Below, in pieces: positions 1 through 64,000 of a stretch of DNA of 64,000 nucleotides. The notes below the pieces were generated by a model. The model was not told the DNA's origin, did no database searches, and worked only from the letters and a program-made list of their open reading frames with translations. Origin of the DNA: Pyrinomonadaceae bacterium. Its GTDB lineage: Bacteria; Acidobacteriota; Blastocatellia; Pyrinomonadales; Pyrinomonadaceae. The stretch is from the NCBI GenBank assembly GCA_021228405.1, contig JAJQRF010000001.1:124001-188000 (forward strand), in the 5' to 3' direction. The position numbers and the translations under genes were made by a program. Position 1 is the stretch's first letter. Each line of letters starts with the position of its first letter.

Positions 1-2
1 CG

Positions 3-1754
3 TTTTACTGGGCACCCGAAGTTGTCTATTCAAACGGGAAATTTTATCTTTATTACAGCGTCGGAAACGAAACGTTGATGGAAATTCGCGTGGCGGTTTC
101 CGACACTCCCGAAGGCAATTTTGAGGATTGCGGCAAACGCCTGACGTTTCAGGATTTTGCGATTGACGCGCACGTTTTTGTTGACGTGAACGGGCAAAAA
201 TATCTTTTTTACGCGACCGATTTTCTGGCGCATTCGCATATCGGAACGGGAACGGTCGTCGATAAAATGAAGGATTTTTTTAGTCTGGAAGGAAATCCGC
301 GACCTGTGACACGTGCCAGATTCGATTGGCAGATTTACGACGCAAACCGCATTGAAAAGGGCGGCGTTCGCTGGCATACCGTCGAAGGCGCGTTTATTCT
401 TGAACGAAAAGGCGTTTACTACGAGATGTTCAGCGGCGGAAACTGGCAGAACGTTTCCTACGGCGTGAGCTTTGCGACAACCGACGACATCGAACGCGAC
501 GAAGAATGGAAACAATTTTCCGACGGTGAAAAAACGCTCCCGATTTTGCGGACGATTCCCGGACAGGTTATCGGTCCCGGGCATAATTCCGTCATACGCG
601 GACTAAATAACCGCGAAACTTTCTGCATTTATCATCGCTGGACGGAAAACGGGCGTGTTCTGGCAATCGACCGGATGGATTTCACAGGCGGCAAACGAAT
701 TTTCATCAAAGGCGCAACGACCACGTCGCAACCGAAACCTTTCAAACCGAAAATTCTGGATTTTTTCGATTCTTTCGACGAAGCAAACTGGAAGACCGAT
801 TCGGGAGATTGGACGGTTGAAAACAACGAAATATTTTCCGATACGAACGGGTTTTCAGAGCTTTTATGTCAAAAACAATCGCAATGTTTCCTGCTTGAAG
901 CGAATTTCAGATTGATCGAAACACAGAACGGAAATTTTGGAGTTTCTTTCAGGAATAATGCAGAAGAAGTTATCAGAATCGGTTTTTTTCCGGCTGAAAG
1001 CAAGATTCACGTCAAAATCTATGGAAACGCCGATGAAAGAACAGAAGAAATACCGCTTCCACTCGATTTCGATTTTTCCGTTTTTCATCTTCTGCAAATT
1101 GAAAAAGACCATTTTACAGTAAAAATAAAACTCGATGATTTGGTTATCGGACAAATTTATTCAAGTAAAGAAGCCGGACAATTCTCTTTTTACTCCGAAA
1201 ACTGCCGCGTTGCATTTTCCGCAACGGCTTTGACCGCCGGATTTGAAAATTTGTTTGAAAAGAATGATCTGAGTCTGCGCGGCTGGAAACAGATTTCCGG
1301 CGCGGACACATTTACGATTCGGGAAAAAAATCTGATCCTGACCGAAAAAGAAGGAGAGAAAGCAATTTTTCAAAAGGCTCTGCCATTTCAGAATTATGAG
1401 TTGGTAGTTAATGTATGTTTTCGGGAAACCTTCAGCCAACAGTATAAATTCGGTTTTATTCTAAGCGTCGGAGATAAGAAAGTCACGCATACGATCTGGC
1501 TCGAAAAATTGAAAAGCGATTGGATAATGAATATCGAAGACAGCGAGAAGATCGATTATTTCCTTTTACCCGACAGTTTTTCGATCAATGCTTTTCATCA
1601 GTTCAGGTTCGTAAAGATCGAAAATAAAATGTCTATCAGCATGGAAGCCGAAGAAATCTGGACGATCGGAATTGCGGAAAACGCCGCGCATCTGAACGTC
1701 TTCGTTCAAAACGCTTCGGTCGCCCTCGATATGATTCGCGTCACGGAATTGTAA
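3..1754 (+). CDS. GH43-like glycosidase with C-terminal beta-sandwich modules (5' truncated by window edge)
   Basis: The reading frame is already open at the left edge; codons at 3-60 give a WAPEV motif followed by a YLYYS strand, typical of family GH43 five-bladed propellers. An in-frame TTG/ATG at 75/78 is therefore probably internal. Codon 165-167 encodes the Asp of an IDAHVF motif, matching the GH43 pKa-modulating Asp. Codon 384-386 encodes the Glu of VEGAF, matching the GH43 acid. The first catalytic Asp would lie upstream of the window. The last ~320 residues contain two weakly similar lectin-like segments (FFDSFDEANW near nt 770, then a second near nt 1250), resembling DUF1080/laminin-G sandwiches. 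I infer an arabinan/xylan/galactan-type exo-glycosidase; substrate is not determinable. Confidence 0.75.
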   Translation, partial: FYWAPEVVYSNGKFYLYYSVGNETLMEIRVAVSDTPEGNFEDCGKRLTFQDFAIDAHVFVDVNGQKYLFYATDFLAHSHIGTGTVVDKMKDFFSLEGNPRPVTRARFDWQIYDANRIEKGGVRWHTVEGAFILERKGVYYEMFSGGNWQNVSYGVSFATTDDIERDEEWKQFSDGEKTLPILRTIPGQVIGPGHNSVIRGLNNRETFCIYHRWTENGRVLAIDRMDFTGGKRIFIKGATTTSQPKPFKPKILDFFDSFDEANWKTDSGDWTVENNEIFSDTNGFSELLCQKQSQCFLLEANFRLIETQNGNFGVSFRNNAEEVIRIGFFPAESKIHVKIYGNADERTEEIPLPLDFDFSVFHLLQIEKDHFTVKIKLDDLVIGQIYSSKEAGQFSFYSENCRVAFSATALTAGFENLFEKNDLSLRGWKQISGADTFTIREKNLILTEKEGEKAIFQKALPFQNYELVVNVCFRETFSQQYKFGFILSVGDKKVTHTIWLEKLKSDWIMNIEDSEKIDYFLLPDSFSINAFHQFRFVKIENKMSISMEAEEIWTIGIAENAAHLNVFVQNASVALDMIRVTEL

Positions 1755-1917
1755 ATAGATTGCATCCTGCGGCAGGTTTCTCACGTCACACAAATACGCC
1801 GGAAAAATGATTTCCGCTCATAAGGTTGAAAATTAATATTTAAAATGTAGGATTTAGACAGCAGAGATCCATCCCGATTTTCAATCAATTTTATAATGTC
1901 AGTGAGGAAAGCTTCCT

Positions 1918-3198
1918 TTGAAAACAACGGATATTTATAATTCCGCCGCCGAAGACTTTTTATGGGCAGGCGGAATCGAAAACACATTTGTGCCGCAGGT
2001 TCGTCCCGGTCATCGTTCTCTGGATGAATACGAACTGATGGGACATTACGAACATTGGCGCGAAGATTTAGATTTAGCCAAGGATTTGGGCTTGAAAGCA
2101 CTTCGTTGGGGAGTTCCGTGGTATAAAGTCGAACCCGAACCGAATAAATTCGATTGGTCGTGGACGGATCGGGTCATCCCGTATCTGGTCAACGAAGCAA
2201 AGGTTTTGCCGATCATCGATCTGATACATTACGGCTGTCCCTTCTGGCTGAAACGCGAGTTTGCCAATAAAAACTACCCGAAATTCGTGGCGCGCTACGC
2301 CGCCGCCTTTGCCGAAAGATACAAAAGCTTAATCAGCTGGTATACGCCTTTGAACGAACCGATCATCAATTCGCTGATGTGCGGGATGCGTGCGGCTTGG
2401 GCACCGTATCTGAAGGGTGAAAAAGGTTATCTGAAAATAATGATTCAGCTTGCCAAAGGCATCGTGCGCACGGTGCAGGCGATCAAGGAAATTCAGCCCG
2501 AAGCGGTGATGGTGCACGTCGAAGCGACGGGTTTGACGCGGGCGATCCGCGAAGATTTGGCTTCGCTCGCCACCGAGGAAAAGTTTCGCGGCTATCTTTG
2601 CTACGATCTCATTTCCGGCAGATTGACGCACGATCATCTGCTTTACTCGTGGCTCATCCGCAACGGCGTTTCGCCCGACGATTTGAAGGAATTGCAAAAT
2701 AATAAGCTGAATCTCGACGTGATCGGGATGAATTTTTACCCGCAATGGTCAACCAAGCTTTTGTATCTGGACAATCGCGGACGCATCGCCTTTCGCGAAA
2801 CCGAACACGAAGGCGACGGTTTTGCCGAGCTAATCACGGACTATTACGACCGCTACGAAGTGCCGATTATGATTACCGAAACGAGCGCGGTCGGCAACGA
2901 TGAAGTTCGTCAAAAATGGCTGAAATCTTCGGTTTCGATGATAAAAAATCTGCGCGAAACGGGCGTTCCCGTGATCGGCTACACTTGGTTTCCGCTTTTT
3001 ACGATGATCGATTGGCGTTATCGTTTTTCGGACGAACCGCTCGAGAATTTCTATCTCGAACTCGGAATGTATAAGCTGAATCGCGAACCGCACGGCAAAC
3101 GCTGGCTCGAAACGCCGATTGTCGCGCAGATGAAGGACTATATTAAAAATTCAGATGCCTGCGTCGGCGATTTGCAGGTTTTGCAGGCGGCAGTCTGA
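1918..3198 (+). CDS. GH1-like (clan GH-A) beta-glycosidase
   Basis: A 426-residue TIM-barrel glycosidase resembling family GH1. The TTG start at 1918 follows a good ribosome site (GAGGAAAG at about 1904-1911). The acid/base candidate is Glu147 in a PLNEP motif and the nucleophile candidate is Glu321 in ITET. The latter departs from the usual GH1 ITENG, so this is a divergent subgroup. No signal peptide is visible, so it is probably cytosolic. It lies 163 bp after the GH43 gene on the same strand. A second GH1-like gene sits at 6327, with a glycosyltransferase and UDP-galactopyranose mutase between them. I infer a role in making or trimming a cell-surface or storage glycan. Confidence 0.8.
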   Translation: MKTTDIYNSAAEDFLWAGGIENTFVPQVRPGHRSLDEYELMGHYEHWREDLDLAKDLGLKALRWGVPWYKVEPEPNKFDWSWTDRVIPYLVNEAKVLPIIDLIHYGCPFWLKREFANKNYPKFVARYAAAFAERYKSLISWYTPLNEPIINSLMCGMRAAWAPYLKGEKGYLKIMIQLAKGIVRTVQAIKEIQPEAVMVHVEATGLTRAIREDLASLATEEKFRGYLCYDLISGRLTHDHLLYSWLIRNGVSPDDLKELQNNKLNLDVIGMNFYPQWSTKLLYLDNRGRIAFRETEHEGDGFAELITDYYDRYEVPIMITETSAVGNDEVRQKWLKSSVSMIKNLRETGVPVIGYTWFPLFTMIDWRYRFSDEPLENFYLELGMYKLNREPHGKRWLETPIVAQMKDYIKNSDACVGDLQVLQAAV

Positions 3199-3209
3199 TA
3201 ATTCAAGAT

Positions 3210-3242
3210 TTAATATTTAAGACTCAAAATCTTAAATATTAA
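3210..3242 (+). terminator. AT-rich hairpin after GH1-like gene
   Basis: A perfect 13-bp inverted repeat (3210-3222 with 3230-3242, 7-nt loop) starts 11 bp after the stop at 3198. It is very AT-rich and has no clear T-run, so it may be a weak terminator or a 3' end stabiliser. Confidence 0.4.
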
Positions 3243-3324
3243 CCGTTTCTGCTTGATTATTTGGCTTGATTTTTGAAATTTAAGCGTTTTTCGGAGATTT
3301 CAAGAAAATAATTCACGAATTTCA

Positions 3325-3516
3325 GCTCAAATTAACCAATATTATCCAAAATTTCGGATTTCCATACTAAATCCTGAATTTTTATACTAAATTGTGGATT
3401 TCCACGCCAAATTGACACTTTTCATCCTAAATTTTGGATTTTCACGATATAATCGTCGATTTTCACTCCAAATTGACGCTTTTCACGCTAAATCGGCGAA
3501 TTTCACCTTTAAAAAG
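3325..3516. repeat. Degenerate 20-bp tandem array (about 9 units)
   Basis: Anchoring on a CTAAAT-like core gives hits near 3347, 3367, 3387, 3407, 3427, 3447, 3468, 3488 and 3508, a spacing of 20 bp with one 21-bp step. The consensus is roughly GATTTTCAC-N1-CTAAATTG. Some units are internally symmetric (GGATTT-N7-AAATCC). No convincing gene is present. It shares architecture, but not sequence, with the arrays at 11585 and 38520. Confidence 0.7.
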
Positions 3517-3522
3517 GCGATT

Positions 3523-3602
3523 GTCCGCGAAAGAGCGCGGAAAAACACGAAAATTAAGTCTTCATTATCAATTTTTCGTGTCTTTTCGCGTTTTTCGCGG
3601 AC
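3523..3602. repeat. Long imperfect hairpin
   Basis: An 80-bp imperfect inverted repeat. The outer 10 bp pair perfectly (GTCCGCGAAA at 3523-3532 with TTTCGCGGAC at 3593-3602), and the inner arms (CACGAAAA against TTTTTCGTG) pair with a few mismatches around a short AT-rich loop. It lies directly before the dispersed element at 3603. Confidence 0.65.
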
Positions 3603-3676
3603 AAAGTGTTTTGAGTCCCTTCTTTAGAAGGCTTCCCGCCAAGCAAACGCCGCCCGAAGGCGGAACTCTGAGCGTT
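3603..3676. repeat. Dispersed foldable element, copy A
   Basis: An outer stem (GAGTCC with GGAACTC) encloses two small hairpins: CCTT...AAGG and CCGCC-CGAA-GGCGG. The sequence is alignable with copies near 34520-34600 and 63898-63977, and its core with the palindrome at 57934. It sits just beyond the stop codon of glf and may also help terminate that transcript. Confidence 0.55.
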
Positions 3677-3681
3677 TGAAT

Positions 3682-4884
3682 TTAGCCGGCGTTGGTTGCC
3701 GCCATTTTTCCGTTGGCGTTGACTTTGGAAAGAACTCTCATCGGCAAAGTCATTTTTTCGGTCGGTGCTTTATACAAAGTTGCTTCCTTGCGCTTCATTC
3801 CGACGATCTTGCCGTATTCGGTCAGAGCCTGCGCGACGATCTGATCCATATTGTAATATTTATAAGTCGCCAGTCTGCCGACGAAATGAACATCTTTTCG
3901 CGCATCGGCTAATGCTTTATACTTCGCGTAAATTTCCGCATTTTCTCTGCGCGGAATCGGATAATACGGATCGCCTTCCGCCTGCGGATATTCGTAAACG
4001 ATACTGGTTTTCTTGTGTTCCTGCCCGGTCAGATACTTAAATTCCGTGATGCGCGTATAAGGCTGATCGTTCGGATAATTGACGACGGGCGCGTTTTGAA
4101 ATTGTTCGGTGTCGTGCGTTTCGTGTCTGAATTCGAGCGAACGATACGGCAGTTTTCCGTATTCGTAATTGAAAAACGAATCGACCGGACCCGTGTAGAT
4201 CATATCCCGATACGGAATTTCGTGCATAATCTCGCGGTAATCCGTGTTGAGCATAATCTTGATGTTCGGATGATCGAGCATCTTTTCAAACATTCGCGTA
4301 TAACCGTGTTTCGGCATCGCCTGATAAACGTCGGTAAAATAGCGGTCGTCGCGGTTCGTGCGTGTCGGGACGCGCGAAGTCACGCTCGCATCGAGTTCCG
4401 ACGGGTCTAAACCCCATTGTTTGCGCGTGTAATTCTTAAAGAATTTCTCGTAAAGCTCGCGCCCGACCTTTGAAACGACGACATCTTCCGACGTGCGAAT
4501 ATTCTCGCACGGCTCGGCAACTTTTTTAAAGAAATCTTCGACCTCGAACGCCGTCAGATTCAAACCGTAAAGTTTATTGATCGTGTCGAGATTGATCGGC
4601 ATCGGAACCTGCATCCCGTCAACATTCGCCAAAACGCGGTGCTGATATTCGCGCCACTCGGTAAATTTTCCGAGATAGTCGAAAACGTCTTTGGAATTCG
4701 TGTGAAAAATATGCGGTCCGTATTTATGAATCAGAATCCCTTCGTCGTTGTAATAATCGAAAGCATTTCCCGCAATATGCGGACGCTTGTCGCAGATCAG
4801 AACCTTTTTGTCAGACCCGTTTGCCAATCTTTCCGCCAGCACACTTCCGGCGAAACCCGCTCCTACAATTAAATAATCAAACAT
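3682..4884 (-). CDS. glf: UDP-galactopyranose mutase
   Basis: A flavoenzyme converting UDP-galactopyranose to UDP-galactofuranose, the donor for galactofuranose-containing glycans. The N-terminus has the FAD Rossmann motif VGAGFAG (residues ~7-13). A conserved IAGNAFD segment follows, then the family signatures YTRKQWG and RTNRDDRYF, which carry active-site Arg/Tyr positions. At 400 residues it is full length. The start at 4884 follows an AGGGGAAAAAG ribosome site. It is downstream of the glycosyltransferase on the same strand with a 37-bp gap, so the two are probably one operon, with Galf transfer as the likely joint function. Confidence 0.95.
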   Translation of the reverse strand: MFDYLIVGAGFAGSVLAERLANGSDKKVLICDKRPHIAGNAFDYYNDEGILIHKYGPHIFHTNSKDVFDYLGKFTEWREYQHRVLANVDGMQVPMPINLDTINKLYGLNLTAFEVEDFFKKVAEPCENIRTSEDVVVSKVGRELYEKFFKNYTRKQWGLDPSELDASVTSRVPTRTNRDDRYFTDVYQAMPKHGYTRMFEKMLDHPNIKIMLNTDYREIMHEIPYRDMIYTGPVDSFFNYEYGKLPYRSLEFRHETHDTEQFQNAPVVNYPNDQPYTRITEFKYLTGQEHKKTSIVYEYPQAEGDPYYPIPRRENAEIYAKYKALADARKDVHFVGRLATYKYYNMDQIVAQALTEYGKIVGMKRKEATLYKAPTEKMTLPMRVLSKVNANGKMAATNAG

Positions 4885-4921
4885 CTTTTTCCCCTTGTTC
4901 GCTTCTTTTTTATTAATTTCT

Positions 4922-6112
4922 TTAAATTCCGACCGCTTTTTCGGCAGCTTTCGGTTGATTTGTTTCTTCGATTTTTTCGCAGATCAGGCGATTCATTTCC
5001 GCCCACGTTTTATCCCACGAAATCTCAGACAGAAATTCGTCGGCGCGTTTCAGCCATTCAATCGAATTTTCCCTTCTGAAAATCTTTTCCGCCGCGCCGA
5101 TAAACTGTTCGGCAGTTTCGGCGATCTCGACCAAACCGAGTTCGCCGTAAGGTCGGACAACATCACGAATCGGCGTAGAAATCACGGGTTTGCCCGCCGC
5201 CAGATATTCGGGCGTTTTCGTCGGGCTGATATATCTTGTCGATTCATTCATCGCAAAAGGCATCAGCGCAATGTCCCAAAACGCAAAATACGCGGGCAGT
5301 TCTTTATAATTTTTGCCGCCGAGATAATGAATATTTTTACGGCGCGGCAAATCTTCCTGCGCAATTTTGACGACCGGACCGATCATCACGAAATTCCATT
5401 CGGGACGCAGATCAGCCATTTCAGCCAGCATTTCGAGATTCATTCTTTCATCGATCACGCCGCAAAAACCGAGTTTCGGATGCGGAATCGAACGTTGATC
5501 GGCGGGTTCATCGGAAATGTCGCGTGCCTGTGCGAAATGCCTCACATCGATGCTCGACGGAAACGCGAAAACTCTTTCGTGCCTGTCTTTTTTCGCTTCA
5601 TACAAGCTATGTCCGCCCGTAAAAACGAGATCGGCTTTCGCGATCAGATTACTTTCGTTTGCGATCAATTCAGGGGGGGCGAATTTAAACGCCGAAAGCT
5701 CGTCCATACAATCGAAGATCGTCGCTTTTCCTTGCAAATGCGCGGCAAAATCCATCGCCATCGGCGTGTAAAACCACGAAATAAAATCGTTCAGATATTC
5801 CTGTTCGATCAGATCGTCGAGCATCTTCCGCTGTATCTCGGCAATATTTCGGTTTTCCCTGTCGGCGTGCGAAATATGCGGCACGAGCACGAACAAATTG
5901 TTATCTTTTTCCTGTTTTCGCAAATGCGTCGGCTCGTCCGAAAAGATCGGCTCTTCAAAAAAGAAAACGCGGCTCCCGTTTTCTGCGAAACGGCTCAAAA
6001 GGTGTTGCGGACGCTGGTAAACAAAATCCCAGCGCAGATGTGAAAGACAAATAACGTCTTTATATTTCAACTGCTCATTCTCGTTATTTTCCAAATCGGT
6101 TTCGGTCTGCAT
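4922..6112 (-). CDS. Glycosyltransferase, GT-B fold (GT1/GT4-like)
   Basis: A 396-residue GT-B-type glycosyltransferase. The N-terminus carries SHLRWDFVYQRPQHL, typical of a group of family 1/4-like transferases often next to UDP-galactopyranose mutase and related to the teichuronic-acid enzyme TuaH. The C-terminal half has a donor-site segment ending in PTKTPEYLAAGKPV, where the Glu normally contacts the nucleotide sugar. No signal peptide or membrane segment is present. It is upstream of glf in the same operon and divergent from the GH1-like gene at 6327. A galactofuranosyl or galactosyl transfer role is inferred from context only. Confidence 0.85.
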   Translation of the reverse strand: MQTETDLENNENEQLKYKDVICLSHLRWDFVYQRPQHLLSRFAENGSRVFFFEEPIFSDEPTHLRKQEKDNNLFVLVPHISHADRENRNIAEIQRKMLDDLIEQEYLNDFISWFYTPMAMDFAAHLQGKATIFDCMDELSAFKFAPPELIANESNLIAKADLVFTGGHSLYEAKKDRHERVFAFPSSIDVRHFAQARDISDEPADQRSIPHPKLGFCGVIDERMNLEMLAEMADLRPEWNFVMIGPVVKIAQEDLPRRKNIHYLGGKNYKELPAYFAFWDIALMPFAMNESTRYISPTKTPEYLAAGKPVISTPIRDVVRPYGELGLVEIAETAEQFIGAAEKIFRRENSIEWLKRADEFLSEISWDKTWAEMNRLICEKIEETNQPKAAEKAVGI

Positions 6113-6326
6113 CTACTTTAAATTTCCTTCCTCTTTCAAATAAGTGCTTTCTTCAAATACTTAATCTGTGTTTATATTTCAAGGTTATCAATTATTAGCG
6201 CAAGTGTTTGTAAGCTATCTGACATTATGATTTTCGGGTTCGCGTTAAAATAACTTAAAGATAATCATTTTAGTATTTGGATAACGAAAAAACGTCCCAA
6301 TATTTTTTTGTGAGTCTGAGTTTATT

Positions 6327-7454
6327 ATGAAAACACTTTTTAGAAGCTATTTGATGGGCGGCTTTGAATGTTCGACGCATCGTTTACCGAACGGTAAACG
6401 ACTGGATTTGATCGCCTCGACGCAACACGACAAATTTGCGGAAGCGGATTATGACAGACTTTTAGCGATCGGAATGAAAACCGCCCGCGACGGCATTCGT
6501 TGGCATCTCATCGAAAAAGAACCTTACAAATACGACTTTTCGAGTCTGAAACAGCAAGTTAAAGCGGTCAATAAAACGGGCATTCAAATCATCTGGGACT
6601 TTTTTCATTACGGCTTTCCCGACGATCTGGATATTTACAGCCGGGAATTTGTTGATCGTTTTGCTGATTTTTCACGCGCAACGGCTGAATACCTGAGTTC
6701 GGAAATCGAACAAACGCTTTTCGTCTGTCCCGTCAACGAGATTTCCTTTTTTTCGTGGGCGGCGGGCGAAGTCGGGATTTTTTATCCGTTTTCAAATAGA
6801 AAAGGCGACGAATTGAAAAGGCAGATGGTGAAAGCGACCATCGCCTCGATCGACGCAATCCGTAAAGTTGCGCCGGATGTGCGTTTCGTGCAGACCGATC
6901 CGGCGATTCACGTTACTACGCCGAAAAGAGCGTCCGACACGCAAAGACGCGATGCCGAAAAATACAGGCGCGCGCAGTTTCACGCCTACGATATGCTCGT
7001 CGGCGAACGCGAACCCGAACTCGGCGGCGATGTGAAATATCTCGACATCATCGGGCTGAATTATTATTTTCACAATCAATGGCGTTTCCCGAGCCGCCGT
7101 AAAGTTCCGCGCGGACACGCCGCATATCGTCCGCTTCATAAAATTCTGGACGAATTTTCCGAACGCTATAAACGCCCGATGTTCATCGCCGAAACCGGAA
7201 TCGAGGACGAGCTTCGCGCCGATTGGTTCAAATATGTCTGCGAAGAAGCACGAAAAGCCCGTTCGCTGAATATTTCGCTCGAAGGCGTTTGTTTATACCC
7301 GATCGTCAATCATCCGGGTTGGGTCGATAATCGCCATTGTCATAACGGATTATGGGATTATTGCGACCGCGAGGGAAATCGTGAAATTCATCAGCCTTTG
7401 GCAGACGAGATCAACCTGCAATGTCGATATTTCGTTCCTGAGCGATGCCTTTGA
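6327..7454 (+). CDS. GH1-like (clan GH-A) glycosidase, divergent
   Basis: A 375-residue TIM-barrel protein paralogous in outline to the gene at 1918. The expected acid/base is Glu138 in CPVNEIS, where the Pro of the GH1 NEP motif is missing. The expected nucleophile is Glu289 in FIAETGIE, where ITENG is changed. No signal peptide is present. It is divergent from the glycosyltransferase/glf operon across a 214-bp AT-rich gap that must hold both promoters. Its 3' end overlaps the convergent small gene at 7411 by 44 bp. Function in processing the same glycan is an inference. Confidence 0.75.
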   Translation: MKTLFRSYLMGGFECSTHRLPNGKRLDLIASTQHDKFAEADYDRLLAIGMKTARDGIRWHLIEKEPYKYDFSSLKQQVKAVNKTGIQIIWDFFHYGFPDDLDIYSREFVDRFADFSRATAEYLSSEIEQTLFVCPVNEISFFSWAAGEVGIFYPFSNRKGDELKRQMVKATIASIDAIRKVAPDVRFVQTDPAIHVTTPKRASDTQRRDAEKYRRAQFHAYDMLVGEREPELGGDVKYLDIIGLNYYFHNQWRFPSRRKVPRGHAAYRPLHKILDEFSERYKRPMFIAETGIEDELRADWFKYVCEEARKARSLNISLEGVCLYPIVNHPGWVDNRHCHNGLWDYCDREGNREIHQPLADEINLQCRYFVPERCL

Positions 7455-7650
7455 TTTTCATCGCCAGATCGTCGTCGATCTCTTCCGTGCCCGCAAAAAT
7501 GTTTTCGATCTCTTCCGCATTTCGTCCGACCACGACGGCAAGTTGTTGTTTGTCGCCTGAAAATCCCTTTTCGCAAAGATTTTTGAGCATCGATAAGGCT
7601 TTTTCCTGAGTTGTTCCGTCCGAATCGACCATTTGATTTTTCGTTTCCAT
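7411..7650 (-). CDS. Small HTH-like hypothetical protein
   Basis: A 79-residue, acidic, probably all-helical protein. Residues ~35-75 (VVVGRNAEEIENIF, then LAMKIKGIAQ, then NIDI) have the spacing of an XRE/Cro-type helix-turn-helix followed by two helices, but the N-terminal helix of that fold is not obvious. An ATG at 7650 is preceded on the minus strand by a GGGA purine stretch. The gene overlaps the end of the convergent GH1-like gene by 44 bp and is divergent from the hemerythrin gene. Low similarity to anything I recognise; DNA binding is a guess from spacing alone. Confidence 0.55.
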   Translation of the reverse strand: METKNQMVDSDGTTQEKALSMLKNLCEKGFSGDKQQLAVVVGRNAEEIENIFAGTEEIDDDLAMKIKGIAQERNIDIAG

Positions 7651-7776
7651 AATTTTTTCCCGAACCTTGATTATTAACGTAAATTATCCAACCGTCCGTA
7701 TGGAAGATTACAGAAAGGAAATCTGCTGTTTGCAATTATTAATCAAACAATTTTGTTTTTATTACAAGGAGGAATT

Positions 7777-8208
7777 ATGGAAATTACAACGCTTTTGAAA
7801 GAAGATCACCGTGAAGTTGAAAATCTGATCGCACAGCTTGAAGGCGGCGCGGATAAAGATACTTTCACGAAATTGAAATCGTCGCTCGAACTGCACACGC
7901 AGATCGAGGAAGAAATTTATTATCCGGCTCTGGAAGGACTCGATGAAACCGACGAATTGGTGACGGATGCTTACCAGGAACACGATGAAGTCGATGAATT
8001 GCTGGAAGAAATGAGCGGAACCGATGTCGGCAGTGAAGAGTTTCAGGATTTGCTTCAGCAGTTGAAAGACAGCATCAATCACCACGTCAAGGAAGAGGAA
8101 AACGAACTTTTTCCGAAATCCGAAGAAGTTTTAGGCGCGGAAAAACTCGAACATATGGGCGATGAAATGGAAAAAATGAAAACTAAATCATCGAAAGCAA
8201 CCAGCTAA
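7777..8208 (+). CDS. Hemerythrin HHE-domain protein
   Basis: A 143-residue four-helix protein with the HHE pattern: an early His in KEDHREVE, a second in LELHTQIEEEIYYPAL, a third in YQEHDEVDELL and a fourth in INHHVKEEENELFP. Such proteins bind a di-iron centre and are linked to oxygen, NO or redox stress. I chose the ATG at 7777, not the TTG at 7753, because AAGGAGG (about 7766-7772) sits at the right distance. It is a single gene, followed by a strong bidirectional terminator. Confidence 0.9.
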   Translation: MEITTLLKEDHREVENLIAQLEGGADKDTFTKLKSSLELHTQIEEEIYYPALEGLDETDELVTDAYQEHDEVDELLEEMSGTDVGSEEFQDLLQQLKDSINHHVKEEENELFPKSEEVLGAEKLEHMGDEMEKMKTKSSKATS

Positions 8209-8232
8209 CAGAAAAGACGAATAATAAAAAAA

Positions 8233-8261
8233 GGGCGAATGATTTGAATAATCATTCGCCC
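8233..8261. terminator. Bidirectional intrinsic terminator
   Basis: A perfect 12-bp stem (GGGCGAATGATT with its complement) around a 5-nt loop, with an A-run at 8226-8232 on one side and T4 on the other. It can serve both the hemerythrin gene and the convergent LVIVD gene. Confidence 0.85.
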
Positions 8262-8287
8262 TTTTCAGATTTTCAGACGCTGGAGAT

Positions 8288-10225
8288 TTAGAGCACAGGA
8301 TTTTCCATAATTTCGGCTAAACCTTTTAATCTTTGTGAATCAGTCGCGTTTTTCGCAGTTTCAGAGCCTTTCATCAATGAGGAAACAAAACTCTTAAGCT
8401 TTTTCCTGTCGTCTTTTTTGAGTTTTGAATTTTCCGCGTTTTGAATCGACTTCCGAATATCCGCGATTTGGCTTGAGGTCAAAGCTTGTGAACGTTCGAG
8501 TTGATCGACATAGGCTTTCGCAACGACCAGATTTTTACCCCAAACGATTCTCTCCTGATTTTGCACATTAAACTCGGAAACCTTCACGCTTCTGGCGGCA
8601 TCGATCTCGTTCTGCGACAAAGCATTTGTCGGAACGAGTTCAAAGATGTCCAGACCGCGCGCGATTTCCGAACCGTAAATATGACCGTTATACCAATAAG
8701 CCGACCAATCGCCGCCGAGAATGAGCATTTTAGGATCGATCGGACCGCGGTCAAAATACGCAATTTCAAAAGGATTGCTTGCATCGGTAAAGTCCATCAC
8801 GGAAATTCCGCCCTGATACCAAGCCTGAACTTTCAAATCTCTTCCCGGAACGGGAATCAGCGAACCGTTATGCGCGACACAGTTCTCGCTGTCGCCCTGC
8901 GCGGCAGGCAATTTGTAATAGCTGGCAAAGTTGAGTTTATTTCCCGTTAAGTTGAATACCGCATTCGCACCCCACACGTTAGGATCATTCGCGCGGCAGC
9001 GCGCGCCCATTCCGCCGCCCCATTCATCGGTAAAGACTACCTTTTTACCGTCATTTGAAAACGAAGCGGAGTGCCAGTAAGCATAATTGGGATCATTTAC
9101 CGCATCGACCCGTTTCGGATTTGCCGGGTCTTTGATGTCCAGCAGAATGCCGTTTCCCGAACACGCGCCGGCGGCTAATCCGATCTCCGAATAAACGGTA
9201 ATATCGTGGCACTGGTCGGTATCAGACGGTCTTGAAAGTCCGTTGTTGCTGTGCGATCCGCCGTTATTCAAACCGTTTAAGGCTCCGGTTCGAGGGTCGA
9301 TAAAAACTCTCGGACTCGAAACTATTTGCGATTTTTGCGGTTCTGCAACGGGAACTTTGATGACATCGATTCTAAATAATGCGGTGTTCGGATTTTCCGC
9401 GGGCATCCCGTCCGAACATCCTGCAAGTTCTTCGCTCTGACGAACAAACGAAGTTCCCGAAACATAGATATAAACGTTTTTATTATCCTTCGGATCGGTA
9501 ACGAGCGTGTGTGTATGCGAACCGCGGCAGGTTTGCACTGCCGCAACCTGTTTGGGATTTTCGATGTTGCTGATGTCAAAAATTCTCACTCCGCGAAAAC
9601 GGTCTTTTTGAGCGGCTGGCAAGCCTTGCGCATTTTCTTGTCCGGTAGCCGCCGGAAAACCTTGTTGTCCGCAATCCAAACGTCCGTTCGGCATTTCGAC
9701 GGACATAAAAAGCAAATTTTTATAGACGGAAACGTCGCCTTGTCCGCCCGGACAAAGCATCGAAGTCACTAATTTGGTTTTTGCCGGATTTGAAATGTCA
9801 TAGATGTTTACGCCATAGAAATTTCCCTGAAAAAGATGATTTCCCTGAAAAGCCAGATCGGAATTGGCAAAAGCAAGTTGAGCAAAAACCAACTGAAAAG
9901 GTTTCGGCATTTTTGAAGTATCGCCGATACCTAATTGACCTAACGTTTCCTGAACTCTCGGATTATCGGCATCATCCGAACCGAGTTGAAACGCTTCCGG
10001 CTTCTGCAAAAGCGTCAGATGCCTCATTCCCAGCATAGCTTCTCCCGCGTCGTATAATCCCGGTTTGAGATTGGCGCGCGGGTCGCTCACGTTTGAACCT
10101 TTCATTCCCGCCGGAAGCTTCGGTGCAGGTTCGAGATTTTGAGCGAATGTTCCCGCCGTTAAAAGTAAACAAAAAAGAAATAAAACTGAAATAAAACGGA
10201 AAGTATTAATACTTAATTGACTCAT
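8288..10225 (-). CDS. Secreted LVIVD-repeat beta-propeller protein
   Basis: A 645-residue exported protein. The ATG at 10225 is chosen because AAGGAGAATCG precedes it; the upstream in-frame extension to 10339 overlaps the DUF305 gene and looks unlike coding sequence. A signal peptide (hydrophobic core FISVLFLFCLLL, cleavage near TFAQ) is followed by propeller blades with the recurring VNIYDISNPAKTKLV / VRIFDISNIENPKQV pattern of LVIVD repeats. Four or more Cys in the blades suggest disulfides. The C-terminal ~60 residues are Lys-rich and helical. It lies 10 bp after the DUF305 gene, so co-translation is likely. Function unknown; surface or periplasmic. Confidence 0.85.
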   Translation of the reverse strand: MSQLSINTFRFISVLFLFCLLLTAGTFAQNLEPAPKLPAGMKGSNVSDPRANLKPGLYDAGEAMLGMRHLTLLQKPEAFQLGSDDADNPRVQETLGQLGIGDTSKMPKPFQLVFAQLAFANSDLAFQGNHLFQGNFYGVNIYDISNPAKTKLVTSMLCPGGQGDVSVYKNLLFMSVEMPNGRLDCGQQGFPAATGQENAQGLPAAQKDRFRGVRIFDISNIENPKQVAAVQTCRGSHTHTLVTDPKDNKNVYIYVSGTSFVRQSEELAGCSDGMPAENPNTALFRIDVIKVPVAEPQKSQIVSSPRVFIDPRTGALNGLNNGGSHSNNGLSRPSDTDQCHDITVYSEIGLAAGACSGNGILLDIKDPANPKRVDAVNDPNYAYWHSASFSNDGKKVVFTDEWGGGMGARCRANDPNVWGANAVFNLTGNKLNFASYYKLPAAQGDSENCVAHNGSLIPVPGRDLKVQAWYQGGISVMDFTDASNPFEIAYFDRGPIDPKMLILGGDWSAYWYNGHIYGSEIARGLDIFELVPTNALSQNEIDAARSVKVSEFNVQNQERIVWGKNLVVAKAYVDQLERSQALTSSQIADIRKSIQNAENSKLKKDDRKKLKSFVSSLMKGSETAKNATDSQRLKGLAEIMENPVL

Positions 10226-10235
10226 CGATTCTCCT

Positions 10236-10997
10236 TTAAGGTTTCTCACCCAACATATTCTGCATAATTTTGATCTCTGCGGTCTGTCCGCTGTCAACGT
10301 CCGTTGCAAAATTGAACAGTTCCGCATCCTGTCCCGCACCCGCCGTATCGAATAAATCGTTGACCATAACCAACGCGCCTTTGTGATGCTGAATCATTCC
10401 TTTCAAAAAAAGTTTGTCAAACTCGGCACCTTTGGCGTTTTTCAACGCTTCCATTTGCTCTTCCGTGAGCATTCCGGGCATCATCATCTGATGACCCGAC
10501 GAATGATGCTTTGACGAATGATGCCCGGACATATCCATTCCCGGCATTTTCGACATCGAAACATCTTGTCCGCGGTTTCCCAACCAACGTTTCATAAAAT
10601 TCATTTCGTCCGATTGGGACTGGCTGATGCGCGCTCCGAGCAATCTGATATTTTTGTTTTCGGTTCGCGCTTCGATCAACGCGGTCATTTCCACCGCCTG
10701 AGCGTGGTGCATAATCATACCCTGCATAAATTCGACATCTTTCGGCGCAATCGGCGGCAATGTTGCCCTCGTCGAAGGAGGCAAAACTTTCGTCGCCTGT
10801 CCCGGCGCACCGGGTTGGACTATGACCGGCGGCGGACTTTTTTCGGATTGTTGTGCGTAAATCGGAAGCGTTAAAAGAATTGAAAAAAAGCATACGGACA
10901 AAAATCCGCCTTTCGAGATAATGAATTTAAAAGCTACCTCAAAAGGAAATTTGTCGCTGTAGATAAATTTGGATAACGGCGTATTTCGATCTGACAT
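10236..10997 (-). CDS. DUF305 ferritin-like exported protein
   Basis: A 253-residue protein with an N-terminal hydrophobic export segment (around residues 30-48, ending PIYAQ), a Pro-rich linker, then two DUF305 halves. Each half carries a met/his motif (FMQGMIMHHAQAVEM and FLKGMIQHHKGALVM). Between them is a His/Met-rich stretch (MDMSGHHSSKHHSSGHQ) suited to metal, possibly copper, binding. DUF305 proteins are four-helix bundles often found with metal-resistance genes. The unusually long N-terminus leaves the start uncertain. It is the first gene of a two-gene operon with the LVIVD gene. Confidence 0.88.
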   Translation of the reverse strand: MSDRNTPLSKFIYSDKFPFEVAFKFIISKGGFLSVCFFSILLTLPIYAQQSEKSPPPVIVQPGAPGQATKVLPPSTRATLPPIAPKDVEFMQGMIMHHAQAVEMTALIEARTENKNIRLLGARISQSQSDEMNFMKRWLGNRGQDVSMSKMPGMDMSGHHSSKHHSSGHQMMMPGMLTEEQMEALKNAKGAEFDKLFLKGMIQHHKGALVMVNDLFDTAGAGQDAELFNFATDVDSGQTAEIKIMQNMLGEKP

Positions 10998-11206
10998 TTG
11001 AGTATTAAACTTATCACAAAAATTACCTTCCTGCCACCGTCTTAGAAAAGCTTTCGGACTTGAGATTTGTTACTCAAAATATAAAAAATTATCTTTCAAA
11101 GCGGGAGCGGAAAGCCGCATATGCAGTAATTCCTTTCTTTTCTCCATATCCGGCATTATGCTACTTAAAACTACGCAAATTTTCGATTTTTGTTTACCCT
11201 GAATTA

Positions 11207-11575
11207 TCAGAAAGATAAGACTTTCAATAAATGCGACGGGCAAGTTTTACAATCCGACGAGCCGAATTTTGAAATGACCGCCTTCGCTCCGCTTTTCAAG
11301 AGATTTTGATTGTAGAAACACTCTTCTTTTTTTTCGGACGGATAAATTTCGACTTTGACAAGCCCGACCGAACAGTGCGCAAGAAGATAATCAATGTGCC
11401 AACGCAGTTTTTTCTCTTGGCTTTTGTGACGCGCCACGCGCCTTGAAAGATTTTTCATCGCGCTTCCCGTGTAAACGTAATTCCCTTTTGCAAATCTGCA
11501 AACGCCCAACGCGCCGATCTTCAAACTGATATTTTCCCTGATTTCTATTTTCAGTTGATAACAGCCCGAATCCAT
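11207..11575 (-). CDS. DUF123 (GIY-YIG-like) protein
   Basis: A 122-residue protein matching the DUF123 pattern: GVCRFAKGNYVYTGSAMKNL, then RRVARHKSQEKKLRWHIDYLL, then a Cys-rich end (CKTCPSHLL). DUF123 is related to GIY-YIG nucleases and in some bacteria is fused to endonuclease III, suggesting a nucleic-acid function. The ATG at 11575 is 10 bp from the first unit of the 21-bp array, and its only ribosome-site-like sequence (GGGAAG) is part of that array. Confidence 0.88.
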   Translation of the reverse strand: MDSGCYQLKIEIRENISLKIGALGVCRFAKGNYVYTGSAMKNLSRRVARHKSQEKKLRWHIDYLLAHCSVGLVKVEIYPSEKKEECFYNQNLLKSGAKAVISKFGSSDCKTCPSHLLKVLSF

Positions 11576-11584
11576 AAATTTATC

Positions 11585-11872
11585 TTCCCTAAATGAATTA
11601 GGGAGTTCCCTAATTCATTTAGGGAGCGCAAAAAATGATTTAGGGGCTTCCCTGAACGATTGCGAGAGTTCCCTGATTCATTTAGTGAAGCCACTGAACG
11701 ACAGCGAGAGTTCCCTGATTCGTTTAGGGAAGCCGCTAATTCATTTAGGGAACTCACTAATCTATCCGAAGAACTCACTAAATGATTTAGGGAACTCTCT
11801 GACTCATCAGGTGAAATCCCTAAATCATTTAGTGAAGTCCCTAATTCAATTAAAAAGTTCCCTGACATAGGC
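11585..11872. repeat. Quasi-palindromic 21-bp tandem array (13.7 units)
   Basis: Thirteen consecutive units of exactly 21 bp run from 11585 to 11857, followed by a partial fourteenth. The consensus TTCCCTAAT-N3-ATTTAGGGAA is itself close to a palindrome. Because 21 is a multiple of three, heptad-like open frames (SLNELGN-type) appear on both strands; I treat these as by-products. The array fills the gap between the DUF123 gene and the APC permease. Confidence 0.85.
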
Positions 11873-11911
11873 TGAAACGCGACTGCGCAGCAGATTCAAT
11901 CCAAAATCGCT

Positions 11912-13921
11912 TTAACCGCCGACGTGAACGCTCGGACGGATTTCGGGGTCGGGTTCCGCCTGACGCAGAATTTCGCGCGTCACGGGGGCGGTGTCGCCTT
12001 CGCCGAACAGGACGTAGCGAATCAGATACATAATTGGATTTCCCTCGCTCCAACCGAAATAAACGTGCGGAATTTTACCCGTCGTGTCGCGCAGATTCAT
12101 CAGCAGAGCCGCAATTGCGTTCGGCACGGCGGGAGCCTGCGTCCGCAGAATCTTGTAGCCTTCGATGTCGTAGCCGCGAATGTGCAGTTTTCCTTTGAAT
12201 TCGGAAGCATCGCCCGTTTCGATTTCGTAGAAAACGATCGGGTCGGTCGCCGGAATATGGTTGTCGATCCGTTTTTCGTGTTCCTTGAAGCGATACTCGG
12301 CAACGTCGCCCTGTTCGCGCCGGTTCGTCACGATGCGAATGTCGCCTTCGCTCAATTCATCCAGGATTTGACGCGCTTTGTCGTCGAATTCGATCTTGTC
12401 GATACGGATTTCGGTCGAACGCAATGCACGTGAAATAAATGAAGCCGCAATGATCGCAAAGATGAAAAACGAAGCGATCTTGATGCCGTCGGGACGTTCG
12501 ACGATATTCGTGATGGTCGTGTAAATAAAAACCACTGCGATCGCGCCGAATGCCCATTTCCAATTATTTTTCTGCCGCGAAGCCGAAAGCGTCACGGCAA
12601 CCGCCGCCGAACTCATCAGCACGAGAACGCCCGTTGCATATGCGCCGCCCTGCGCGTCAACGTCCGCCTGAAACCAGATCGTCACGGCAAAGCAGATGAT
12701 CGTGAAAACCATCGTGAGCGGTCGCGTCGCCCGCGCCCATTCGGGAGCCATCCCGTAGCGCGGCAGATAGCGCGGCACGATGTTTAGCAAACCCGCCATC
12801 GCCGACGCGCCCGCAAACCAGAGAATCAGAATGGTCGAAATATCGTAAAAAGTTCCGAAAACATTGCCGACCGTCGGGCTGAAAATCTCGCCGAATTTGT
12901 CGTGTGCGATATATGCCAGAGCGCGTCCGTTTGCCTTTCCTTTTTCCATTCCGCAAACACAAAACTGCGGAATTTCGTGAAGTCTTTCCTTATCTTCACA
13001 CGAAATCGCGGGACAAAATTCACGTTGGGGAATCAAAACGCTTGTGACGAAACTGCTCATCATAAGCATAAAGCTCATTATCACGGCGGCAGTTGTCAAT
13101 AATTTCCGCGTGTTGCCGATACGGTTCGGACTTTTGACGAGCGGCATTACCGCCACGCCCGTTTCAAATCCCGAAAGACCGAGCGCGAGCTTGGGGAAAA
13201 CGATCAATGCAAAACCGATCAGCAAAAAAACATTGCCGTTTGAGTTGCGATACGAAAATAATCCTGTTTTCCAATTGCTCAACAATTCGGGATGCGTGAA
13301 AACTTCATACATTCCGACAACCAGAACGACGACATTCATCATAAGATAAATCGCCACGAGAACGACGGCAATGCCGATCGCTTCCTTGAATCCTTTCAGA
13401 AAAACGATTCCCAAAACGGCGATCAAAACCAGCGTGACCCAGACCGGATGTTCGAGAAAATGCAGATTTCCCTGCACGAAAGGATTTTCGAGGATGTGCG
13501 CCGTCGCATCGGCGGCGGAAAGCGTGATCGTGATGACAAAATCGGTCGCGACGAATCCCAAAAGAACGAGCACGAAAAGTTTTCCGCGCCAGCGTGAGAG
13601 CAGATTTTCGAGCATCGCGATCGAACCTTCGCCGTGCGGACTTTCTTTCGCAACGCGGCTGTAGATCGGCAACGCGCCGAACAAAGTCAGCAAAACCAGA
13701 ATAAAGGTTGCGACCGGCGATAAAAAACTCGCCGCCAAAAACGCGATTCCGGGCTGATAACCGAGCGTCGAGAAATAATCAACGCCCGTCAGACACATCA
13801 CTTTCCACCAAGGATGCTGTTGGTGTCGGTGCTCTTTTTCGTAAGGTCCTTCGATTTCTTTGACCCCTTCGTAAAACCAATCCTTAAAACGGCTTCTCTT
13901 TTCAGTTTTATCGGTTTTCAT
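11912..13921 (-). CDS. APC-superfamily permease with soluble C-terminal domain
   Basis: A 669-residue integral membrane protein. An acidic/basic N-terminal segment of ~45 residues precedes a motif ([19 protein letters not shown]) like the first APC transmembrane helix, with the unwound glycine region; about twelve hydrophobic helices follow. The last ~170 residues are soluble and predicted cytosolic, beginning after a charged segment ([16 protein letters not shown]). They contain alternating beta/alpha elements and may be a regulatory domain. Substrate (amino acid or cation) cannot be read from the sequence. No clear ribosome site precedes the ATG at 13921, so the start is less certain. Confidence 0.8.
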
Positions 13922-14316
13922 ATTAATTCGCGCATCAAAAATAAAAACGAAGCGGATAAACCCCTCGTTCCGACTCTGATCCCGAGTTTCAATTTGAACT
14001 TGTAAATTATTTGTTTCAAAAACGATTTTCGCACAAATTTCTTAAGATTTTATAAAGATGCAGTTTATTTTAATGAAATGCAATAACGGAAAGTAGTTTC
14101 GGAAATAAAAAACGCTTCTTTCACAATGGCATTAATAACCCTCTGCCGAATAAAATGAAACTTAAAAACAAAATCTTATAAATTTAACAAAATACGATTA
14201 TTTATCAGTTGTGAAACTTAAGCAAGACAGGAGAAAGCCGCAGGAGAAATTATGGCTTTGCCGTTTGCCGATTTTTGATTTCAACAATAGTTTTGATCGA
14301 ATCTGCGATTGAAATT
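13922..14316. other. AT-rich intergenic stretch without a recognised gene
   Basis: No tRNA, strong hairpin or supported ORF seen. It must hold the promoter of the APC permease (minus strand) near 13950-14050. A minus-strand frame running through 14250-14531 enters here (see the finding on the propeller gene). Confidence 0.5.
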
Positions 14317-15555
14317 TTAATGCCTCGCGACGATCTCGCTATGATGAATCCCGAGATGATGCCCGCGCCAGCCGAGCCTGTAATGAGGACTTTGCCTGTA
14401 AACGTCGCGGCGGAACGGGAAAACCGTTTCGTGCACTTTCTCAAACGTTTTGCGGTCGTAAACGCACAGATAATTGTAACCGCGATTTCCGCCGACCAGA
14501 TATTTTCCGTCCGGCGAAACCCGCGCGGCATAAACGCCGTCAGCGATTCGTCCGCCCGTTATCTGTAAAGTTTGCAAAATATAATGCGTGCTGGTCGGCG
14601 CGGGTCGTCTGCTCAGACCGCCGATAATATTTTTGAATAATTTCGGAGTCTGGAGAAATCTCTGCCAAAAATTCGGATAACAACCGATAATGCGGCTGTG
14701 GTCGAAGGTGCCGAGCGGAATTTCGACGATGCAATGCCCGCCACCGCTCGCGACGTAAAGATTATCGTCGGCGGTCACTTCGACATCCGAATTCAAATGA
14801 ATCGGAAATTCCGCGCCCGAACTCCAGATGCGCGTGATTTTCGCGGTCGGCAGATCGATCTCGTAAATATATTCGCGCACATAGTTCGGCGACCATTCGA
14901 TAAAATTTTCGTAATCCGAAGCAATCGAATAAGTCAGGGCATAACCGACCGGCTTTGTCGGGTGAACGCAGTTGTGCCAGATATTGTTCTGAACTTTAAT
15001 GATCTTTGCGCGTTTCGACACGTCGGGCTCATCCATATCGAAAACGCAAATTTGGCGGACATCGTATTTTTCAGGACCGAGATCGCCGATCAAAACGTAT
15101 CGGTTCGTCGAATCCCATCTCAGTTCGTGTGCGTTTTCGAGATAATGCGGTCCGAGATTTTCGGGATTTTTCAGATCGTTGATATTGAAACGATAGATAT
15201 AATCGCCGATCGCGCCGATGAAGCGTTCCGAATCCGAATACCAGAGATGATGCGTATTCGAGCGCAAACGATAGGCGCATTCTTCAAAATACATCGTCGA
15301 CTGCCGCGCCGCGATCTTCATATCGTTCGGGTCTTCGACATCAACCAGCACAATTTGTTGACTGAAATTTCCGAGCAGAGCATATTTCCCGTTCGGTGCC
15401 AGTGAAACGTTGTGCGCGGAACTGATTCCTTCAAAATGCTTTATGTAATATTTGCATTCGGGAAAATCGAACCTCAAAATCCCCGCGCTTCCGATCAAAC
15501 CGTCAATGTGAACTCCGTCCAGAGCCGTGTAAAAACTAAAGCGTTCGTCCTGCAT
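14317..15555 (-). CDS. Seven-bladed beta-propeller-like protein of unknown function
   Basis: A 412-residue protein with repeated blade strands such as VSLAPNGKYALLGN, LYVASGGGHCIVEI and ARVSPDGKYLVGGN, the YVTN/WD-like 'SPDGKY' signature. No signal peptide is present, so it is probably cytosolic. His-rich segments (RSNTHHLW, NIWHNCVHP, SSAHNV) recur at blade edges and could bind a metal; this is speculative. AGGAGG lies just upstream of the ATG. It is 33 bp downstream of the DUF4177 gene and probably co-transcribed. The C-terminal ~25 residues look unnatural compared with another frame (see findings). Confidence 0.65.
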   Translation of the reverse strand: MQDERFSFYTALDGVHIDGLIGSAGILRFDFPECKYYIKHFEGISSAHNVSLAPNGKYALLGNFSQQIVLVDVEDPNDMKIAARQSTMYFEECAYRLRSNTHHLWYSDSERFIGAIGDYIYRFNINDLKNPENLGPHYLENAHELRWDSTNRYVLIGDLGPEKYDVRQICVFDMDEPDVSKRAKIIKVQNNIWHNCVHPTKPVGYALTYSIASDYENFIEWSPNYVREYIYEIDLPTAKITRIWSSGAEFPIHLNSDVEVTADDNLYVASGGGHCIVEIPLGTFDHSRIIGCYPNFWQRFLQTPKLFKNIIGGLSRRPAPTSTHYILQTLQITGGRIADGVYAARVSPDGKYLVGGNRGYNYLCVYDRKTFEKVHETVFPFRRDVYRQSPHYRLGWRGHHLGIHHSEIVARH

Positions 15556-15588
15556 AACAATCGCCTCCTACTTTTTTGTTACGATTTT

Positions 15589-15783
15589 TTAACTTTTCGT
15601 CCGTTTCAAAATGTATGTTCCTTCGCAAGAATAAGCGTGATCTCCGTTCGGCTGAAACGAGATCAGCTCCCAACCTTCACTGCCGAGCTTGTTCAAAACC
15701 TCTTCGGCGGAATTTGCGGAGGAAGGTCCTAATTTAAAGATTTTATATTCCCAGTTGGTTCTGTTTTCTTCAGGATTTGACAT
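15589..15783 (-). CDS. DUF4177 small protein
   Basis: A 64-residue protein with the DUF4177 pattern WEYKIFKL...LNKLGSEGWELISF...YILKRT, a small beta-alpha-beta fold of unknown role. The ATG at 15783 is chosen over the GTG at 15789 because GGAG lies 8 nt from the ATG and only 2 nt from the GTG. First gene of a probable operon with the propeller gene. Confidence 0.85.
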   Translation of the reverse strand: MSNPEENRTNWEYKIFKLGPSSANSAEEVLNKLGSEGWELISFQPNGDHAYSCEGTYILKRTKS

Positions 15784-16137
15784 AAACACATCTCCGAATT
15801 TTCAGTAATTTCTATTTAATTATGCCTGAACGAAGCGATTATCAACTCATAAAATTTTCAGCCCGAAAATTTAAGAACAGTTTTCAAGAATAGTTTGCGG
15901 ACGATGTTTGATTGCTCCGCGACAAGTTTAATTTTTATGTTTGTCCATAATATATTATTTTTTGTAAATTACAACACTTATTTTTTCGGAAGCATAAAAA
16001 TCTCGATGGAACAATAAATGCTGAAAATCCGCATTAAATTGAAAAATTCGCTATTTACCGGGAACAAACGGTGAGAAAGATAAAGTGCCGGAGCAAACGA
16101 ACGTGACAGATCAATCTGAGCTTTATCGAGCGGATTT
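15784..16137. other. Intergenic region between DUF4177 and TPR genes
   Basis: AT-rich; the only structure I see is an 8-bp hairpin (AAATTTTC with GAAAATTT, 15852-15872). It should contain the promoter for the DUF4177 operon and the 3' end of the TPR/CRTAC1 operon. No gene recognised. Confidence 0.45.
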
Positions 16138-17796
16138 TTAATTTTCCATCGTTTTTTTCGCTGTTTCGAGTTTTTTGGCTTTTTGCAGAGCGGCATCCGC
16201 TTCGATCTTTCTGCCTTTTGCTTTCAAAGCCTTCGACAGATTGAGAAAACCCGCGGGACTTTCGGGCATCAATTCGACAACTTTTTGAAATTGAACGACG
16301 GCTTCGTCAAATTTTCCCGCCTTGAGATTGGCAATTCCGGTATTCATCGCAAAAGTTGCGGCTTGGCGGTTCGTTTTTATCTTGTTCAGGCGCGATGCTT
16401 CCTGTAATTCGGCGCGTGCGCCTTCCATATCGCCTTTTGTCCGCAGAGCCGCGCCGAGTGTATTGTGAATTTCGGGCGCATCGGGCAAAAATTTCAGTGC
16501 CGCGCGAAACAGCGAGATCGCTTCGTCGGTTTTCCCTTGCTGTTGGCGCACCGAACCGAGCGTATAGATCGCTTCGCCGTAATCGGGTTTGATCTCGACG
16601 GCTTTTGAAAACGAGGCGGCGGCTTCGTCGAGTTTCGCCTGTTGGAGCAAAATAACGCCGAGCGTGTAATGTAGCTCGGGAAGCTTATCGGGTTGTAATT
16701 CGACGGCGCGACGCAGGTTTTTCAGGGCTTCGTCCAATTTATCCTGCTGTTTGAGCGCGAGTGCAAGATTGTAGTAAGCCGTCGCGTCTTCGGGAGTCAG
16801 GACGATCAAATCTTCGTAATTTTTGACCGCCGCCGCGAAATCCGCTTTTTGAATGAGTGCGATTCCGAGATTGTGCCGAATGTTGACATTATTCGGTTCG
16901 AGTTCGAGTGCTTTGCGAAAGACCGCGATCGCTTCGTCCGGCGTTCGCTTTTCGATCAAAACCAAGCCGAGATCGTTATATCCCTGAACGAAATCGGGTT
17001 TTATCCTGATAACCTGGCGAAACTCTTCCGCCGCCGCGTCAAGATCGTCGTCCGCCATAAATGCCTGCGCCATCGCCTGACGTGCTTCCAGCATTTCGGG
17101 AGCGAGTTTGACAACTTTTTTGAGCGAAGAGATTGCCGAAGTCGTGTCGCCCTTTTTCTCATAAGCCAGACCGAGGTAATAATGCGCTTCGATATTGGAC
17201 GGCATTAGCTTCGAGGCTTGCAACAACGCGCCGATCGCGCCTTCCGTATCATCGGAAAAATAACGTGCCGTGCCGAGAAAATAATGTGCCTGCGCCAATG
17301 TCGGCTTGAGCTTGACAGCAGTTTCAAATTCCTTAATGGCTTCTGGCAAGCGATTTGTCGCGGCAAGCACGAACCCGATTGCCGAATGCGCTTCGGCTGA
17401 ATTCGGTGAAACTTTGATCGCTTCCCTGTATTCAAAAATCGCGGCTTCCGCATTATTTTGCTGTTGAAACAAACTTCCGAGAAAAATTCGTGGTTCGGGC
17501 GATTTCGGACGCAGTTCGGCGGCTTTGCGAAAGGCTTCTTCGGCGGAATCGAACATCTGCAACTGCTGTCGTGCCATCCCGAGCGCGAGAAACGCTTCGT
17601 AATACTTCGGGTTTGCTTGGACGGCTTTTTCAAATTCGGCGACCGCACCCGAAAAATCATTTTTTTTCGCCAGCACGATTCCCTTTTGATAACTCAAAAC
17701 GGCTTTTCCCGTAACTTTTTGCGCAAACAAAGGCGCGGCAAAGATTGTCAGCCCGACGATCAGGAAAACCGATTTTTGAAAATAATCTTTCAGCAT
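16138..17796 (-). CDS. Exported TPR protein
   Basis: A 552-residue protein with an N-terminal signal peptide (FLIVGLTIFAAPLFAQ) followed by about 14 tetratricopeptide repeats of 34 residues, with the W/A-L-G-A-Y-A-x-P spacing (for example AEAHSAIGFVLAATNRLPEA). TPRs are helical scaffolds for protein partners; this one is entirely repeats. It is the last gene of a four-gene minus-strand operon, 16 bp after a CRTAC1-type gene. The operon pairing and the fused homologue at 43340 suggest it binds the FG-GAP proteins. Confidence 0.88.
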   Translation of the reverse strand: MLKDYFQKSVFLIVGLTIFAAPLFAQKVTGKAVLSYQKGIVLAKKNDFSGAVAEFEKAVQANPKYYEAFLALGMARQQLQMFDSAEEAFRKAAELRPKSPEPRIFLGSLFQQQNNAEAAIFEYREAIKVSPNSAEAHSAIGFVLAATNRLPEAIKEFETAVKLKPTLAQAHYFLGTARYFSDDTEGAIGALLQASKLMPSNIEAHYYLGLAYEKKGDTTSAISSLKKVVKLAPEMLEARQAMAQAFMADDDLDAAAEEFRQVIRIKPDFVQGYNDLGLVLIEKRTPDEAIAVFRKALELEPNNVNIRHNLGIALIQKADFAAAVKNYEDLIVLTPEDATAYYNLALALKQQDKLDEALKNLRRAVELQPDKLPELHYTLGVILLQQAKLDEAAASFSKAVEIKPDYGEAIYTLGSVRQQQGKTDEAISLFRAALKFLPDAPEIHNTLGAALRTKGDMEGARAELQEASRLNKIKTNRQAATFAMNTGIANLKAGKFDEAVVQFQKVVELMPESPAGFLNLSKALKAKGRKIEADAALQKAKKLETAKKTMEN

Positions 17797-17812
17797 AATT
17801 TCTTTGGGAAAA

Positions 17813-19528
17813 CTATTTTTTATTTACTATCCCCGAACCTTCCCTGATAGTTATAAATTGATTCACGTCAATATTTTCGAGCGTTTCCGTTTGCCCGTTC
17901 GTCCATAAAATCTCGATCTTTTTGACGGTTTTATTCGTGCCGAGTCCAAAATTCAAACGCGAATCATTGACCGAATAATAACTGTTACTGCTTCTCACCT
18001 CGTCCGTCTGCGTGCCGTCATCGGCAATTATTTTAATGCGCGAACCGACCGCGGAACGATTGGATTTAGTGCCGATGAGTTTTATCTTTAACCAGTTGTT
18101 TCCCGATTTTGAATCGTTGCGAATCAACTCGGGAGAAGCATTTACGGGATTGATAACGATGTCCGTATCGCCGTCGTTATCGAAATCACCGAATGCCGCG
18201 CCGCGTCCCGGAATATTTTCCATCACCGCACCACCGATCTTGACCGAAATATCGGCAAACTTCCCGTTGCGCAGATTTTGATACAAAACTTTCCGCTGTG
18301 AATATCCGGCTTCGGTCGTGAGCTTTTCGACTTCGGGATAAACGTGCCCGTTGACCTGAAAAATATCGAGCCAGCCGTCATTGTCCAAATCGACGAATCC
18401 GACACCCCAACCGAGCCATTTCGTATTTAAACCGAGTCCTGCCGGGAAAGTCACGTCGTCGAAAACGCCTTTGCCGACATTGCGGTAAAGCGTGGTCGTG
18501 TCGCCCGCAAAATTCGTTTTGACGATGTCGAGCCAACCGTCGCGGTCGAAATCGCCGACCGAAACGCCCATTCCCGCCTGCGGTTTCCCGTCAACCGAAT
18601 AAGCACAGCCCGCTTCGAGCGCGATGTCCGTGAAAGTCCCGTTTTTGTTGTTGCGGTAAAGAATCGCAGGCGCGGAATCGTTAGCAACGTAAATATCTTG
18701 AAAATTGTCATTGTCAAAATCCGCCGCGATTGCGCCGAGCGCGTAGGTTCCGTCGGTTTTGCGCATTCCCGACTTTTCCGAAATGTCCGTAAAAGTCCCG
18801 TTCCCATTATTCTGGAACAACATATTTACGCCACCCGTCAATCCCGGCGGACCGCACGCAACCGTCAAACCTTTGTATAAACACGGTCCGGTTTCGGGTA
18901 AGGGCGCGGTTTTCAAATCGAGATCGATATAGCTCCCGACAAAAAGATCGAGATCGCCGTCGCGGTCAAAATCGAGAAATGAAGAACCCGAAGCCCATCT
19001 CGATTTATTGTTTGCTACGCCCGCTTTTTCCGCCGTTTCCGTAAACGTGCCGTTGCCGTTGTTTTTGTAAAGCGCATTTTTGCCGAAACACGAAACGAAA
19101 ATATCGTCAAAACCGTCATTGTCGTAATCGCCGACCGTTGCGGCTTGTCCCCAATTGGTGCGCGTCAAACCCGCTTTAGCGGTTACGTCTTCAAAAGTTC
19201 CGTTTCCTTTGTTGCGAAAAAGCCGATTCGTCGGCGTTTCGACATTTTTCGGCAAAGCGTCCAGCCGTGTTCCGTTGACGAAAAAAATGTCCTGCCAGCC
19301 GTCGTTATCGTAATCGATAAAAGCCGCGCCCGTTCCCGTCGTTTCGAGCAAATAGCGATTTTTCTTTTCGTCGCCGTAGATCGTTTTGAAATCGATTCCC
19401 GCCTGTTTTGCAACGTTCGTTAAAGAAACGGCAAACGGATTTTCAGCAACATTCTGCGCCTGACTGTCGAAAGCAAATGCAAAAATCAATACCTGAAGAC
19501 TGAAAATTTTAACCGCTAAATTCTTCAT
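17813..19528 (-). CDS. CRTAC1-type secreted protein (FG-GAP/VCBS + ASPIC/UnbV)
   Basis: A 571-residue exported protein. A signal peptide (residues 1-24, ending SQAQ) is followed by seven calcium-loop repeats of the form DxDxDGxxDI (DYDNDGWQDIFFVNG to DFDNDGDTDIVINPV), which build an integrin-like propeller. The C-terminal ~90 residues match ASPIC/UnbV (SNRSAVGSRIKI, then FGLGTNKTVKKIEILW). Its ATG overlaps the stop of the upstream paralogue by 4 bp (ATGA), implying translational coupling. Family function is unknown; extracellular or cell-surface and Ca-dependent is likely. Confidence 0.92.
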   Translation of the reverse strand: MKNLAVKIFSLQVLIFAFAFDSQAQNVAENPFAVSLTNVAKQAGIDFKTIYGDEKKNRYLLETTGTGAAFIDYDNDGWQDIFFVNGTRLDALPKNVETPTNRLFRNKGNGTFEDVTAKAGLTRTNWGQAATVGDYDNDGFDDIFVSCFGKNALYKNNGNGTFTETAEKAGVANNKSRWASGSSFLDFDRDGDLDLFVGSYIDLDLKTAPLPETGPCLYKGLTVACGPPGLTGGVNMLFQNNGNGTFTDISEKSGMRKTDGTYALGAIAADFDNDNFQDIYVANDSAPAILYRNNKNGTFTDIALEAGCAYSVDGKPQAGMGVSVGDFDRDGWLDIVKTNFAGDTTTLYRNVGKGVFDDVTFPAGLGLNTKWLGWGVGFVDLDNDGWLDIFQVNGHVYPEVEKLTTEAGYSQRKVLYQNLRNGKFADISVKIGGAVMENIPGRGAAFGDFDNDGDTDIVINPVNASPELIRNDSKSGNNWLKIKLIGTKSNRSAVGSRIKIIADDGTQTDEVRSSNSYYSVNDSRLNFGLGTNKTVKKIEILWTNGQTETLENIDVNQFITIREGSGIVNKK

Positions 19529-21222
19529 TTGATTATCCCGCTTCCCTCTTTGATCGTTACGATCTGATTTGCCGATACGTTTTTCACTGTTTCGATTTGC
19601 CCGTTTGCCCAGCGAATTTCGATTGAATCGATCTTTTTCTCATTGCCGAGCCCGAAATGCAGACGCGGATCGTTGTAGGAATAATAACTCGTCTGTGCCG
19701 TCAGCTCCTGCATTTGAACTTTTTCACCGATTTTTACCGTCACCCGCGAGCCGACGGCGGAACGGTTCGACTTCGTGCCGGTAAGTTTTACCTTTAACCA
19801 GCCATTTTCCGACTTCAGGTTGTTTTGCAGTAACAATGGCGGTTCGTTCATATTCATCACGAGAACGTCGATGTCGCCGTCGTTGTCGAAATCGCCGTAA
19901 GCACTTCCGCGACTCGAACGCGGTTCGGTAATTCCTGCGCCCGCAATCGCCGAAACGTCCTTAAATCTTCCATTTCCGAGGTTTTGATACAAAAGGCGCG
20001 GACTTCGATGCGGATATTCTTTGAAGAATTTTTCGACTTCTGGATAAACATTTCCCGTCACCGTCAAAATATCCTGCCAGCCGTCGTTGTCGAAATCGGC
20101 AAACCCGGTTCCCCATTGAACATAACGCGTATGATCGAAGCCAGCCATTCTGGACGCATCGTCGAAAAATTCCTTTCCGCTATTTTTGTATAAAATCGGC
20201 AAATCGTCGGCAAAATGAGTTTTGAAAATATCGGGAAAACCGTCGTTGTCGTAATCGCCGATCGTCACGCCCATTCCGGCTTGGGCATTGCCGTCTTCGT
20301 TGTAAGCCGTTCCGCTTTCAAGACTTACATCTGAAAAAGTTCCATCCTTGTTATTGCGATACATCGTCGAAGAGGTCGAATCGCAAGCGACATAAATATC
20401 CGTCCAGCCGTCATTGTTAAAATCCGTCACGATCGCCGTCATTGAATAACGTCCCGTCACTTTCGAGATTCCCGATTTTTCCGAAACATCCGTAAAAGTT
20501 CCGTTTCCGTTGTTGCGGTAAAGCAGATTCGTGTCCGTCGGCAAACCTTTCGGACCGCAATTGACGGGAATTCCCTTCCAGAAACAATTTCCGCCTTTGC
20601 CGGGTTCGGGTGCGGTCGCAACGTCGAATTTAAGATAATTTGCGACGAACAGATCGAGCTTTCCGTCACGGTCGAAATCGATGAAAGTCGCGCCCGAACC
20701 CCAACGCGTTCCGCTCGCCGGAAATCCCGATTGTTTCGTAACGTCCTCAAAAGTCCCGTTTCCTTTGTTGCGGTATAAAACGTTCTGCCCGTAATAGGTC
20801 AAAAACAAATCCTCAAATCCGTCATTGTCATAATCGCCGACCGTGATGCCGGAAGCCCAACCCGTTCGGCGTAAATTCGCTTTTTCGGTGATGTCGGTAA
20901 AAGTCCCGTTTCTATTATTTTTATAGAGATGATTCGTCGGTTCCTGTCCTTTTTGAAATCCTTCCAAACGTGTTCCGTTCATTACGAAAACATCAACCCA
21001 GCCGTCATTGTCAAAATCGAAAAAAGCGACCCCGCAACCGTTCGTTTCGATAATGTATTTTTTCGAGTCGATTCCGCCGTAAACAATCGTTTCACGCAAT
21101 CCCGCGCGCGCCGCAATGTCCGTGAACGTCACCGGAAACGGTCTGTTTTCATTATTGTTCCGTGCCGCAGAAAAAACGGCGCAGATTAAAAGTAACAAAA
21201 ACAAAAAATACGTCTTTTTCAT
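19525..21222 (-). CDS. CRTAC1-type secreted protein, paralogue
   Basis: A 565-residue exported paralogue of the next gene, with the same order: signal peptide (FLFLLLLICAVFSAA), seven DxDxDG propeller loops (for example DFDNDGWVDVFVMNG and DFDNDGDIDVLVMNM) and a C-terminal ASPIC/UnbV domain (SNRSAVGSRVTV, FGLGNEKKIDSIEIRW). It overlaps the downstream paralogue by 4 bp. The two probably arose by tandem duplication and may form a hetero-complex. Confidence 0.92.
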   Translation of the reverse strand: MKKTYFLFLLLLICAVFSAARNNNENRPFPVTFTDIAARAGLRETIVYGGIDSKKYIIETNGCGVAFFDFDNDGWVDVFVMNGTRLEGFQKGQEPTNHLYKNNRNGTFTDITEKANLRRTGWASGITVGDYDNDGFEDLFLTYYGQNVLYRNKGNGTFEDVTKQSGFPASGTRWGSGATFIDFDRDGKLDLFVANYLKFDVATAPEPGKGGNCFWKGIPVNCGPKGLPTDTNLLYRNNGNGTFTDVSEKSGISKVTGRYSMTAIVTDFNNDGWTDIYVACDSTSSTMYRNNKDGTFSDVSLESGTAYNEDGNAQAGMGVTIGDYDNDGFPDIFKTHFADDLPILYKNSGKEFFDDASRMAGFDHTRYVQWGTGFADFDNDGWQDILTVTGNVYPEVEKFFKEYPHRSPRLLYQNLGNGRFKDVSAIAGAGITEPRSSRGSAYGDFDNDGDIDVLVMNMNEPPLLLQNNLKSENGWLKVKLTGTKSNRSAVGSRVTVKIGEKVQMQELTAQTSYYSYNDPRLHFGLGNEKKIDSIEIRWANGQIETVKNVSANQIVTIKEGSGIIK

Positions 21223-21255
21223 CTTTAATTCTTACAAGCTAATTGGTCTTACCAA

Positions 21256-22311
21256 TTAAGGTTCCTGTTCGTTTTTTCCGCGTAACTTTTCGGCTAAGGC
21301 AAATTCCGCTTTGGCTTCCTCAAGCTTGCCCGCTTGCTGTAAAACTTGTGCCAAAAGATGATGCGCGCCGAAATTATTCGGATCGATCACCGTCGAACGA
21401 CGGAGAAGGTTTTCGGCATTTCCCAAATCTTTTTTCTTGAAATAAACTTTTCCCAGAACGATGTAAGGTCCGCTGAAAAAAGGATTTATCCATATCGAAC
21501 GCTGAAGCGGCGGAATCGCTTCTTCCCATTTCAACTGCCTGGAATATGCCTCGCCTAAACGATAATAAGCCATTCCGCTCGCCGGATTAATAGCGATTTC
21601 CTGTTTCAAAAATTCGATTCCTTTGTCGATCTCGGCACGATAAATCGCCAGTTCGCCCAAAACGAAACGGACTTCGGGAAGTTTCGGGTCGAGTTCGATC
21701 GCTTTGTTCAATTCAACTTCGGCAGTTTCTTCAAACTGCTGACGCATGTGCATTTTTGCGTTCAGCAAATATGCCGAAGCGGAGTTTGTTGGAACTTTAA
21801 ACAATCTGGAAAATATTTCACGCGATTTTACGGGTTGCCTCGTCTGAATATAGCTGACCCCGAGAGCATAAGCAATTTCTCCATTGTCCGGCTGCTGCTG
21901 AAAAATTTGCTCAAAATACGGGATCGAATCGCCAAGTTGTCCTAAAATATAATGTGATAATCCCAATATTTGAATAGCTTGCACAGATTCGGGAGAGTTT
22001 TTTTGAAGCTGATTCACGATCGGTTTCAGGCTCTCGATCGCTTTCGGGTAATTGCCCAGCGAATATTGAATTTTGCCGATCCAAAATTTTATCTGAATGT
22101 TTTGCGGTTCATCTGTCAATGCTTTGAGGAGAATATTTAGCGCAGTGGTCGAATCGCCTTTTGAAACTGAAACCTGCGCCGCATCAATCGCTTTTTTCAC
22201 AGCTTCATCCGAAATGTTGCCAACGGTTTGAGCTGACAAAAACACCGAAAAAATCAGTATAACGGCAAAAATTTTCAGTAATGCGGTAAATTGCATAATA
22301 GGTTTTTCCAT
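21256..22311 (-). CDS. Exported TPR protein (first gene of CRTAC1 operon)
   Basis: About 351 residues if the Met at 22311 is used. Other in-frame Mets exist at 22296 and 22359 and none has a strong ribosome site; 22296 and 22311 both leave a good signal peptide (LLKIFAVILIFSVFLSAQ). About eight TPRs follow (for example FWIGKIQYSLGNYPKAIESL and FGAHHLLAQVLQQAGKLEEA). The gene is 33 bp upstream of the CRTAC1 paralogue and opens the operon, which is divergent from the TonB-dependent receptor at 22767. Confidence 0.85.
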   Translation of the reverse strand: MEKPIMQFTALLKIFAVILIFSVFLSAQTVGNISDEAVKKAIDAAQVSVSKGDSTTALNILLKALTDEPQNIQIKFWIGKIQYSLGNYPKAIESLKPIVNQLQKNSPESVQAIQILGLSHYILGQLGDSIPYFEQIFQQQPDNGEIAYALGVSYIQTRQPVKSREIFSRLFKVPTNSASAYLLNAKMHMRQQFEETAEVELNKAIELDPKLPEVRFVLGELAIYRAEIDKGIEFLKQEIAINPASGMAYYRLGEAYSRQLKWEEAIPPLQRSIWINPFFSGPYIVLGKVYFKKKDLGNAENLLRRSTVIDPNNFGAHHLLAQVLQQAGKLEEAKAEFALAEKLRGKNEQEP

Positions 22312-22766
22312 TTGAAATAAAACATTCATTCGGTAACAAAAACTAACAGTCGGCGGCAATCAAATTCAGTTTGAATTTTCCATATTTTTGGAAATTTTTC
22401 AAAAATATGATTTACCTGTTGATTTTATGCGGAAAAATTTCTAGAATGAAATCCCTCCGATAATTTTATATTTAATTCATTTTCAAGCTATTTTAGCAAA
22501 AATTTAACTTATCGCTTTTTCTGGATTAAAATTTGCCTGAAAATTAATCTAATCAGCTTTAATGTAATTTCTTTGTAAAAGTCGGGTAAAGCATTATATA
22601 ACCAAAAAATAAAATTTGCTTTAATTTTTTGGTTAAAATATTATACGAAAGTTAGTTTGTTTTCCAAACAAACTAACAGGCATTTTTCAAACAAGTCGGG
22701 GCAGGTCTATTCCTAATAGCTGTTTTTGTAGGTAAATTTCTAAAAAATATAACGGAGGTTTTTCGA
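22312..22766. promoter_or_regulatory. Divergent control region with two consecutive hairpins
   Basis: This AT-rich region separates the TPR/CRTAC1 operon from the receptor gene. Two inverted repeats lie on the receptor side: 22600-22634 (11-bp arms AACCAAAAAAT / ATTTTTTGGTT) and 22651-22677 (12-bp arms GTTAGTTTGTTT / AAACAAACTAAC, 3-nt loop). The first is followed by few T's, so neither is a classic terminator in the plus direction. They could be operators or leader hairpins. Confidence 0.5.
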
Positions 22767-25700
22767 ATGACTAAGAATCATTTGTTGATGTTAGCGACAA
22801 TTTTACTTTTGTCATTAACATATATTCCGCAACAAATTCAGGCACAGGCAGTTTATGGAAGTTTGTCTGGAGTTGTTACGGACAGCTCCGGAGCAGTAAT
22901 AACCGACGCAACCGTGACGATAACCAGCGTCGAAAGAAAAACGGTTGACACAGTTATGACTAACTCCGACGGATATTATCAAAAAGATCGTCTGCTTCCG
23001 GGAACATACACGATTAAGGTTGAAAAACAAGGCTATAAATCGGGTGTTACCAACGATATTACTGTCAGCGTCGATACGCAGACAAAAAACGATATATCGC
23101 TTACGGCGGGCGACGTTGCCGAAGTTGTGACAATTGAAGCGGACGGACAGTTGCTAAAAACTGACCGCGCCGACATTGCCACGACTTTTTCGACTAGGCA
23201 GGTTTCGGAATTGCCGATCCTTGACCGCAATTTTACCAAACTGATCCTGCTGACACCGGGCACACAGCAACAGCTCTGGAACCACGCGGCAAGCGAAAAT
23301 CCGCAAGGTTCGACACAGACAATTGTAAACGGTCAAACTTTCAGCGGAACCGGTTATCAACTCGACGGAACGGACAATCGCGACGTGATTCTGGGAATTA
23401 TCGTCATCAACCCAACTTTCGATTCGGTTGGTGAAACTAAAATCACGTCGTCAAACTATGATGCCGAGTTCGGACAGGCAATCGCGGGTGTGGCTTCGGT
23501 TCAGACAAAAAGCGGAACGAACAGTTTTCGCGGCAGTGTCTTTGAATATCTACAGCGCGACCGTTTCCAAGCCCGCAACCCGTTTTCGCAATCCACGAAG
23601 AATTCTCTGACGGGAAAATTCATTCCTGACACAAAAAGAGATCAATTCGGCGGTTCGATTGGCGGTCCGATCATCAAAAATCGCTTCTTTTTCTTTGGTG
23701 ACTACCAGGGAACGAGAGCAACTCAGGGCGGTTCAAAGCTTTTAACCGTTCCGACCGCTCTCGCGAGAACCGGGAACCTCAGCGAATACGGCGTTCCGAT
23801 CTATAACCCGACGACAAACGCCCAGTATGCCGGAAACATCATTCCGGTTTGCGGAGCGGGACAAACGCCGCAGGCAAACGGATGTTTGTCGCAACAGGCA
23901 ATAAAAGTATTGACTTTAATGCCGACTCCGAACCGGGCGGGTGTCGTTGATAATTTCGTTGCCGCAGGCAGTGAAACATTCAACAACGACATTTTCAATA
24001 TTCGTATCGACAGCCGTTTATCGGAAAGATTGAATATTTTCGGTCGTTTCAGCCGTGCTAAATTCAGTTTGCTCGGTCCGACCTCGTTCGGAAGCGGCGG
24101 CGGACCCGAACTGGTTTCGCTCGGTGGAGCTTCAAAAACGCGTAATATCAGTTTGGCAACCGGATTCGACTACACGCTTTCGCCGACGACGGTTGTTGAC
24201 CTGCGTTTCGGTTTCTTCAACTACAAGGTAAACGTTCTGCCGTTTGACTACGGAACGAAACCGGCAACCGATGCGGGAATTCCGGGATTGAACTTTGATG
24301 ATTTCAGTTCGGGATTATTTGCCGGATTCATAACGGTAAACAATGCCGGATCGCAGGGAAACCGTGATTTTAACTTCGGTTCGGGCTTGGGTGTGAACCG
24401 TTGCAACTGTCCGCTCGATCAGGACGAAAAGCAATATCAGGTGGTTACGAATTTAACGAAAGTTTACGGTAATCACACGTTCAAGTTCGGTGTCGATGTT
24501 CGCAAAGCATTCAACCTGAGAGTTCCGAGCGATTCGCACCGTTCGGGCGAATTATCTTTTTCGAGAGACCGCACGGCGCAAATCGTCGGCGGATTGCCCG
24601 TTGCGGGAACCGGAAACGGGTTAGCCACGTTTCTGATCGGCGATGTCACGTCATTCAAACGCTACGTCAGCACTTCGGTCGATGCGCGTGAAAGTCAGTG
24701 GCGGCATTTTTATTATGGACAGGATACCTGGAAAGTTACGCCTAAATTAACGCTTGCGCTGGGTTTACGCGCGGATGTTTTCAATCCGCAAAAACTGAAC
24801 GCTCCGGGCAACGGCGGATTTCCTAATCTTGAAACCGGAAAGATCGATGTTGCCGGAATCGGAGACATCGACCTTCAGGGAAACATCAAAAACAAGGTAA
24901 ATCTTGCGCCGCGCCTCGGTGTCGCTTATCAGATCAACGATAAGATGGTGCTTCGCGGCGGTTTCGGACGCAGTTTCGATACGGGCGTTTTCGGAACTAT
25001 CTTCGGACACACGGTCACGCAGAATCTTCCCGTCCTGGCTCTTCAGAACCTCGACAACGGAAGCACGAACCGCGTTTTCAATTTATCGTCAGGACCTGCC
25101 GCTCCGACCGGATTTTTCGGTATCACGACGTTACCGAAAAACTGTCCGGCAACCGGATGTATCAATAATACGTCGATTCCGACCACCGGAAGCTTCTTCC
25201 TGCCAGACGGAATCACGGTCAGAACTCTGGCTCCACAGCAAACGGTTCCGCAAGTTGACGCATACAACGTCACTTTCCAATGGGAATTTATGAAAAATTT
25301 CTCGTTTGAAGGTGCGTATGTCGGAAACAAGGGAACGAACGTTTTCGTCGGAGACAACCCTGACCTGAACATCAACCAACCGACCATCGTCGGTTTCGGA
25401 ACCCTGTCGAGAAATGCACGTAAACCGTATTTCCAGAAATTCGGTTGGTCGCAGGACATTCTGCTCTATCAAGGCTACGGTGCGACAAACCGCTATGACT
25501 CGATGCAGTTGAAACTGACCAAGCGATTTGCTGACGGGTATTCGTTCCTGACGCACTATACACTGCAAAAAGCCGTTAATAATGCCGGTGAATATTTCAA
25601 TATCGACCCGAGCATCAATCGCGGAAGAGCCGATTTTGAGAGAACGCATAATTTCGTGTTCACGCAACTTTACGAGCTTCCGTTCGGCAGAAAGCATAAA

Positions 25701-26219
25701 TACTTCAGCGGCATCAGTCGTTTGGCGGACGCATTTGTCGGCGGCTGGCAGATCAACTCGAACACGACCATTCAAAGCGGTTTCCATTTCAACGTAACGT
25801 ATGACGGAGCCGGTGCGGATCGCGACACGGGACCGAATCGACCGAATGTGAACGGAGCGATCAAATACACTCCGGGCGTAAACGGCACGATCGATACGAG
25901 CGTCTTTTCAAAACCGGCAGTCGGCACGTTCGGCAATCTCGAACGCAATGCACTGACCGGTCCGGGATACTGGAGAACGGACGCTTCGATGCTCAAGAAA
26001 TTCTTCTTTAATGAAACGATGAATCTTGAGTTTCGTGTGGAAGTTGTTAATCTGTTCAATACGGTTAACCTCGGTAATCCTGACGGAAACATCGGAAGTT
26101 TTTCGGGACCCGGCGGCGCACTTGTCAAAAATGCCAATGTCGGTAAGAGTAATTCAACTGCGTTCTTCGGAAATGACCCGCAACGCAACCTTCAATTTGC
26201 CTTTAGATTTAACTTCTAA
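22767..26219 (+). CDS. TonB-dependent receptor, Oar-like with carboxypeptidase regulatory domain
   Basis: An 1150-residue outer-membrane receptor. The signal peptide (residues 1-27) is followed by a CarboxypepD_reg-like Ig domain (GSLSGVVTDSSGAVITDATVTI ... PGTYTIKVEKQGY), a TonB plug (around residues 105-230, including ELPILDRNFTKLILLTPG) and a 22-strand barrel ending in the OMP signature FAFRFNF. GGAGG at 22755-22759 sets the ATG. Such receptors are typical of Acidobacteriota and import oligosaccharides or peptides. Its place next to the alpha-glucan genes suggests maltodextrin uptake, which is an inference. Confidence 0.9.
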   Translation: MTKNHLLMLATILLLSLTYIPQQIQAQAVYGSLSGVVTDSSGAVITDATVTITSVERKTVDTVMTNSDGYYQKDRLLPGTYTIKVEKQGYKSGVTNDITVSVDTQTKNDISLTAGDVAEVVTIEADGQLLKTDRADIATTFSTRQVSELPILDRNFTKLILLTPGTQQQLWNHAASENPQGSTQTIVNGQTFSGTGYQLDGTDNRDVILGIIVINPTFDSVGETKITSSNYDAEFGQAIAGVASVQTKSGTNSFRGSVFEYLQRDRFQARNPFSQSTKNSLTGKFIPDTKRDQFGGSIGGPIIKNRFFFFGDYQGTRATQGGSKLLTVPTALARTGNLSEYGVPIYNPTTNAQYAGNIIPVCGAGQTPQANGCLSQQAIKVLTLMPTPNRAGVVDNFVAAGSETFNNDIFNIRIDSRLSERLNIFGRFSRAKFSLLGPTSFGSGGGPELVSLGGASKTRNISLATGFDYTLSPTTVVDLRFGFFNYKVNVLPFDYGTKPATDAGIPGLNFDDFSSGLFAGFITVNNAGSQGNRDFNFGSGLGVNRCNCPLDQDEKQYQVVTNLTKVYGNHTFKFGVDVRKAFNLRVPSDSHRSGELSFSRDRTAQIVGGLPVAGTGNGLATFLIGDVTSFKRYVSTSVDARESQWRHFYYGQDTWKVTPKLTLALGLRADVFNPQKLNAPGNGGFPNLETGKIDVAGIGDIDLQGNIKNKVNLAPRLGVAYQINDKMVLRGGFGRSFDTGVFGTIFGHTVTQNLPVLALQNLDNGSTNRVFNLSSGPAAPTGFFGITTLPKNCPATGCINNTSIPTTGSFFLPDGITVRTLAPQQTVPQVDAYNVTFQWEFMKNFSFEGAYVGNKGTNVFVGDNPDLNINQPTIVGFGTLSRNARKPYFQKFGWSQDILLYQGYGATNRYDSMQLKLTKRFADGYSFLTHYTLQKAVNNAGEYFNIDPSINRGRADFERTHNFVFTQLYELPFGRKHKYFSGISRLADAFVGGWQINSNTTIQSGFHFNVTYDGAGADRDTGPNRPNVNGAIKYTPGVNGTIDTSVFSKPAVGTFGNLERNALTGPGYWRTDASMLKKFFFNETMNLEFRVEVVNLFNTVNLGNPDGNIGSFSGPGGALVKNANVGKSNSTAFFGNDPQRNLQFAFRFNF

Positions 26220-26262
26220 AACGTAAATTGATCGTATGAACACAAAAGTTGATAACTTTTGA

Positions 26263-26298
26263 CAAAAAAGGGAGGTTTTCATTAACTTCCCTTTTTTG
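26263..26298 (+). terminator. Intrinsic terminator after TonB receptor
   Basis: A 15-bp stem with one wobble (CAAAAAAGGGAGGTT with AACTTCCCTTTTTTG) and a 6-nt loop, ending in a T-run. A smaller 8-bp hairpin (26243-26261) precedes it. Confidence 0.85.
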
Positions 26299-26319
26299 AC
26301 CGTTTTTCCGAAGGAAAAC

Positions 26320-26340
26320 TGAAACAATCAGGCTGTTTCA
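26320..26340. promoter_or_regulatory. Candidate operator of the alpha-glucan operon
   Basis: A 7-bp inverted repeat (TGAAACA with TGTTTCA, 7-nt spacer) lies about 118 bp before the MFS gene, past the terminator. It could be a repressor or activator site; no regulator gene is linked. Confidence 0.25.
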
Positions 26341-26457
26341 AAGAGCGGTGCAAATGCGGTTCATCTTTCTCCCGGTTTGAACAGATCAGCAGAATTTTTC
26401 GGATAATTCACAGTTAATATCCGTTTTTTCAATCTCTGCGTAAGGTGCAATAAAATT

Positions 26458-27828
26458 ATGAACTTAAAGCAAAAACCAATGCTCACATTCTGGCAAATCT
26501 GGAATATGAGTTTCGGCTTTCTGGGGATTCAATACGGATTCGGTTTGCAACAAGCGAACCTGAGTCCGATTTTTCGTTATCTCGGAGCAGAAGAAGACAA
26601 ACTTCCGATTCTCTGGCTTGCCGGACCGATCACGGGTCTGGTCATCCAACCGATCATCGGAGCGATCAGCGACGGAACGTGGGGCAGATGGGGCAGGCGA
26701 AAACCTTTTTTCGTGATCGGTGCATTGACCGGAAGCGTGGCGGTAATGATGATGCCGTATTCGCCGTATTTATGGATGGCGGTCGGTTTGTTTTGGATTC
26801 TGGACGCTTCGATGAACACGGCAATGGAACCGTATCGCGCCTTGATCGGCGATAAACTCAATGACCAACAGCGCACGCTCGGATTTTCGGTGCAGACATT
26901 TATGATCGCCGGCGGACAAATTCTTGCCGGGATGATGCCGACTTTGCTTTTATATTACGGAATCTCAAAGGAATCGGTAAATAACACGGTTCCCGACATC
27001 GTGAAATATTCTTTCGTCATCGGCGTGGTCGCAATGCTCGTGACGGTTATCTGGACGGCTCTCACGACAACCGAATATCCGCCCGAGGACATTGAAGAAT
27101 TCAAACGGCAAAAAGCGGAAAAAGGTGGAGTTTTTCACGCTTTCGGCGAAATTTGGGATGCCGTTACCAATATGCCGAAGGTGATCAAGCAAATTTGGTG
27201 GGTAAAACTTTTTACGTGGTATGGAATGCCTTTGATGTGGCAATACCTCGCTCTTTCGATCGCGCGGCATTGTTTCAACGCCCCGACCAAAGATTCGCCC
27301 GGGTTTGCCGAGGGTTCGGCAAAAGGCGGCGTGGCTCTGACGGTGATGAACATCACGACCGTCATAATGGCATTTTTAATTCCTTCGATCGTCAAAAACA
27401 TCGGCACACGGCTGACTTATGCAATCTTTCTGGCAATCGGCGGTTTCGGATTCATTTCAATGTTGTTCACGGAAAATCTTTACGTAGTCTACGGCGGAAT
27501 GGTCGGTGTCGGCATCGGTTGGTCGGCGATCATCACGATTCCGTTTATTATGACCACTTCCGTCGTTCCGCCGTCGCGAACGGGCGTTTATATGGGACTT
27601 TTGAACGCATTTATCTGTATTCCGCAAATTCTGGAAATGCTTACGCTCGGTTTTTATTACGATTCGCTTCTGAAAGGCGATCCGCGCAATGCGATCGTGC
27701 TCGCCGGGATTTGTCTGGTTCTAGGCGCGGTGGCGTGTTTATTCATTTCCAAAGAAGTCGAAACATCGCCCGCGACGGATGAAACTTTGGGAGCCGAAAC
27801 AACGGGCATCACTATGTCGGAAGCGTAA
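26458..27828 (+). CDS. MFS sugar transporter, SLC45/maltose-type
   Basis: A 456-residue inner-membrane protein with about twelve hydrophobic helices. The MFS signature between helices 2 and 3 reads SDGTWGRWGRRKPF, as in SLC45-type sucrose/maltose carriers (plants, animals and the Caulobacter maltose carrier MalY). An MDASMN/EPYR region follows. AAGGTG precedes the ATG. It is the first gene of the operon and is followed after 24 bp by an alpha-glucosidase without signal peptide. Proton-coupled import of maltose or short maltodextrins is the natural inference. Confidence 0.88.
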   Translation: MNLKQKPMLTFWQIWNMSFGFLGIQYGFGLQQANLSPIFRYLGAEEDKLPILWLAGPITGLVIQPIIGAISDGTWGRWGRRKPFFVIGALTGSVAVMMMPYSPYLWMAVGLFWILDASMNTAMEPYRALIGDKLNDQQRTLGFSVQTFMIAGGQILAGMMPTLLLYYGISKESVNNTVPDIVKYSFVIGVVAMLVTVIWTALTTTEYPPEDIEEFKRQKAEKGGVFHAFGEIWDAVTNMPKVIKQIWWVKLFTWYGMPLMWQYLALSIARHCFNAPTKDSPGFAEGSAKGGVALTVMNITTVIMAFLIPSIVKNIGTRLTYAIFLAIGGFGFISMLFTENLYVVYGGMVGVGIGWSAIITIPFIMTTSVVPPSRTGVYMGLLNAFICIPQILEMLTLGFYYDSLLKGDPRNAIVLAGICLVLGAVACLFISKEVETSPATDETLGAETTGITMSEA

Positions 27829-27852
27829 ATTATTCACGATTTTGAGGATTTT

Positions 27853-29535
27853 ATGAATAATAACCAAAAATCGATCGAGCGGAAGTGGTGGAAGGAAGCG
27901 GTTGTTTACCAGATTTATCCGCGTTCTTTCAAGGATTCAAACGGCGACGGCATCGGCGATCTGCGAGGGATCATCGAAAAACTCGATTACATCGAAAGTC
28001 TGGGCGTTGATGTCGTCTGGCTCAATCCGATCTTTTCCTCGCCGAACGATGACAACGGTTACGACGTTTCCGATTATCGCGCCATTATGGACGAGTTCGG
28101 CACAATGGCGGATTTCGACGAGCTTCTTGCGGGAATGCACCAACGCGGCATCAAATTAGTTCTCGATCTGGTCGTAAATCATTCCTCGGACGAACATTTC
28201 TGGTTCCGGGAAGCGAAAAAATCGCGTGATAATCCTTACCGCGATTATTATCACTGGTGGAACGAAGAAGACGGAAAACCGCCGAAACGCTGGAGTTTTT
28301 TCGATGTTAACGGCGACGCGTGGAAGTTTGACGAAACGACGAAATCCTACTATCTGCACATTTTTTCCGAAAAACAACCCGACCTGAACTGGGAAAATCC
28401 GAAATTGCGGCAGGAAGTTTACGACATCGTAAAATTCTGGTTCGACAAAGGAATCGACGGCTTCCGAATGGACGTAATCACGTTCATTTCAAAAGATTTG
28501 CCGTTCAGAGAATTACCCGAAAAATATCAGGGAAATTTCGTTCAGTATTACGCCGAAGGTCCGCATCTGCACGAATATTTGCAGGAATTCAACCGCGAAG
28601 TTTTGTCGAAATACGACATTATGACCGTTGCCGAAGGTCCGGGAACGACGACCGAAAACGTGCTCGATTTTGTTGACGAAGACCGCCGCGAGCTGAATAT
28701 GTCGTATCATTTCGACATCAGCAACCTCGGACACAAGGATTTAGCGAAAAAATTGATGTCGCCGGATGGCTGGAATTTTCTCGAATTCAAGGAAATTTTC
28801 AAAAAATGGGACGAAGTTTTCGCTGAAAAAGGTTGGGGAACGGTCTATCTCGGCAACCACGATTTTCCGCGAATGGTTTCGCGTTGGGGCAACGATTCGC
28901 CCGAATTCCGCGAAATTTCCGCGAAGATGCTGACGACGTTTCTCCTGACGATGCGCGGGACGATCTATTATTATTTCGGCGACGAACTGGGAATGACGAA
29001 CATTCGTTTCGATAATATTGCAGATTACCGCGACATTATGACCATAAATCTGCACAAACTCATTTCGTCCGAAGGCGGCGACCTGGACGAGTTTATGGAA
29101 TCGCAAAAACTCATCGCCCGCGACAACGGGCGCACGCCGTTTCAATGGAGCGATTCTGAAAATGCAGGATTTACGAGCGGAACGCCGTGGCTCAAAGTCA
29201 ATCCGAATTATCCGGAAATCAATGCCGAAGCGCAGGAAAAAGACGAAAATTCCGTTTTGAATTATTTCCGAAAAATGATTCGTTTCCGTAAGGAAAATGA
29301 AGTTTTGATCTACGGTAAAACCGAATATTTCGATCCGGAAAGCGAAAGCGTTTTTGCTTACACGCGCGGGTCGGAAGGCAGAAAATTATTGATCTTATTG
29401 AATTTTACAGACCAAATTGCGACCGCCAACGTCGGTTTCGATTATCAGTCTGCAAAATATTTGTTCGGCAATTATGAAAGTTTCGACGGCAATCTAAAGC
29501 CTTTTCAATCGGTTATTCTGGAAATTTATGAGTAA
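27853..29535 (+). CDS. Cytosolic GH13 alpha-glucosidase (oligo-1,6-glucosidase type)
   Basis: A 560-residue GH13 enzyme lacking a signal peptide. It has the N-terminal VVYQIYPRSF, the calcium-type loop DSNGDGIGD, catalytic nucleophile Asp207 (GFRMDVI), acid/base Glu261 (VAEG) and transition-state Asp337 (GNHDFPR). It ends with a small beta domain. The order and the DxFNGDG-type loop match the GH13_31 alpha-glucosidase/isomaltase group. Two close paralogues at 38893 and 41378 are lipoproteins, so this is the cytosolic member, acting on sugars brought in by the MFS carrier. The 3' end overlaps the acetyltransferase gene by 8 bp. Confidence 0.93.
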   Translation: MNNNQKSIERKWWKEAVVYQIYPRSFKDSNGDGIGDLRGIIEKLDYIESLGVDVVWLNPIFSSPNDDNGYDVSDYRAIMDEFGTMADFDELLAGMHQRGIKLVLDLVVNHSSDEHFWFREAKKSRDNPYRDYYHWWNEEDGKPPKRWSFFDVNGDAWKFDETTKSYYLHIFSEKQPDLNWENPKLRQEVYDIVKFWFDKGIDGFRMDVITFISKDLPFRELPEKYQGNFVQYYAEGPHLHEYLQEFNREVLSKYDIMTVAEGPGTTTENVLDFVDEDRRELNMSYHFDISNLGHKDLAKKLMSPDGWNFLEFKEIFKKWDEVFAEKGWGTVYLGNHDFPRMVSRWGNDSPEFREISAKMLTTFLLTMRGTIYYYFGDELGMTNIRFDNIADYRDIMTINLHKLISSEGGDLDEFMESQKLIARDNGRTPFQWSDSENAGFTSGTPWLKVNPNYPEINAEAQEKDENSVLNYFRKMIRFRKENEVLIYGKTEYFDPESESVFAYTRGSEGRKLLILLNFTDQIATANVGFDYQSAKYLFGNYESFDGNLKPFQSVILEIYE

Positions 29536-30085
29536 ATCCGAGCGCGAAAAAATGTTGGCGGGCGAGGGCTATTTTGCGATGGATGACGAACTCGGCGCGA
29601 TCAATGCGAAAGCGCAGGAACTTATTCACGCTTTCAACCATTCGCATCCGGCAAATATTCACGAACGCGCGGAAATTATCGAAAAACTTTTCGGCGCGTT
29701 CGGAAACAATTGTTTGATCAAACAGCCTTTCTTTTGCGATTACGGAAATAATATTTACATCGGCGACAATTTTTTTGCCAATTACGATTGCGTTATTTTG
29801 GATTGTAACGAAGTTCGGATCGGAAACAACGTGATGTTTGCGCCGAAAGTGCAGATTTACACGGCGTATCATCCGCTTGAACCTGAAATCCGACGAACTC
29901 AGCTCGAATACGCCTCGCCGGTCACAATCGGTGACGATGTCTGGCTCGGCGGCGGCGTGATCGTTTGTCCGAATGTCGAAATCGGCGCAGGAACGACCAT
30001 CGGCGCGGGAAGCGTCGTGACAAAAAGCATCCCGCCGGGAGTTTTTGCCGCCGGCAACCCGTGCCGTGTGATCCGGCAAATTTAG
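29528..30085 (+). CDS. maa: Maltose/galactoside O-acetyltransferase family
   Basis: A 185-residue left-handed beta-helix acetyltransferase. The N-terminal MSKSEREKMLAGEGYFAMDDEL is the Maa/LacA mac domain. Hexapeptide repeats follow (IYIGDN, VRIGNN, VTIGDD, VEIGAG), with the catalytic His in TAYHPLEP. It transfers acetyl from acetyl-CoA to a sugar 6-hydroxyl, probably maltose or glucose here, which is thought to limit accumulation of unphosphorylated sugar. It overlaps the upstream alpha-glucosidase by 8 bp. Confidence 0.9.
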   Translation: MSKSEREKMLAGEGYFAMDDELGAINAKAQELIHAFNHSHPANIHERAEIIEKLFGAFGNNCLIKQPFFCDYGNNIYIGDNFFANYDCVILDCNEVRIGNNVMFAPKVQIYTAYHPLEPEIRRTQLEYASPVTIGDDVWLGGGVIVCPNVEIGAGTTIGAGSVVTKSIPPGVFAAGNPCRVIRQI

Positions 30086-30120
30086 TTACAAAGTCGGTTA
30101 AATTATCCGAGGAAAATTTT

Positions 30121-31482
30121 ATGCGAAAGTTTTTATTGCTGACAATCGTCTTTTCTATGATTTCGTTAGTTTACGCTCAAAATCAGTATCAGCCCGTGCC
30201 ATACGTCAAGGTCAAACATCCCGAATGGGCACGCAAAGCCGTTATGTATCAGATAAATACCCGCGCATTTACGAAGGAAGGAACTTTTCGCGCCGCCGAA
30301 AAGCACCTGCCGCGATTAAAGGAACTCGGAGTTGATATTTTGTGGATTATGCCGATCAATACGATCGGCGTGAAAAACCGCAAAGGAACGCTCGGAAGTC
30401 CTTATTCGGTCAAGGATTATTATTCGGTAAATCCCGAATTCGGGACGCTCGAAGACTTTAAGCATTTCGTCAATGAAGCGCACAAACAAGGCTTTCACGT
30501 CATTCTGGATTGGGTCGCAAATCATACGGCGTGGGATAACGAATTGCAAAGCAAACATCCCGACTGGTATGACAAAGATTGGAAAGGCGATTTTCGCCCG
30601 ACTCCGTGGTGGGATTGGTCGGACATCATTAATCTCTCCTACAAATCGCCCGAACTCCGCAAATATATGACCGACGCGATGAAATATTGGGTTCGTGAAA
30701 CCGATATTGACGGTTATCGATGTGACGTTGCGGGCTTTGTTCCCGTCGATTTTTGGAACAACCTGCGCAAGGAATTAGACGAAATCAAACCCGTCTTTAT
30801 GCTTGCCGAATGGGAATCGCGCGATCTTCACGAATACGCTTTCGATATGACCTACGCGTGGACCTGGCACGAAAAAATGGTTCCGATCGTTCAGGGTAAA
30901 ACCAAAGATTTAAGCGGACTCTTCGTTTATTATTCCTGGAATGAAAGCAGTTTTCCGAAAGACGGAATCAGGATGGTCGGCACGAGCAACCACGACCAAA
31001 ACGCCTGGGAAGGCACCGATCAGGAAACCTGGGGCAAAGCGCTCAACGCGGCGACGGTTTTAACCGTCGTCGGCGAAGGAATGCCGATGATCTACAACGG
31101 TCAGGAAGCCGGACTCAACAAACGTCTGCAATTTTTTGAAAAAGACGAAATTATCTGGAAACCGCATCCGAACAACGAATTTTACAAAAAACTTTTCGCT
31201 CTGAAAAAATCCAATTCGACGCTTTTGAACTGGGGACACAATGCAACGATGAATCTCGTTCCGAATTCAAAACCCGACAAAGCTTTCAGTTTCGCGCGTC
31301 AGAACGAAAAAGACAAGATTTTCGTCGTGTTGAATTTTTCAAATTTACCTCAGACGGTTTCGTTCAGGGAAACACTTTATCACGGCGATTACACCGAATA
31401 TTTTACGAATAAAAAAGTAAAAATGGATGCAAATTCCAAATTGGTTTTACAGCCCTGGAGCTATCACGTTTTTGTAAGATGA
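30121..31482 (+). CDS. Secreted GH13 alpha-amylase-family enzyme
   Basis: A 453-residue exported GH13 protein. The ATG at 30121 is preferred over the longer in-frame start because GAGGAAAA lies in front of it and a signal peptide follows at once (LLLTIVFSMISLVYAQ). Conserved residues are nucleophile Asp202 (GYRCDVAG), acid/base Glu230 (LAEWE) and Asp292 (SNHDQN). Its C-terminal beta domain is short. It probably produces maltodextrins in the periplasm or outside. The next gene starts within its stop codon (ATGA overlap). Confidence 0.9.
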   Translation: MRKFLLLTIVFSMISLVYAQNQYQPVPYVKVKHPEWARKAVMYQINTRAFTKEGTFRAAEKHLPRLKELGVDILWIMPINTIGVKNRKGTLGSPYSVKDYYSVNPEFGTLEDFKHFVNEAHKQGFHVILDWVANHTAWDNELQSKHPDWYDKDWKGDFRPTPWWDWSDIINLSYKSPELRKYMTDAMKYWVRETDIDGYRCDVAGFVPVDFWNNLRKELDEIKPVFMLAEWESRDLHEYAFDMTYAWTWHEKMVPIVQGKTKDLSGLFVYYSWNESSFPKDGIRMVGTSNHDQNAWEGTDQETWGKALNAATVLTVVGEGMPMIYNGQEAGLNKRLQFFEKDEIIWKPHPNNEFYKKLFALKKSNSTLLNWGHNATMNLVPNSKPDKAFSFARQNEKDKIFVVLNFSNLPQTVSFRETLYHGDYTEYFTNKKVKMDANSKLVLQPWSYHVFVR

Positions 31483-32357
31483 CCGATAAATCATTCAATA
31501 TTATCGGGCTTGGCGAAATTTTGTGGGACATTCTCCCGACCGGCAAACATCTTGGAGGTGCGCCCGCAAATTTCGCCTACATTTCAAAACAACTCGGCAA
31601 CAACGGCATCGTTTTAAGCCGCGTCGGAAACGACGGATTCGGTCAGGAAATTTTAGACGAATTGAAAACGAAAAAAATTTCGACCGATTTTATTCAAATC
31701 GATGCGGAAAATCCGACGGGAACGGTTAAAGTTAAATTGGAAAACGGTCAGCCGAGTTATGAAATCGTCGAAAATGTCGCGTGGGATTTTCTCGAATTTA
31801 CCGAAAGCTGGAACGATGTTGCCGAAAGATGTGATGCGGTTTGCTTCGGTTCGCTTGCCCAACGCGGCGAAGTTTCGCGAAAAACGATTCGCAAATTTGT
31901 CGAAAAAGCCAAAGGTTTGCGGATTTTCGACGTTAATTTGCGCCGCGACTATTTTTCAAACGAGATTCTGTATGAATCCTTTCGTCTGGCTGACATCGTA
32001 AAACTAAATCACGAAGAATTACCGGTAATTTCAGGAATATTTGAGATCGAAGGCGCAAATTTAGTCAAAACTGCTGAAAGACTGCTTTCGGAATTTTCCC
32101 TAAAAATCATCTGCGTTACCCGCGGCGGAAATGGAAGTTTATTAATTACAAAAGATGCGGTTTCCGAACACGAAGGCTTAGAGATTAAAATCGCCGACAC
32201 AATCGGCGCGGGAGATTCTTTTACGGCAGGAATGACACACGGCATTTTGCGCGGCTGGACTTTAGAACAAACCAACGATTTTGCCAATAAAGTCGGCGCG
32301 TTTGTCGCTTCAAATGCAGGTGCAATGCCTGATTTTTCAAATTTTGAAAGTTTATGA
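31479..32357 (+). CDS. PfkB-family sugar kinase (fructokinase-like)
   Basis: A 292-residue ribokinase-fold kinase. Signature 1 (GGAPANFAYISKQLG) sits near residue 27 and signature 2 (DTIGAGDSFTAG) holds the catalytic base Asp246. Substrate may be fructose or glucose; PfkB fructokinases share the LGGAPANFA start. It overlaps both neighbours by 4 bp, so it is strictly part of the alpha-glucan operon. There it would phosphorylate glucose or fructose set free by the hydrolases. Confidence 0.92.
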   Translation: MTDKSFNIIGLGEILWDILPTGKHLGGAPANFAYISKQLGNNGIVLSRVGNDGFGQEILDELKTKKISTDFIQIDAENPTGTVKVKLENGQPSYEIVENVAWDFLEFTESWNDVAERCDAVCFGSLAQRGEVSRKTIRKFVEKAKGLRIFDVNLRRDYFSNEILYESFRLADIVKLNHEELPVISGIFEIEGANLVKTAERLLSEFSLKIICVTRGGNGSLLITKDAVSEHEGLEIKIADTIGAGDSFTAGMTHGILRGWTLEQTNDFANKVGAFVASNAGAMPDFSNFESL

Positions 32358-34498
32358 AAATATTGTCCGTCTTTTTACTCTTCTACATCTTTTCCGCTTC
32401 GGTTTTTGCTCAAAATATGAGTTCACCGAACGGGATTTTTTCATTTTCGTTTAAAGTAAACGATTCAGGTGAAGCCGTTTACGATCTTTTTTATAAAAGT
32501 AAACCCGTTCTCAAAGCGAGCAAGTTAGGCTTTATCATAAAAGATCAGCCCGATTTGAAAAGCGGTTTCAAGATCGTCGAAACGAAAAACGATGCGAAAA
32601 ATGAAACGTGGAATCCCGTCTGGGGTGAAGTTAAAACCATCCGCAACAATTACAATGAATTAGCGGTTACTTTAGAACAGAAAACCGACAATTTGACGCG
32701 AAAAATCATCGTTCGCTTCCGTCTATTTGATGACGGACTCGGTTTTTGCTACGAATTCCCTGTTCAGGACGGGCTTAAATATTTCACTCTGCTTGATGAA
32801 AAAACCGAATTTAATTTAACGGGCGACCATAAAACCTTTTGGATTCCGGGCGATTACGACTCGCAGGAATACGTTTACAACACGACGAAATTGAGCGGGA
32901 TAAATGCGACCAAAGGTAAATACGTCAACGAAATAGCTGTGAAATCGGTTTTCGCCGACAACGGTGTGCAAACTCCCTTGATGATGAAAACGGCGGACGG
33001 GCTTTACATCAATATTCACGAAGCCGCGCTGTTAAATTATCCGGCGATGCACATTTTTGTTGACCGTCAAAACTTTTCGCTGACATCGCATCTCGCGCCG
33101 AACGCCGTCGGAAGTGCGGCTTTTCTGCAAACTCCGATGCAAACGCCCTGGCGTACCATCATTGTTTCAGACAAAGCGGCGGACATTCTCGCCTCGAAAA
33201 TGATCCTGAACCTGAACGAACCGACCAAATACACCGACACAAGCTGGATAAAACCGCAAAAGTTCGTCGGTGTTTGGTGGGGAATGCACGTCGGAACGGA
33301 AAGCTGGAATTATGCGGACGTAAACAATGTCAAAATCGACGAAACCGACTGGAAATCCTTAAAACCGAACGGCAAACACGGCGCAAACACGGCAAACGTC
33401 AAAAAATATATCGATTTCGCCGCGAAAAACGGGATTCAGGGAGTTCTGGTCGAAGGCTGGAACGTCGGCTGGGAAGATTGGTTCGGAAATTGGAAGGAAA
33501 ACGTCTTCGATTTTATCACGCCGTATCCCGATTTCGATGTCAAAGAGCTTCAAAATTATGCCGCGAGCAAAGGCGTAAAACTCATTATGCACCACGAAAC
33601 TTCCGCGTCGGCAAGCAATTACGAACGCCGTCTGGACGAAGCGTTCCGGTTTATGAAGGCGAACGGTTATGACGCGGTGAAAACCGGATACGTCGGCAGG
33701 ATCATTCCGCGCGGCGAAAATCACGACGGGCAATGGATGGTTAATCACTACGTTCACGTCGTCAAAAAAGCTGCCGAATATAAAATTTCAGTCGATTCAC
33801 ACGAATCGGTGCGGCTGACGGGCTTGCATCGCACCTACCCGAACTGGATCGCCGCCGAAGCCGCGCGCGGAAACGAATTCAACGCGTGGAGCGAAGGAAA
33901 TCCGCCGGAACACGAAACGATCTTGCCGTTTACGCGCTTGATGGGCGGACCGATGGATTACACGCCCGGAATTTTCGAGATCAAGATGAGCAAATACGAT
34001 CCGAAAAAAACGAATCAGGTTCATACGACGTTGGCGAAACAACTTGCACTTTATGTGACGATGTATTCGCCCCTGCAAATGGCGGCTGATCTGCCCGAAA
34101 ACTACGAATCGCGGTTGGACGCGTTTCAGTTTATCAAGGATGTGGCAGTCGATTGGGACGACACAAAAATTCTCGAAGCCGAACCGGGCGATTTTTTGAC
34201 GATCGCACGAAAAGCCAAAGGAAAGAACGAATGGTTCGTCGGCGCGATCACGGATGAAAACGCGCGGACAGCAACTGCTTCGCTCGATTTTCTCGCGCCG
34301 AATATGCAGTATGTCGCAACGATTTATGCCGACGCGAAGAATGCCGACTGGGAAAAAAACCCGATGGTTTACGAAATAAAAAGCTATCTGGTCGACAGGA
34401 AAACCGCGCTGAAACTGCAATTGGCAAACGGCGGCGGTGCGGCGGTCAGCCTGAAACCCGCCACGCCCGCCGATCAGAAAAATTTGAAGAGTTACTAG
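32354..34498 (+). CDS. GH97 alpha-glucosidase, inverting (SusB-like)
   Basis: A 714-residue exported enzyme (signal peptide ends VFAQ). The N-terminal beta-sandwich runs to about residue 290, followed by a TIM barrel and a C-terminal beta domain. The residues used by Bacteroides SusB are present with the same spacing: His413 and Glu415 (MHHET), Glu484 (DSHE), Glu502 (AAEA) and Glu508 (RGNEF). These Glu residues supply calcium and the base/acid of the inverting subgroup; the retaining subgroup uses an Asp instead. It acts on alpha-1,4/1,6-glucosides in the periplasm. Its stop lies in the left copy of a 9-bp direct repeat that flanks an inserted element. Confidence 0.95.
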   Translation: MKILSVFLLFYIFSASVFAQNMSSPNGIFSFSFKVNDSGEAVYDLFYKSKPVLKASKLGFIIKDQPDLKSGFKIVETKNDAKNETWNPVWGEVKTIRNNYNELAVTLEQKTDNLTRKIIVRFRLFDDGLGFCYEFPVQDGLKYFTLLDEKTEFNLTGDHKTFWIPGDYDSQEYVYNTTKLSGINATKGKYVNEIAVKSVFADNGVQTPLMMKTADGLYINIHEAALLNYPAMHIFVDRQNFSLTSHLAPNAVGSAAFLQTPMQTPWRTIIVSDKAADILASKMILNLNEPTKYTDTSWIKPQKFVGVWWGMHVGTESWNYADVNNVKIDETDWKSLKPNGKHGANTANVKKYIDFAAKNGIQGVLVEGWNVGWEDWFGNWKENVFDFITPYPDFDVKELQNYAASKGVKLIMHHETSASASNYERRLDEAFRFMKANGYDAVKTGYVGRIIPRGENHDGQWMVNHYVHVVKKAAEYKISVDSHESVRLTGLHRTYPNWIAAEAARGNEFNAWSEGNPPEHETILPFTRLMGGPMDYTPGIFEIKMSKYDPKKTNQVHTTLAKQLALYVTMYSPLQMAADLPENYESRLDAFQFIKDVAVDWDDTKILEAEPGDFLTIARKAKGKNEWFVGAITDENARTATASLDFLAPNMQYVATIYADAKNADWEKNPMVYEIKSYLVDRKTALKLQLANGGGAAVSLKPATPADQKNLKSY

Positions 34499-34503
34499 AA
34501 TCT

Positions 34504-34613
34504 ATCTCATAAATGATTGAAGCGAGTTCAGAGTCCCTTATTTAAAAGGCTTTTCGCTGAGTATTTGCCGCCTGAAAGCAGGACTCTCAACGCTTGAAAA
34601 TTATTTATGAGAT
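34504..34613. mobile_element. MITE-like element, copy B of the dispersed family
   Basis: A 110-bp imperfect palindrome with perfect 11-bp terminal inverted repeats (ATCTCATAAAT at 34504-34514 and its complement at 34603-34613). The core (GAGTCC...GGACTC, with AAGGCTTTT) is alignable with copies at 3603 and 63898. A 9-bp direct repeat GAGTTACTA flanks it at 34489-34497 and 34614-34622. It separates the GH97 and debranching genes of the operon. It has no coding capacity, so movement would need a transposase from elsewhere. Confidence 0.6.
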
Positions 34614-34642
34614 GAGTTACTAAATTATTTTTTGATGAAACG

Positions 34643-37336
34643 ATGAAAAAATTTATAAAAATCAGTGGACGGATTTTCATACTCTGTGCATTTTTTTCGT
34701 TTCTGTTTTTGGTGAAAACGATGGCGCAAAGCGAGAATTCATTTGTTTTGAAAAAGCCTCTGCCGAAAAGCCGTCTGGAACTTTCGCGGAGAACACAGAA
34801 CGGTTCGTTTTACGATGTCATCGGGCGAAAATCGGCGGCTTTCGGCTATGAACACCGAAATATGGAAGCGTGGGTTTATCCGCTGAAAATTCTGGATGAT
34901 TTCGCGCTCGAATTTCAGATCGAAGGATATAATCTGCCGTTTCGCGCCAACGATCTGCTGACAAACATCGAAGTCCGTCCCGAAGCAACCATTTTCACTT
35001 ATTCTCACGCCGCGTTTACGGTCAAACAGATCATTTACGCGCCGGTCGAAGAGGAGGGCTTGATTTCCCTGCTCGATATTAAAACCACTCTCCCGATGAC
35101 CATCCACGTTTCATTTCGCCCAAAACTGCGCCCGATGTGGGCGGCAGGGCTGATGACACCGTTTATCGGGCAGGACGAAAAGGAAAAATACTATTTCATC
35201 GGTGAAGAATCGCAAAAATTTTACGGTATCATCGGTTCGCCCAACGCTAAAGACGTTTCTTTGATGCCCTATCAGGAAGAGCCGAAAGACGTTCCCGTTA
35301 AATATACTTTGCAGATTTCACCCGCCGATGCCGAGAAAAATTTCGTGCCGATCGTGATTGCGGCAAGCACCGCAGGACGCGAAAAAGCCGTGGCAACTTA
35401 TAAAAATCTGCTGACGAACGCGTTTTCGCTCTACGAGAAAAATGTAAAATATTACGAGAATTTTCTCGACCGGACGGCAGGCATCAAAACTCCCGACGAG
35501 CGATTGAACACGGCTTTTGCCTGGGCAAAGATCGGGGTTGAAAAAGGCGTGGCGACAAACCCGTTTCTGGGAACGGGCTTGCTCGCGGGTTTTCGGACTT
35601 CGGGCGATTCAGAGCGTCCGGGATTTGCGTGGTATTTCGGGCGCGACGCGCTCTGGACGGCGTTTGCAACGACGAGCGAAGGCGATTTTGAAACGACGAA
35701 AACAGCCATCGATTTTCTGAAAAAATTTCAGCGCGAAGACGGTAAAATTCCGCACGAAATCTCGCAAAGCGCGGCACAGTTGGATTGGTGGAAAGGCTAT
35801 CCGTATCCGTGGAATTCGGCTGATGCAACGCCGCTTTTCGTAATCGCCAACGCCGATTATTTCCGCGCTTCGGGCGATCTTGAATTTATCAAAAACAACT
35901 GGGATGCGATTCAGAAAGCCTATAAATTTACCGAAGCGACCGACAGCGACGGGAATGGTTTGATCGAAAACACGAAATTCGGTCACGGCTGGGTCGAAGG
36001 CGGCGCGCTTTATCCGCCGCACGAAGAAATTTATATGCAGGGCGTTTGGGTCGAAGCGTCGAACAATTTCGCGGAACTGGCAGAAACTCTGGGCGATAAA
36101 AAAGCCGCCGAACGCGCCCGCGCAAACGCCGAAAAATGCCGTCAGGCGATGGAAAAAACCTACTGGCTCGAAGCCAAAGGTTTTTACGCTTACGCGACGC
36201 AAATACCGCGCAAGGAACCGCTTAAAGCCGAACCCGGACCGCAACTCGAACGCCGTCAGAAACGGCTGAACGAACTGCAAAACGCGAAAATTTACGACGA
36301 GAATACGGTTTTACCCGCCGTCCCGATGTGGTGGAAAACGCTTTCGGACGAACGCGCCCAAAAACAAATCGATCAAATCGGAAGCGCGAAAATCGCGACC
36401 GATTGGGGCGCGCGGATTTTGGCGAACGATTCCGAGCTTTACGATCCGCTTTCGTATCATTACGGCTCGGTCTGGGGACTTTTTACGGGTTGGCAATCGG
36501 TCGCGGCTTACAATTACGGTCGTCCGCACGTCGGTTATCAGGCTTTGATGGCAAATTCCCTTTTGACCTACACGAACGCGCTCGGCTACGTCACCGAGCT
36601 TTTGTCCGGCGATTTCAATGCGCCGTTCGGACGTTCTTCGCACCATCAGGTCTGGTCGGAAGCAATGGTCATTTCCCCGGTTTTGCGCGGAATGCTCGGA
36701 CTTGAAACTTCCGATGCGGGAAAAACTCTGAAATTTTCACCGCAATTACCCGCCGATTGGAACGACCTTGAGGCAAAAAATATTCGCGCAGGCGATTCTG
36801 CGATAGATTTCAAACTGAAACGCGGAAACGGGAAAATGTCGATCACCGTTTCGAGAAGAAGCGGATCGGTTTCAAAACTCGTTCTGTCGCCCGCTTTTCC
36901 GCCCGATGCCGAACTCAAAAATGTTTCGGTAAATGCCAAAAAAACGCCTTTTCAAATGAAATCTCAAGGCGATATTCAACGCTCCGAGGTAAGAATCGAA
37001 CTAAACGATGCGCCGACGGAAATCGTTTTTGAATACACGGAAGGAACCGAGGTTTATTCGGTCGCGAAAAATCTGCGGACGGGAGCGGAAAGCGTCGGTT
37101 TGCGCGTTGTCAGAGTTCAGCCGCAAAAAGACGGCTTGTTTTTAATTCTGGAAGGTCGCGGCGGGCAGAATTACGATCTGAACCTGAGATCGCCGAAAAA
37201 CTTCAAGGAAATCGAAGGTGTGAAAGTTTTGAAAAATGCCGAAAATGAACGTTTTCTGCAAATTTCGTTTACCGGCGGCGAAAATGCTTATGTCAGGCGC
37301 GAGATTTTGTTGCCGTTCGCAAATCCGCGCCAATAA
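34643..37336 (+). CDS. Secreted amylo-alpha-1,6-glucosidase-like protein (GDE family)
   Basis: An 897-residue exported protein (signal peptide residues 1-28). Residues ~60-260 are a beta-sandwich; residues ~290-700 form an (alpha/alpha)6 barrel. The barrel motifs are characteristic of glycogen-debranching GDE_C/GH63-like enzymes: FAWYFGRDALWTAFA, YPWNSADATPLFVI and WVEASNNFAELA. A C-terminal beta-domain completes it. It probably removes alpha-1,6 branches from imported glycogen or amylopectin fragments. It follows GH97 after the inserted element and precedes the sugar-binding lipoprotein by 41 bp. Confidence 0.85.
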   Translation: MKKFIKISGRIFILCAFFSFLFLVKTMAQSENSFVLKKPLPKSRLELSRRTQNGSFYDVIGRKSAAFGYEHRNMEAWVYPLKILDDFALEFQIEGYNLPFRANDLLTNIEVRPEATIFTYSHAAFTVKQIIYAPVEEEGLISLLDIKTTLPMTIHVSFRPKLRPMWAAGLMTPFIGQDEKEKYYFIGEESQKFYGIIGSPNAKDVSLMPYQEEPKDVPVKYTLQISPADAEKNFVPIVIAASTAGREKAVATYKNLLTNAFSLYEKNVKYYENFLDRTAGIKTPDERLNTAFAWAKIGVEKGVATNPFLGTGLLAGFRTSGDSERPGFAWYFGRDALWTAFATTSEGDFETTKTAIDFLKKFQREDGKIPHEISQSAAQLDWWKGYPYPWNSADATPLFVIANADYFRASGDLEFIKNNWDAIQKAYKFTEATDSDGNGLIENTKFGHGWVEGGALYPPHEEIYMQGVWVEASNNFAELAETLGDKKAAERARANAEKCRQAMEKTYWLEAKGFYAYATQIPRKEPLKAEPGPQLERRQKRLNELQNAKIYDENTVLPAVPMWWKTLSDERAQKQIDQIGSAKIATDWGARILANDSELYDPLSYHYGSVWGLFTGWQSVAAYNYGRPHVGYQALMANSLLTYTNALGYVTELLSGDFNAPFGRSSHHQVWSEAMVISPVLRGMLGLETSDAGKTLKFSPQLPADWNDLEAKNIRAGDSAIDFKLKRGNGKMSITVSRRSGSVSKLVLSPAFPPDAELKNVSVNAKKTPFQMKSQGDIQRSEVRIELNDAPTEIVFEYTEGTEVYSVAKNLRTGAESVGLRVVRVQPQKDGLFLILEGRGGQNYDLNLRSPKNFKEIEGVKVLKNAENERFLQISFTGGENAYVRREILLPFANPRQ

Positions 37337-37377
37337 TTGCTTCGGCATAAAAATTCAAACATAATTTCAGTAAAAAA

Positions 37378-38439
37378 ATGCGAAAAATCTTAATCATCAT
37401 TTCCGTTCTGGCAATTCTGTTAATTACTTCGTGCATCAACGCGCCGAACGAAGCGAACAATCAACCCGCGAAAAAAACGAACGGCAAAATCCGCATCGGT
37501 TTTTCGATGGACACGCTCAAGGAACACTGGGTAAAAGACAAGGAACTGGTCGAAAAACGCGCGGCTGAACTCGGCGCAGAGGTTATCGTCAATGTCGCCG
37601 AAGGCAACGACGAAAGGCAACTGAAACAAGTCGATGATTTTCTGACGCAGGGAATCGACGTTTTAATCATCGCACCGCACAACGGGAAAGTTGCCGCAAC
37701 TGCCGTCGAAGCCGCGAAAAAACAAGGCGTTCCCGTCGTCAGCTACGACCGCCTGGTTTTGAGCGATCAGATCGACGTTTTGGTTTCGCATCTTCATTCG
37801 CTTGCGGGAAAAATGCAGGCTGAATACGCTTTGAAAAATGCGCCGAAGGGAAATTATGTGATGATCTACGGCGCGCCGACCGACAACAACGCGCAGATTA
37901 TGAAACAGGCGCAACTCGAGGTTTTACAGCCGGCAATCGACCGCGGCGATATAAAAATCGTCGCCGACCAGCACGCGATCGACTGGTCGCCCGAAAATGC
38001 ACTAAAAATCGCCGAAAACGCGCTGACACAAAATCAAAACAATATCGTCGCGTTCGTTTGTTCCAACGACGGAACCGCCGGCGGCGCGATTCAGGCTTTG
38101 AAGAAACAAAATCTGATCGGGAAAGTCGTCGTGACGGGAATGGATGCGCAGATCGACGCGTTGCAAAGAATTGCCGAAGGCGAACAGAATATGACGGTTT
38201 ACAAACCGATTCAGCCGCTTGCCTTCGCCGCTGTCGAAGCCGCCGTCAGGCTCGCGAAAGGCGAAAAGCCCGACACGACCAAAACGATGAAAGCCGTCAA
38301 CAAGGAAGTTCCGTTCATTTTCATCGAACCGAAGGTCGTTGAAAAAGCAAATCTGATGGACATCGTGCGCGACGGCTACGAATCTTACGACAAGATTTTC
38401 GTCAACGTTCCCGCCGATCAAAGACCGAAAAAAGAATAG
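37378..38439 (+). CDS. Periplasmic sugar-binding lipoprotein, XylF/ribose-binding type
   Basis: A 353-residue type I periplasmic binding protein. The lipobox LITSC places the acylated Cys at residue 19. The XylF-like core includes RIGFSMDTLKEHWVKD, VDVLIIAPHNG and VVSYDRLVL; a D-xylose-type site is suggested by the family match. No ATPase or permease gene is adjacent: the gene is the last of the plus operon and is followed by the 21-bp array. It may serve a permease elsewhere, or act as a sensor for carbohydrate. Confidence 0.88.
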   Translation: MRKILIIISVLAILLITSCINAPNEANNQPAKKTNGKIRIGFSMDTLKEHWVKDKELVEKRAAELGAEVIVNVAEGNDERQLKQVDDFLTQGIDVLIIAPHNGKVAATAVEAAKKQGVPVVSYDRLVLSDQIDVLVSHLHSLAGKMQAEYALKNAPKGNYVMIYGAPTDNNAQIMKQAQLEVLQPAIDRGDIKIVADQHAIDWSPENALKIAENALTQNQNNIVAFVCSNDGTAGGAIQALKKQNLIGKVVVTGMDAQIDALQRIAEGEQNMTVYKPIQPLAFAAVEAAVRLAKGEKPDTTKTMKAVNKEVPFIFIEPKVVEKANLMDIVRDGYESYDKIFVNVPADQRPKKE

Positions 38440-38519
38440 AGGGGAATAAAAATAAGAAATCGTGTGCAGATTTTAGGTCAAAAAGAGAGTTTTTTGGGAA
38501 AAAAATTCCCAGTTTTTGG

Positions 38520-38792
38520 GGAGTCTAGCTAGACTCCTGAGAGTTTTGCCAAAACTCCGACGAAAACTGCCGAAACTCCGAAGAGTTTTTGCACCGCTCT
38601 GAGGAAAGAAAGGAAGACTTTTTTCAATCCATCCAAACTTCTTCCGAGTCTTAACAAAACTCCGAAGAAATTCTTAAAAACTCCTTCGAGCGAACACGAA
38701 ACTCCTTTGAGTGAACGCTAAACTCTTTCCAAGATAAGGAAAACTCCGACGAATTTCTCTGCATTTCCGAAGAGTTTTTCAAACACTGAGCC
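38520..38792. repeat. Quasi-palindromic 21-bp tandem array (13 units)
   Basis: Thirteen contiguous units of exactly 21 bp, most starting GAG/GAA and ending in TCC plus 2-4 bases. Several are internally symmetric (GAGTTTT-GCC-AAAACTC; GGAGTCTAGCTAGACTCC). The sequence differs from the array at 11585 but length, period and unit number agree. Two looser units may precede it (38478-38519). It fills the gap between convergent alpha-glucan operons. Confidence 0.8.
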
Positions 38793-38798
38793 GAGCAA

Positions 38799-38881
38799 AA
38801 AAGTCCGTAGTCCAAAATCTCGAGTCCGGAGTCAAAAATAAATCTTACGACTTAGGACTTTGGGCTACGGGCTACGGACTT
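38799..38881. repeat. Imperfect hairpin at the end of the array
   Basis: AAAGTCCGTAG near 38800 pairs with CTACGGACTTT near 38872-38882, and internal AGTCC/GGACT pieces pair again. It lies between the array and the 3' end of the minus-strand GH13 gene and may terminate transcription. Confidence 0.45.
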
Positions 38882-38892
38882 TCTCTACCGCT

Positions 38893-40692
38893 TTAGTTCG
38901 TAATCTCTAAAATCACGGCTTGATACGGTTTCAGTTTTTCGCTTGCGGCGGCATCCGCGTAATTGCTCATCAAAACTTTCGCTTTCGACAAATCCAAACC
39001 CGTTTTTGCTTCCGATTCCTTCGGTTTGAAATTTAAAAGCACGAGAAATTTTTTGCCGTCAAGTTCGCGTGTATACGAATAAACGTCCTCGTTTTCGCGG
39101 TCGAGAAGCGTGTATTTGCCGTAGATCAGGATCGGGTTTTCCTTGCGGAATTTAACGAGCTTGCGGAAGTAATTCAAAACGGAATTTTCGTCTTTTTCCT
39201 GCGCTTCGGCGTTCAGTTTTTCGTAGTTCGGATTGACTTTGAGCCACGGCGTTCCCGTCGAAAATCCCGCATTTGCAGTCGCATTCCATTGAAACGGTGT
39301 GCGTCCGTTGTCGCGGGCGGCAATTTTCTGCGATTCCAGAAATTGAGTTAAATCGCCGCCTTCCGCTTTGATCTGTTTATACCAATTGATCGATTCGATG
39401 TCCTTGTAATCTTCGATCTTGTCGAATTTGATATTATTCATTCCGAGTTCGTCGCCGAAATAATAATAAGGCGTGGCGCGTTGGGTGAGCAGAAAAGTCG
39501 TCAGCATTTTCGAGGAAACCTCGCGAAATTCGGGCGAATCGTTGCCCCAACGCGTGACCATTCGCGGTTGGTCGTGATTGCCGAGGTAAACCGTGTTCCA
39601 GCCCTTTTCGGCAAAATTCGTGTCCCATTTTGTGTAAATATCCTTGAAATCGCTCAATTTCCAGCCTTTCGGATCGATAATCTTTTTCGAGTCGGGCAGA
39701 TAGCCGAGATTAACGCCCTCGTAATGATAGATCATATTGAGTTCCCTGCGTTCTTCGTCAACGAACTTATGCGCGTCTTCCTTCGTCGCGCCCGCTTCGC
39801 CCAACGTCATCACGTCGTATTTCGACAAAACTTCGCGGTTCATTTCCTGTATGTAATCGTGAAGTTTCGGTCCGCTTCCGTAAAATTTTCCGAAATCTCC
39901 GTTGAATTCAGCGGGAATTTCCCTGAACGGCTTATCTTTGGAAATAAAATGAATCACGTCCATTCGGAAACCGTCAACGCCTTTGTCGAACCAGAATTTC
40001 ATCATCGAATACATTTCCTCACGGAGTTTCGGATTTTCCCAGTTCAAATCGGGCTGTTTGTCGGAAAAATAGTGTAAATAATAGGATTTCGTGTTCGGTT
40101 CGTATTGCCAGCCGTCACCTTCAGGGTCGAAAAAGCTCACGCGTTTCGGCGGTTTTCCGTCTTCTTCGTTCCACCAGTGATAATAATCGCGGTAAGGATT
40201 ATCACGCGATTTTTTTGCTTCCTGAAACCAGAAATGTTCATCCGAAGAATGATTTGCGACCAGATCGAGCACGACTTTGATTCCGCGTTCGTGAAAGCCT
40301 TTGAGCATCACGTCGAAGTCTTCCATCGTGCCGAATTCCTTCATAATATTGCGGTAATCCGAAACGTCGTAGCCCATATCGTCGTTCGGCGAACTGAAGA
40401 TCGGATTCAGCCACACCGCATCGATGCCGAGCGACTTTATATAATCGAGCTTTTCGGTAATTCCCTTCAGATCGCCGATCCCGTCGCCGTTCGTATCTTT
40501 AAACGAACGCGGATAAATCTGGTAAACAACCGCTTCTTTCCACCATTTGCGGTTCGGGATTTCTTTTGAAGCGGTTTGGTTTTGATTAGTGTTCACGGCA
40601 GTTTGATTCGTATTCGGAGCAGTATTTTGACAGGCGGAAAGTGCCGACAAAATGAAGCTCACAAACAATAAAAATACCGGTTTTCGATACAT
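38893..40692 (-). CDS. GH13 alpha-glucosidase, lipoprotein
   Basis: A 599-residue paralogue of the cytosolic enzyme at 27853, but with a lipoprotein signal (LSALSAC, Cys21) and an Asn/Thr/Gln-rich linker before the catalytic domain. The GH13 motifs are intact: DTNGDGIGD, GFRMDVI, LGEAGA and GNHDQPR. Lipid anchoring puts it in the periplasm or at the outer membrane. Third gene of a minus-strand operon with DUF1349 and a second GH13 lipoprotein; the gap to DUF1349 is 12 bp. Confidence 0.93.
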   Translation of the reverse strand: MYRKPVFLLFVSFILSALSACQNTAPNTNQTAVNTNQNQTASKEIPNRKWWKEAVVYQIYPRSFKDTNGDGIGDLKGITEKLDYIKSLGIDAVWLNPIFSSPNDDMGYDVSDYRNIMKEFGTMEDFDVMLKGFHERGIKVVLDLVANHSSDEHFWFQEAKKSRDNPYRDYYHWWNEEDGKPPKRVSFFDPEGDGWQYEPNTKSYYLHYFSDKQPDLNWENPKLREEMYSMMKFWFDKGVDGFRMDVIHFISKDKPFREIPAEFNGDFGKFYGSGPKLHDYIQEMNREVLSKYDVMTLGEAGATKEDAHKFVDEERRELNMIYHYEGVNLGYLPDSKKIIDPKGWKLSDFKDIYTKWDTNFAEKGWNTVYLGNHDQPRMVTRWGNDSPEFREVSSKMLTTFLLTQRATPYYYFGDELGMNNIKFDKIEDYKDIESINWYKQIKAEGGDLTQFLESQKIAARDNGRTPFQWNATANAGFSTGTPWLKVNPNYEKLNAEAQEKDENSVLNYFRKLVKFRKENPILIYGKYTLLDRENEDVYSYTRELDGKKFLVLLNFKPKESEAKTGLDLSKAKVLMSNYADAAASEKLKPYQAVILEITN

Positions 40693-40704
40693 AAATTTTC
40701 CTCG

Positions 40705-41373
40705 CTAAATTCCCATTCTGAAATCCTTGACGCTCGTTTCGCTAAATTGAAACTGCTCAAAGACGGATTTGTTGCCTTTTCCCATCGGCGACTGCGAACC
40801 GACCCCGATCTTTATCGCCGGCGGATATTCGTTTTTGAAAACGCGCACCAACTGCCAGCTTTTGCCGTCGATCGAATAATAAAAACCGATGACTTTCGTA
40901 TCGGAAGAAATCTTCATAAAAACGCTCGGGCTTTTCAACGCATCGTGATTGTTGTCGTCGGAAAAATCCTTCGTTTTGACAGTCACCAGACGCTTGTTCA
41001 TTCGTTCGTCGGCTTCAAACGCGAATTTCAGCCAGTGTTTGTCGTCAACGTAAATAAACGCCATTCCCGCATCGTATTTAATTTTGTGAACGGGCGTGGT
41101 TTTGAATGAAAACGTAAAAGGTTTCCTATTATCGACCGTTTTCAAGATCAACGGCGCGTTCGCTTTTTCATACGGCGGCAAACCCGGTTCGATAAAAAAA
41201 TCCGTTTCCGCGCCGGATGTTATTTCGACTTTGCTTCCGACTTTGGAAATCGATTTTTCGCCACCATTGCGGCTTTCGGTAAACTCCCAAAAAATAGATT
41301 TTTCGTCGTTCTTCTGACCGGAAATGTTCACGATGCAAAGACAGATCGCCAATAAAAACAAAGAAATCTTCAT
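40705..41373 (-). CDS. Exported DUF1349 protein
   Basis: A 222-residue secreted protein (signal peptide FLLAICLCIVNISG). The fold suggested by motifs such as DAGMAFIYVDDKHWLKFAFE and YYSIDGKSWQLVRVF is the laminin-G-like DUF1349 jelly roll, which often binds or cleaves glycans. It lies 4 bp after one GH13 gene and 12 bp before the other, so it is co-transcribed with both. A carbohydrate-binding accessory role is inferred. Confidence 0.85.
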   Translation of the reverse strand: MKISLFLLAICLCIVNISGQKNDEKSIFWEFTESRNGGEKSISKVGSKVEITSGAETDFFIEPGLPPYEKANAPLILKTVDNRKPFTFSFKTTPVHKIKYDAGMAFIYVDDKHWLKFAFEADERMNKRLVTVKTKDFSDDNNHDALKSPSVFMKISSDTKVIGFYYSIDGKSWQLVRVFKNEYPPAIKIGVGSQSPMGKGNKSVFEQFQFSETSVKDFRMGI

Positions 41374-41377
41374 TATT

Positions 41378-43153
41378 CTACTCCTCTAATTGATATATGA
41401 CCGCCTCAAACGGTTTCAGTTTTCCGTCCTTTGAAGCCTCAGGATAATTTCCCAAAAGAACTTTTGTTTTGCCGAGATCAACGCCCGTATTCGAGTTTGA
41501 TTCCTTTGCCTTGAAATTCAGCAAAACGAGAATTTTTTTGCCGTTCAATTCACGCGTGTAAGCAAAAACATCGGGATTATTATCATCTACAACCGCAAAT
41601 TTCCCGTAAACAAGCCGCTCGTCGCTTTTTCTCAATTTGATGACTTTGCGGAAATAATTGAGCGGCGAGTTTTCGTCTTTTTCGGCGGTTTCGACGTTGA
41701 TCTTGTCGAAATTCGGATTGACTTTAAGCCACGGATTTCCGTTTGAAAATCCCGCGTTCGCAGTCGAATTCCACTGCATCGGCGTGCGCCCGTTATCACG
41801 GGCGGAGATTTTCATTCCTTCGAGAAACCGCACCAGATCGCCGCCTTTTTCCCTGACCTGCGCATAGTTCGTTTTAACTTCGATGTCGTTATAATCTTCG
41901 ATCTTGTCGAATTTGATATTCGTCATTCCAAGCTCATCGCCGAAATAATAAAACGCCGTTCCGGGCATCGTTAAAATAAATGTCGTCAGCATTTTTGACG
42001 AAATCTCGCGAAATTCAGGCGAATCGTTTCCCCAGCGCGTCGTGATGCGCGGCTGATCGTGATTGGCGAGATACGTCGTTCCCCAACCGCGTTCCTCGAA
42101 CGCCTTGTTCCACTTTGAATAAATCTTTTTCAGATCGACCAGATTCACGCCGTTCGGGTCGGGCATTTTGAATTCGTTCGGCAGATAACCGAGGTCGGTG
42201 GCTTCAAAATAATAAGCCATATTCAGCTCTTTGCGCGTCGGGTCAACGAATTTCATCACGCGTTCGACATCTCCGGCGGCTTCGGCAACCGTCGCCACGT
42301 CATATTTCGACAAAACTTCGCGGTTCATTTCCTGGATGTAATCGTGCAGTTTCGGTCCGTCCGCGTAAAACATACTCCACCTGCCGTTATAGCTTTCAGG
42401 CATCGGCGGAAAATTCGGGTCTTTTGAAATGTAAGCGAGTGCGTCCATCCGAAAACCGTCAACGCCTTTGTCGAGCCAGAAACGCATCATTTTATAGATT
42501 TCCTCGCGCACTTTCGGATTTTCCCAGTTCAGATCGGGCTGAAAATCGCCGAAATAATGCAGATAATATGAATTCGTCGCTTCATTAAATTGCCAAGCGT
42601 CCGCTTTTTCGTCGAAATGACTCCAACGTTTCGGCGGTTCGCCTTTTTCCTTCGCCCACCAGTGAAAATAGTTGTAGTAAGGATTGTCGCGCGATTTTTT
42701 CGCTTCCAGGAACCAGCGATGCTCGTCCGAACAATGATTGACGACCAAATCCATAAAAACCTTGATCTGGCGGTCGTGAAAACCTTTCAGCATCACGTCG
42801 AAATCCTGCATCGTGCCGAATTCCTGCATTATGTTTTCATAATCTGAAATGTCGTAACCGTTGTCTTTATTGGGCGAAGCATAGATCGGATTGATCCAGA
42901 CGGCATCGATGCCGAGCGATTTTATATAATCTAGTTTTTCGATGATTCCCTTCAGATCGCCAACGCCGTCGCCGTTCGTGTCTTTGAACGAACGCGGATA
43001 AATCTGGTAAATAACGGCTTCCTTCCACCATTTCCGATCGGGAATTTCATTTGCAGACGGTGCGGTTCGATTGACATTGTTTCCGGCGGTTTGACACGCG
43101 GACAAAAGCAGAACGGACAGGAAAAAAGCGGTTAAAATTCGCGTTTTGGACAT
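41378..43153 (-). CDS. GH13 alpha-glucosidase, lipoprotein
   Basis: A 591-residue paralogue of the enzymes at 27853 and 38893, with lipobox LLSAC (Cys20). Catalytic motifs are GFRMDAL, VAEAAG and ANHDQPR. The acid-loop change (AEAAG versus AEGPG and GEAGA) distinguishes the three paralogues and may reflect different linkage preference. A purine-rich GAGGAGAA ribosome site precedes the ATG. First gene of the minus-strand GH13/DUF1349/GH13 operon. Confidence 0.93.
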   Translation of the reverse strand: MSKTRILTAFFLSVLLLSACQTAGNNVNRTAPSANEIPDRKWWKEAVIYQIYPRSFKDTNGDGVGDLKGIIEKLDYIKSLGIDAVWINPIYASPNKDNGYDISDYENIMQEFGTMQDFDVMLKGFHDRQIKVFMDLVVNHCSDEHRWFLEAKKSRDNPYYNYFHWWAKEKGEPPKRWSHFDEKADAWQFNEATNSYYLHYFGDFQPDLNWENPKVREEIYKMMRFWLDKGVDGFRMDALAYISKDPNFPPMPESYNGRWSMFYADGPKLHDYIQEMNREVLSKYDVATVAEAAGDVERVMKFVDPTRKELNMAYYFEATDLGYLPNEFKMPDPNGVNLVDLKKIYSKWNKAFEERGWGTTYLANHDQPRITTRWGNDSPEFREISSKMLTTFILTMPGTAFYYFGDELGMTNIKFDKIEDYNDIEVKTNYAQVREKGGDLVRFLEGMKISARDNGRTPMQWNSTANAGFSNGNPWLKVNPNFDKINVETAEKDENSPLNYFRKVIKLRKSDERLVYGKFAVVDDNNPDVFAYTRELNGKKILVLLNFKAKESNSNTGVDLGKTKVLLGNYPEASKDGKLKPFEAVIYQLEE

Positions 43154-43339
43154 TGAATTTTCTCCTCGAAAATTTCTTTCTTCGATTAAAAACGCAATCG
43201 GATAATCTGAAAACGAACGACAGTAAAAAGATAGATCGCTCTTTTATCTGCTGGAATTGTTCGTTTGTTCGGTTTTACAACAAAGTTTGATGAGATAGTT
43301 TTAGCACTATTCCGCCGGACTGTCTAGCCTGAACCTCAA

Positions 43340-46300
43340 CTATCTATTGTATATCGGCGATTTTTTTTCAAAAGTTCCACGACTGCGGCGCGTCAGGGTT
43401 TCTTCATAAACTCGGCGTTTTTCTTCGGTCATCGGGAAAACTTCGTCCGTGTCGTATGGATATTTTTTCATTCCCTTGAACGGTAGCGGAAACACCGTGT
43501 TAGGCGAACCCGAATTAATGTCCATTTCCTTGCTGTAACCGTCCGCAAAAAGCAAAAATGTGTAAGTTTTTCCTTGTTCCGGCGTGTCTAATTGCTTAAA
43601 TTTCAAAACGAACTCATCGCCTGTTTTGGAAATCACAAAAAGGTCGTCCGTTTCATCCAATAACGGTTTTACGTCGCCGAAACGGGTGAAATTTCCCGAA
43701 AAACTTTTCCAGGGCGATTCGGTCGAAACCTTTTCATATTCGGGCACGATCATTTCGCCGAATTTCAATTCTTTTGAAAATCCGCGTTCCCGCAAATCGG
43801 CAATTTCGGGTTCGAGTTCGACCGTCTTTAATTTCTCCGTATCATCCGACGTATCGACCGAAATTTTATCCCAAAAGGTTTTAAAGTTCGTCACGATGCG
43901 GATTTCGCGCGAATCCGATAAAAATTTTCCCGTCAGATCGACCGGAACGGTTTGCGGGCGACCGACCGGAATTCCGATGCTTTCGATCACGGTTTGCCAT
44001 TCGCCTTTTTCATTTTTAACCTGCAAATACGGCATAAAAAGCGATCTTTCGCTTTGCGAGGCGTTGACGTTGTCGGAAGAAAACGCGTAATCGGTCCAAC
44101 CCGTCAAAAGCAGGGTCGTTCTGCCGTTAAAGTTTGCGCGGTCGTCGAGTTTTAAGGTCAAACTATGCGTTTCCGCGTAGCCGCGAACCGGTAAATTCCT
44201 GAAATCATCGTAAAAAACGCGGTCGAGTTCACGAATTTTCGGCAAAACGTCTTTGCCTTCGGAATTGAGCGCGGAAACGGGCGGTTTCGGAGCACGAACC
44301 GTGAAAAGCGGATTTTCTGAAATTTCGGATTTTCCCAGACCTTCGTTCGGATAAACTTCAGCATCTGCATCGTGTTCGACGGCGACGAGTTTAACTTTGT
44401 CCAGATACAGGACTTCTTCGAGTTCGTTAGTGACGCGGATTTCGTAAAATCCGTCTTTTGCCTTGATTTTATCGGGCGCAATTCGTATAAATTCGTCGGA
44501 ATCGGGAAAATGGTAAACGCCTTTGCCCGCCCAGTTTCCCATTTCACCGCCGCCGAGAAAATCGGTAATAAACTCGAACTTTTCACCGTTCCACACATAA
44601 AGATAAGGACAGGACGAAGGCTTACGGTCAACTTCCTGAATTTTCAAAGGTGCATAATTTTTGGCGGTCGTTTCGTTAAATTCCGTTTCCGATTGGATAA
44701 TTCCCGAACTCCACAAAATTTTCAAGGAATCGGCTTTTTCGCGTCTTCCGAGTCCGAAATGAATTTCCGAAGGCGCGGGTGCAGGGCTTGCCGAATAACT
44801 GTCCAATTGCTGTTCCAGACTTCCCGAACGCATCAAAACTCGCGTGCCAACGCCCGATTTATTGCTGACGCGACCTTGCAGATCGAGGTTTACGGAGTTG
44901 TTTTTACTCCCGCCGTCATTCCGCAGATAGTTTGCGCCGACGAGCAAGTCGAGATCGCCGTCGCGGTCGAAATCGGCTGAGAGAATTCCTTCCGGTGAAG
45001 CCGTAAAATTTTTGAATGGTTTTGCTGTCGCCGCTGCAAACTCGCTTCCTAAATTTCTTGAAATCGACAGTTTTTTACCGTTTGAAACCAACAGATCGAG
45101 CAAACCGTCGTTGTCGTAATCGAGAAATTGTGCGGCAAAAGCTTCATTCGTCCCGTTCGGCGCATCTTTCAGAATAAACTTTCCCGTGCCGTCCGAGATC
45201 GCCAAAACTCCCTTTCCTTCGCTTTTTCCCCAGCCTTTCACCAACCCGAAGAAAAAATCCGTAAAACCGTCTTTGTTGACATCGCCTGCGGCGACACAAC
45301 TCCAATCATCTTTTCTGCTCAAACCGATTGCAGAAGCGGCATTCTTAAATGTGTCGTCGCGTTGATTGCTCAATAAAGTCGGCTTGCCGCCGTGGTTCAA
45401 AATCAATAGATCGGCATCACGCGTATTGTTAAAATCGGTCGGAACGACGGCGATAGATTGTTCATTCTCACTTTTCTTAGTTTGATTTATCTTCGATTCC
45501 GCCGAAACGTCCGTAAAATTGCCGTTGTTGTTGTTTCGCAAAAGAAGATTGGGCGCAGGTTCAAATTGAAGCGGGAAAGGAAAATCGTTCAATTCTGCGC
45601 TTCCGCCACCGATCATAGCGAAACCCGCGATAAAAATATCGAGGTCGCCGTCGTGATCGTAATCGACGAAAGCGGTTGAAATCGCGAGATTTTCATATTT
45701 CGGAAATTTCGCTTCGCTCGAAACGTCCTTGAATTTTCCCTTTCCTTCGTTACGGTAAAGACGGATTTCCTTGAAACCGATCACTAACAGATCAGGCAGA
45801 TCGTCGTTGTCGAAATCTCCCGCGATGATGCTTGTTCCGACCGAATCGAGCGATACTGTGAGATCGCCCGAATTCTGAGAAACATCGCTAAACTTTCCTT
45901 TTTCATTTCGATACAGGGATATTTTGCAGGAAGTTTTCACGGTCGAATCATTACGCGCAGTTTTCCGAAAATCAGTGATCGAATTGTCGATGCGCGCAAC
46001 ATCCAAGTCACCGTCGCGGTCAAAATCGATCAATGTTCCGCCACCTTGATTTAATTGCAAAACCTGATAGATCGACTGCGGTTTGATTAAAAATCGATGG
46101 GTGCCGCCGGGAACGGGAACGCGCAGAACGTTTTTATTTTTGATGCCGTTTGCGATTTGTCTAAAAGCGACCTGCGGCTCTTTTTTATCGATCAGTTCCT
46201 CTTCCGCGCCGGTCGAAGAGATCGCTTCCGAATAACGACCTTGTTCGAGGTAATTCAAACTGATGTTTACGCCCGCGCTCGTGTCACGCAGAGTTTGAAA

Positions 46301-46912
46301 TTTCTTCAAATATTCCGCCGCACGTTCACGTTCGCCGCTTCGTTGCAATGAGATCGCCAGACCATAGATCGCCGTCAGATTGAAAGGCTCGTTTCTGATG
46401 GCGGTTTCAAAATATCTGATGGCTTGCGGGTAATCGCGTTTTTGCGCCGAAAGTTGTCCGGCGTTGACGTTTGCGCCGACATCGTTCGGGTCGAGTTTCA
46501 ATACTTTTTGAAACGCTTCCAAAGCCTCATCCGTTTCATTTACCGAACGCGCCGTTAACCCCGAAACGTAAAAAGCCTGCAAAGAATTCGGGTCGATCTT
46601 CAAATATTCGTTCAGTGCAACTTTTGCTTCGTCGAACTTCTTTGAATTGAATAAAGCGATCGCCAGATTGATCTTTGCCAGTTTGAAATCCGGTTTCATT
46701 TCGAGAGCGCGGCGAAATTCCCTTTCGGCGTTGTCGGGTTTAAATTGTTCGAGCAAGGAAACCCCGCGATTATTTGCGCGATACGCTTCTTCCAAAGCTG
46801 TAAAATCACCCGTTTTTTGCGCCCGGATCGTGAACGCACATTGAAATACGAGTAAAAACAAGATGACGCGGAACGCCGAAATCTGCCGCACGGCTGTTAA
46901 AATTATGCTCAT
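43340..46912 (-). CDS. TPR + CRTAC1 fusion protein, exported
   Basis: An 1190-residue exported protein. Residues ~1-32 are a signal region ending FTIRAQ. Residues ~40-235 hold about six TPRs. Residues ~290-690 have FG-GAP loops (DFDRDGDLDVARI, DFDNDDLPDLLVI, DYDHDGDLDIFIA, DYDNDGLLDLLVS, DFDRDGDLDLLVG). An ASPIC/UnbV domain with FGLGRREKADSLKILW follows. The last ~400 residues are unassigned and begin CPYLYVWNGEKFEFITD. It joins in one chain what the operon at 16138-22311 encodes separately, supporting a TPR-CRTAC1 partnership. Confidence 0.88.
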   Translation of the reverse strand: MSIILTAVRQISAFRVILFLLVFQCAFTIRAQKTGDFTALEEAYRANNRGVSLLEQFKPDNAEREFRRALEMKPDFKLAKINLAIALFNSKKFDEAKVALNEYLKIDPNSLQAFYVSGLTARSVNETDEALEAFQKVLKLDPNDVGANVNAGQLSAQKRDYPQAIRYFETAIRNEPFNLTAIYGLAISLQRSGERERAAEYLKKFQTLRDTSAGVNISLNYLEQGRYSEAISSTGAEEELIDKKEPQVAFRQIANGIKNKNVLRVPVPGGTHRFLIKPQSIYQVLQLNQGGGTLIDFDRDGDLDVARIDNSITDFRKTARNDSTVKTSCKISLYRNEKGKFSDVSQNSGDLTVSLDSVGTSIIAGDFDNDDLPDLLVIGFKEIRLYRNEGKGKFKDVSSEAKFPKYENLAISTAFVDYDHDGDLDIFIAGFAMIGGGSAELNDFPFPLQFEPAPNLLLRNNNNGNFTDVSAESKINQTKKSENEQSIAVVPTDFNNTRDADLLILNHGGKPTLLSNQRDDTFKNAASAIGLSRKDDWSCVAAGDVNKDGFTDFFFGLVKGWGKSEGKGVLAISDGTGKFILKDAPNGTNEAFAAQFLDYDNDGLLDLLVSNGKKLSISRNLGSEFAAATAKPFKNFTASPEGILSADFDRDGDLDLLVGANYLRNDGGSKNNSVNLDLQGRVSNKSGVGTRVLMRSGSLEQQLDSYSASPAPAPSEIHFGLGRREKADSLKILWSSGIIQSETEFNETTAKNYAPLKIQEVDRKPSSCPYLYVWNGEKFEFITDFLGGGEMGNWAGKGVYHFPDSDEFIRIAPDKIKAKDGFYEIRVTNELEEVLYLDKVKLVAVEHDADAEVYPNEGLGKSEISENPLFTVRAPKPPVSALNSEGKDVLPKIRELDRVFYDDFRNLPVRGYAETHSLTLKLDDRANFNGRTTLLLTGWTDYAFSSDNVNASQSERSLFMPYLQVKNEKGEWQTVIESIGIPVGRPQTVPVDLTGKFLSDSREIRIVTNFKTFWDKISVDTSDDTEKLKTVELEPEIADLRERGFSKELKFGEMIVPEYEKVSTESPWKSFSGNFTRFGDVKPLLDETDDLFVISKTGDEFVLKFKQLDTPEQGKTYTFLLFADGYSKEMDINSGSPNTVFPLPFKGMKKYPYDTDEVFPMTEEKRRVYEETLTRRSRGTFEKKSPIYNR

Positions 46913-47052
46913 TATTTTACGGAATTATTTTTATCATTTTGGCTGAATTTTGATAATAATTCCATTAATAGTCAACTTAAATATCTTAATTTCAAAAATC
47001 AAAAGCGAATCAAATCGTTCCTGAATTTGATAATTTCTCCGCAATAAAAAAA

Positions 47053-47080
47053 GGCGTTACACGTTCAGACGTGTAACGCC
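47053..47080 (-). terminator. Second terminator-like hairpin
   Basis: A perfect 12-bp stem (GGCGTTACACGT with its complement, loop TCAG). The A-run at 47046-47052 becomes a U-run on the minus strand. No minus-strand gene lies immediately upstream of it, only the receptor's own terminator 225 bp earlier. Confidence 0.7.
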
Positions 47081-47304
47081 CCTCTGAAACCAGAGTTTTT
47101 TGATGTTTAAACACAGGAAAATTTCTTTCCAATTAGCCAGGTTTAAGAGAAACAAGAATTCTTCAAATTTTTCCGAAGAACCTCCAACTCTCATCATCAA
47201 CGATATTTTTATTAGAACATCATACAAACTGGAAAACTGTCATTTGCCTTACATTAACTCGAATTATTTGAAAGATTTCCGATAATTTACTCCAAAAAAA
47301 ATAT

Positions 47305-47337
47305 GAGTGCGGATCATAAATTTTATGATCCGCACTC
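47305..47337 (-). terminator. Terminator of the second TonB receptor
   Basis: A 13- to 16-bp perfect stem (GAGTGCGGATCAT with its complement) followed on the minus strand by a U-run (A7 at 47294-47300), 31 bp after the receptor stop. Confidence 0.85.
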
Positions 47338-47367
47338 AAGCGAGTATTCCAAAAAACTATTTAGTTT

Positions 47368-50300
47368 TTAGAACAAGAAACGAAATCCGAAACGAATTTC
47401 TCTCGGTGCCTGGAAAAGACTCGATCTTCTGTAACGCGGGTCTTCTCCGCCGCCCAACTCAGCGTTATTGATAAAGTTTACGATCGCTGATTGTGCCCCG
47501 TTGCGCTGGAATCTTGCAATTGCAAGGTTCAAAGCATTCGGCAGTTCGGATTCGGCTTCGGTTAACAATCCGAGTTCGGGTTCGACAAGGCTGAACGATG
47601 TTCCGTTAATGAACGTGAAACGATCGAGTTCGTTTGCCTGGTTGAACAAGTTCAGAATGTCAAATTCACCGACGATCGTGAAACGTCCGTCGCGTCCGAA
47701 ACGGTATTTATGACGAACCGCTACGTCAGATTGCGAAAACGTTTCCGTTCTGCCCAAATTGCCGCGTCCGAAAAGCGGAACGGTGTCTATGCCGAGAACG
47801 TCGATTTCGGTCGTTAACGGAGTTCCGCTCTGAACTGTCGAAAACAGCGAAAATTCGGTCGAGTTTCCGCCTAAACCGAAACGCTTGTTCCAATCGAGGC
47901 TGTATGCACCGTAGAATTTCAAAGCGTGCGGTCGGTCGGTCGGAAGTCTTCCGTTATCGGGTCCGCCTGCCGCCGTAAATCCGGCAAAAGGAAGATCGAA
48001 AAAGCGGTTGACGTTCGGGCTGACGCGTCCGTCTTCGTCGGAGCTCGCCAGACCTGAATAGTTACCGAACAAACGGCTGTATGTATAGTTAACGTTGAAG
48101 TAATAGTCCGAAGCAAAGCGTTTGTCGAGGCGAACTTCAAACGCATCGTATTTGCGTTCGGGTTGGAGCACCAAGAATCCGTTTGCTTCAGCAACCTGAC
48201 GCGCCAAACCGCGTCCCGGGTTTCCGATGATGTAAGCTTCGCCGCCGGTTGACGTTAAGAAACCTGCATCTTCGATGGCACGGTCAACTTGTTTATGCGT
48301 ATAGCGTCCGCTGACGAGGAAACCTGCGCCGAGGTCGCGTTCGACGTTGACCGTAAATTCGCTTTGACGGAACGCCTGAATGTCGGGATCGATCGCACCG
48401 AACTCGGCTCCCAAACCTGAGTTTGAAGGAATACGGCGGTCGATCTGACAACGCGATCTGCCGCTGCCCAAAAATCCTGTCTGCGGGCAAGCTCCGCCGA
48501 TCGGATCGGCAAAGTTTCCGATAATGAGTCCCGGTGTGAACGAAGTGAAAGCTCCGTCACCCGTGAAAATCTCGAAGTAATCGTCACGGAAGAATTCTCC
48601 ACCGAACGAACCGCGCGGCAGTTCATATTTGAAACGGTCGTAAAACCATCCGTAGAACGCCGAAATTTTCGTTTTGCCGTCGCCCGTTACGTCAAACGCA
48701 ACGCCGATGCGCGGAGCGATCTTGTCGCCGAAGTTGAATTCCAGATCAGGCGCACCTTCCGCAAAACTCGGAACGTTTTCGCGTTCGGCACGAACACCGA
48801 CGTTGATCGCCAGACGATTTACAGGTTGCCAGCGATCCTGAATAAAGATTCCCTGGTTATTGCTGCTGACATCGCCGCGGCGTGAAAAGCGTCTGAGCTG
48901 TCCCGAACCGATCGCACCGTCTGACGGTGTAATGTCGCGTCCTGCCAATTGTCCGATCGGAACACCGTATCTTAAGATGACCTGCGGAGTTTGAAGCTGG
49001 TCAACTTTATTGCTCAGACCGTTATACTGATAACCCCCCTTGAGTTCGTGACGACCGAAAAAGTTGCCGATATAGGTAATGTCGGCATCGACCGTGTCGC
49101 GTGTCGAAGCGTCATAAAGAAGCTGTTGCAAAACGGGAACGCCGTTCGATTGACCGATCGCACATCCTGCTTCCGCCGGCGGAGTCTGGGTACTCAACGT
49201 ACTGCACGAGAAACGCACCGGACCAACTGCCGGCACGCCGTATGAATCCAATTTTTCATTCAAAAAGTTATGTCCGCCGCGAACGCTTAAGATCAAAGAG
49301 TTCGACGGAGTCCAAACGATTTGTCCGGTTGTCTGGTTTGCATTCTGGCGACCGCCGCGTTGATTTTGAAACGCCGCGCCCGTCAATAAGCCTGTCGTGC
49401 CGCCGAAATTGGCTGACGGAACAGGATCGAACAAAGTGTTGAATCCGGGCAGGATACCTTCCTGAACAATCGGGTTGTAGGTAAACGTTCCGGTCACGCG
49501 AAGATTTTGAAAAACCTGCGCGTCAAGACGCGCAAAGGCATATTCTCTCGTGATCTTCTGTCTGTAAGTTTCCGTTGAAACCAACGCATTCGTAGTCGGA
49601 TTTAAAGTTCTGATCGTTCTTTCGCTGACCAGATACTGCGGCGAATATGCACCGAAGAACCAGAAACGATCTTTGATGATCGGACCGCTAAAGGTTGCGA
49701 CGGGAAACACGTCCGTTCCGCGATCACGCTCGGGGTTGATATAAGTTCCGTCACCCAAAGGCGATAAAAACTGTCTTTGCGCCGGCTGTAAACGGCTCGG
49801 ACGAAACTGCATTCCGAATTCACCGTGGAAATCGTTTGCACCGCCGCGTGTCACAACGTTGATTACGCCGCCCGTCGCGCCGCCGAATTCGGCTTCAAAA
49901 CCCGAAGATTTAACCTGTACTTCCTGAACTAAAGAGAAGGGAAGGTTAAAGTTGTTGTTCAGAACGCCCGTTCTGAAGTTGGTTACTTCCTGTCCGTCAA
50001 TAATGAAAGTGTTTTCCGAACCGCTCGAACCGTCGATTTGAAATCCGCCCCCTAACGGCTCGTTTCTGACTGCCGGAGCAACCTGCAAAAGCGAAGTAAA
50101 GTTTGTTCCTTTCGGAAGCAATTCGGCAGTTTGCGCCGTGATGTTGGTCTGAATTTTCGTATCTGCCGGGTCGATTGCGACCACGTCGCTTCCCGAAACG
50201 TCAACGACCACATTTTGACCGCCTACCGACAGACTAATATCCACGGGCGTGTTTTTCCCCAGAACGACCTGAACATTATTCAAAGTCGTTCCGCTGAAAC

Positions 50301-50592
50301 CCGTTCCGGCATCGACCGTGATCGTGTAAAAGCCGGGCGGAACTTCCAGAACTCTGAAAAATCCTTCATCGTCGGACGTAACATCTCTCTTGAAACCGAT
50401 GGTTACGTCAGGACGCGCCCCGCTACTGCTCGAAACGCTCGAAATCGATATTTTGGCATTCGGAACAACGGCACCGTTCGGGTCGCGAACGCGCCCTTCG
50501 ATACCGCCCGCTCTTTCCTGAGCAAATGCCGATAATGCTCCGAATACGAATAAAGCACATATAAAAGCTATTTTTGCTTTAATTCTTAACAT
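47368..50592 (-). CDS. TonB-dependent receptor, Oar-like with carboxypeptidase regulatory domain
   Basis: A 1074-residue outer-membrane receptor. Signal peptide (ending SAFAQ), CarboxypepD_reg-like domain (GGIEGRVRDPNGAVVPNAKI ... PGFYTITVDAG), a plug (AELLPKGTNFTSLLQVAP) and a barrel ending IRFGFRFLF. AAGGAGAA precedes the ATG. It is larger in the extracellular loops than typical TonB receptors, as usual for this Acidobacteriota family. It is about 6 kb from the GH13 lipoprotein genes; its substrate is unknown. Confidence 0.9.
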   Translation of the reverse strand: MLRIKAKIAFICALFVFGALSAFAQERAGGIEGRVRDPNGAVVPNAKISISSVSSSSGARPDVTIGFKRDVTSDDEGFFRVLEVPPGFYTITVDAGTGFSGTTLNNVQVVLGKNTPVDISLSVGGQNVVVDVSGSDVVAIDPADTKIQTNITAQTAELLPKGTNFTSLLQVAPAVRNEPLGGGFQIDGSSGSENTFIIDGQEVTNFRTGVLNNNFNLPFSLVQEVQVKSSGFEAEFGGATGGVINVVTRGGANDFHGEFGMQFRPSRLQPAQRQFLSPLGDGTYINPERDRGTDVFPVATFSGPIIKDRFWFFGAYSPQYLVSERTIRTLNPTTNALVSTETYRQKITREYAFARLDAQVFQNLRVTGTFTYNPIVQEGILPGFNTLFDPVPSANFGGTTGLLTGAAFQNQRGGRQNANQTTGQIVWTPSNSLILSVRGGHNFLNEKLDSYGVPAVGPVRFSCSTLSTQTPPAEAGCAIGQSNGVPVLQQLLYDASTRDTVDADITYIGNFFGRHELKGGYQYNGLSNKVDQLQTPQVILRYGVPIGQLAGRDITPSDGAIGSGQLRRFSRRGDVSSNNQGIFIQDRWQPVNRLAINVGVRAERENVPSFAEGAPDLEFNFGDKIAPRIGVAFDVTGDGKTKISAFYGWFYDRFKYELPRGSFGGEFFRDDYFEIFTGDGAFTSFTPGLIIGNFADPIGGACPQTGFLGSGRSRCQIDRRIPSNSGLGAEFGAIDPDIQAFRQSEFTVNVERDLGAGFLVSGRYTHKQVDRAIEDAGFLTSTGGEAYIIGNPGRGLARQVAEANGFLVLQPERKYDAFEVRLDKRFASDYYFNVNYTYSRLFGNYSGLASSDEDGRVSPNVNRFFDLPFAGFTAAGGPDNGRLPTDRPHALKFYGAYSLDWNKRFGLGGNSTEFSLFSTVQSGTPLTTEIDVLGIDTVPLFGRGNLGRTETFSQSDVAVRHKYRFGRDGRFTIVGEFDILNLFNQANELDRFTFINGTSFSLVEPELGLLTEAESELPNALNLAIARFQRNGAQSAIVNFINNAELGGGEDPRYRRSSLFQAPREIRFGFRFLF

Positions 50593-51102
50593 AAATTCTC
50601 CTTGTATTTAAACATAAATCCTTTTTTGTATTTGACAGATATTGCAGTCTTTGAGGGTGAATGAATTAAGGGGATACGATTCACAAACCACAACCGCACA
50701 GGGATTTTCCGAATAAAAAACTGCCTAACTGATTACACTTAAAACTTCAATCGAATCAGCCAGACAGCCTCAAAAAATCCCAATTTCATCCAATGTTTTT
50801 GGAAATAAAACTCTTAAGAGAATTTAATTCTTACGTGCCCGCTCTTTCTGTAAGATAGCTGACATAAGGATAAAAAAATCAGATATTCTTATCGAAAAGA
50901 CTTTGTAAGATTAATTTTATTTATAAATTTTAAGATTTGCGGGGCTTTTCAAGATAACCGAAAGTTTCTCAGTTACCTTGAAAAGCTAAAATAAACAGGC
51001 GAAAAATGTTATTTGAGGCGAAGAAATTACTCAAAATCGCGTTGAAAGAAATGTCCGATGCGAAAACTGTTTCAAAATGGAAAATTGAAATGATTTCAAA
51101 AA
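50593..51102. other. Intergenic region upstream of the second receptor
   Basis: AT-rich DNA between the adhesin-like gene and the receptor. A 15-bp hairpin with one wobble (GCTTTTCAAG.. at 50944-50958 with 50972-50986) lies here, about 117 bp after the adhesin stop. It lacks a U-run and could be a weak terminator. The receptor promoter should be near 50620-50750. No gene seen. Confidence 0.5.
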
Positions 51103-53661
51103 TTATTGTCTGACGAAAGCATTCGGTGTCGGCAGATCGCCATTCGTTCCGAACGCTTGCGCCGTAAATCCGTTTGTCGAACGAAGCAGATACCAAGTTC
51201 CGTCTGACGGACGATAAACGCCGATGTCAGCTTTTCCGTCGCCGTCGTAATCAGCCGCAACGGGATTATCCGAAACAATTCCAAATGCTATTCCGGCAAA
51301 CGAATTGTTTGACGAATTTAATAAATACCAATTCCCGTTTCGATAAACCGCAATGTCGGTTTTTCCGTCGCCGTCGTAATCGGCGGGCACTAATTTGTCG
51401 GTTGAAATGCCGAAATTTACGGCACTAAATCCATTGGTGCTTTGATTTAAATACCAAACTCCACTGCGAAAAACAGCAAGATCGGATTTTCCGTCGCCGT
51501 CGTAATCTGCCGGAACGGGCGTATCGAAAACCGAACCCCAGGTTTCGACTCGCGGAGTATTATTCCCGCTTTGCAAAATCAAAAATCTCGTCGGTTCGGA
51601 AAGCGCATCCGTGCGGCGGAAAACGGCAAGATCGGCTTTCCCGTCGCCGTCGTAATCTGCCGGAACGGGCGTATCGAAAATAATTGCCTGTTCCTGATTT
51701 GACGCACCCCAAACTGTGCTCCGGAACGTGTTGTCGGAACTTTGCAGAATATACCACGAACTGTTTGCGCCGATTCTAAAAACCGCAATGTCGGTTTTTC
51801 CGTCGCCGTCATAGTCGGCGGGCACGATTTTGTCAGTTGAAATACCGAAATTAGTTGCCGAAAATGAATTATTGGAACTATTCGAGATAAACCAGCTTCC
51901 CGCATTCGGACGAAAAACGGAAACGTCCGCCTTTCCGTCGCCGTCGTAATCGAATTTTGCCGACGAAATTCCCGCCTGACTTATATTTACGGTTTTCGCG
52001 CCGATCGTCAGAGTCGTATTTCTGACGTTTCGCGTCAAGTTTGGAAGAATATTAAAAGTAGCGGTTCCGTTTCCGCTTTGCTGATTTGACGTAATCACGA
52101 GCCAAGCGGCGTTTGAAACGGCTTGCCAACTGCAATTCGCTCCCGCCGTCACGCCAACGCTTCCCTGTCCGCCGTTTGCCGGAAAACTCAGATTCGTTTG
52201 GGAGATCGAAGTCGGACAGCCCGAACCCTGCTGAATCTGAAAAGTGCGCGGATTAAATCCGTCAGTAACCGAAATCAAACCCGTTCTGCCCGCGCCTGTG
52301 TTCGGTGCGACCGTAAAATTAACCGTTCCGTTCCCGACACCGTTTGTCGGCGAATTGATCGTAATAAATGAATTGCTCGTTGAAACCGTCCAGCCGCAAC
52401 CTGTCGGGATATTTATATTGAAAGAACCGCTTCCGCCTTCGACAGGAAACGATTGCACGGTCGGATTGACACTGAAAACGCACGCACTCACCGAGCTTTG
52501 AATATCCAGACTCCAACCGCTGGCGATCTGTCCCGCATTATTTCCCTGATCGTCCACAACATAGAGCGACCAGTTTCCGTTCGGATTGCTTCCGACAAAT
52601 GCGGAAAGCGAGTTTCCGTCCGTCGAACCTTGCGGCGCGGGCGATGGAAATGTGTCCGTTTCGCCGTAATTTGCAGGTTTGTAAATCCCTGTCGTCAAAG
52701 CCGATTCGTCGGGCAAAACATTCGCCGCCGAATCGGTAAACGTGAGCGTTGTGTTGCTGACAGGCGTGTTTCCGCCTGCATCCGACATCAAAACGATCTT
52801 TCGACCGTTCGGCGCGACCAGTAAAACATCGACATCGTCGGGAAAATTATGCGAAAAATTTTCCAAAGTAACCGAAACGCCCGTTATCAAACCCGTCAAA
52901 CCCGAAATCTGAATCTGGCTCGGATAAGGATTCGCGGCTCCCGAATCGGGCACGGTAATGCCAAAAGAGTTTGCTCCCGTCGCATTGGTTTCAAGCGTGA
53001 CCGAATCGATCCACCAACCTTCGTTTGCGAAACTTTCATTTGACCCGAAACGCCAGCGAAGCTGAATCGTTTGCCCGAATGTGCTCGAAGGCAATCGAAC
53101 GGAAGTCAGGACGAAATTGTTTTGCGTCGCGCCGCTCCACGCGAAACGACCGCCGAGCGGATTCGAGGAATTGTTCAGCGTCGAAGTGTAACCGCCCGTG
53201 ATGAAAGTTCCGCCCGCCAGAAGAATGTCCTGAAATTGTCCGTTCCCGATCTTTATCTCCAAAACTCCGCCGTCCCACGTATTTTCAACGACGTATTTCT
53301 GCCAAAAATTTAAGGTCGAGTTCGTTCCCGTCACCAGAATCGGCGGCGAAATAAGCTCCGAAGAACCTGTCGTCGCAGGATTCGGCGTGAAAATGGCGTT
53401 CGGAGAACTGAGGTTGAAATTAGAAACCGTCGCAAAATTAACGCCCGCGCCGGTCGAACTCGTCGTCCAACCCGCCGGAATTTGCGGACTCGTGAGGCTG
53501 TCAAAATGTTCCTGATAACGAACCACGCCGACCAACGATTCGGGCTGTTCCGCCTGCGCCGCCGAATCTTTCGGAAATCTTGCAAATAAAATGAATACAA
53601 TAATTAAAATTAAAGCGGTAAATAAAAATCGGGCGGTTTTAAGCATAAAAAATTTCGGCAT
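51103..53661 (-). CDS. Large secreted adhesin-like protein: P-domain, BACON and VCBS repeats
   Basis: An 852-residue exported protein. The hydrophobic signal/anchor (residues ~8-26) is followed by a MAM-like concanavalin domain (~45-230), a proprotein-convertase P-domain (~240-385: VDVLLVAPNGRKIVLMSD ... ASGWSLDI) and two BACON-like domains (~390-480, ~485-560, with CxWTV patterns). Six ~45-residue VCBS blades follow, each opening with DYDGDGK and ending in VFRx/VYRx. The start may be residue 6 (MLKTA) instead. P-domains and BACON suggest glycan or peptide binding at the surface. No protease or hydrolase site is visible. Confidence 0.8.
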   Translation of the reverse strand: MPKFFMLKTARFLFTALILIIVFILFARFPKDSAAQAEQPESLVGVVRYQEHFDSLTSPQIPAGWTTSSTGAGVNFATVSNFNLSSPNAIFTPNPATTGSSELISPPILVTGTNSTLNFWQKYVVENTWDGGVLEIKIGNGQFQDILLAGGTFITGGYTSTLNNSSNPLGGRFAWSGATQNNFVLTSVRLPSSTFGQTIQLRWRFGSNESFANEGWWIDSVTLETNATGANSFGITVPDSGAANPYPSQIQISGLTGLITGVSVTLENFSHNFPDDVDVLLVAPNGRKIVLMSDAGGNTPVSNTTLTFTDSAANVLPDESALTTGIYKPANYGETDTFPSPAPQGSTDGNSLSAFVGSNPNGNWSLYVVDDQGNNAGQIASGWSLDIQSSVSACVFSVNPTVQSFPVEGGSGSFNINIPTGCGWTVSTSNSFITINSPTNGVGNGTVNFTVAPNTGAGRTGLISVTDGFNPRTFQIQQGSGCPTSISQTNLSFPANGGQGSVGVTAGANCSWQAVSNAAWLVITSNQQSGNGTATFNILPNLTRNVRNTTLTIGAKTVNISQAGISSAKFDYDGDGKADVSVFRPNAGSWFISNSSNNSFSATNFGISTDKIVPADYDGDGKTDIAVFRIGANSSWYILQSSDNTFRSTVWGASNQEQAIIFDTPVPADYDGDGKADLAVFRRTDALSEPTRFLILQSGNNTPRVETWGSVFDTPVPADYDGDGKSDLAVFRSGVWYLNQSTNGFSAVNFGISTDKLVPADYDGDGKTDIAVYRNGNWYLLNSSNNSFAGIAFGIVSDNPVAADYDGDGKADIGVYRPSDGTWYLLRSTNGFTAQAFGTNGDLPTPNAFVRQ

Positions 53662-53865
53662 CGGTTAGAAAAAAATCTCGGAACGGGATAAATTGATGTC
53701 TAAAAGTTAAATTCATATTCTTTGATTTGTCAATAAATATCGAAGAAATCTTGCATTTTTTATTTAAATTGATATATGATTATTGACTTCAAAACATCAG
53801 TTTGTGACGCGTTCTGTTCACAATCTTTTTTCCAGTTATCCGCTTTCGACTTTGAGGAAAATTTA

Positions 53866-56031
53866 ATGCCGGGTTTTTCTGTTAATCGTCTGATATTTCG
53901 TTCAATAATTAGTTGTCTGTTCGTTTTCGCTTTCACGTTTTTCGCTTTTGCCGCAAATCTGCCCGAAGACGCGCCGATTCTTATCAGTCAACCTGATTCG
54001 ACTCGTGCGCTGACCGCCGGAAAGACGCGGAAAGGGTTGGATTATTCGCTGAATGTCTTTCCCGCCGAAGGTAAAACGCGAATAACCTTGTTCGTTACAA
54101 ACATCGAACTGCTGAAAAACGAAGGCGCAAACGCTTTTCGCGTCGATGCGCAGGATTCGCGCTATTTTCGCTATCCGATGCGCGTCATTTCGCTCGAACC
54201 GCTTGCCGACCGCCCGTGGGTTTACGCGCTGACCGTCCAACTTCACGGTCAGATGGGAAATGTCGGCGATGTTTTAATCAGAGCGAACTGGCGCGGCGTT
54301 GCGAGCAACCGGGTGCGCGTTTCGATCGGTTATCAGGGCGGAAAAATCTCCGATGATGAAGGTTCGGTTCCGACTCCGATGCCCGAAAAGCCTGTCGTTA
54401 AGGAACAAACCGCTAATCTGGTCGGATTGCCGTGGACGGGCGACCGCGTTCGCTTTATGCAGCAAGCGACCTTCGGCGCAAATGCCGCCCTCGAATCGCG
54501 TCTGCGCCGCATCACTTATTCGACCTGGCTCAATGAACAGATGGAAGAAAAACGCGATGCAAACGGTGCAATTCGTTATTCGACATTCCCGTATCCCGTT
54601 TTGACGCTCCAGCCGACATCGCCCGCAACGAACTGCGGAGTAACTTGTTTACGCGATAATTATTCGATGTATCCGCTCCAAAACTGGTTTTTCCGTGAAG
54701 CTCTTTACGGTGAAGATCAACAGCTTCGCCGCCGAGTTTCGTGGGCTTTGAGCCAAATCTGGGTCGTTTCGGGACGCGAAACGATTCAGCCGTCGCGAAT
54801 GCTTCCTTATCTTAAGATTTTAGATCGTAACGCCTTCGGAAATTACCGCGATCTGATGCGCGAAATGACTTTGAATCCGGCGATGGGAAATTATCTGGAT
54901 ATGGCGATCTCGACGCGCCAAAGCCCGAATGAAAACTACGCCCGCGAGATTTTACAGCTTTTTTCCGTCGGTCTTTATCAACTGAATCAAGACGGAACCG
55001 TAAAAACCGACGCACAGGGAAATCCGTTTCCGACCTACGATCAAAACGTCGTCAACGGGTTTACGAAAGTTTTTACAGGCTGGTCATTCTGTGAAACGAC
55101 GGCGGCTTGTCCGAATCGAACGGTCAATGCCGTCAACTTTATCGATGATCTTTTGCTGAATCCGAACAACCACGACACGACCGAAAAACAACTTCTGAAT
55201 TATCCCGGCGCGGTTTCCACAATTCCCGCCGGACTTTCGGGCGACGAAGATTTGGATCGTGCTTTGGACAATATTTTTTATCATCCGAATGTTGCGCCGT
55301 TTGTCAGTAAAATTCTGATTCAACAATTGGTTACGAGCAATCCGACACCCGCTTACGTCGGTCGCGTTTCGGCAGTTTTCAATAACAACGGAAACAATGT
55401 TCGCGGCGATCTGAAAGCGGTCATCCGCGCCATCCTGCTCGACCCCGAAGCGCGCGGAAACTTAAAGACCGATCCCGATTACGGTCATCTGCGTGAGCCT
55501 GTTTTACTGGTGTCGAATATTTTGCGTCCGAACGATGCGACTTCAAACGCAAATGCCGCCGGAAATTGCAACAATCAGAGCGACGGCGTTTTGAACGGAG
55601 CAACGAGTGCTTTAGATCAGGACGTTTTCAATCCGCCGAGCGTTTTCAACTACTATCCGCTCACTTACGTTCTGCAAAATACCGATCTGCACGCGCCCGA
55701 ATTCGGAATTTTCTCGACCGGAACTGCCCTGAAACGTCCGAATTTCATTAATCAGATGGTTTTCGGAACGGGAATCGAACGCTCGGCAAATTCGCCTTGC
55801 GGAACGAAAATAAACATTACGCGCTGGCAAAATCTTGCCGCTTCCGACGCGACGGGCGCAGGTTTAGTTGACGGTTTGAACCGGGAACTTCTGCATAATT
55901 CGATGTCGCCGCAAGTACGCACGCATATTATGCAAGCCGTTCAAGCGGTTGCGCCGACGAATACGTTAAAACGTGCTCAGACGGCGATTTATTTGGTAAC
56001 GACTGCGCCGCAGTTTCAAATTCAGAGATAA
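53866..56031 (+). CDS. DUF1800-family protein
   Basis: A 721-residue exported protein. The in-frame codons before 53866 lack a ribosome site, whereas GAGGAAAA precedes this ATG and a signal peptide follows (FVFAFTFFAFAA). The DUF1800 core starts near residue 210 (MQQATFGANAALESRL), with DNYSMYPLQNWFFREALYG and MGNYLDMAIS as family landmarks. DUF1800 and DUF1501 are almost always paired; the function is unknown. It is followed after 14 bp by DUF1501, so the two form an operon. Divergent from the adhesin-like gene. Confidence 0.88.
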   Translation: MPGFSVNRLIFRSIISCLFVFAFTFFAFAANLPEDAPILISQPDSTRALTAGKTRKGLDYSLNVFPAEGKTRITLFVTNIELLKNEGANAFRVDAQDSRYFRYPMRVISLEPLADRPWVYALTVQLHGQMGNVGDVLIRANWRGVASNRVRVSIGYQGGKISDDEGSVPTPMPEKPVVKEQTANLVGLPWTGDRVRFMQQATFGANAALESRLRRITYSTWLNEQMEEKRDANGAIRYSTFPYPVLTLQPTSPATNCGVTCLRDNYSMYPLQNWFFREALYGEDQQLRRRVSWALSQIWVVSGRETIQPSRMLPYLKILDRNAFGNYRDLMREMTLNPAMGNYLDMAISTRQSPNENYAREILQLFSVGLYQLNQDGTVKTDAQGNPFPTYDQNVVNGFTKVFTGWSFCETTAACPNRTVNAVNFIDDLLLNPNNHDTTEKQLLNYPGAVSTIPAGLSGDEDLDRALDNIFYHPNVAPFVSKILIQQLVTSNPTPAYVGRVSAVFNNNGNNVRGDLKAVIRAILLDPEARGNLKTDPDYGHLREPVLLVSNILRPNDATSNANAAGNCNNQSDGVLNGATSALDQDVFNPPSVFNYYPLTYVLQNTDLHAPEFGIFSTGTALKRPNFINQMVFGTGIERSANSPCGTKINITRWQNLAASDATGAGLVDGLNRELLHNSMSPQVRTHIMQAVQAVAPTNTLKRAQTAIYLVTTAPQFQIQR

Positions 56032-56045
56032 AATTTTTTAAGAAA

Positions 56046-57461
56046 ATGAAAGAATCAAGAAGAGAATTTATCGGGAAATCCTGCCGCGCTTTGACAATGA
56101 CGGCACTTGCTTCGCAGATGTCACATTTCGGTTTGGTAAGTGCGTTAGCGCAGAAGAAAGCTGAAGCCGATAATGGTGCAAGTGATTATAAGGCTTTGGT
56201 TTGCGTCTTTCTAAACGGCGGTAACGACAGCAATAATATGGTCGTTCCGAAACATTCGGCTGGCTACGCCGAATACAATGCGGCGCGCGGTCCGCAAGGT
56301 TTGGCGATTCCGCTGGCAAATCTTCTTTCGGTCACGCCGCCGAGCTTAGGTTTGGAATTCGGTCTGCATCCTTCTTTGACCGAAATGCAACAGCTTTGGA
56401 ATCAAAATAAATTCGCGGTCGTCTGCAACGTCGGAACGCTCGTTCAGCCGATCACGAAAGCGCAATATTTGTCCGGCGCACCGCGTCCCGAACAACTTTT
56501 TTCGCATTCCGATCAAGTCGCGCAATTTCGCACCGCGATTTCCAATTCAAATAATTCGACAACCGGTTGGGGAGGAAGGCTTGCCGATCGCACGACTCCG
56601 CTCAATTCAGGCGGCGCGATTCCGATGGTAACTTCGATCGCAGGTGTCACGGTTTTCAGCAATGGTGCAACAACTTCGCCATTGATCGTCGAACCTTCGC
56701 CGACCCCTTTGAATCAGGTTTTGACTTTGAACGGTTTCGGCACGACTTCCGACGAACTCGCGCGGAAAACCGCAATGCAAAAGATTCGCAACGAAGATTT
56801 GGATAAAACTTTGGTTCAAAAAGCCGCGTTTTTGACTCAACAAGCCGTAAATGTCAGCGAACAGCTCAACGGCGATCCGGCTTTGACGGTGACTTTTCCG
56901 AATACGACGCTCGGAAATCAGCTTCGGCAAGTGGCGAAATTGATGAAATTCCGCACTCAACTCAATATGAGCCGACAGATTTTCTTTGTTCAGCTTCCCG
57001 GTTTCGATACGCACGTATCGCAAATCCCGGGACAAGGCGCACTTTTGACGCAGTTCAGCCAAGCGATGAAAGCTTTTTACGATGAAACCGTCGCGCAAGG
57101 AATTTCGGGAAGCGTAACGACATTTACGATGTCGGATTTCAGTCGCACTTTGAATCCGGCAGGTGCTCTTACTAATGTCGGCAGCGATCACGCTTGGGCT
57201 GGTCATCATTTCGTGATGGGCGATGCGGTCGCGGGCGGAAATTTCTACGGCAGACCGACGGCGAACGGCTCAATTTTTCCGACCTTGGTCAACAACGGTC
57301 CCGATGATGTCAGCACACGCGGACGTTTCGTGCCGACGGTTTCGGTCGAAATGTATGCGGCGACCTTGGCGCGTTGGTTCGGTCTGAACGACGCTGAAAT
57401 GTCGTTGGTTTTCCCGTTTATCAACAATTTCCCGACATCCAATCTCGGATTTATGATGTAA
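56046..57461 (+). CDS. DUF1501 protein with Tat signal
   Basis: A 471-residue protein with a twin-arginine signal (SRREFIGK, residues 5-12), so it is exported folded. The sulfatase-like alpha/beta domain of DUF1501 follows (VCVFLNGGNDSNNMVVP, HSDQVAQF, PGFDTHVSQ, SDHAWAGHHFVMG); Asp/His residues in these motifs resemble alkaline-phosphatase-superfamily metal sites. It is the partner of the DUF1800 gene 14 bp upstream. Confidence 0.9.
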   Translation: MKESRREFIGKSCRALTMTALASQMSHFGLVSALAQKKAEADNGASDYKALVCVFLNGGNDSNNMVVPKHSAGYAEYNAARGPQGLAIPLANLLSVTPPSLGLEFGLHPSLTEMQQLWNQNKFAVVCNVGTLVQPITKAQYLSGAPRPEQLFSHSDQVAQFRTAISNSNNSTTGWGGRLADRTTPLNSGGAIPMVTSIAGVTVFSNGATTSPLIVEPSPTPLNQVLTLNGFGTTSDELARKTAMQKIRNEDLDKTLVQKAAFLTQQAVNVSEQLNGDPALTVTFPNTTLGNQLRQVAKLMKFRTQLNMSRQIFFVQLPGFDTHVSQIPGQGALLTQFSQAMKAFYDETVAQGISGSVTTFTMSDFSRTLNPAGALTNVGSDHAWAGHHFVMGDAVAGGNFYGRPTANGSIFPTLVNNGPDDVSTRGRFVPTVSVEMYAATLARWFGLNDAEMSLVFPFINNFPTSNLGFMM

Positions 57462-57463
57462 AG

Positions 57464-57501
57464 AAAAAAGCCGATTGCAACTGAATTCAATCGGCTTTTT
57501 T
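57464..57501. terminator. Bidirectional intrinsic terminator
   Basis: A perfect 14-bp stem (AAAAAAGCCGATTG with its complement, 10-nt loop) immediately after the DUF1501 stop; T-runs on both strands let it serve the convergent gene at 57512 as well. Confidence 0.9.
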
Positions 57502-57511
57502 AATTTAATTT

Positions 57512-57919
57512 TCAAATGATTTTTCGCATTTTAGCCGCAATCCCTGGTGTAAAAAGCAAGATCAATAAGCCGACTGGCATCAGCCCGCCTTCCCAAATTT
57601 TGTAATCGGAAAAGATTCTTTCCCCCGAAGCATCGAGAATAAATCTGCCGAGTATAATTTCAAATGCTATCGTCAAGCTCACCCAAAAAACTCCAATTTT
57701 TATCAATTGAGAAACTTTCTCCGCCGAAATCCAACGGATAAAGAAAAAGGTTATCATCAGGATTATCAACGCACCCGTAAAAACCGATATTTGCCGCGCC
57801 CGAAAATCTCCGATGCGCGGTTCGAGCAATACTGTCCGCAAAGTTCCGTGAAACGATTCCGCGAAAATAATCAGGAGCCAAATCATAAAACTGCGAATAT
57901 ATAAATTTTGACCTTTCAT
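57512..57919 (-). CDS. Small four-helix membrane protein, unknown function
   Basis: A 135-residue protein with four hydrophobic segments (~9-25, ~44-62, ~72-92 and ~110-128). Charged residues lie between helices 1 and 2 (EPRIGDFRARQ). It is well separated from neighbours and shares the bidirectional terminator with the DUF1501 gene. I do not recognise the family. Confidence 0.65.
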   Translation of the reverse strand: MKGQNLYIRSFMIWLLIIFAESFHGTLRTVLLEPRIGDFRARQISVFTGALIILMITFFFIRWISAEKVSQLIKIGVFWVSLTIAFEIILGRFILDASGERIFSDYKIWEGGLMPVGLLILLFTPGIAAKMRKII

Positions 57920-57933
57920 AAGCAGAAAAACCC

Positions 57934-57969
57934 AGTTCAGAGTCCCGCCTGAAGGCGGGACTCTGAACT
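57934..57969. repeat. Perfect 16-bp palindrome, copy C of the dispersed family
   Basis: AGTTCAGAGTCCCGCC at 57934-57949 pairs perfectly with 57954-57969 around the loop TGAA. The stem sequence matches the outer arms of copies A and B, as if only the stems had been kept. It lies 14 bp upstream of the membrane-protein gene. Confidence 0.6.
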
Positions 57970-58331
57970 ATTTATATACAATTTTTTTGCCGTTTTTTGG
58001 AAAAAAAGCTTGGTTTGATGAAATAAGGTAAATAATATCGTTTTAATTCAAAGAACTATCTCTTTCATACAAATACTGGAATTTGTATTGGGAAATATTC
58101 CGCAGTTTGATTACGCGATTGTGTGAATTTACACAGTTCTTCGCGTAGAGTGCCGAAATAACGGGCGTTTTAGTTGAAATTTAATGGTATATAGTTTGCA
58201 AACTTCCTTTTTGATAGGTGTGGCTCGACTGTATTTTCAGTCTTACCGATAACTTATTTGTTAACCCAAAAATTGCAAATAACTTTTCAGATTTAACGCA
58301 AGACGACCGATTTTTTAGGAAAAACCAAAGA
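57970..58331. promoter_or_regulatory. Leader region of the Crp/Fnr gene
   Basis: AT-rich DNA with one symmetric site, TGTGTGAATTTACACA at 58120-58135 (14 of 16 positions symmetric), about 200 bp before the regulator's start. It resembles a Crp-type operator and could allow autoregulation. No gene recognised. Confidence 0.45.
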
Positions 58332-59063
58332 ATGAAAGCTTTAAATGATTTATCAATTCAGCATAAATGTTCGGAATGTAGAGTTCGTTCCAATGATTTT
58401 TTCTGCAATTTTCTCAGCACCAATATTAGTATTTTTGAATCGCTCAAGATCACGCACGCATATCCGAAAGGCTCGACGCTTTTTATGGAAGGTCAGCCTT
58501 CAAACGGGATTTATATGCTTTGTCAGGGACGCGTTAAACTTTCGACTTGTTCGCAGGACGGAAAGATCATCATTCTGCACATCGCCGAAGCGGGCGAAAT
58601 TTTGGGATTAAGCTCGGCGATTTCCGATTCGATCCATATGACGACCGCCGAAGTTATCGAACCTTGTCAGGTAAATTTCGTCAGAAAGCAGGATTTCCTC
58701 AAATTCATCGAGCAAAATTCCGACGCTTGTTTGAATGCCGTCAAACAGTTGAGCCACAGTTACCAGACCGCACATTTGCAGATTTGTTCGCTCGGTTTGT
58801 CGGGTTCGGTCGCCGATAAGCTCGCCAAACTCTTCATCGGCTGGTGCGACAATTCACGCCAGAATTCCGAAACCGTTCGCTTGAAGATCACTTACACACA
58901 CGAAGAAATTGCCGAAATGATCGGCACTTCGCGTGAAACCGTGACGCGGCTTTTGAAGGATTTCAAGGAACGGCAATTGATCTCGCGCAACGGTTCGGAA
59001 TTTATCGTCCACAGCAAAAGAAAACTCGAAAATTCCATCGGCACACGCTATAAATCCAATTAA
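58332..59063 (+). CDS. Crp/Fnr-family transcriptional regulator
   Basis: A 243-residue regulator. I start it at the ATG at 58332, not the GTG at 58218, because the extra 38 residues are not family-like; no strong ribosome site is present. The N-terminus has a Cys cluster (CSEC-x8-C, residues 12-24), similar to Fnr-type [4Fe-4S] ligation but not identical in spacing. A cyclic-nucleotide-binding roll follows (~30-150), with a fourth Cys in EPCQVNFV. A winged HTH (HEEIAEMIGTSRETVTRLLKDF, ~190-215) completes it. It is adjacent to the electron-transfer genes, so redox or oxygen control of them is likely. Confidence 0.9.
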   Translation: MKALNDLSIQHKCSECRVRSNDFFCNFLSTNISIFESLKITHAYPKGSTLFMEGQPSNGIYMLCQGRVKLSTCSQDGKIIILHIAEAGEILGLSSAISDSIHMTTAEVIEPCQVNFVRKQDFLKFIEQNSDACLNAVKQLSHSYQTAHLQICSLGLSGSVADKLAKLFIGWCDNSRQNSETVRLKITYTHEEIAEMIGTSRETVTRLLKDFKERQLISRNGSEFIVHSKRKLENSIGTRYKSN

Positions 59064-59065
59064 AA

Positions 59066-59081
59066 TGTGATTTGCGTCACG
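59066..59081. promoter_or_regulatory. Crp-like operator 1, upstream of the CNB gene
   Basis: TGTGA-N6-TCACG, one base off the TGTGA-N6-TCACA consensus, 2 bp after the regulator stop. Its centre (59073.5) is about 62 bp before a start point predicted from GATAAT at 59125-59130. Confidence 0.6.
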
Positions 59082-59131
59082 CGTTTATGTGACAAAAATC
59101 CTAATCCGCGCAATGATTTTCCGCGATAATA

Positions 59132-59159
59132 AAATCGCCTTTTAGGTTAAAGGCGATTT
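59132..59159 (+). promoter_or_regulatory. Hairpin sequestering the ribosome site of the CNB gene
   Basis: An 11-bp stem (AAATCGCCTTT with AAAGGCGATTT) directly abuts the ATG at 59160. The only Shine-Dalgarno-like purines (AAAGG, 59149-59153) lie in its right arm. If transcribed whole, it should block translation. Confidence 0.6.
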
Positions 59160-59624
59160 ATGAACACTGATTATCAGGTAAATTCAGGCTGTTTTCTCGG
59201 ACAACCGTTCTCTTCCGATCAATTATTCTCCGAACTTTCAGCGGAAAAATTCCGCACGCTTACCGAAAGATCGCGCAAAATTCGTTTCAAAAAAGGAAAT
59301 AACATTCTCTCGAACGGCAAACTTCCCGAATGCGTTTACATTCTCTCTCGCGGAAAGGCTGAAATTTCGACGAATTTCAACGAAAAAAAACAGAATATCC
59401 GCTTGATAATGGAGGACGAGATCATCGGATTGCCTGAAATTTTGGGCAATTTCCCGACCGAAACCAACGTGGAAACGCTCACGGATTGTGAATGCGAATG
59501 TATTCCGCGCGAACTCTTCATCGATCTACTGCTCGAAGAACCGAAAGTTTGTTTGCGTCTGCTTAAAATTTTCAGTGAAAATCTGCAAAAAAGCTATAAA
59601 TTATTTTCAAGCCTAACTTCTTAG
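59160..59624 (+). CDS. Stand-alone cyclic-nucleotide-binding-domain protein
   Basis: A 154-residue protein made of one cNMP-binding roll (KFRTLTERSRKIRFKKGNNILSNG onward) plus a short C-terminal helix, and no HTH. It is about 90 residues shorter than the upstream Crp/Fnr protein. It holds six Cys, including a CECEC run (DCECECIP) in the roll. It could modulate the neighbouring regulator or sense a ligand independently. It sits between the regulator and the decaheme gene in one direction. Confidence 0.7.
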   Translation: MNTDYQVNSGCFLGQPFSSDQLFSELSAEKFRTLTERSRKIRFKKGNNILSNGKLPECVYILSRGKAEISTNFNEKKQNIRLIMEDEIIGLPEILGNFPTETNVETLTDCECECIPRELFIDLLLEEPKVCLRLLKIFSENLQKSYKLFSSLTS

Positions 59625-59656
59625 TTTTCAACACTTAATTCATATTAATCAAGTTA

Positions 59657-59674
59657 TTGTGATAACCGTCACAA
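59657..59674. promoter_or_regulatory. Crp-like operator 2, upstream of the decaheme gene
   Basis: TTGTGATAACCGTCACAA, a perfect TGTGA-N6-TCACA palindrome, centred at 59665.5. With a -10 box TACAAT at 59718-59723 and a start near 59729, its centre would be near -63.5. Confidence 0.75.
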
Positions 59675-59680
59675 TTTACG

Positions 59681-59694
59681 GTGACATTGCTCAC
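59681..59694. promoter_or_regulatory. Crp-like operator 3, upstream of the decaheme gene
   Basis: GTGA-N6-TCAC, centred at 59687.5, 22 bp (two helical turns) from operator 2. With the start point predicted above it would be centred near -41.5, the class II Crp position. Confidence 0.65.
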
Positions 59695-59798
59695 AGACCG
59701 CAATTTCCTACAAAAAATACAATAAACACGGCAATAAAATGCACTTTTAGTCTATCACTCAACCGATATAACTAGATGGAGCAAATGGAGGCAAATAT

Positions 59799-60809
59799 AT
59801 GACTTCAATCAAAAATTTAAAGGTCGTTTTGCTTTGCGGATTTATCGTCTTGCTTTCCGCCTGGATCGTGATGGGAACTTATTCAAAAGTTACGGGAACG
59901 AGCGAAGTCGAAACGGTAAATGCCGCCGCCGATGATTATATCGGCAGCGATTCCTGCAAAGATTGTCACGAAGACGTTTTCAAAAGTTTTTCCGACACCA
60001 AGCACGCCAAACTCGGCAAGCTTGACAATTGGAAAGGAAAACCCGAAGGCTGTGAATCCTGTCACGGTCCGGGCAGAGCGCATTTTGAAAACGGCGGCGA
60101 CAAAACAAAGATAATTTCATTCAAAAATAAAAATTCAAAACAAGTTTCCGAAACCTGTCTGTCTTGTCACGCGGGCAAAGAAAGTCATAACAACTTTCGG
60201 CGCGGCGAACATTGGCGCAATGACGTAGGTTGCACGGAATGTCACACGGCGCACGGACCAGATCACGGTTCGGAAAAACCGGGTTCGATTACTTTCGTCA
60301 ATGGAGTAAGCAAAGAGAATCCGAACACGGCAACGACGGCGATGCTGAAAGCCGGCGAGCCGCAATTATGTATCGCCTGTCATACCGAAGCCAAACAGCA
60401 ATTTAACAAACCTTTTCATCATAAAGTTTTAGAAGGCACGATGAAATGCAGTGACTGTCACAACGCACACGGCGGCTTTGAACAAAAACAAACCAAGCTT
60501 TCCGTCGGCGCAGATGCCGCTTGTATTAAATGCCACACTGATAAACAGGGTCCGTTCGTCTTTGAACACGGTCCGCTCAAAACCGAAGGATGCACGGCTT
60601 GCCATACACCGCACGGCTCGAACAATCCGAAAATGCTCAAACGCAGTTCGGTTCGACAGCTTTGTCTGGAATGCCACAGTGCGATTTCCAATGTTGACGG
60701 CGGCGCACCGCAGGCTCCGCATAATCAATCGACGGTTCGCTATCAGAACTGCACGATCTGCCACGCGAAGATTCACGGCTCAAACACGAGCGCGGCATTT
60801 TTCAGGTAA
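59799..60809 (+). CDS. DmsE-type decaheme c-type cytochrome
   Basis: A 336-residue exported cytochrome. After an N-terminal signal/anchor (VVLLCGFIVLLSAWIVMG) it has ten CxxCH motifs (CKDCH, CESCH, CLSCH, CTECH, CIACH, CSDCH, CIKCH, CTACH, CLECH, CTICH). Paired CxxCH-x-AHG or PHG segments give the DmsE/MtrA-family layout. It would carry electrons across the periplasm to the barrel encoded 19 bp downstream. A purine-rich site (ATGGAGGCAA) precedes the ATG. Two Crp-like operators and a TACAAT box stand upstream. Confidence 0.92.
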   Translation: MTSIKNLKVVLLCGFIVLLSAWIVMGTYSKVTGTSEVETVNAAADDYIGSDSCKDCHEDVFKSFSDTKHAKLGKLDNWKGKPEGCESCHGPGRAHFENGGDKTKIISFKNKNSKQVSETCLSCHAGKESHNNFRRGEHWRNDVGCTECHTAHGPDHGSEKPGSITFVNGVSKENPNTATTAMLKAGEPQLCIACHTEAKQQFNKPFHHKVLEGTMKCSDCHNAHGGFEQKQTKLSVGADAACIKCHTDKQGPFVFEHGPLKTEGCTACHTPHGSNNPKMLKRSSVRQLCLECHSAISNVDGGAPQAPHNQSTVRYQNCTICHAKIHGSNTSAAFFR

Positions 60810-60828
60810 TGAATAGGAGGAGAAAAAT

Positions 60829-62913
60829 ATGTTCTGCGAAATAAACCACAAAATTAAATTATTATCGAACAACCGAACCTTATTCATCCTGTTTGCCGCG
60901 TTGGGAAGCTTGCTTTTGATAAACGGCAATATTTTCGGGCAAGCTTCTCAGCCTTCACCGACACCGGCACCCGATTATGAAGTGGGCGGTTATAAATTAA
61001 CGATGAACACCGAACTCGGTTATCGTTATCTGGACGTTGACGGCAGTGAAACGAAATACCGCAGTGATTTGAATTATCAGAAGGGTTTCCGCGTTTTCGA
61101 TTCCAGTTTTTTGATGGAAGGCAAGGAAGCGAAGAACGGACTTTTCGATTCGTTGCTGGTCAAAACTTCGGGTTGGGGCGATGATCCGTCGGGATTTTTG
61201 CGCGTGAATATGGAAAGAACGGGATTTTACCGTTTCAATACGAGCGTCAGACGCGTTCAGTATTACAACAACCTGAACAATCACGCGCTCGGCGAACATA
61301 CACGCAACACGAAGCATAATTTCGGCGATTTCGATCTGACGTTGTTGCCGCAAAACGAAAAGCTCCGCATTAATCTCGGATATTCGTTCGACCGCAACAA
61401 CGGACCCGGAACGTGGACGGTTCGCGCATACAGCGACGAATATGTCGTCAACAACGATTACGACACGAAAGCCGACGATATGAGAGTCGGAATCGACAGC
61501 AAGATTCTGGGCTTTAACGTTTCGCTTTTGCAAGGTTTCCGTTTTTTCAAAGACACGTCGAACTACAACATCACCGTTCCGAACGCGGGAAACAACACCA
61601 CGAATACGTCGGTTTTGGCAACATTTAACCGCAGTTTTCCGACGACGGGCAAAACGTATTACACGCAATTCGCCGCGCACCGGACGTTTGCGAAGGTTTT
61701 CGATTTTACCACAAACGTGATTTATTCAGGCACTAAAACGCGATCGAATATGCTCGAAGTGATTACGGGACGCGATAACTCGAACAACTTTATCGACCTC
61801 GACCGTTACGAGATCAGCGGCGATGCTTCGCGTCCGCAGACGCGCGGCGATTTCGGATTTACGTGGCTGGCGACCGAAAAACTGCGTATCTCGAACACGT
61901 TCACGTTCGACAAATTTGCGATCAACGGCGGTGAAGATTTATTCCAAGCCGCATACAGACGCAATGCCGCCGGAACACCGTTGGCACTTTCCGTCGCGAA
62001 AACTGCGGCTTACCGCGTCACCGATTACAGGCGTTTTGTTAATACGCTCGAAGCCGATTATCAATTCAACAATGCGGTCGCGGCACACGCGGGTTATCGT
62101 TTTACGAGCCGCCGCGCTGAAATTACGGGCTACAATTTCAACAAATTAACCGCTGTTAATGCAACCAACCCCGCATTCATCACGGAAGAGGAAGACAATC
62201 AAACGAACACTTTGATCGCCGGAATGAAGATCAAACCGATCAAAAACTGGGTCATCTTCTGGGATGTCGAACGCGGTTCGGCGGACAACGTTTTCACGCG
62301 TGTCGAGAATTACAAATTTATCAATTTCCGCGTCCGCAGTCGTTTGACGTTCGATAAATTCGGCTTGAGCGTTTCGGCGATCTCGAAGGACAACACGAAC
62401 CCGACCGTCTCGGACGAAATTCCGCCGCGGCAGTTCGGTGCGGACATCAACAACCGCATTTACACGGGCAGTTTCGACTGGAATCCGATTTCGGAATTAT
62501 CGTTCAGCACGGGCTACACCTATCAGCACCTGACGAGCGAAACGGCGATTCTTTACCCGTTGGGAACGGTCAGATTGCTCGGCATCAGCAAATTCTTCGT
62601 GCGCGATCATTACGCGTTCGTCGATGTCGCGGCGCGTCCCGTCAATCGCCTTGCGATCTTTGCGAGCTACCGCATCAGCAAGGACAACGGGCAGAACGAA
62701 TTTTCCTCCCTTCCGCAGAACTTCTTTACCTCGTATCCGATCGATTTCCGTTCGCCCGAAGTCCGCGTTGCCTTCCGCATCACGCGCAACATCGACTGGA
62801 ATTTCGGCTACCAGTATTACAATTACAAGGAAAAATTCCAGACGCTCCAAAACTACCGAGCGCATTTGCCATACACCTCATTGAAAATCTACTTCGGCGG
62901 CGGAGAACGTTAA
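60829..62913 (+). CDS. MtrB/PioB-like outer-membrane beta-barrel
   Basis: A 694-residue exported protein. A signal peptide (~18-38) is followed by alternating amphipathic strands with recurring aromatic ends (LGYRYLDVDG, FNTSVRRVQYYNNL, ITRNIDWNFGYQYYNY) and a terminal strand at the C-terminus. This pattern and its pairing with a decaheme cytochrome identify the MtrB/PioB family, the sleeve through which the cytochrome passes. No CxxC pair as in Shewanella MtrB is obvious. GGAGGAG precedes the ATG. No extracellular MtrC-like cytochrome gene is in the window. Confidence 0.82.
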   Translation: MFCEINHKIKLLSNNRTLFILFAALGSLLLINGNIFGQASQPSPTPAPDYEVGGYKLTMNTELGYRYLDVDGSETKYRSDLNYQKGFRVFDSSFLMEGKEAKNGLFDSLLVKTSGWGDDPSGFLRVNMERTGFYRFNTSVRRVQYYNNLNNHALGEHTRNTKHNFGDFDLTLLPQNEKLRINLGYSFDRNNGPGTWTVRAYSDEYVVNNDYDTKADDMRVGIDSKILGFNVSLLQGFRFFKDTSNYNITVPNAGNNTTNTSVLATFNRSFPTTGKTYYTQFAAHRTFAKVFDFTTNVIYSGTKTRSNMLEVITGRDNSNNFIDLDRYEISGDASRPQTRGDFGFTWLATEKLRISNTFTFDKFAINGGEDLFQAAYRRNAAGTPLALSVAKTAAYRVTDYRRFVNTLEADYQFNNAVAAHAGYRFTSRRAEITGYNFNKLTAVNATNPAFITEEEDNQTNTLIAGMKIKPIKNWVIFWDVERGSADNVFTRVENYKFINFRVRSRLTFDKFGLSVSAISKDNTNPTVSDEIPPRQFGADINNRIYTGSFDWNPISELSFSTGYTYQHLTSETAILYPLGTVRLLGISKFFVRDHYAFVDVAARPVNRLAIFASYRISKDNGQNEFSSLPQNFFTSYPIDFRSPEVRVAFRITRNIDWNFGYQYYNYKEKFQTLQNYRAHLPYTSLKIYFGGGER

Positions 62914-62936
62914 GAACTTCTTCCCGAAGCACACCC

Positions 62937-62979
62937 AAACCGAAGGGCTGAGAGTTTTCAATTCTCAGCCCTTCGGTTT
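62937..62979 (+). terminator. Intrinsic terminator of the decaheme/barrel operon
   Basis: A perfect 17-bp stem (AAACCGAAGGGCTGAGA with its complement, 9-nt loop), ending in TTTT. Strong hairpin 23 bp after the stop of the barrel gene. Confidence 0.85.
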
Positions 62980-62988
62980 TGTAACAAA

Positions 62989-63051
62989 TGTCCAACAAAC
63001 TTCAGTTTGTTGCTTATTGTGGCGAAACAACAAACTGAAGTTTGTTGGACA
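62989..63051. repeat. 24-bp perfect inverted repeat built of palindromes
   Basis: Two perfect 24-bp arms (62989-63012, 63028-63051) around a 15-bp spacer. Each arm is itself nearly palindromic (CAACAAAC-TTCA-GTTTGTTG). It resembles the right-edge repeat at 63950-64000 (TTCAAACTAAAGTTTGAA) in design. Confidence 0.7.
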
Positions 63052-63087
63052 CGCCTATCGATTTTAAAATCCGTAATTGGTAATTGG

Positions 63088-63744
63088 CTAACCCGTCACG
63101 GTCGCGCTGACGGTTTCGCTCCAAGGGCTCGCCGATTCGTCGCGCAAACGCCAGCGGAGCATATAATGCACCATTTTGCCGACATCTTCCGCGTCGAACT
63201 CCCAGGTGTAGGGCGATTTCGTGTCCAGACCGCGAAACAGACATTCGTGAAAATCGGTCGGCGCACTGCCGCCGATCTTTTGATAAATCTCGCAACCCAA
63301 CACACCGCGCGGCAGACGCTTCGATTCGGGCGCGGCTTCGTCGGCAAATTTGATCGTGTGAAAAAACCGCTGACTCGTATCGACCGTGCCCGTCGGACGC
63401 GTCGCCGTCGCGGGCAACGCCGACGAACCTTCAACCGGCACGCCCATCGCCGCGATATTTTCATCCGAAACATTGTTCAATTTCGCCTGTTTTACCAAAA
63501 ACCGTATCAACTCTTCGAGCGCGCCGCGCCCTGCCTCCTTCGCCTGCGTCTTGCTCCGCGCCTCCGCCTGCGCCGCCAAATGCGCCGTCAAACCGTCGGA
63601 AAATTCATCGGTCTTCACCCGCAGATCGTTCGCCTGATCCGCCGTCGCCCCGAAAGCCGTCGGCGAAGCATTCACGACGTTATACATCTGCTCGGCTTTA
63701 TCCGCTAACTCGCTGTCGGTTAATTTATCTAAAAAATCCGCCAT
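63088..63744 (-). CDS. Hypothetical protein with C-terminal FN3-like domain
   Basis: A 218-residue soluble protein without a signal peptide. Residues 1-100 are helical and charged (LDKLTDSELADKAEQMYNVV, AEARSKTQAKEAGRGALEEL). The C-terminal ~80 residues have a fibronectin-III-like strand pattern (GVLGCEIYQKI ... TWEFDAEDVGKMVHYMLRWRLRDE ... WSETVSATV). An AAGAGG ribosome site stands before the ATG. I do not recognise a function; FN3 in a cytosolic helical protein is unusual. Confidence 0.65.
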   Translation of the reverse strand: MADFLDKLTDSELADKAEQMYNVVNASPTAFGATADQANDLRVKTDEFSDGLTAHLAAQAEARSKTQAKEAGRGALEELIRFLVKQAKLNNVSDENIAAMGVPVEGSSALPATATRPTGTVDTSQRFFHTIKFADEAAPESKRLPRGVLGCEIYQKIGGSAPTDFHECLFRGLDTKSPYTWEFDAEDVGKMVHYMLRWRLRDESASPWSETVSATVTG

Positions 63745-63897
63745 ATTTTTTTCCTCTTTTAAATTTAAGATATGAAGAAAAATCTGGAAATGAGATTCAA
63801 AATTTTTCTTGCAATTTTATGACAGAAATCAACAAAAAATTTTGCGAATATTTTATAAATTAATTTCAAAGACTCTCAACCGTAATCAGACTTCAAA

Positions 63898-64000
63898 AAA
63901 GTGTTCAGAATTCAAAAGGCTTTCCTCGTTTGAATATCTTCAGCAAAATTCAAACTAAAGTTTGAACTCTAAACGCGCTCAGAGTTCAAACTTTAGTTTG
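63898..64000. repeat. Dispersed foldable element, copy D (cut by window edge)
   Basis: From 63898 (AAAGTGTTCAG) the sequence aligns with copies A and B (AAAGTGTT...GAGTCCC; AAGGCTTTCC), ending near GAACTCTAAACGC at 63968-63977. Nested TTCAAACTAAAGTTTGAA palindromes follow and run off the edge. Confidence 0.5.

Follow-up and report, generated by a model that had tools for sequence, protein, structure and literature searches.

REP/BIME elements are palindromic and extragenic, belong to one sequence family across a genome, and are associated with Y1 (RAYT-type) transposases. A CRISPR array consists of identical repeats parted by unrelated spacers. PARCELs are described as coding tandem repeats of 25 residues, the DNA of which has dyad symmetry (PMC2996958), and a recent origin and rapid evolution are attributed to the tandem repeats of Borgs (PMC9879509, PMC12660748). 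The bacterial satellites of "constant size, variable sequence" described by Subirana and Messeguer include a class of 20–21 nt, for which the authors point to the correspondence with two turns of the helix without assigning a function (PMC8161180). Satellites of this class are reported there from Bacillus and, according to the authors, also from Cyanobacteria, Actinobacteria, and other groups. In the same account, most of the arrays in B. weihaiensis have a short species-specific motif in common, and a polymerising protein is suggested for the satellites. A class of 52 nt is described as transcribed in B. coagulans (PMC8625621).

We analysed a stretch of 64,000 nucleotides (the window) from a genome of 5.72 Mb in 20 contigs. 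It contains an array that looks like a member of the known 20–21-nt class of constant-size bacterial satellites.

The array in the window

The window array spans positions 11585–11872 (288 bases, no strand assigned) between two genes. It is composed of 13 full units of 21 bp (11585–11857) and a 15-nt remnant of a unit that extends to 11872, with the dyad-symmetric consensus TTCCCTAAATCATTTAGGGAA. All of the 12 measured spacings are exactly 21 bp, TRF gives 13.3 copies with a score of 204, and the identity autocorrelation is 0.59, 0.63, and 0.61 at lags of 21, 42, and 63, respectively, compared with 0.12–0.35 at all remaining lags between 5 and 64. The strict period of 13 contiguous units, claimed earlier by a model that saw the letters alone (the sequence-only reading), is thus confirmed. 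The higher-order periodicity at 42 and 63 bp points to block duplication. The units are contiguous and diverged with no unrelated spacers between them, and a CRISPR array is rejected, as had also been claimed.

The sequence-only reading described each unit as nearly its own reverse complement. In the phase used in that reading, 5.85 of 10 pairs are formed per unit, compared with 2.5 expected with equal base frequencies and no more than 3.85 in any of the 20 alternative phases, and none of 60 column-permuted versions is as good (z = 3.7). The dyad is therefore above chance, but the description overstates it, since the pairs in units 1–13 (8, 8, 5, 5, 7, 2, 7, 6, 2, 8, 4, 8, and 6) range unevenly from 2 to 8, two units having only 2 of 10. 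Units 1 and 2 (11585–11625, no strand assigned) are mutual reverse complements over 19 nt, forming an inverted pair with 100% identity, and for 5 of the 13 units the best match is another unit read as its reverse complement, every direct copy being less similar. Paired cells amount to 59 of 78, compared with 59.4 after shuffling, with no double changes, and the pattern of the columns is compatible with a neutral model of duplication and mutation (P = 0.35 for column variation and 0.82 for clustering). Selection on pairing, which the sequence-only reading had proposed, is therefore not supported in the window array taken alone. As RNA, the array forms long hairpins that each comprise several units, with a folding energy of −135.3 kcal/mol (z = −13.1 relative to dinucleotide shuffles, in which the repeats are not kept). 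An Rfam search of the window gave no match, and the DNA of the array, searched against its own genome, matches only itself.

A DUF123 gene (11207–11575, minus strand; PF01986, E = 4.8e-25), homologs of which are found in 4 of 118 other genomes of the family, lies on one side of the array. A 669-aa gene that looks like a permease by eye (11912–13921, minus strand) lies on the other, with its stop codon 39 bp from the array. The putative permease has no match in Pfam or NCBIfam and has orthologs in 33 of 39 relatives. The array is intergenic, in agreement with the earlier claim, though only 9 bp separate it from the start codon of the DUF123 gene and a frame of 105 aa (11551–11868, minus strand) is open across it. 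This frame was judged to be non-coding, since codon position 2 is the most variable (conservation of 0.82, 0.65, and 0.71 at the three positions); it has no Pfam match, and its NCBIfam matches are only far below the cut-off. Neither promoter-like nor terminator-like sites are found at 11100–12100, where shuffles average 1.3 and 1.4, respectively. The window contains two more arrays, neither assigned to a strand. One at 3309–3525 has a period of 20 (8 spacings of 20 and 2 of 21) and a different sequence, and lies between convergent genes. The other at 38636–38800 has a period of 21, is weaker, falls below the census threshold given below, and is flanked by convergent genes that end at 38439 (plus strand) and 38893 (minus strand).

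Arrays across the genome and its relatives

A census was taken over 40 stretches of the same genome and the window (844,841 bp in total) with relaxed TRF, clusters of at least 90 bp with scores of at least 100 being accepted. Among the 48 tandem clusters found, 30 have a period of 20 (n = 6) or 21 (n = 24), while each of the remaining 18 overlaps with an open frame. At these thresholds, no cluster was obtained from 840 kb of control sequence generated with a first-order Markov model. Three of the 30 clusters, two in a FliK-like gene and one in a tRNA-guanine transglycosylase (TGT) gene, were dropped as coding before spacings and contexts were counted, leaving 27 non-coding arrays (about 180 per genome by extrapolation), two of which overlap low-scoring short frames. 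The check proposed in the sequence-only reading, whether other intergenic regions carry 20–21-bp arrays with differing sequences, is thus positive. The 268 spacings in the 27 arrays are 19 (4), 20 (49), 21 (214), and 23 bp (1), so that 263 are 20 or 21 bp, and no pairwise similarity among the arrays is detected by blastn-short at E = 1e-3. The motif TTTTC/GAAAA recurs in 12 of the 27, the null maximum being 8. When the 268 intergenic regions with a length of 120 bp or more were surveyed independently by autocorrelation, 24 regions scored at least 0.65, and the best period is 20, 21, or 40–42 in 22 of them. The GC content is 0.39 in the arrays and 0.35 in other intergenic DNA. Curvature by phased A-tracts was rejected, the 10.5-bp A/T harmonic being not enriched (mean rank 0.58). 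A common function of the flanking genes is not borne out either: 7 of 10 proteins have a Pfam match, and the families are varied, with TPR domains in three.

Dyad symmetry is found in 12 of the 27 arrays at z ≥ 2.7 (column permutation), the other 15 falling below. When these 12 are pooled, 547 cells are paired, compared with 521.4 after shuffling of the 3′ letters, and 23 cells are double changes, compared with 10.6, an excess inflated by the duplication kinship of the units. Folded as RNA against column-permuted versions, the 12 arrays have a mean z of −5.4 and the other 15 a mean z of −0.8. A G-U bias on the sense strand is not significant (20 versus 13, P = 0.30; 10 versus 3 in the window array, P = 0.09). 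Compared with a neutral simulation in which blocks are duplicated and mutated, set up to match every array individually and used in place of a naive column test (mean z 3.3), the variable columns of the 27 arrays are more clustered (Fisher P = 5e-9), to which arrays mixing spacings of 20 and 21 could contribute, and the columns vary more (P = 0.001). The pooled covariation excess and the clustering of variable columns therefore argue for constraint in the array class, in which the core is conserved and the linker free; the window array by itself gives no such evidence.

The positions of the arrays relative to genes should be noted. Among intergenic regions of 200 bp or more, defined with a hexamer-trained gene caller, those with arrays number 9 of the 16 convergent, 14 of the 116 tandem, and none of the 54 divergent ones. 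An array lying at the edge of a sampled segment was given no context type. In the autocorrelation set (score of 0.55, best period of 19–22 or 40–43; 26 regions, including one with a best period of 22), the counts are 11 of 24, 15 of 184, and 0 of 60, respectively. Fisher tests on this set give P = 0.002 for divergent regions (0/60) against the rest (26/208) and P = 1e-5 for convergent against tandem regions, the convergent excess being partly built in, since arrays lengthen short convergent regions. As regards a possible replacement of intrinsic terminators by arrays, terminator-like hairpins are found at 5 of 18 convergent ends with arrays and 35 of 76 without, and at 2 of 12 and 53 of 291 tandem ends, respectively. 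Of the 9 Y1 transposase loci in this genome, 4 have an array of 21 or 22 bp at a distance of no more than 1.5 kb (L174:511-805, L175:1160-1363, L179:2395-2631, and L181:3027-3197; one of the four has a period of 22), where about 0.95 are expected (9 loci with a length of about 3.3 kb each, and 27 arrays in 845 kb). However, Y1 genes are found in 105 of 118 genomes of the family, and the Y1 transposase as the maker of the arrays is only a lead.

The TGT gene contains a 21-bp array in frame (L103:17253-17554; G000:C4 about 565,253-565,554), around which PF01702 is matched in two stretches. The array adds about 100 residues of LSDxEKQ-like heptads. Its family occupies four places in the genome with 75–79% identity to the query copy and is outside the set of 27 arrays. 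The TGT protein is matched in 23 of 24 relatives, and in all 23 the match breaks at the position of the array; judging from coordinates only, a gap of 27 bp parts the two halves in G005 and one of 3 bp in G013, compared with about 306 bp here. The array is thus present here and absent from 23 relatives, and arrays therefore arise or move within the lineage. It also follows from the TGT gene that arrays can be tolerated inside a protein. A further 21-bp array at L013:6275-6513 codes for heptads inside the FliK-like flagellar hook-length gene (PF02120).

The DNA of the window array has no match in 39 relatives. The sequence-only reading had taken the lack of such arrays at homologous sites in relatives as evidence against itself; none of 23 permease-ortholog loci, with flanks of up to 1.5 kb, contains a 20–21-bp array, which we read as lineage specificity. 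The same holds for seven named relative loci with longer flanks; these relatives, found via a neighbouring gene, are Acidobacteriota MAGs, two of the seven being labelled Pyrinomonadaceae. When the TRF census was extended to 106 relative loci, which overlap in part and total 1,555,012 bp, it gave 57 clusters, of which five have a period of 21: two in G058, a weak one in G021, and two that look coding (L132 and L135, judged by eye; L072 was dropped as a copy of L065). The arrays are thus lineage-specific, and most of the sampled relatives are without them.

G058 is the one relative with a comparable array set, and a larger sample of it (L117-L124 and L153-L172; 492,403 bp) contains further period-21 arrays with sequences of their own, three clusters (L154:5047, L164:1329, and L164:1851) being judged coding by eye. 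Among 38 intergenic regions of G058 with autocorrelation of at least 0.6, the best period is 14 in 16 (for example, L122:18726-18879) and 21, 41, or 42 in 13. The array class thus exists in a second genus, where it is not the sole periodic DNA. Arrays occur there in 4 of 40 convergent, 5 of 127 tandem, and 4 of 51 divergent regions, with poor gene calls (77.6% coding). For three of the four divergent regions, the strand of one flank is backed by Pfam (ClpX-like, L157:300-1502, minus; SnoaL, L117:4335-4718, plus; Y1, L157:10467-11096, minus), and for one convergent region (L158) both sides are. The 3′ bias is not reproduced, and the 3′ preference of the arrays is an observation in one genome. 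The Y1 gene at L157:10467-11096 has repeats on both sides. The G058 array at L117:3280-3514 has a core, AATTAGGG, that resembles the window array, though only 13-nt matches are found, possibly by coincidence.

Origin and possible roles of the arrays

We favour, with a probability of about 45%, the reading that the arrays are a lineage-specific satellite whose growth proceeds by two turns of the helix at a time and which survives where it is harmless, over a binding platform or an RNA element. The unit length, the independence from sequence, the lineage specificity, the avoidance of divergent regions in this genome, and the in-frame empty site are observed, whereas the copying step, its relation to the geometry of the helix, and tolerance as the reason for the placement are inferred. 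The satellite reading is preferred because nearly all spacings (263/268) are 20 or 21 bp, the 27 arrays are dissimilar, and the window array has neither a match in the 39 relatives nor a counterpart at the 23 ortholog loci. The TGT empty site, the four-place family, the 42- and 63-bp block periodicity, and the 5 of 13 units that resemble inverted copies also argue for it, as do the fit of the window array to the neutral model and the lineage-specific and variable nature described for published satellites of the same length (PMC8161180). The arrays would grow by copying at the DNA level, through slippage or repair synthesis, with a step fixed near two helix turns, presumably by a DNA-holding complex that reads one face of the helix. 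Existing arrays may occasionally seed new ones elsewhere, and survival in 3′ flanks, between convergent genes, and in protein loops would reflect tolerance. The dyad in 12 of the 27 arrays might arise if hairpin-prone units slip, or are copied inverted, more readily, and no function for the neighbouring genes would be required. The satellite reading explains the core-linker pattern and the convergent excess least well; pooled covariation exceeds the shuffled level, and the convergent excess, though partly built in, goes beyond what simple tolerance predicts. In addition, a period of 14 is the commonest in G058 (16/38), and the two-turn step is therefore not the sole step there.

The core-linker pattern of the class is among the evidence for a functional platform phased with the helix, which we consider possible but rather doubtful. 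A protein polymerising on DNA would read its shape or dyad and not a single sequence, binding a unit every two turns on the same side of the helix; as part of this explanation, the arrays might serve as two-way transcription barriers, supercoil sinks, or nucleoid anchors at the 3′ ends of genes. The unit period of two helical turns, the dyad in 12 arrays, and the absence from divergent regions together with the convergent excess point to such a platform, and a polymerising protein is what Subirana and Messeguer suggest (PMC8161180). However, 15 of the arrays are not dyad-symmetric, TTTTC is the only sequence that recurs, A/T phasing at 10.5 bp is not enriched, the array within TGT cannot work at a 3′ end, and the 3′ bias is limited to one genome. 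The folding results bear on a different explanation, in which the arrays are transcribed in 3′ RNA (here also in a 5′ leader) and their tandem or multi-unit hairpins stabilise, terminate, or regulate transcripts. The folding energy of the window array and, with repeats kept, that of the 12 dyad arrays agree with this, and satellites of the 52-nt class are described as transcribed (PMC8625621). Contrarily, the other 15 arrays on average fold no better than permuted ones, the G-U bias is not significant, the window array contains no compensatory change and has no Rfam match, and terminator-like hairpins are not clearly rarer at array ends; we therefore regard an RNA element as unlikely. A short heptad-repeat protein encoded on the minus strand of the window array was rejected as highly improbable. 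The frame is indeed open for 105 aa, and the heptads in TGT show that in-frame arrays are tolerable, but the variation at codon position 2 and the lack of credible family matches are against coding, and 6 of the 30 arrays have a period of 20, with which a repeat cannot be encoded. A further reading, which we also hold to be improbable, is that a lineage-specific protein or copying complex reads helix geometry, accepting core- or dyad-bearing units of any sequence every two turns, and spreads the arrays, which then insulate converging genes from each other in both directions. If so, geometry-read arrays would form a class of chromosomal element defined by spacing and independent of sequence.

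Comparison with known systems

The window array and its counterparts resemble REP/BIME elements in being palindromic and extragenic and in lying, as far as this genome is concerned, 3′ of genes. Unlike those elements, the arrays have no common sequence family; REP-family membership was rejected, since the window array matches only itself and the 27 arrays are dissimilar. Tandem repeats of 26 bp at L104:5693-5859 and L180:1176-1261, the former with the palindrome GGGCTTTGCCC, look like a separate REP-like family. As in Borgs, many arrays occur per genome, each with its own sequence, whereas no single constant unit length is apparent for Borg repeats from their descriptions (PMC9879509, PMC12660748) and the diverged units here are fixed at 20–21 bp. 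Dyad-symmetric tandem repeats are common to PARCELs, as described in PMC2996958, and the present arrays; the latter are of 21 bp and non-coding, and a PARCEL-type coding repeat of 75 nt was rejected for the window array in view of its 21-bp period and the absence of a coding signature.

The likeness to the 20–21-nt satellites as described in PMC8161180 is closer. It extends to the unit length, the lack of sequence conservation between arrays, the mostly non-coding and lineage-restricted nature, several arrays per genome, the two helical turns, and an unexplained function. In the present genome, the unit length is constant (263 of 268 spacings), and the sequences differ among the 27 arrays, with one four-place family besides, families being described in the published class as well. 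The arrays are mostly non-coding (27 of 30 outside strong coding frames, and the codon pattern of the window array), and 27 occur in 844,841 bp of this genome, compared with five period-21 clusters in 1,555,012 bp of relatives. A literature search for such arrays in Acidobacteria gave nothing on the subject, judging from titles, and words beginning with palindrom-, terminat-, and acidobacter-, as well as convergent, divergent, and intergenic, are absent from the main text of PMC8161180. Function and mechanism of the 20–21-nt and 52-nt satellites are left unexplained in the accounts in PMC8161180 and PMC8625621, respectively. An array-rich genome adds three handles, namely the absence from divergent regions, the conserved core with a free linker, and an in-frame array that marks an empty site, each of which opens either the copying mechanism or a role where genes converge to testing. 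Compared with the satellites as described in PMC8161180, the arrays here differ in their host, a member of Acidobacteriota, and add the dyad, the absence from regions between divergent genes, and the case of a conserved gene that contains an array in frame.
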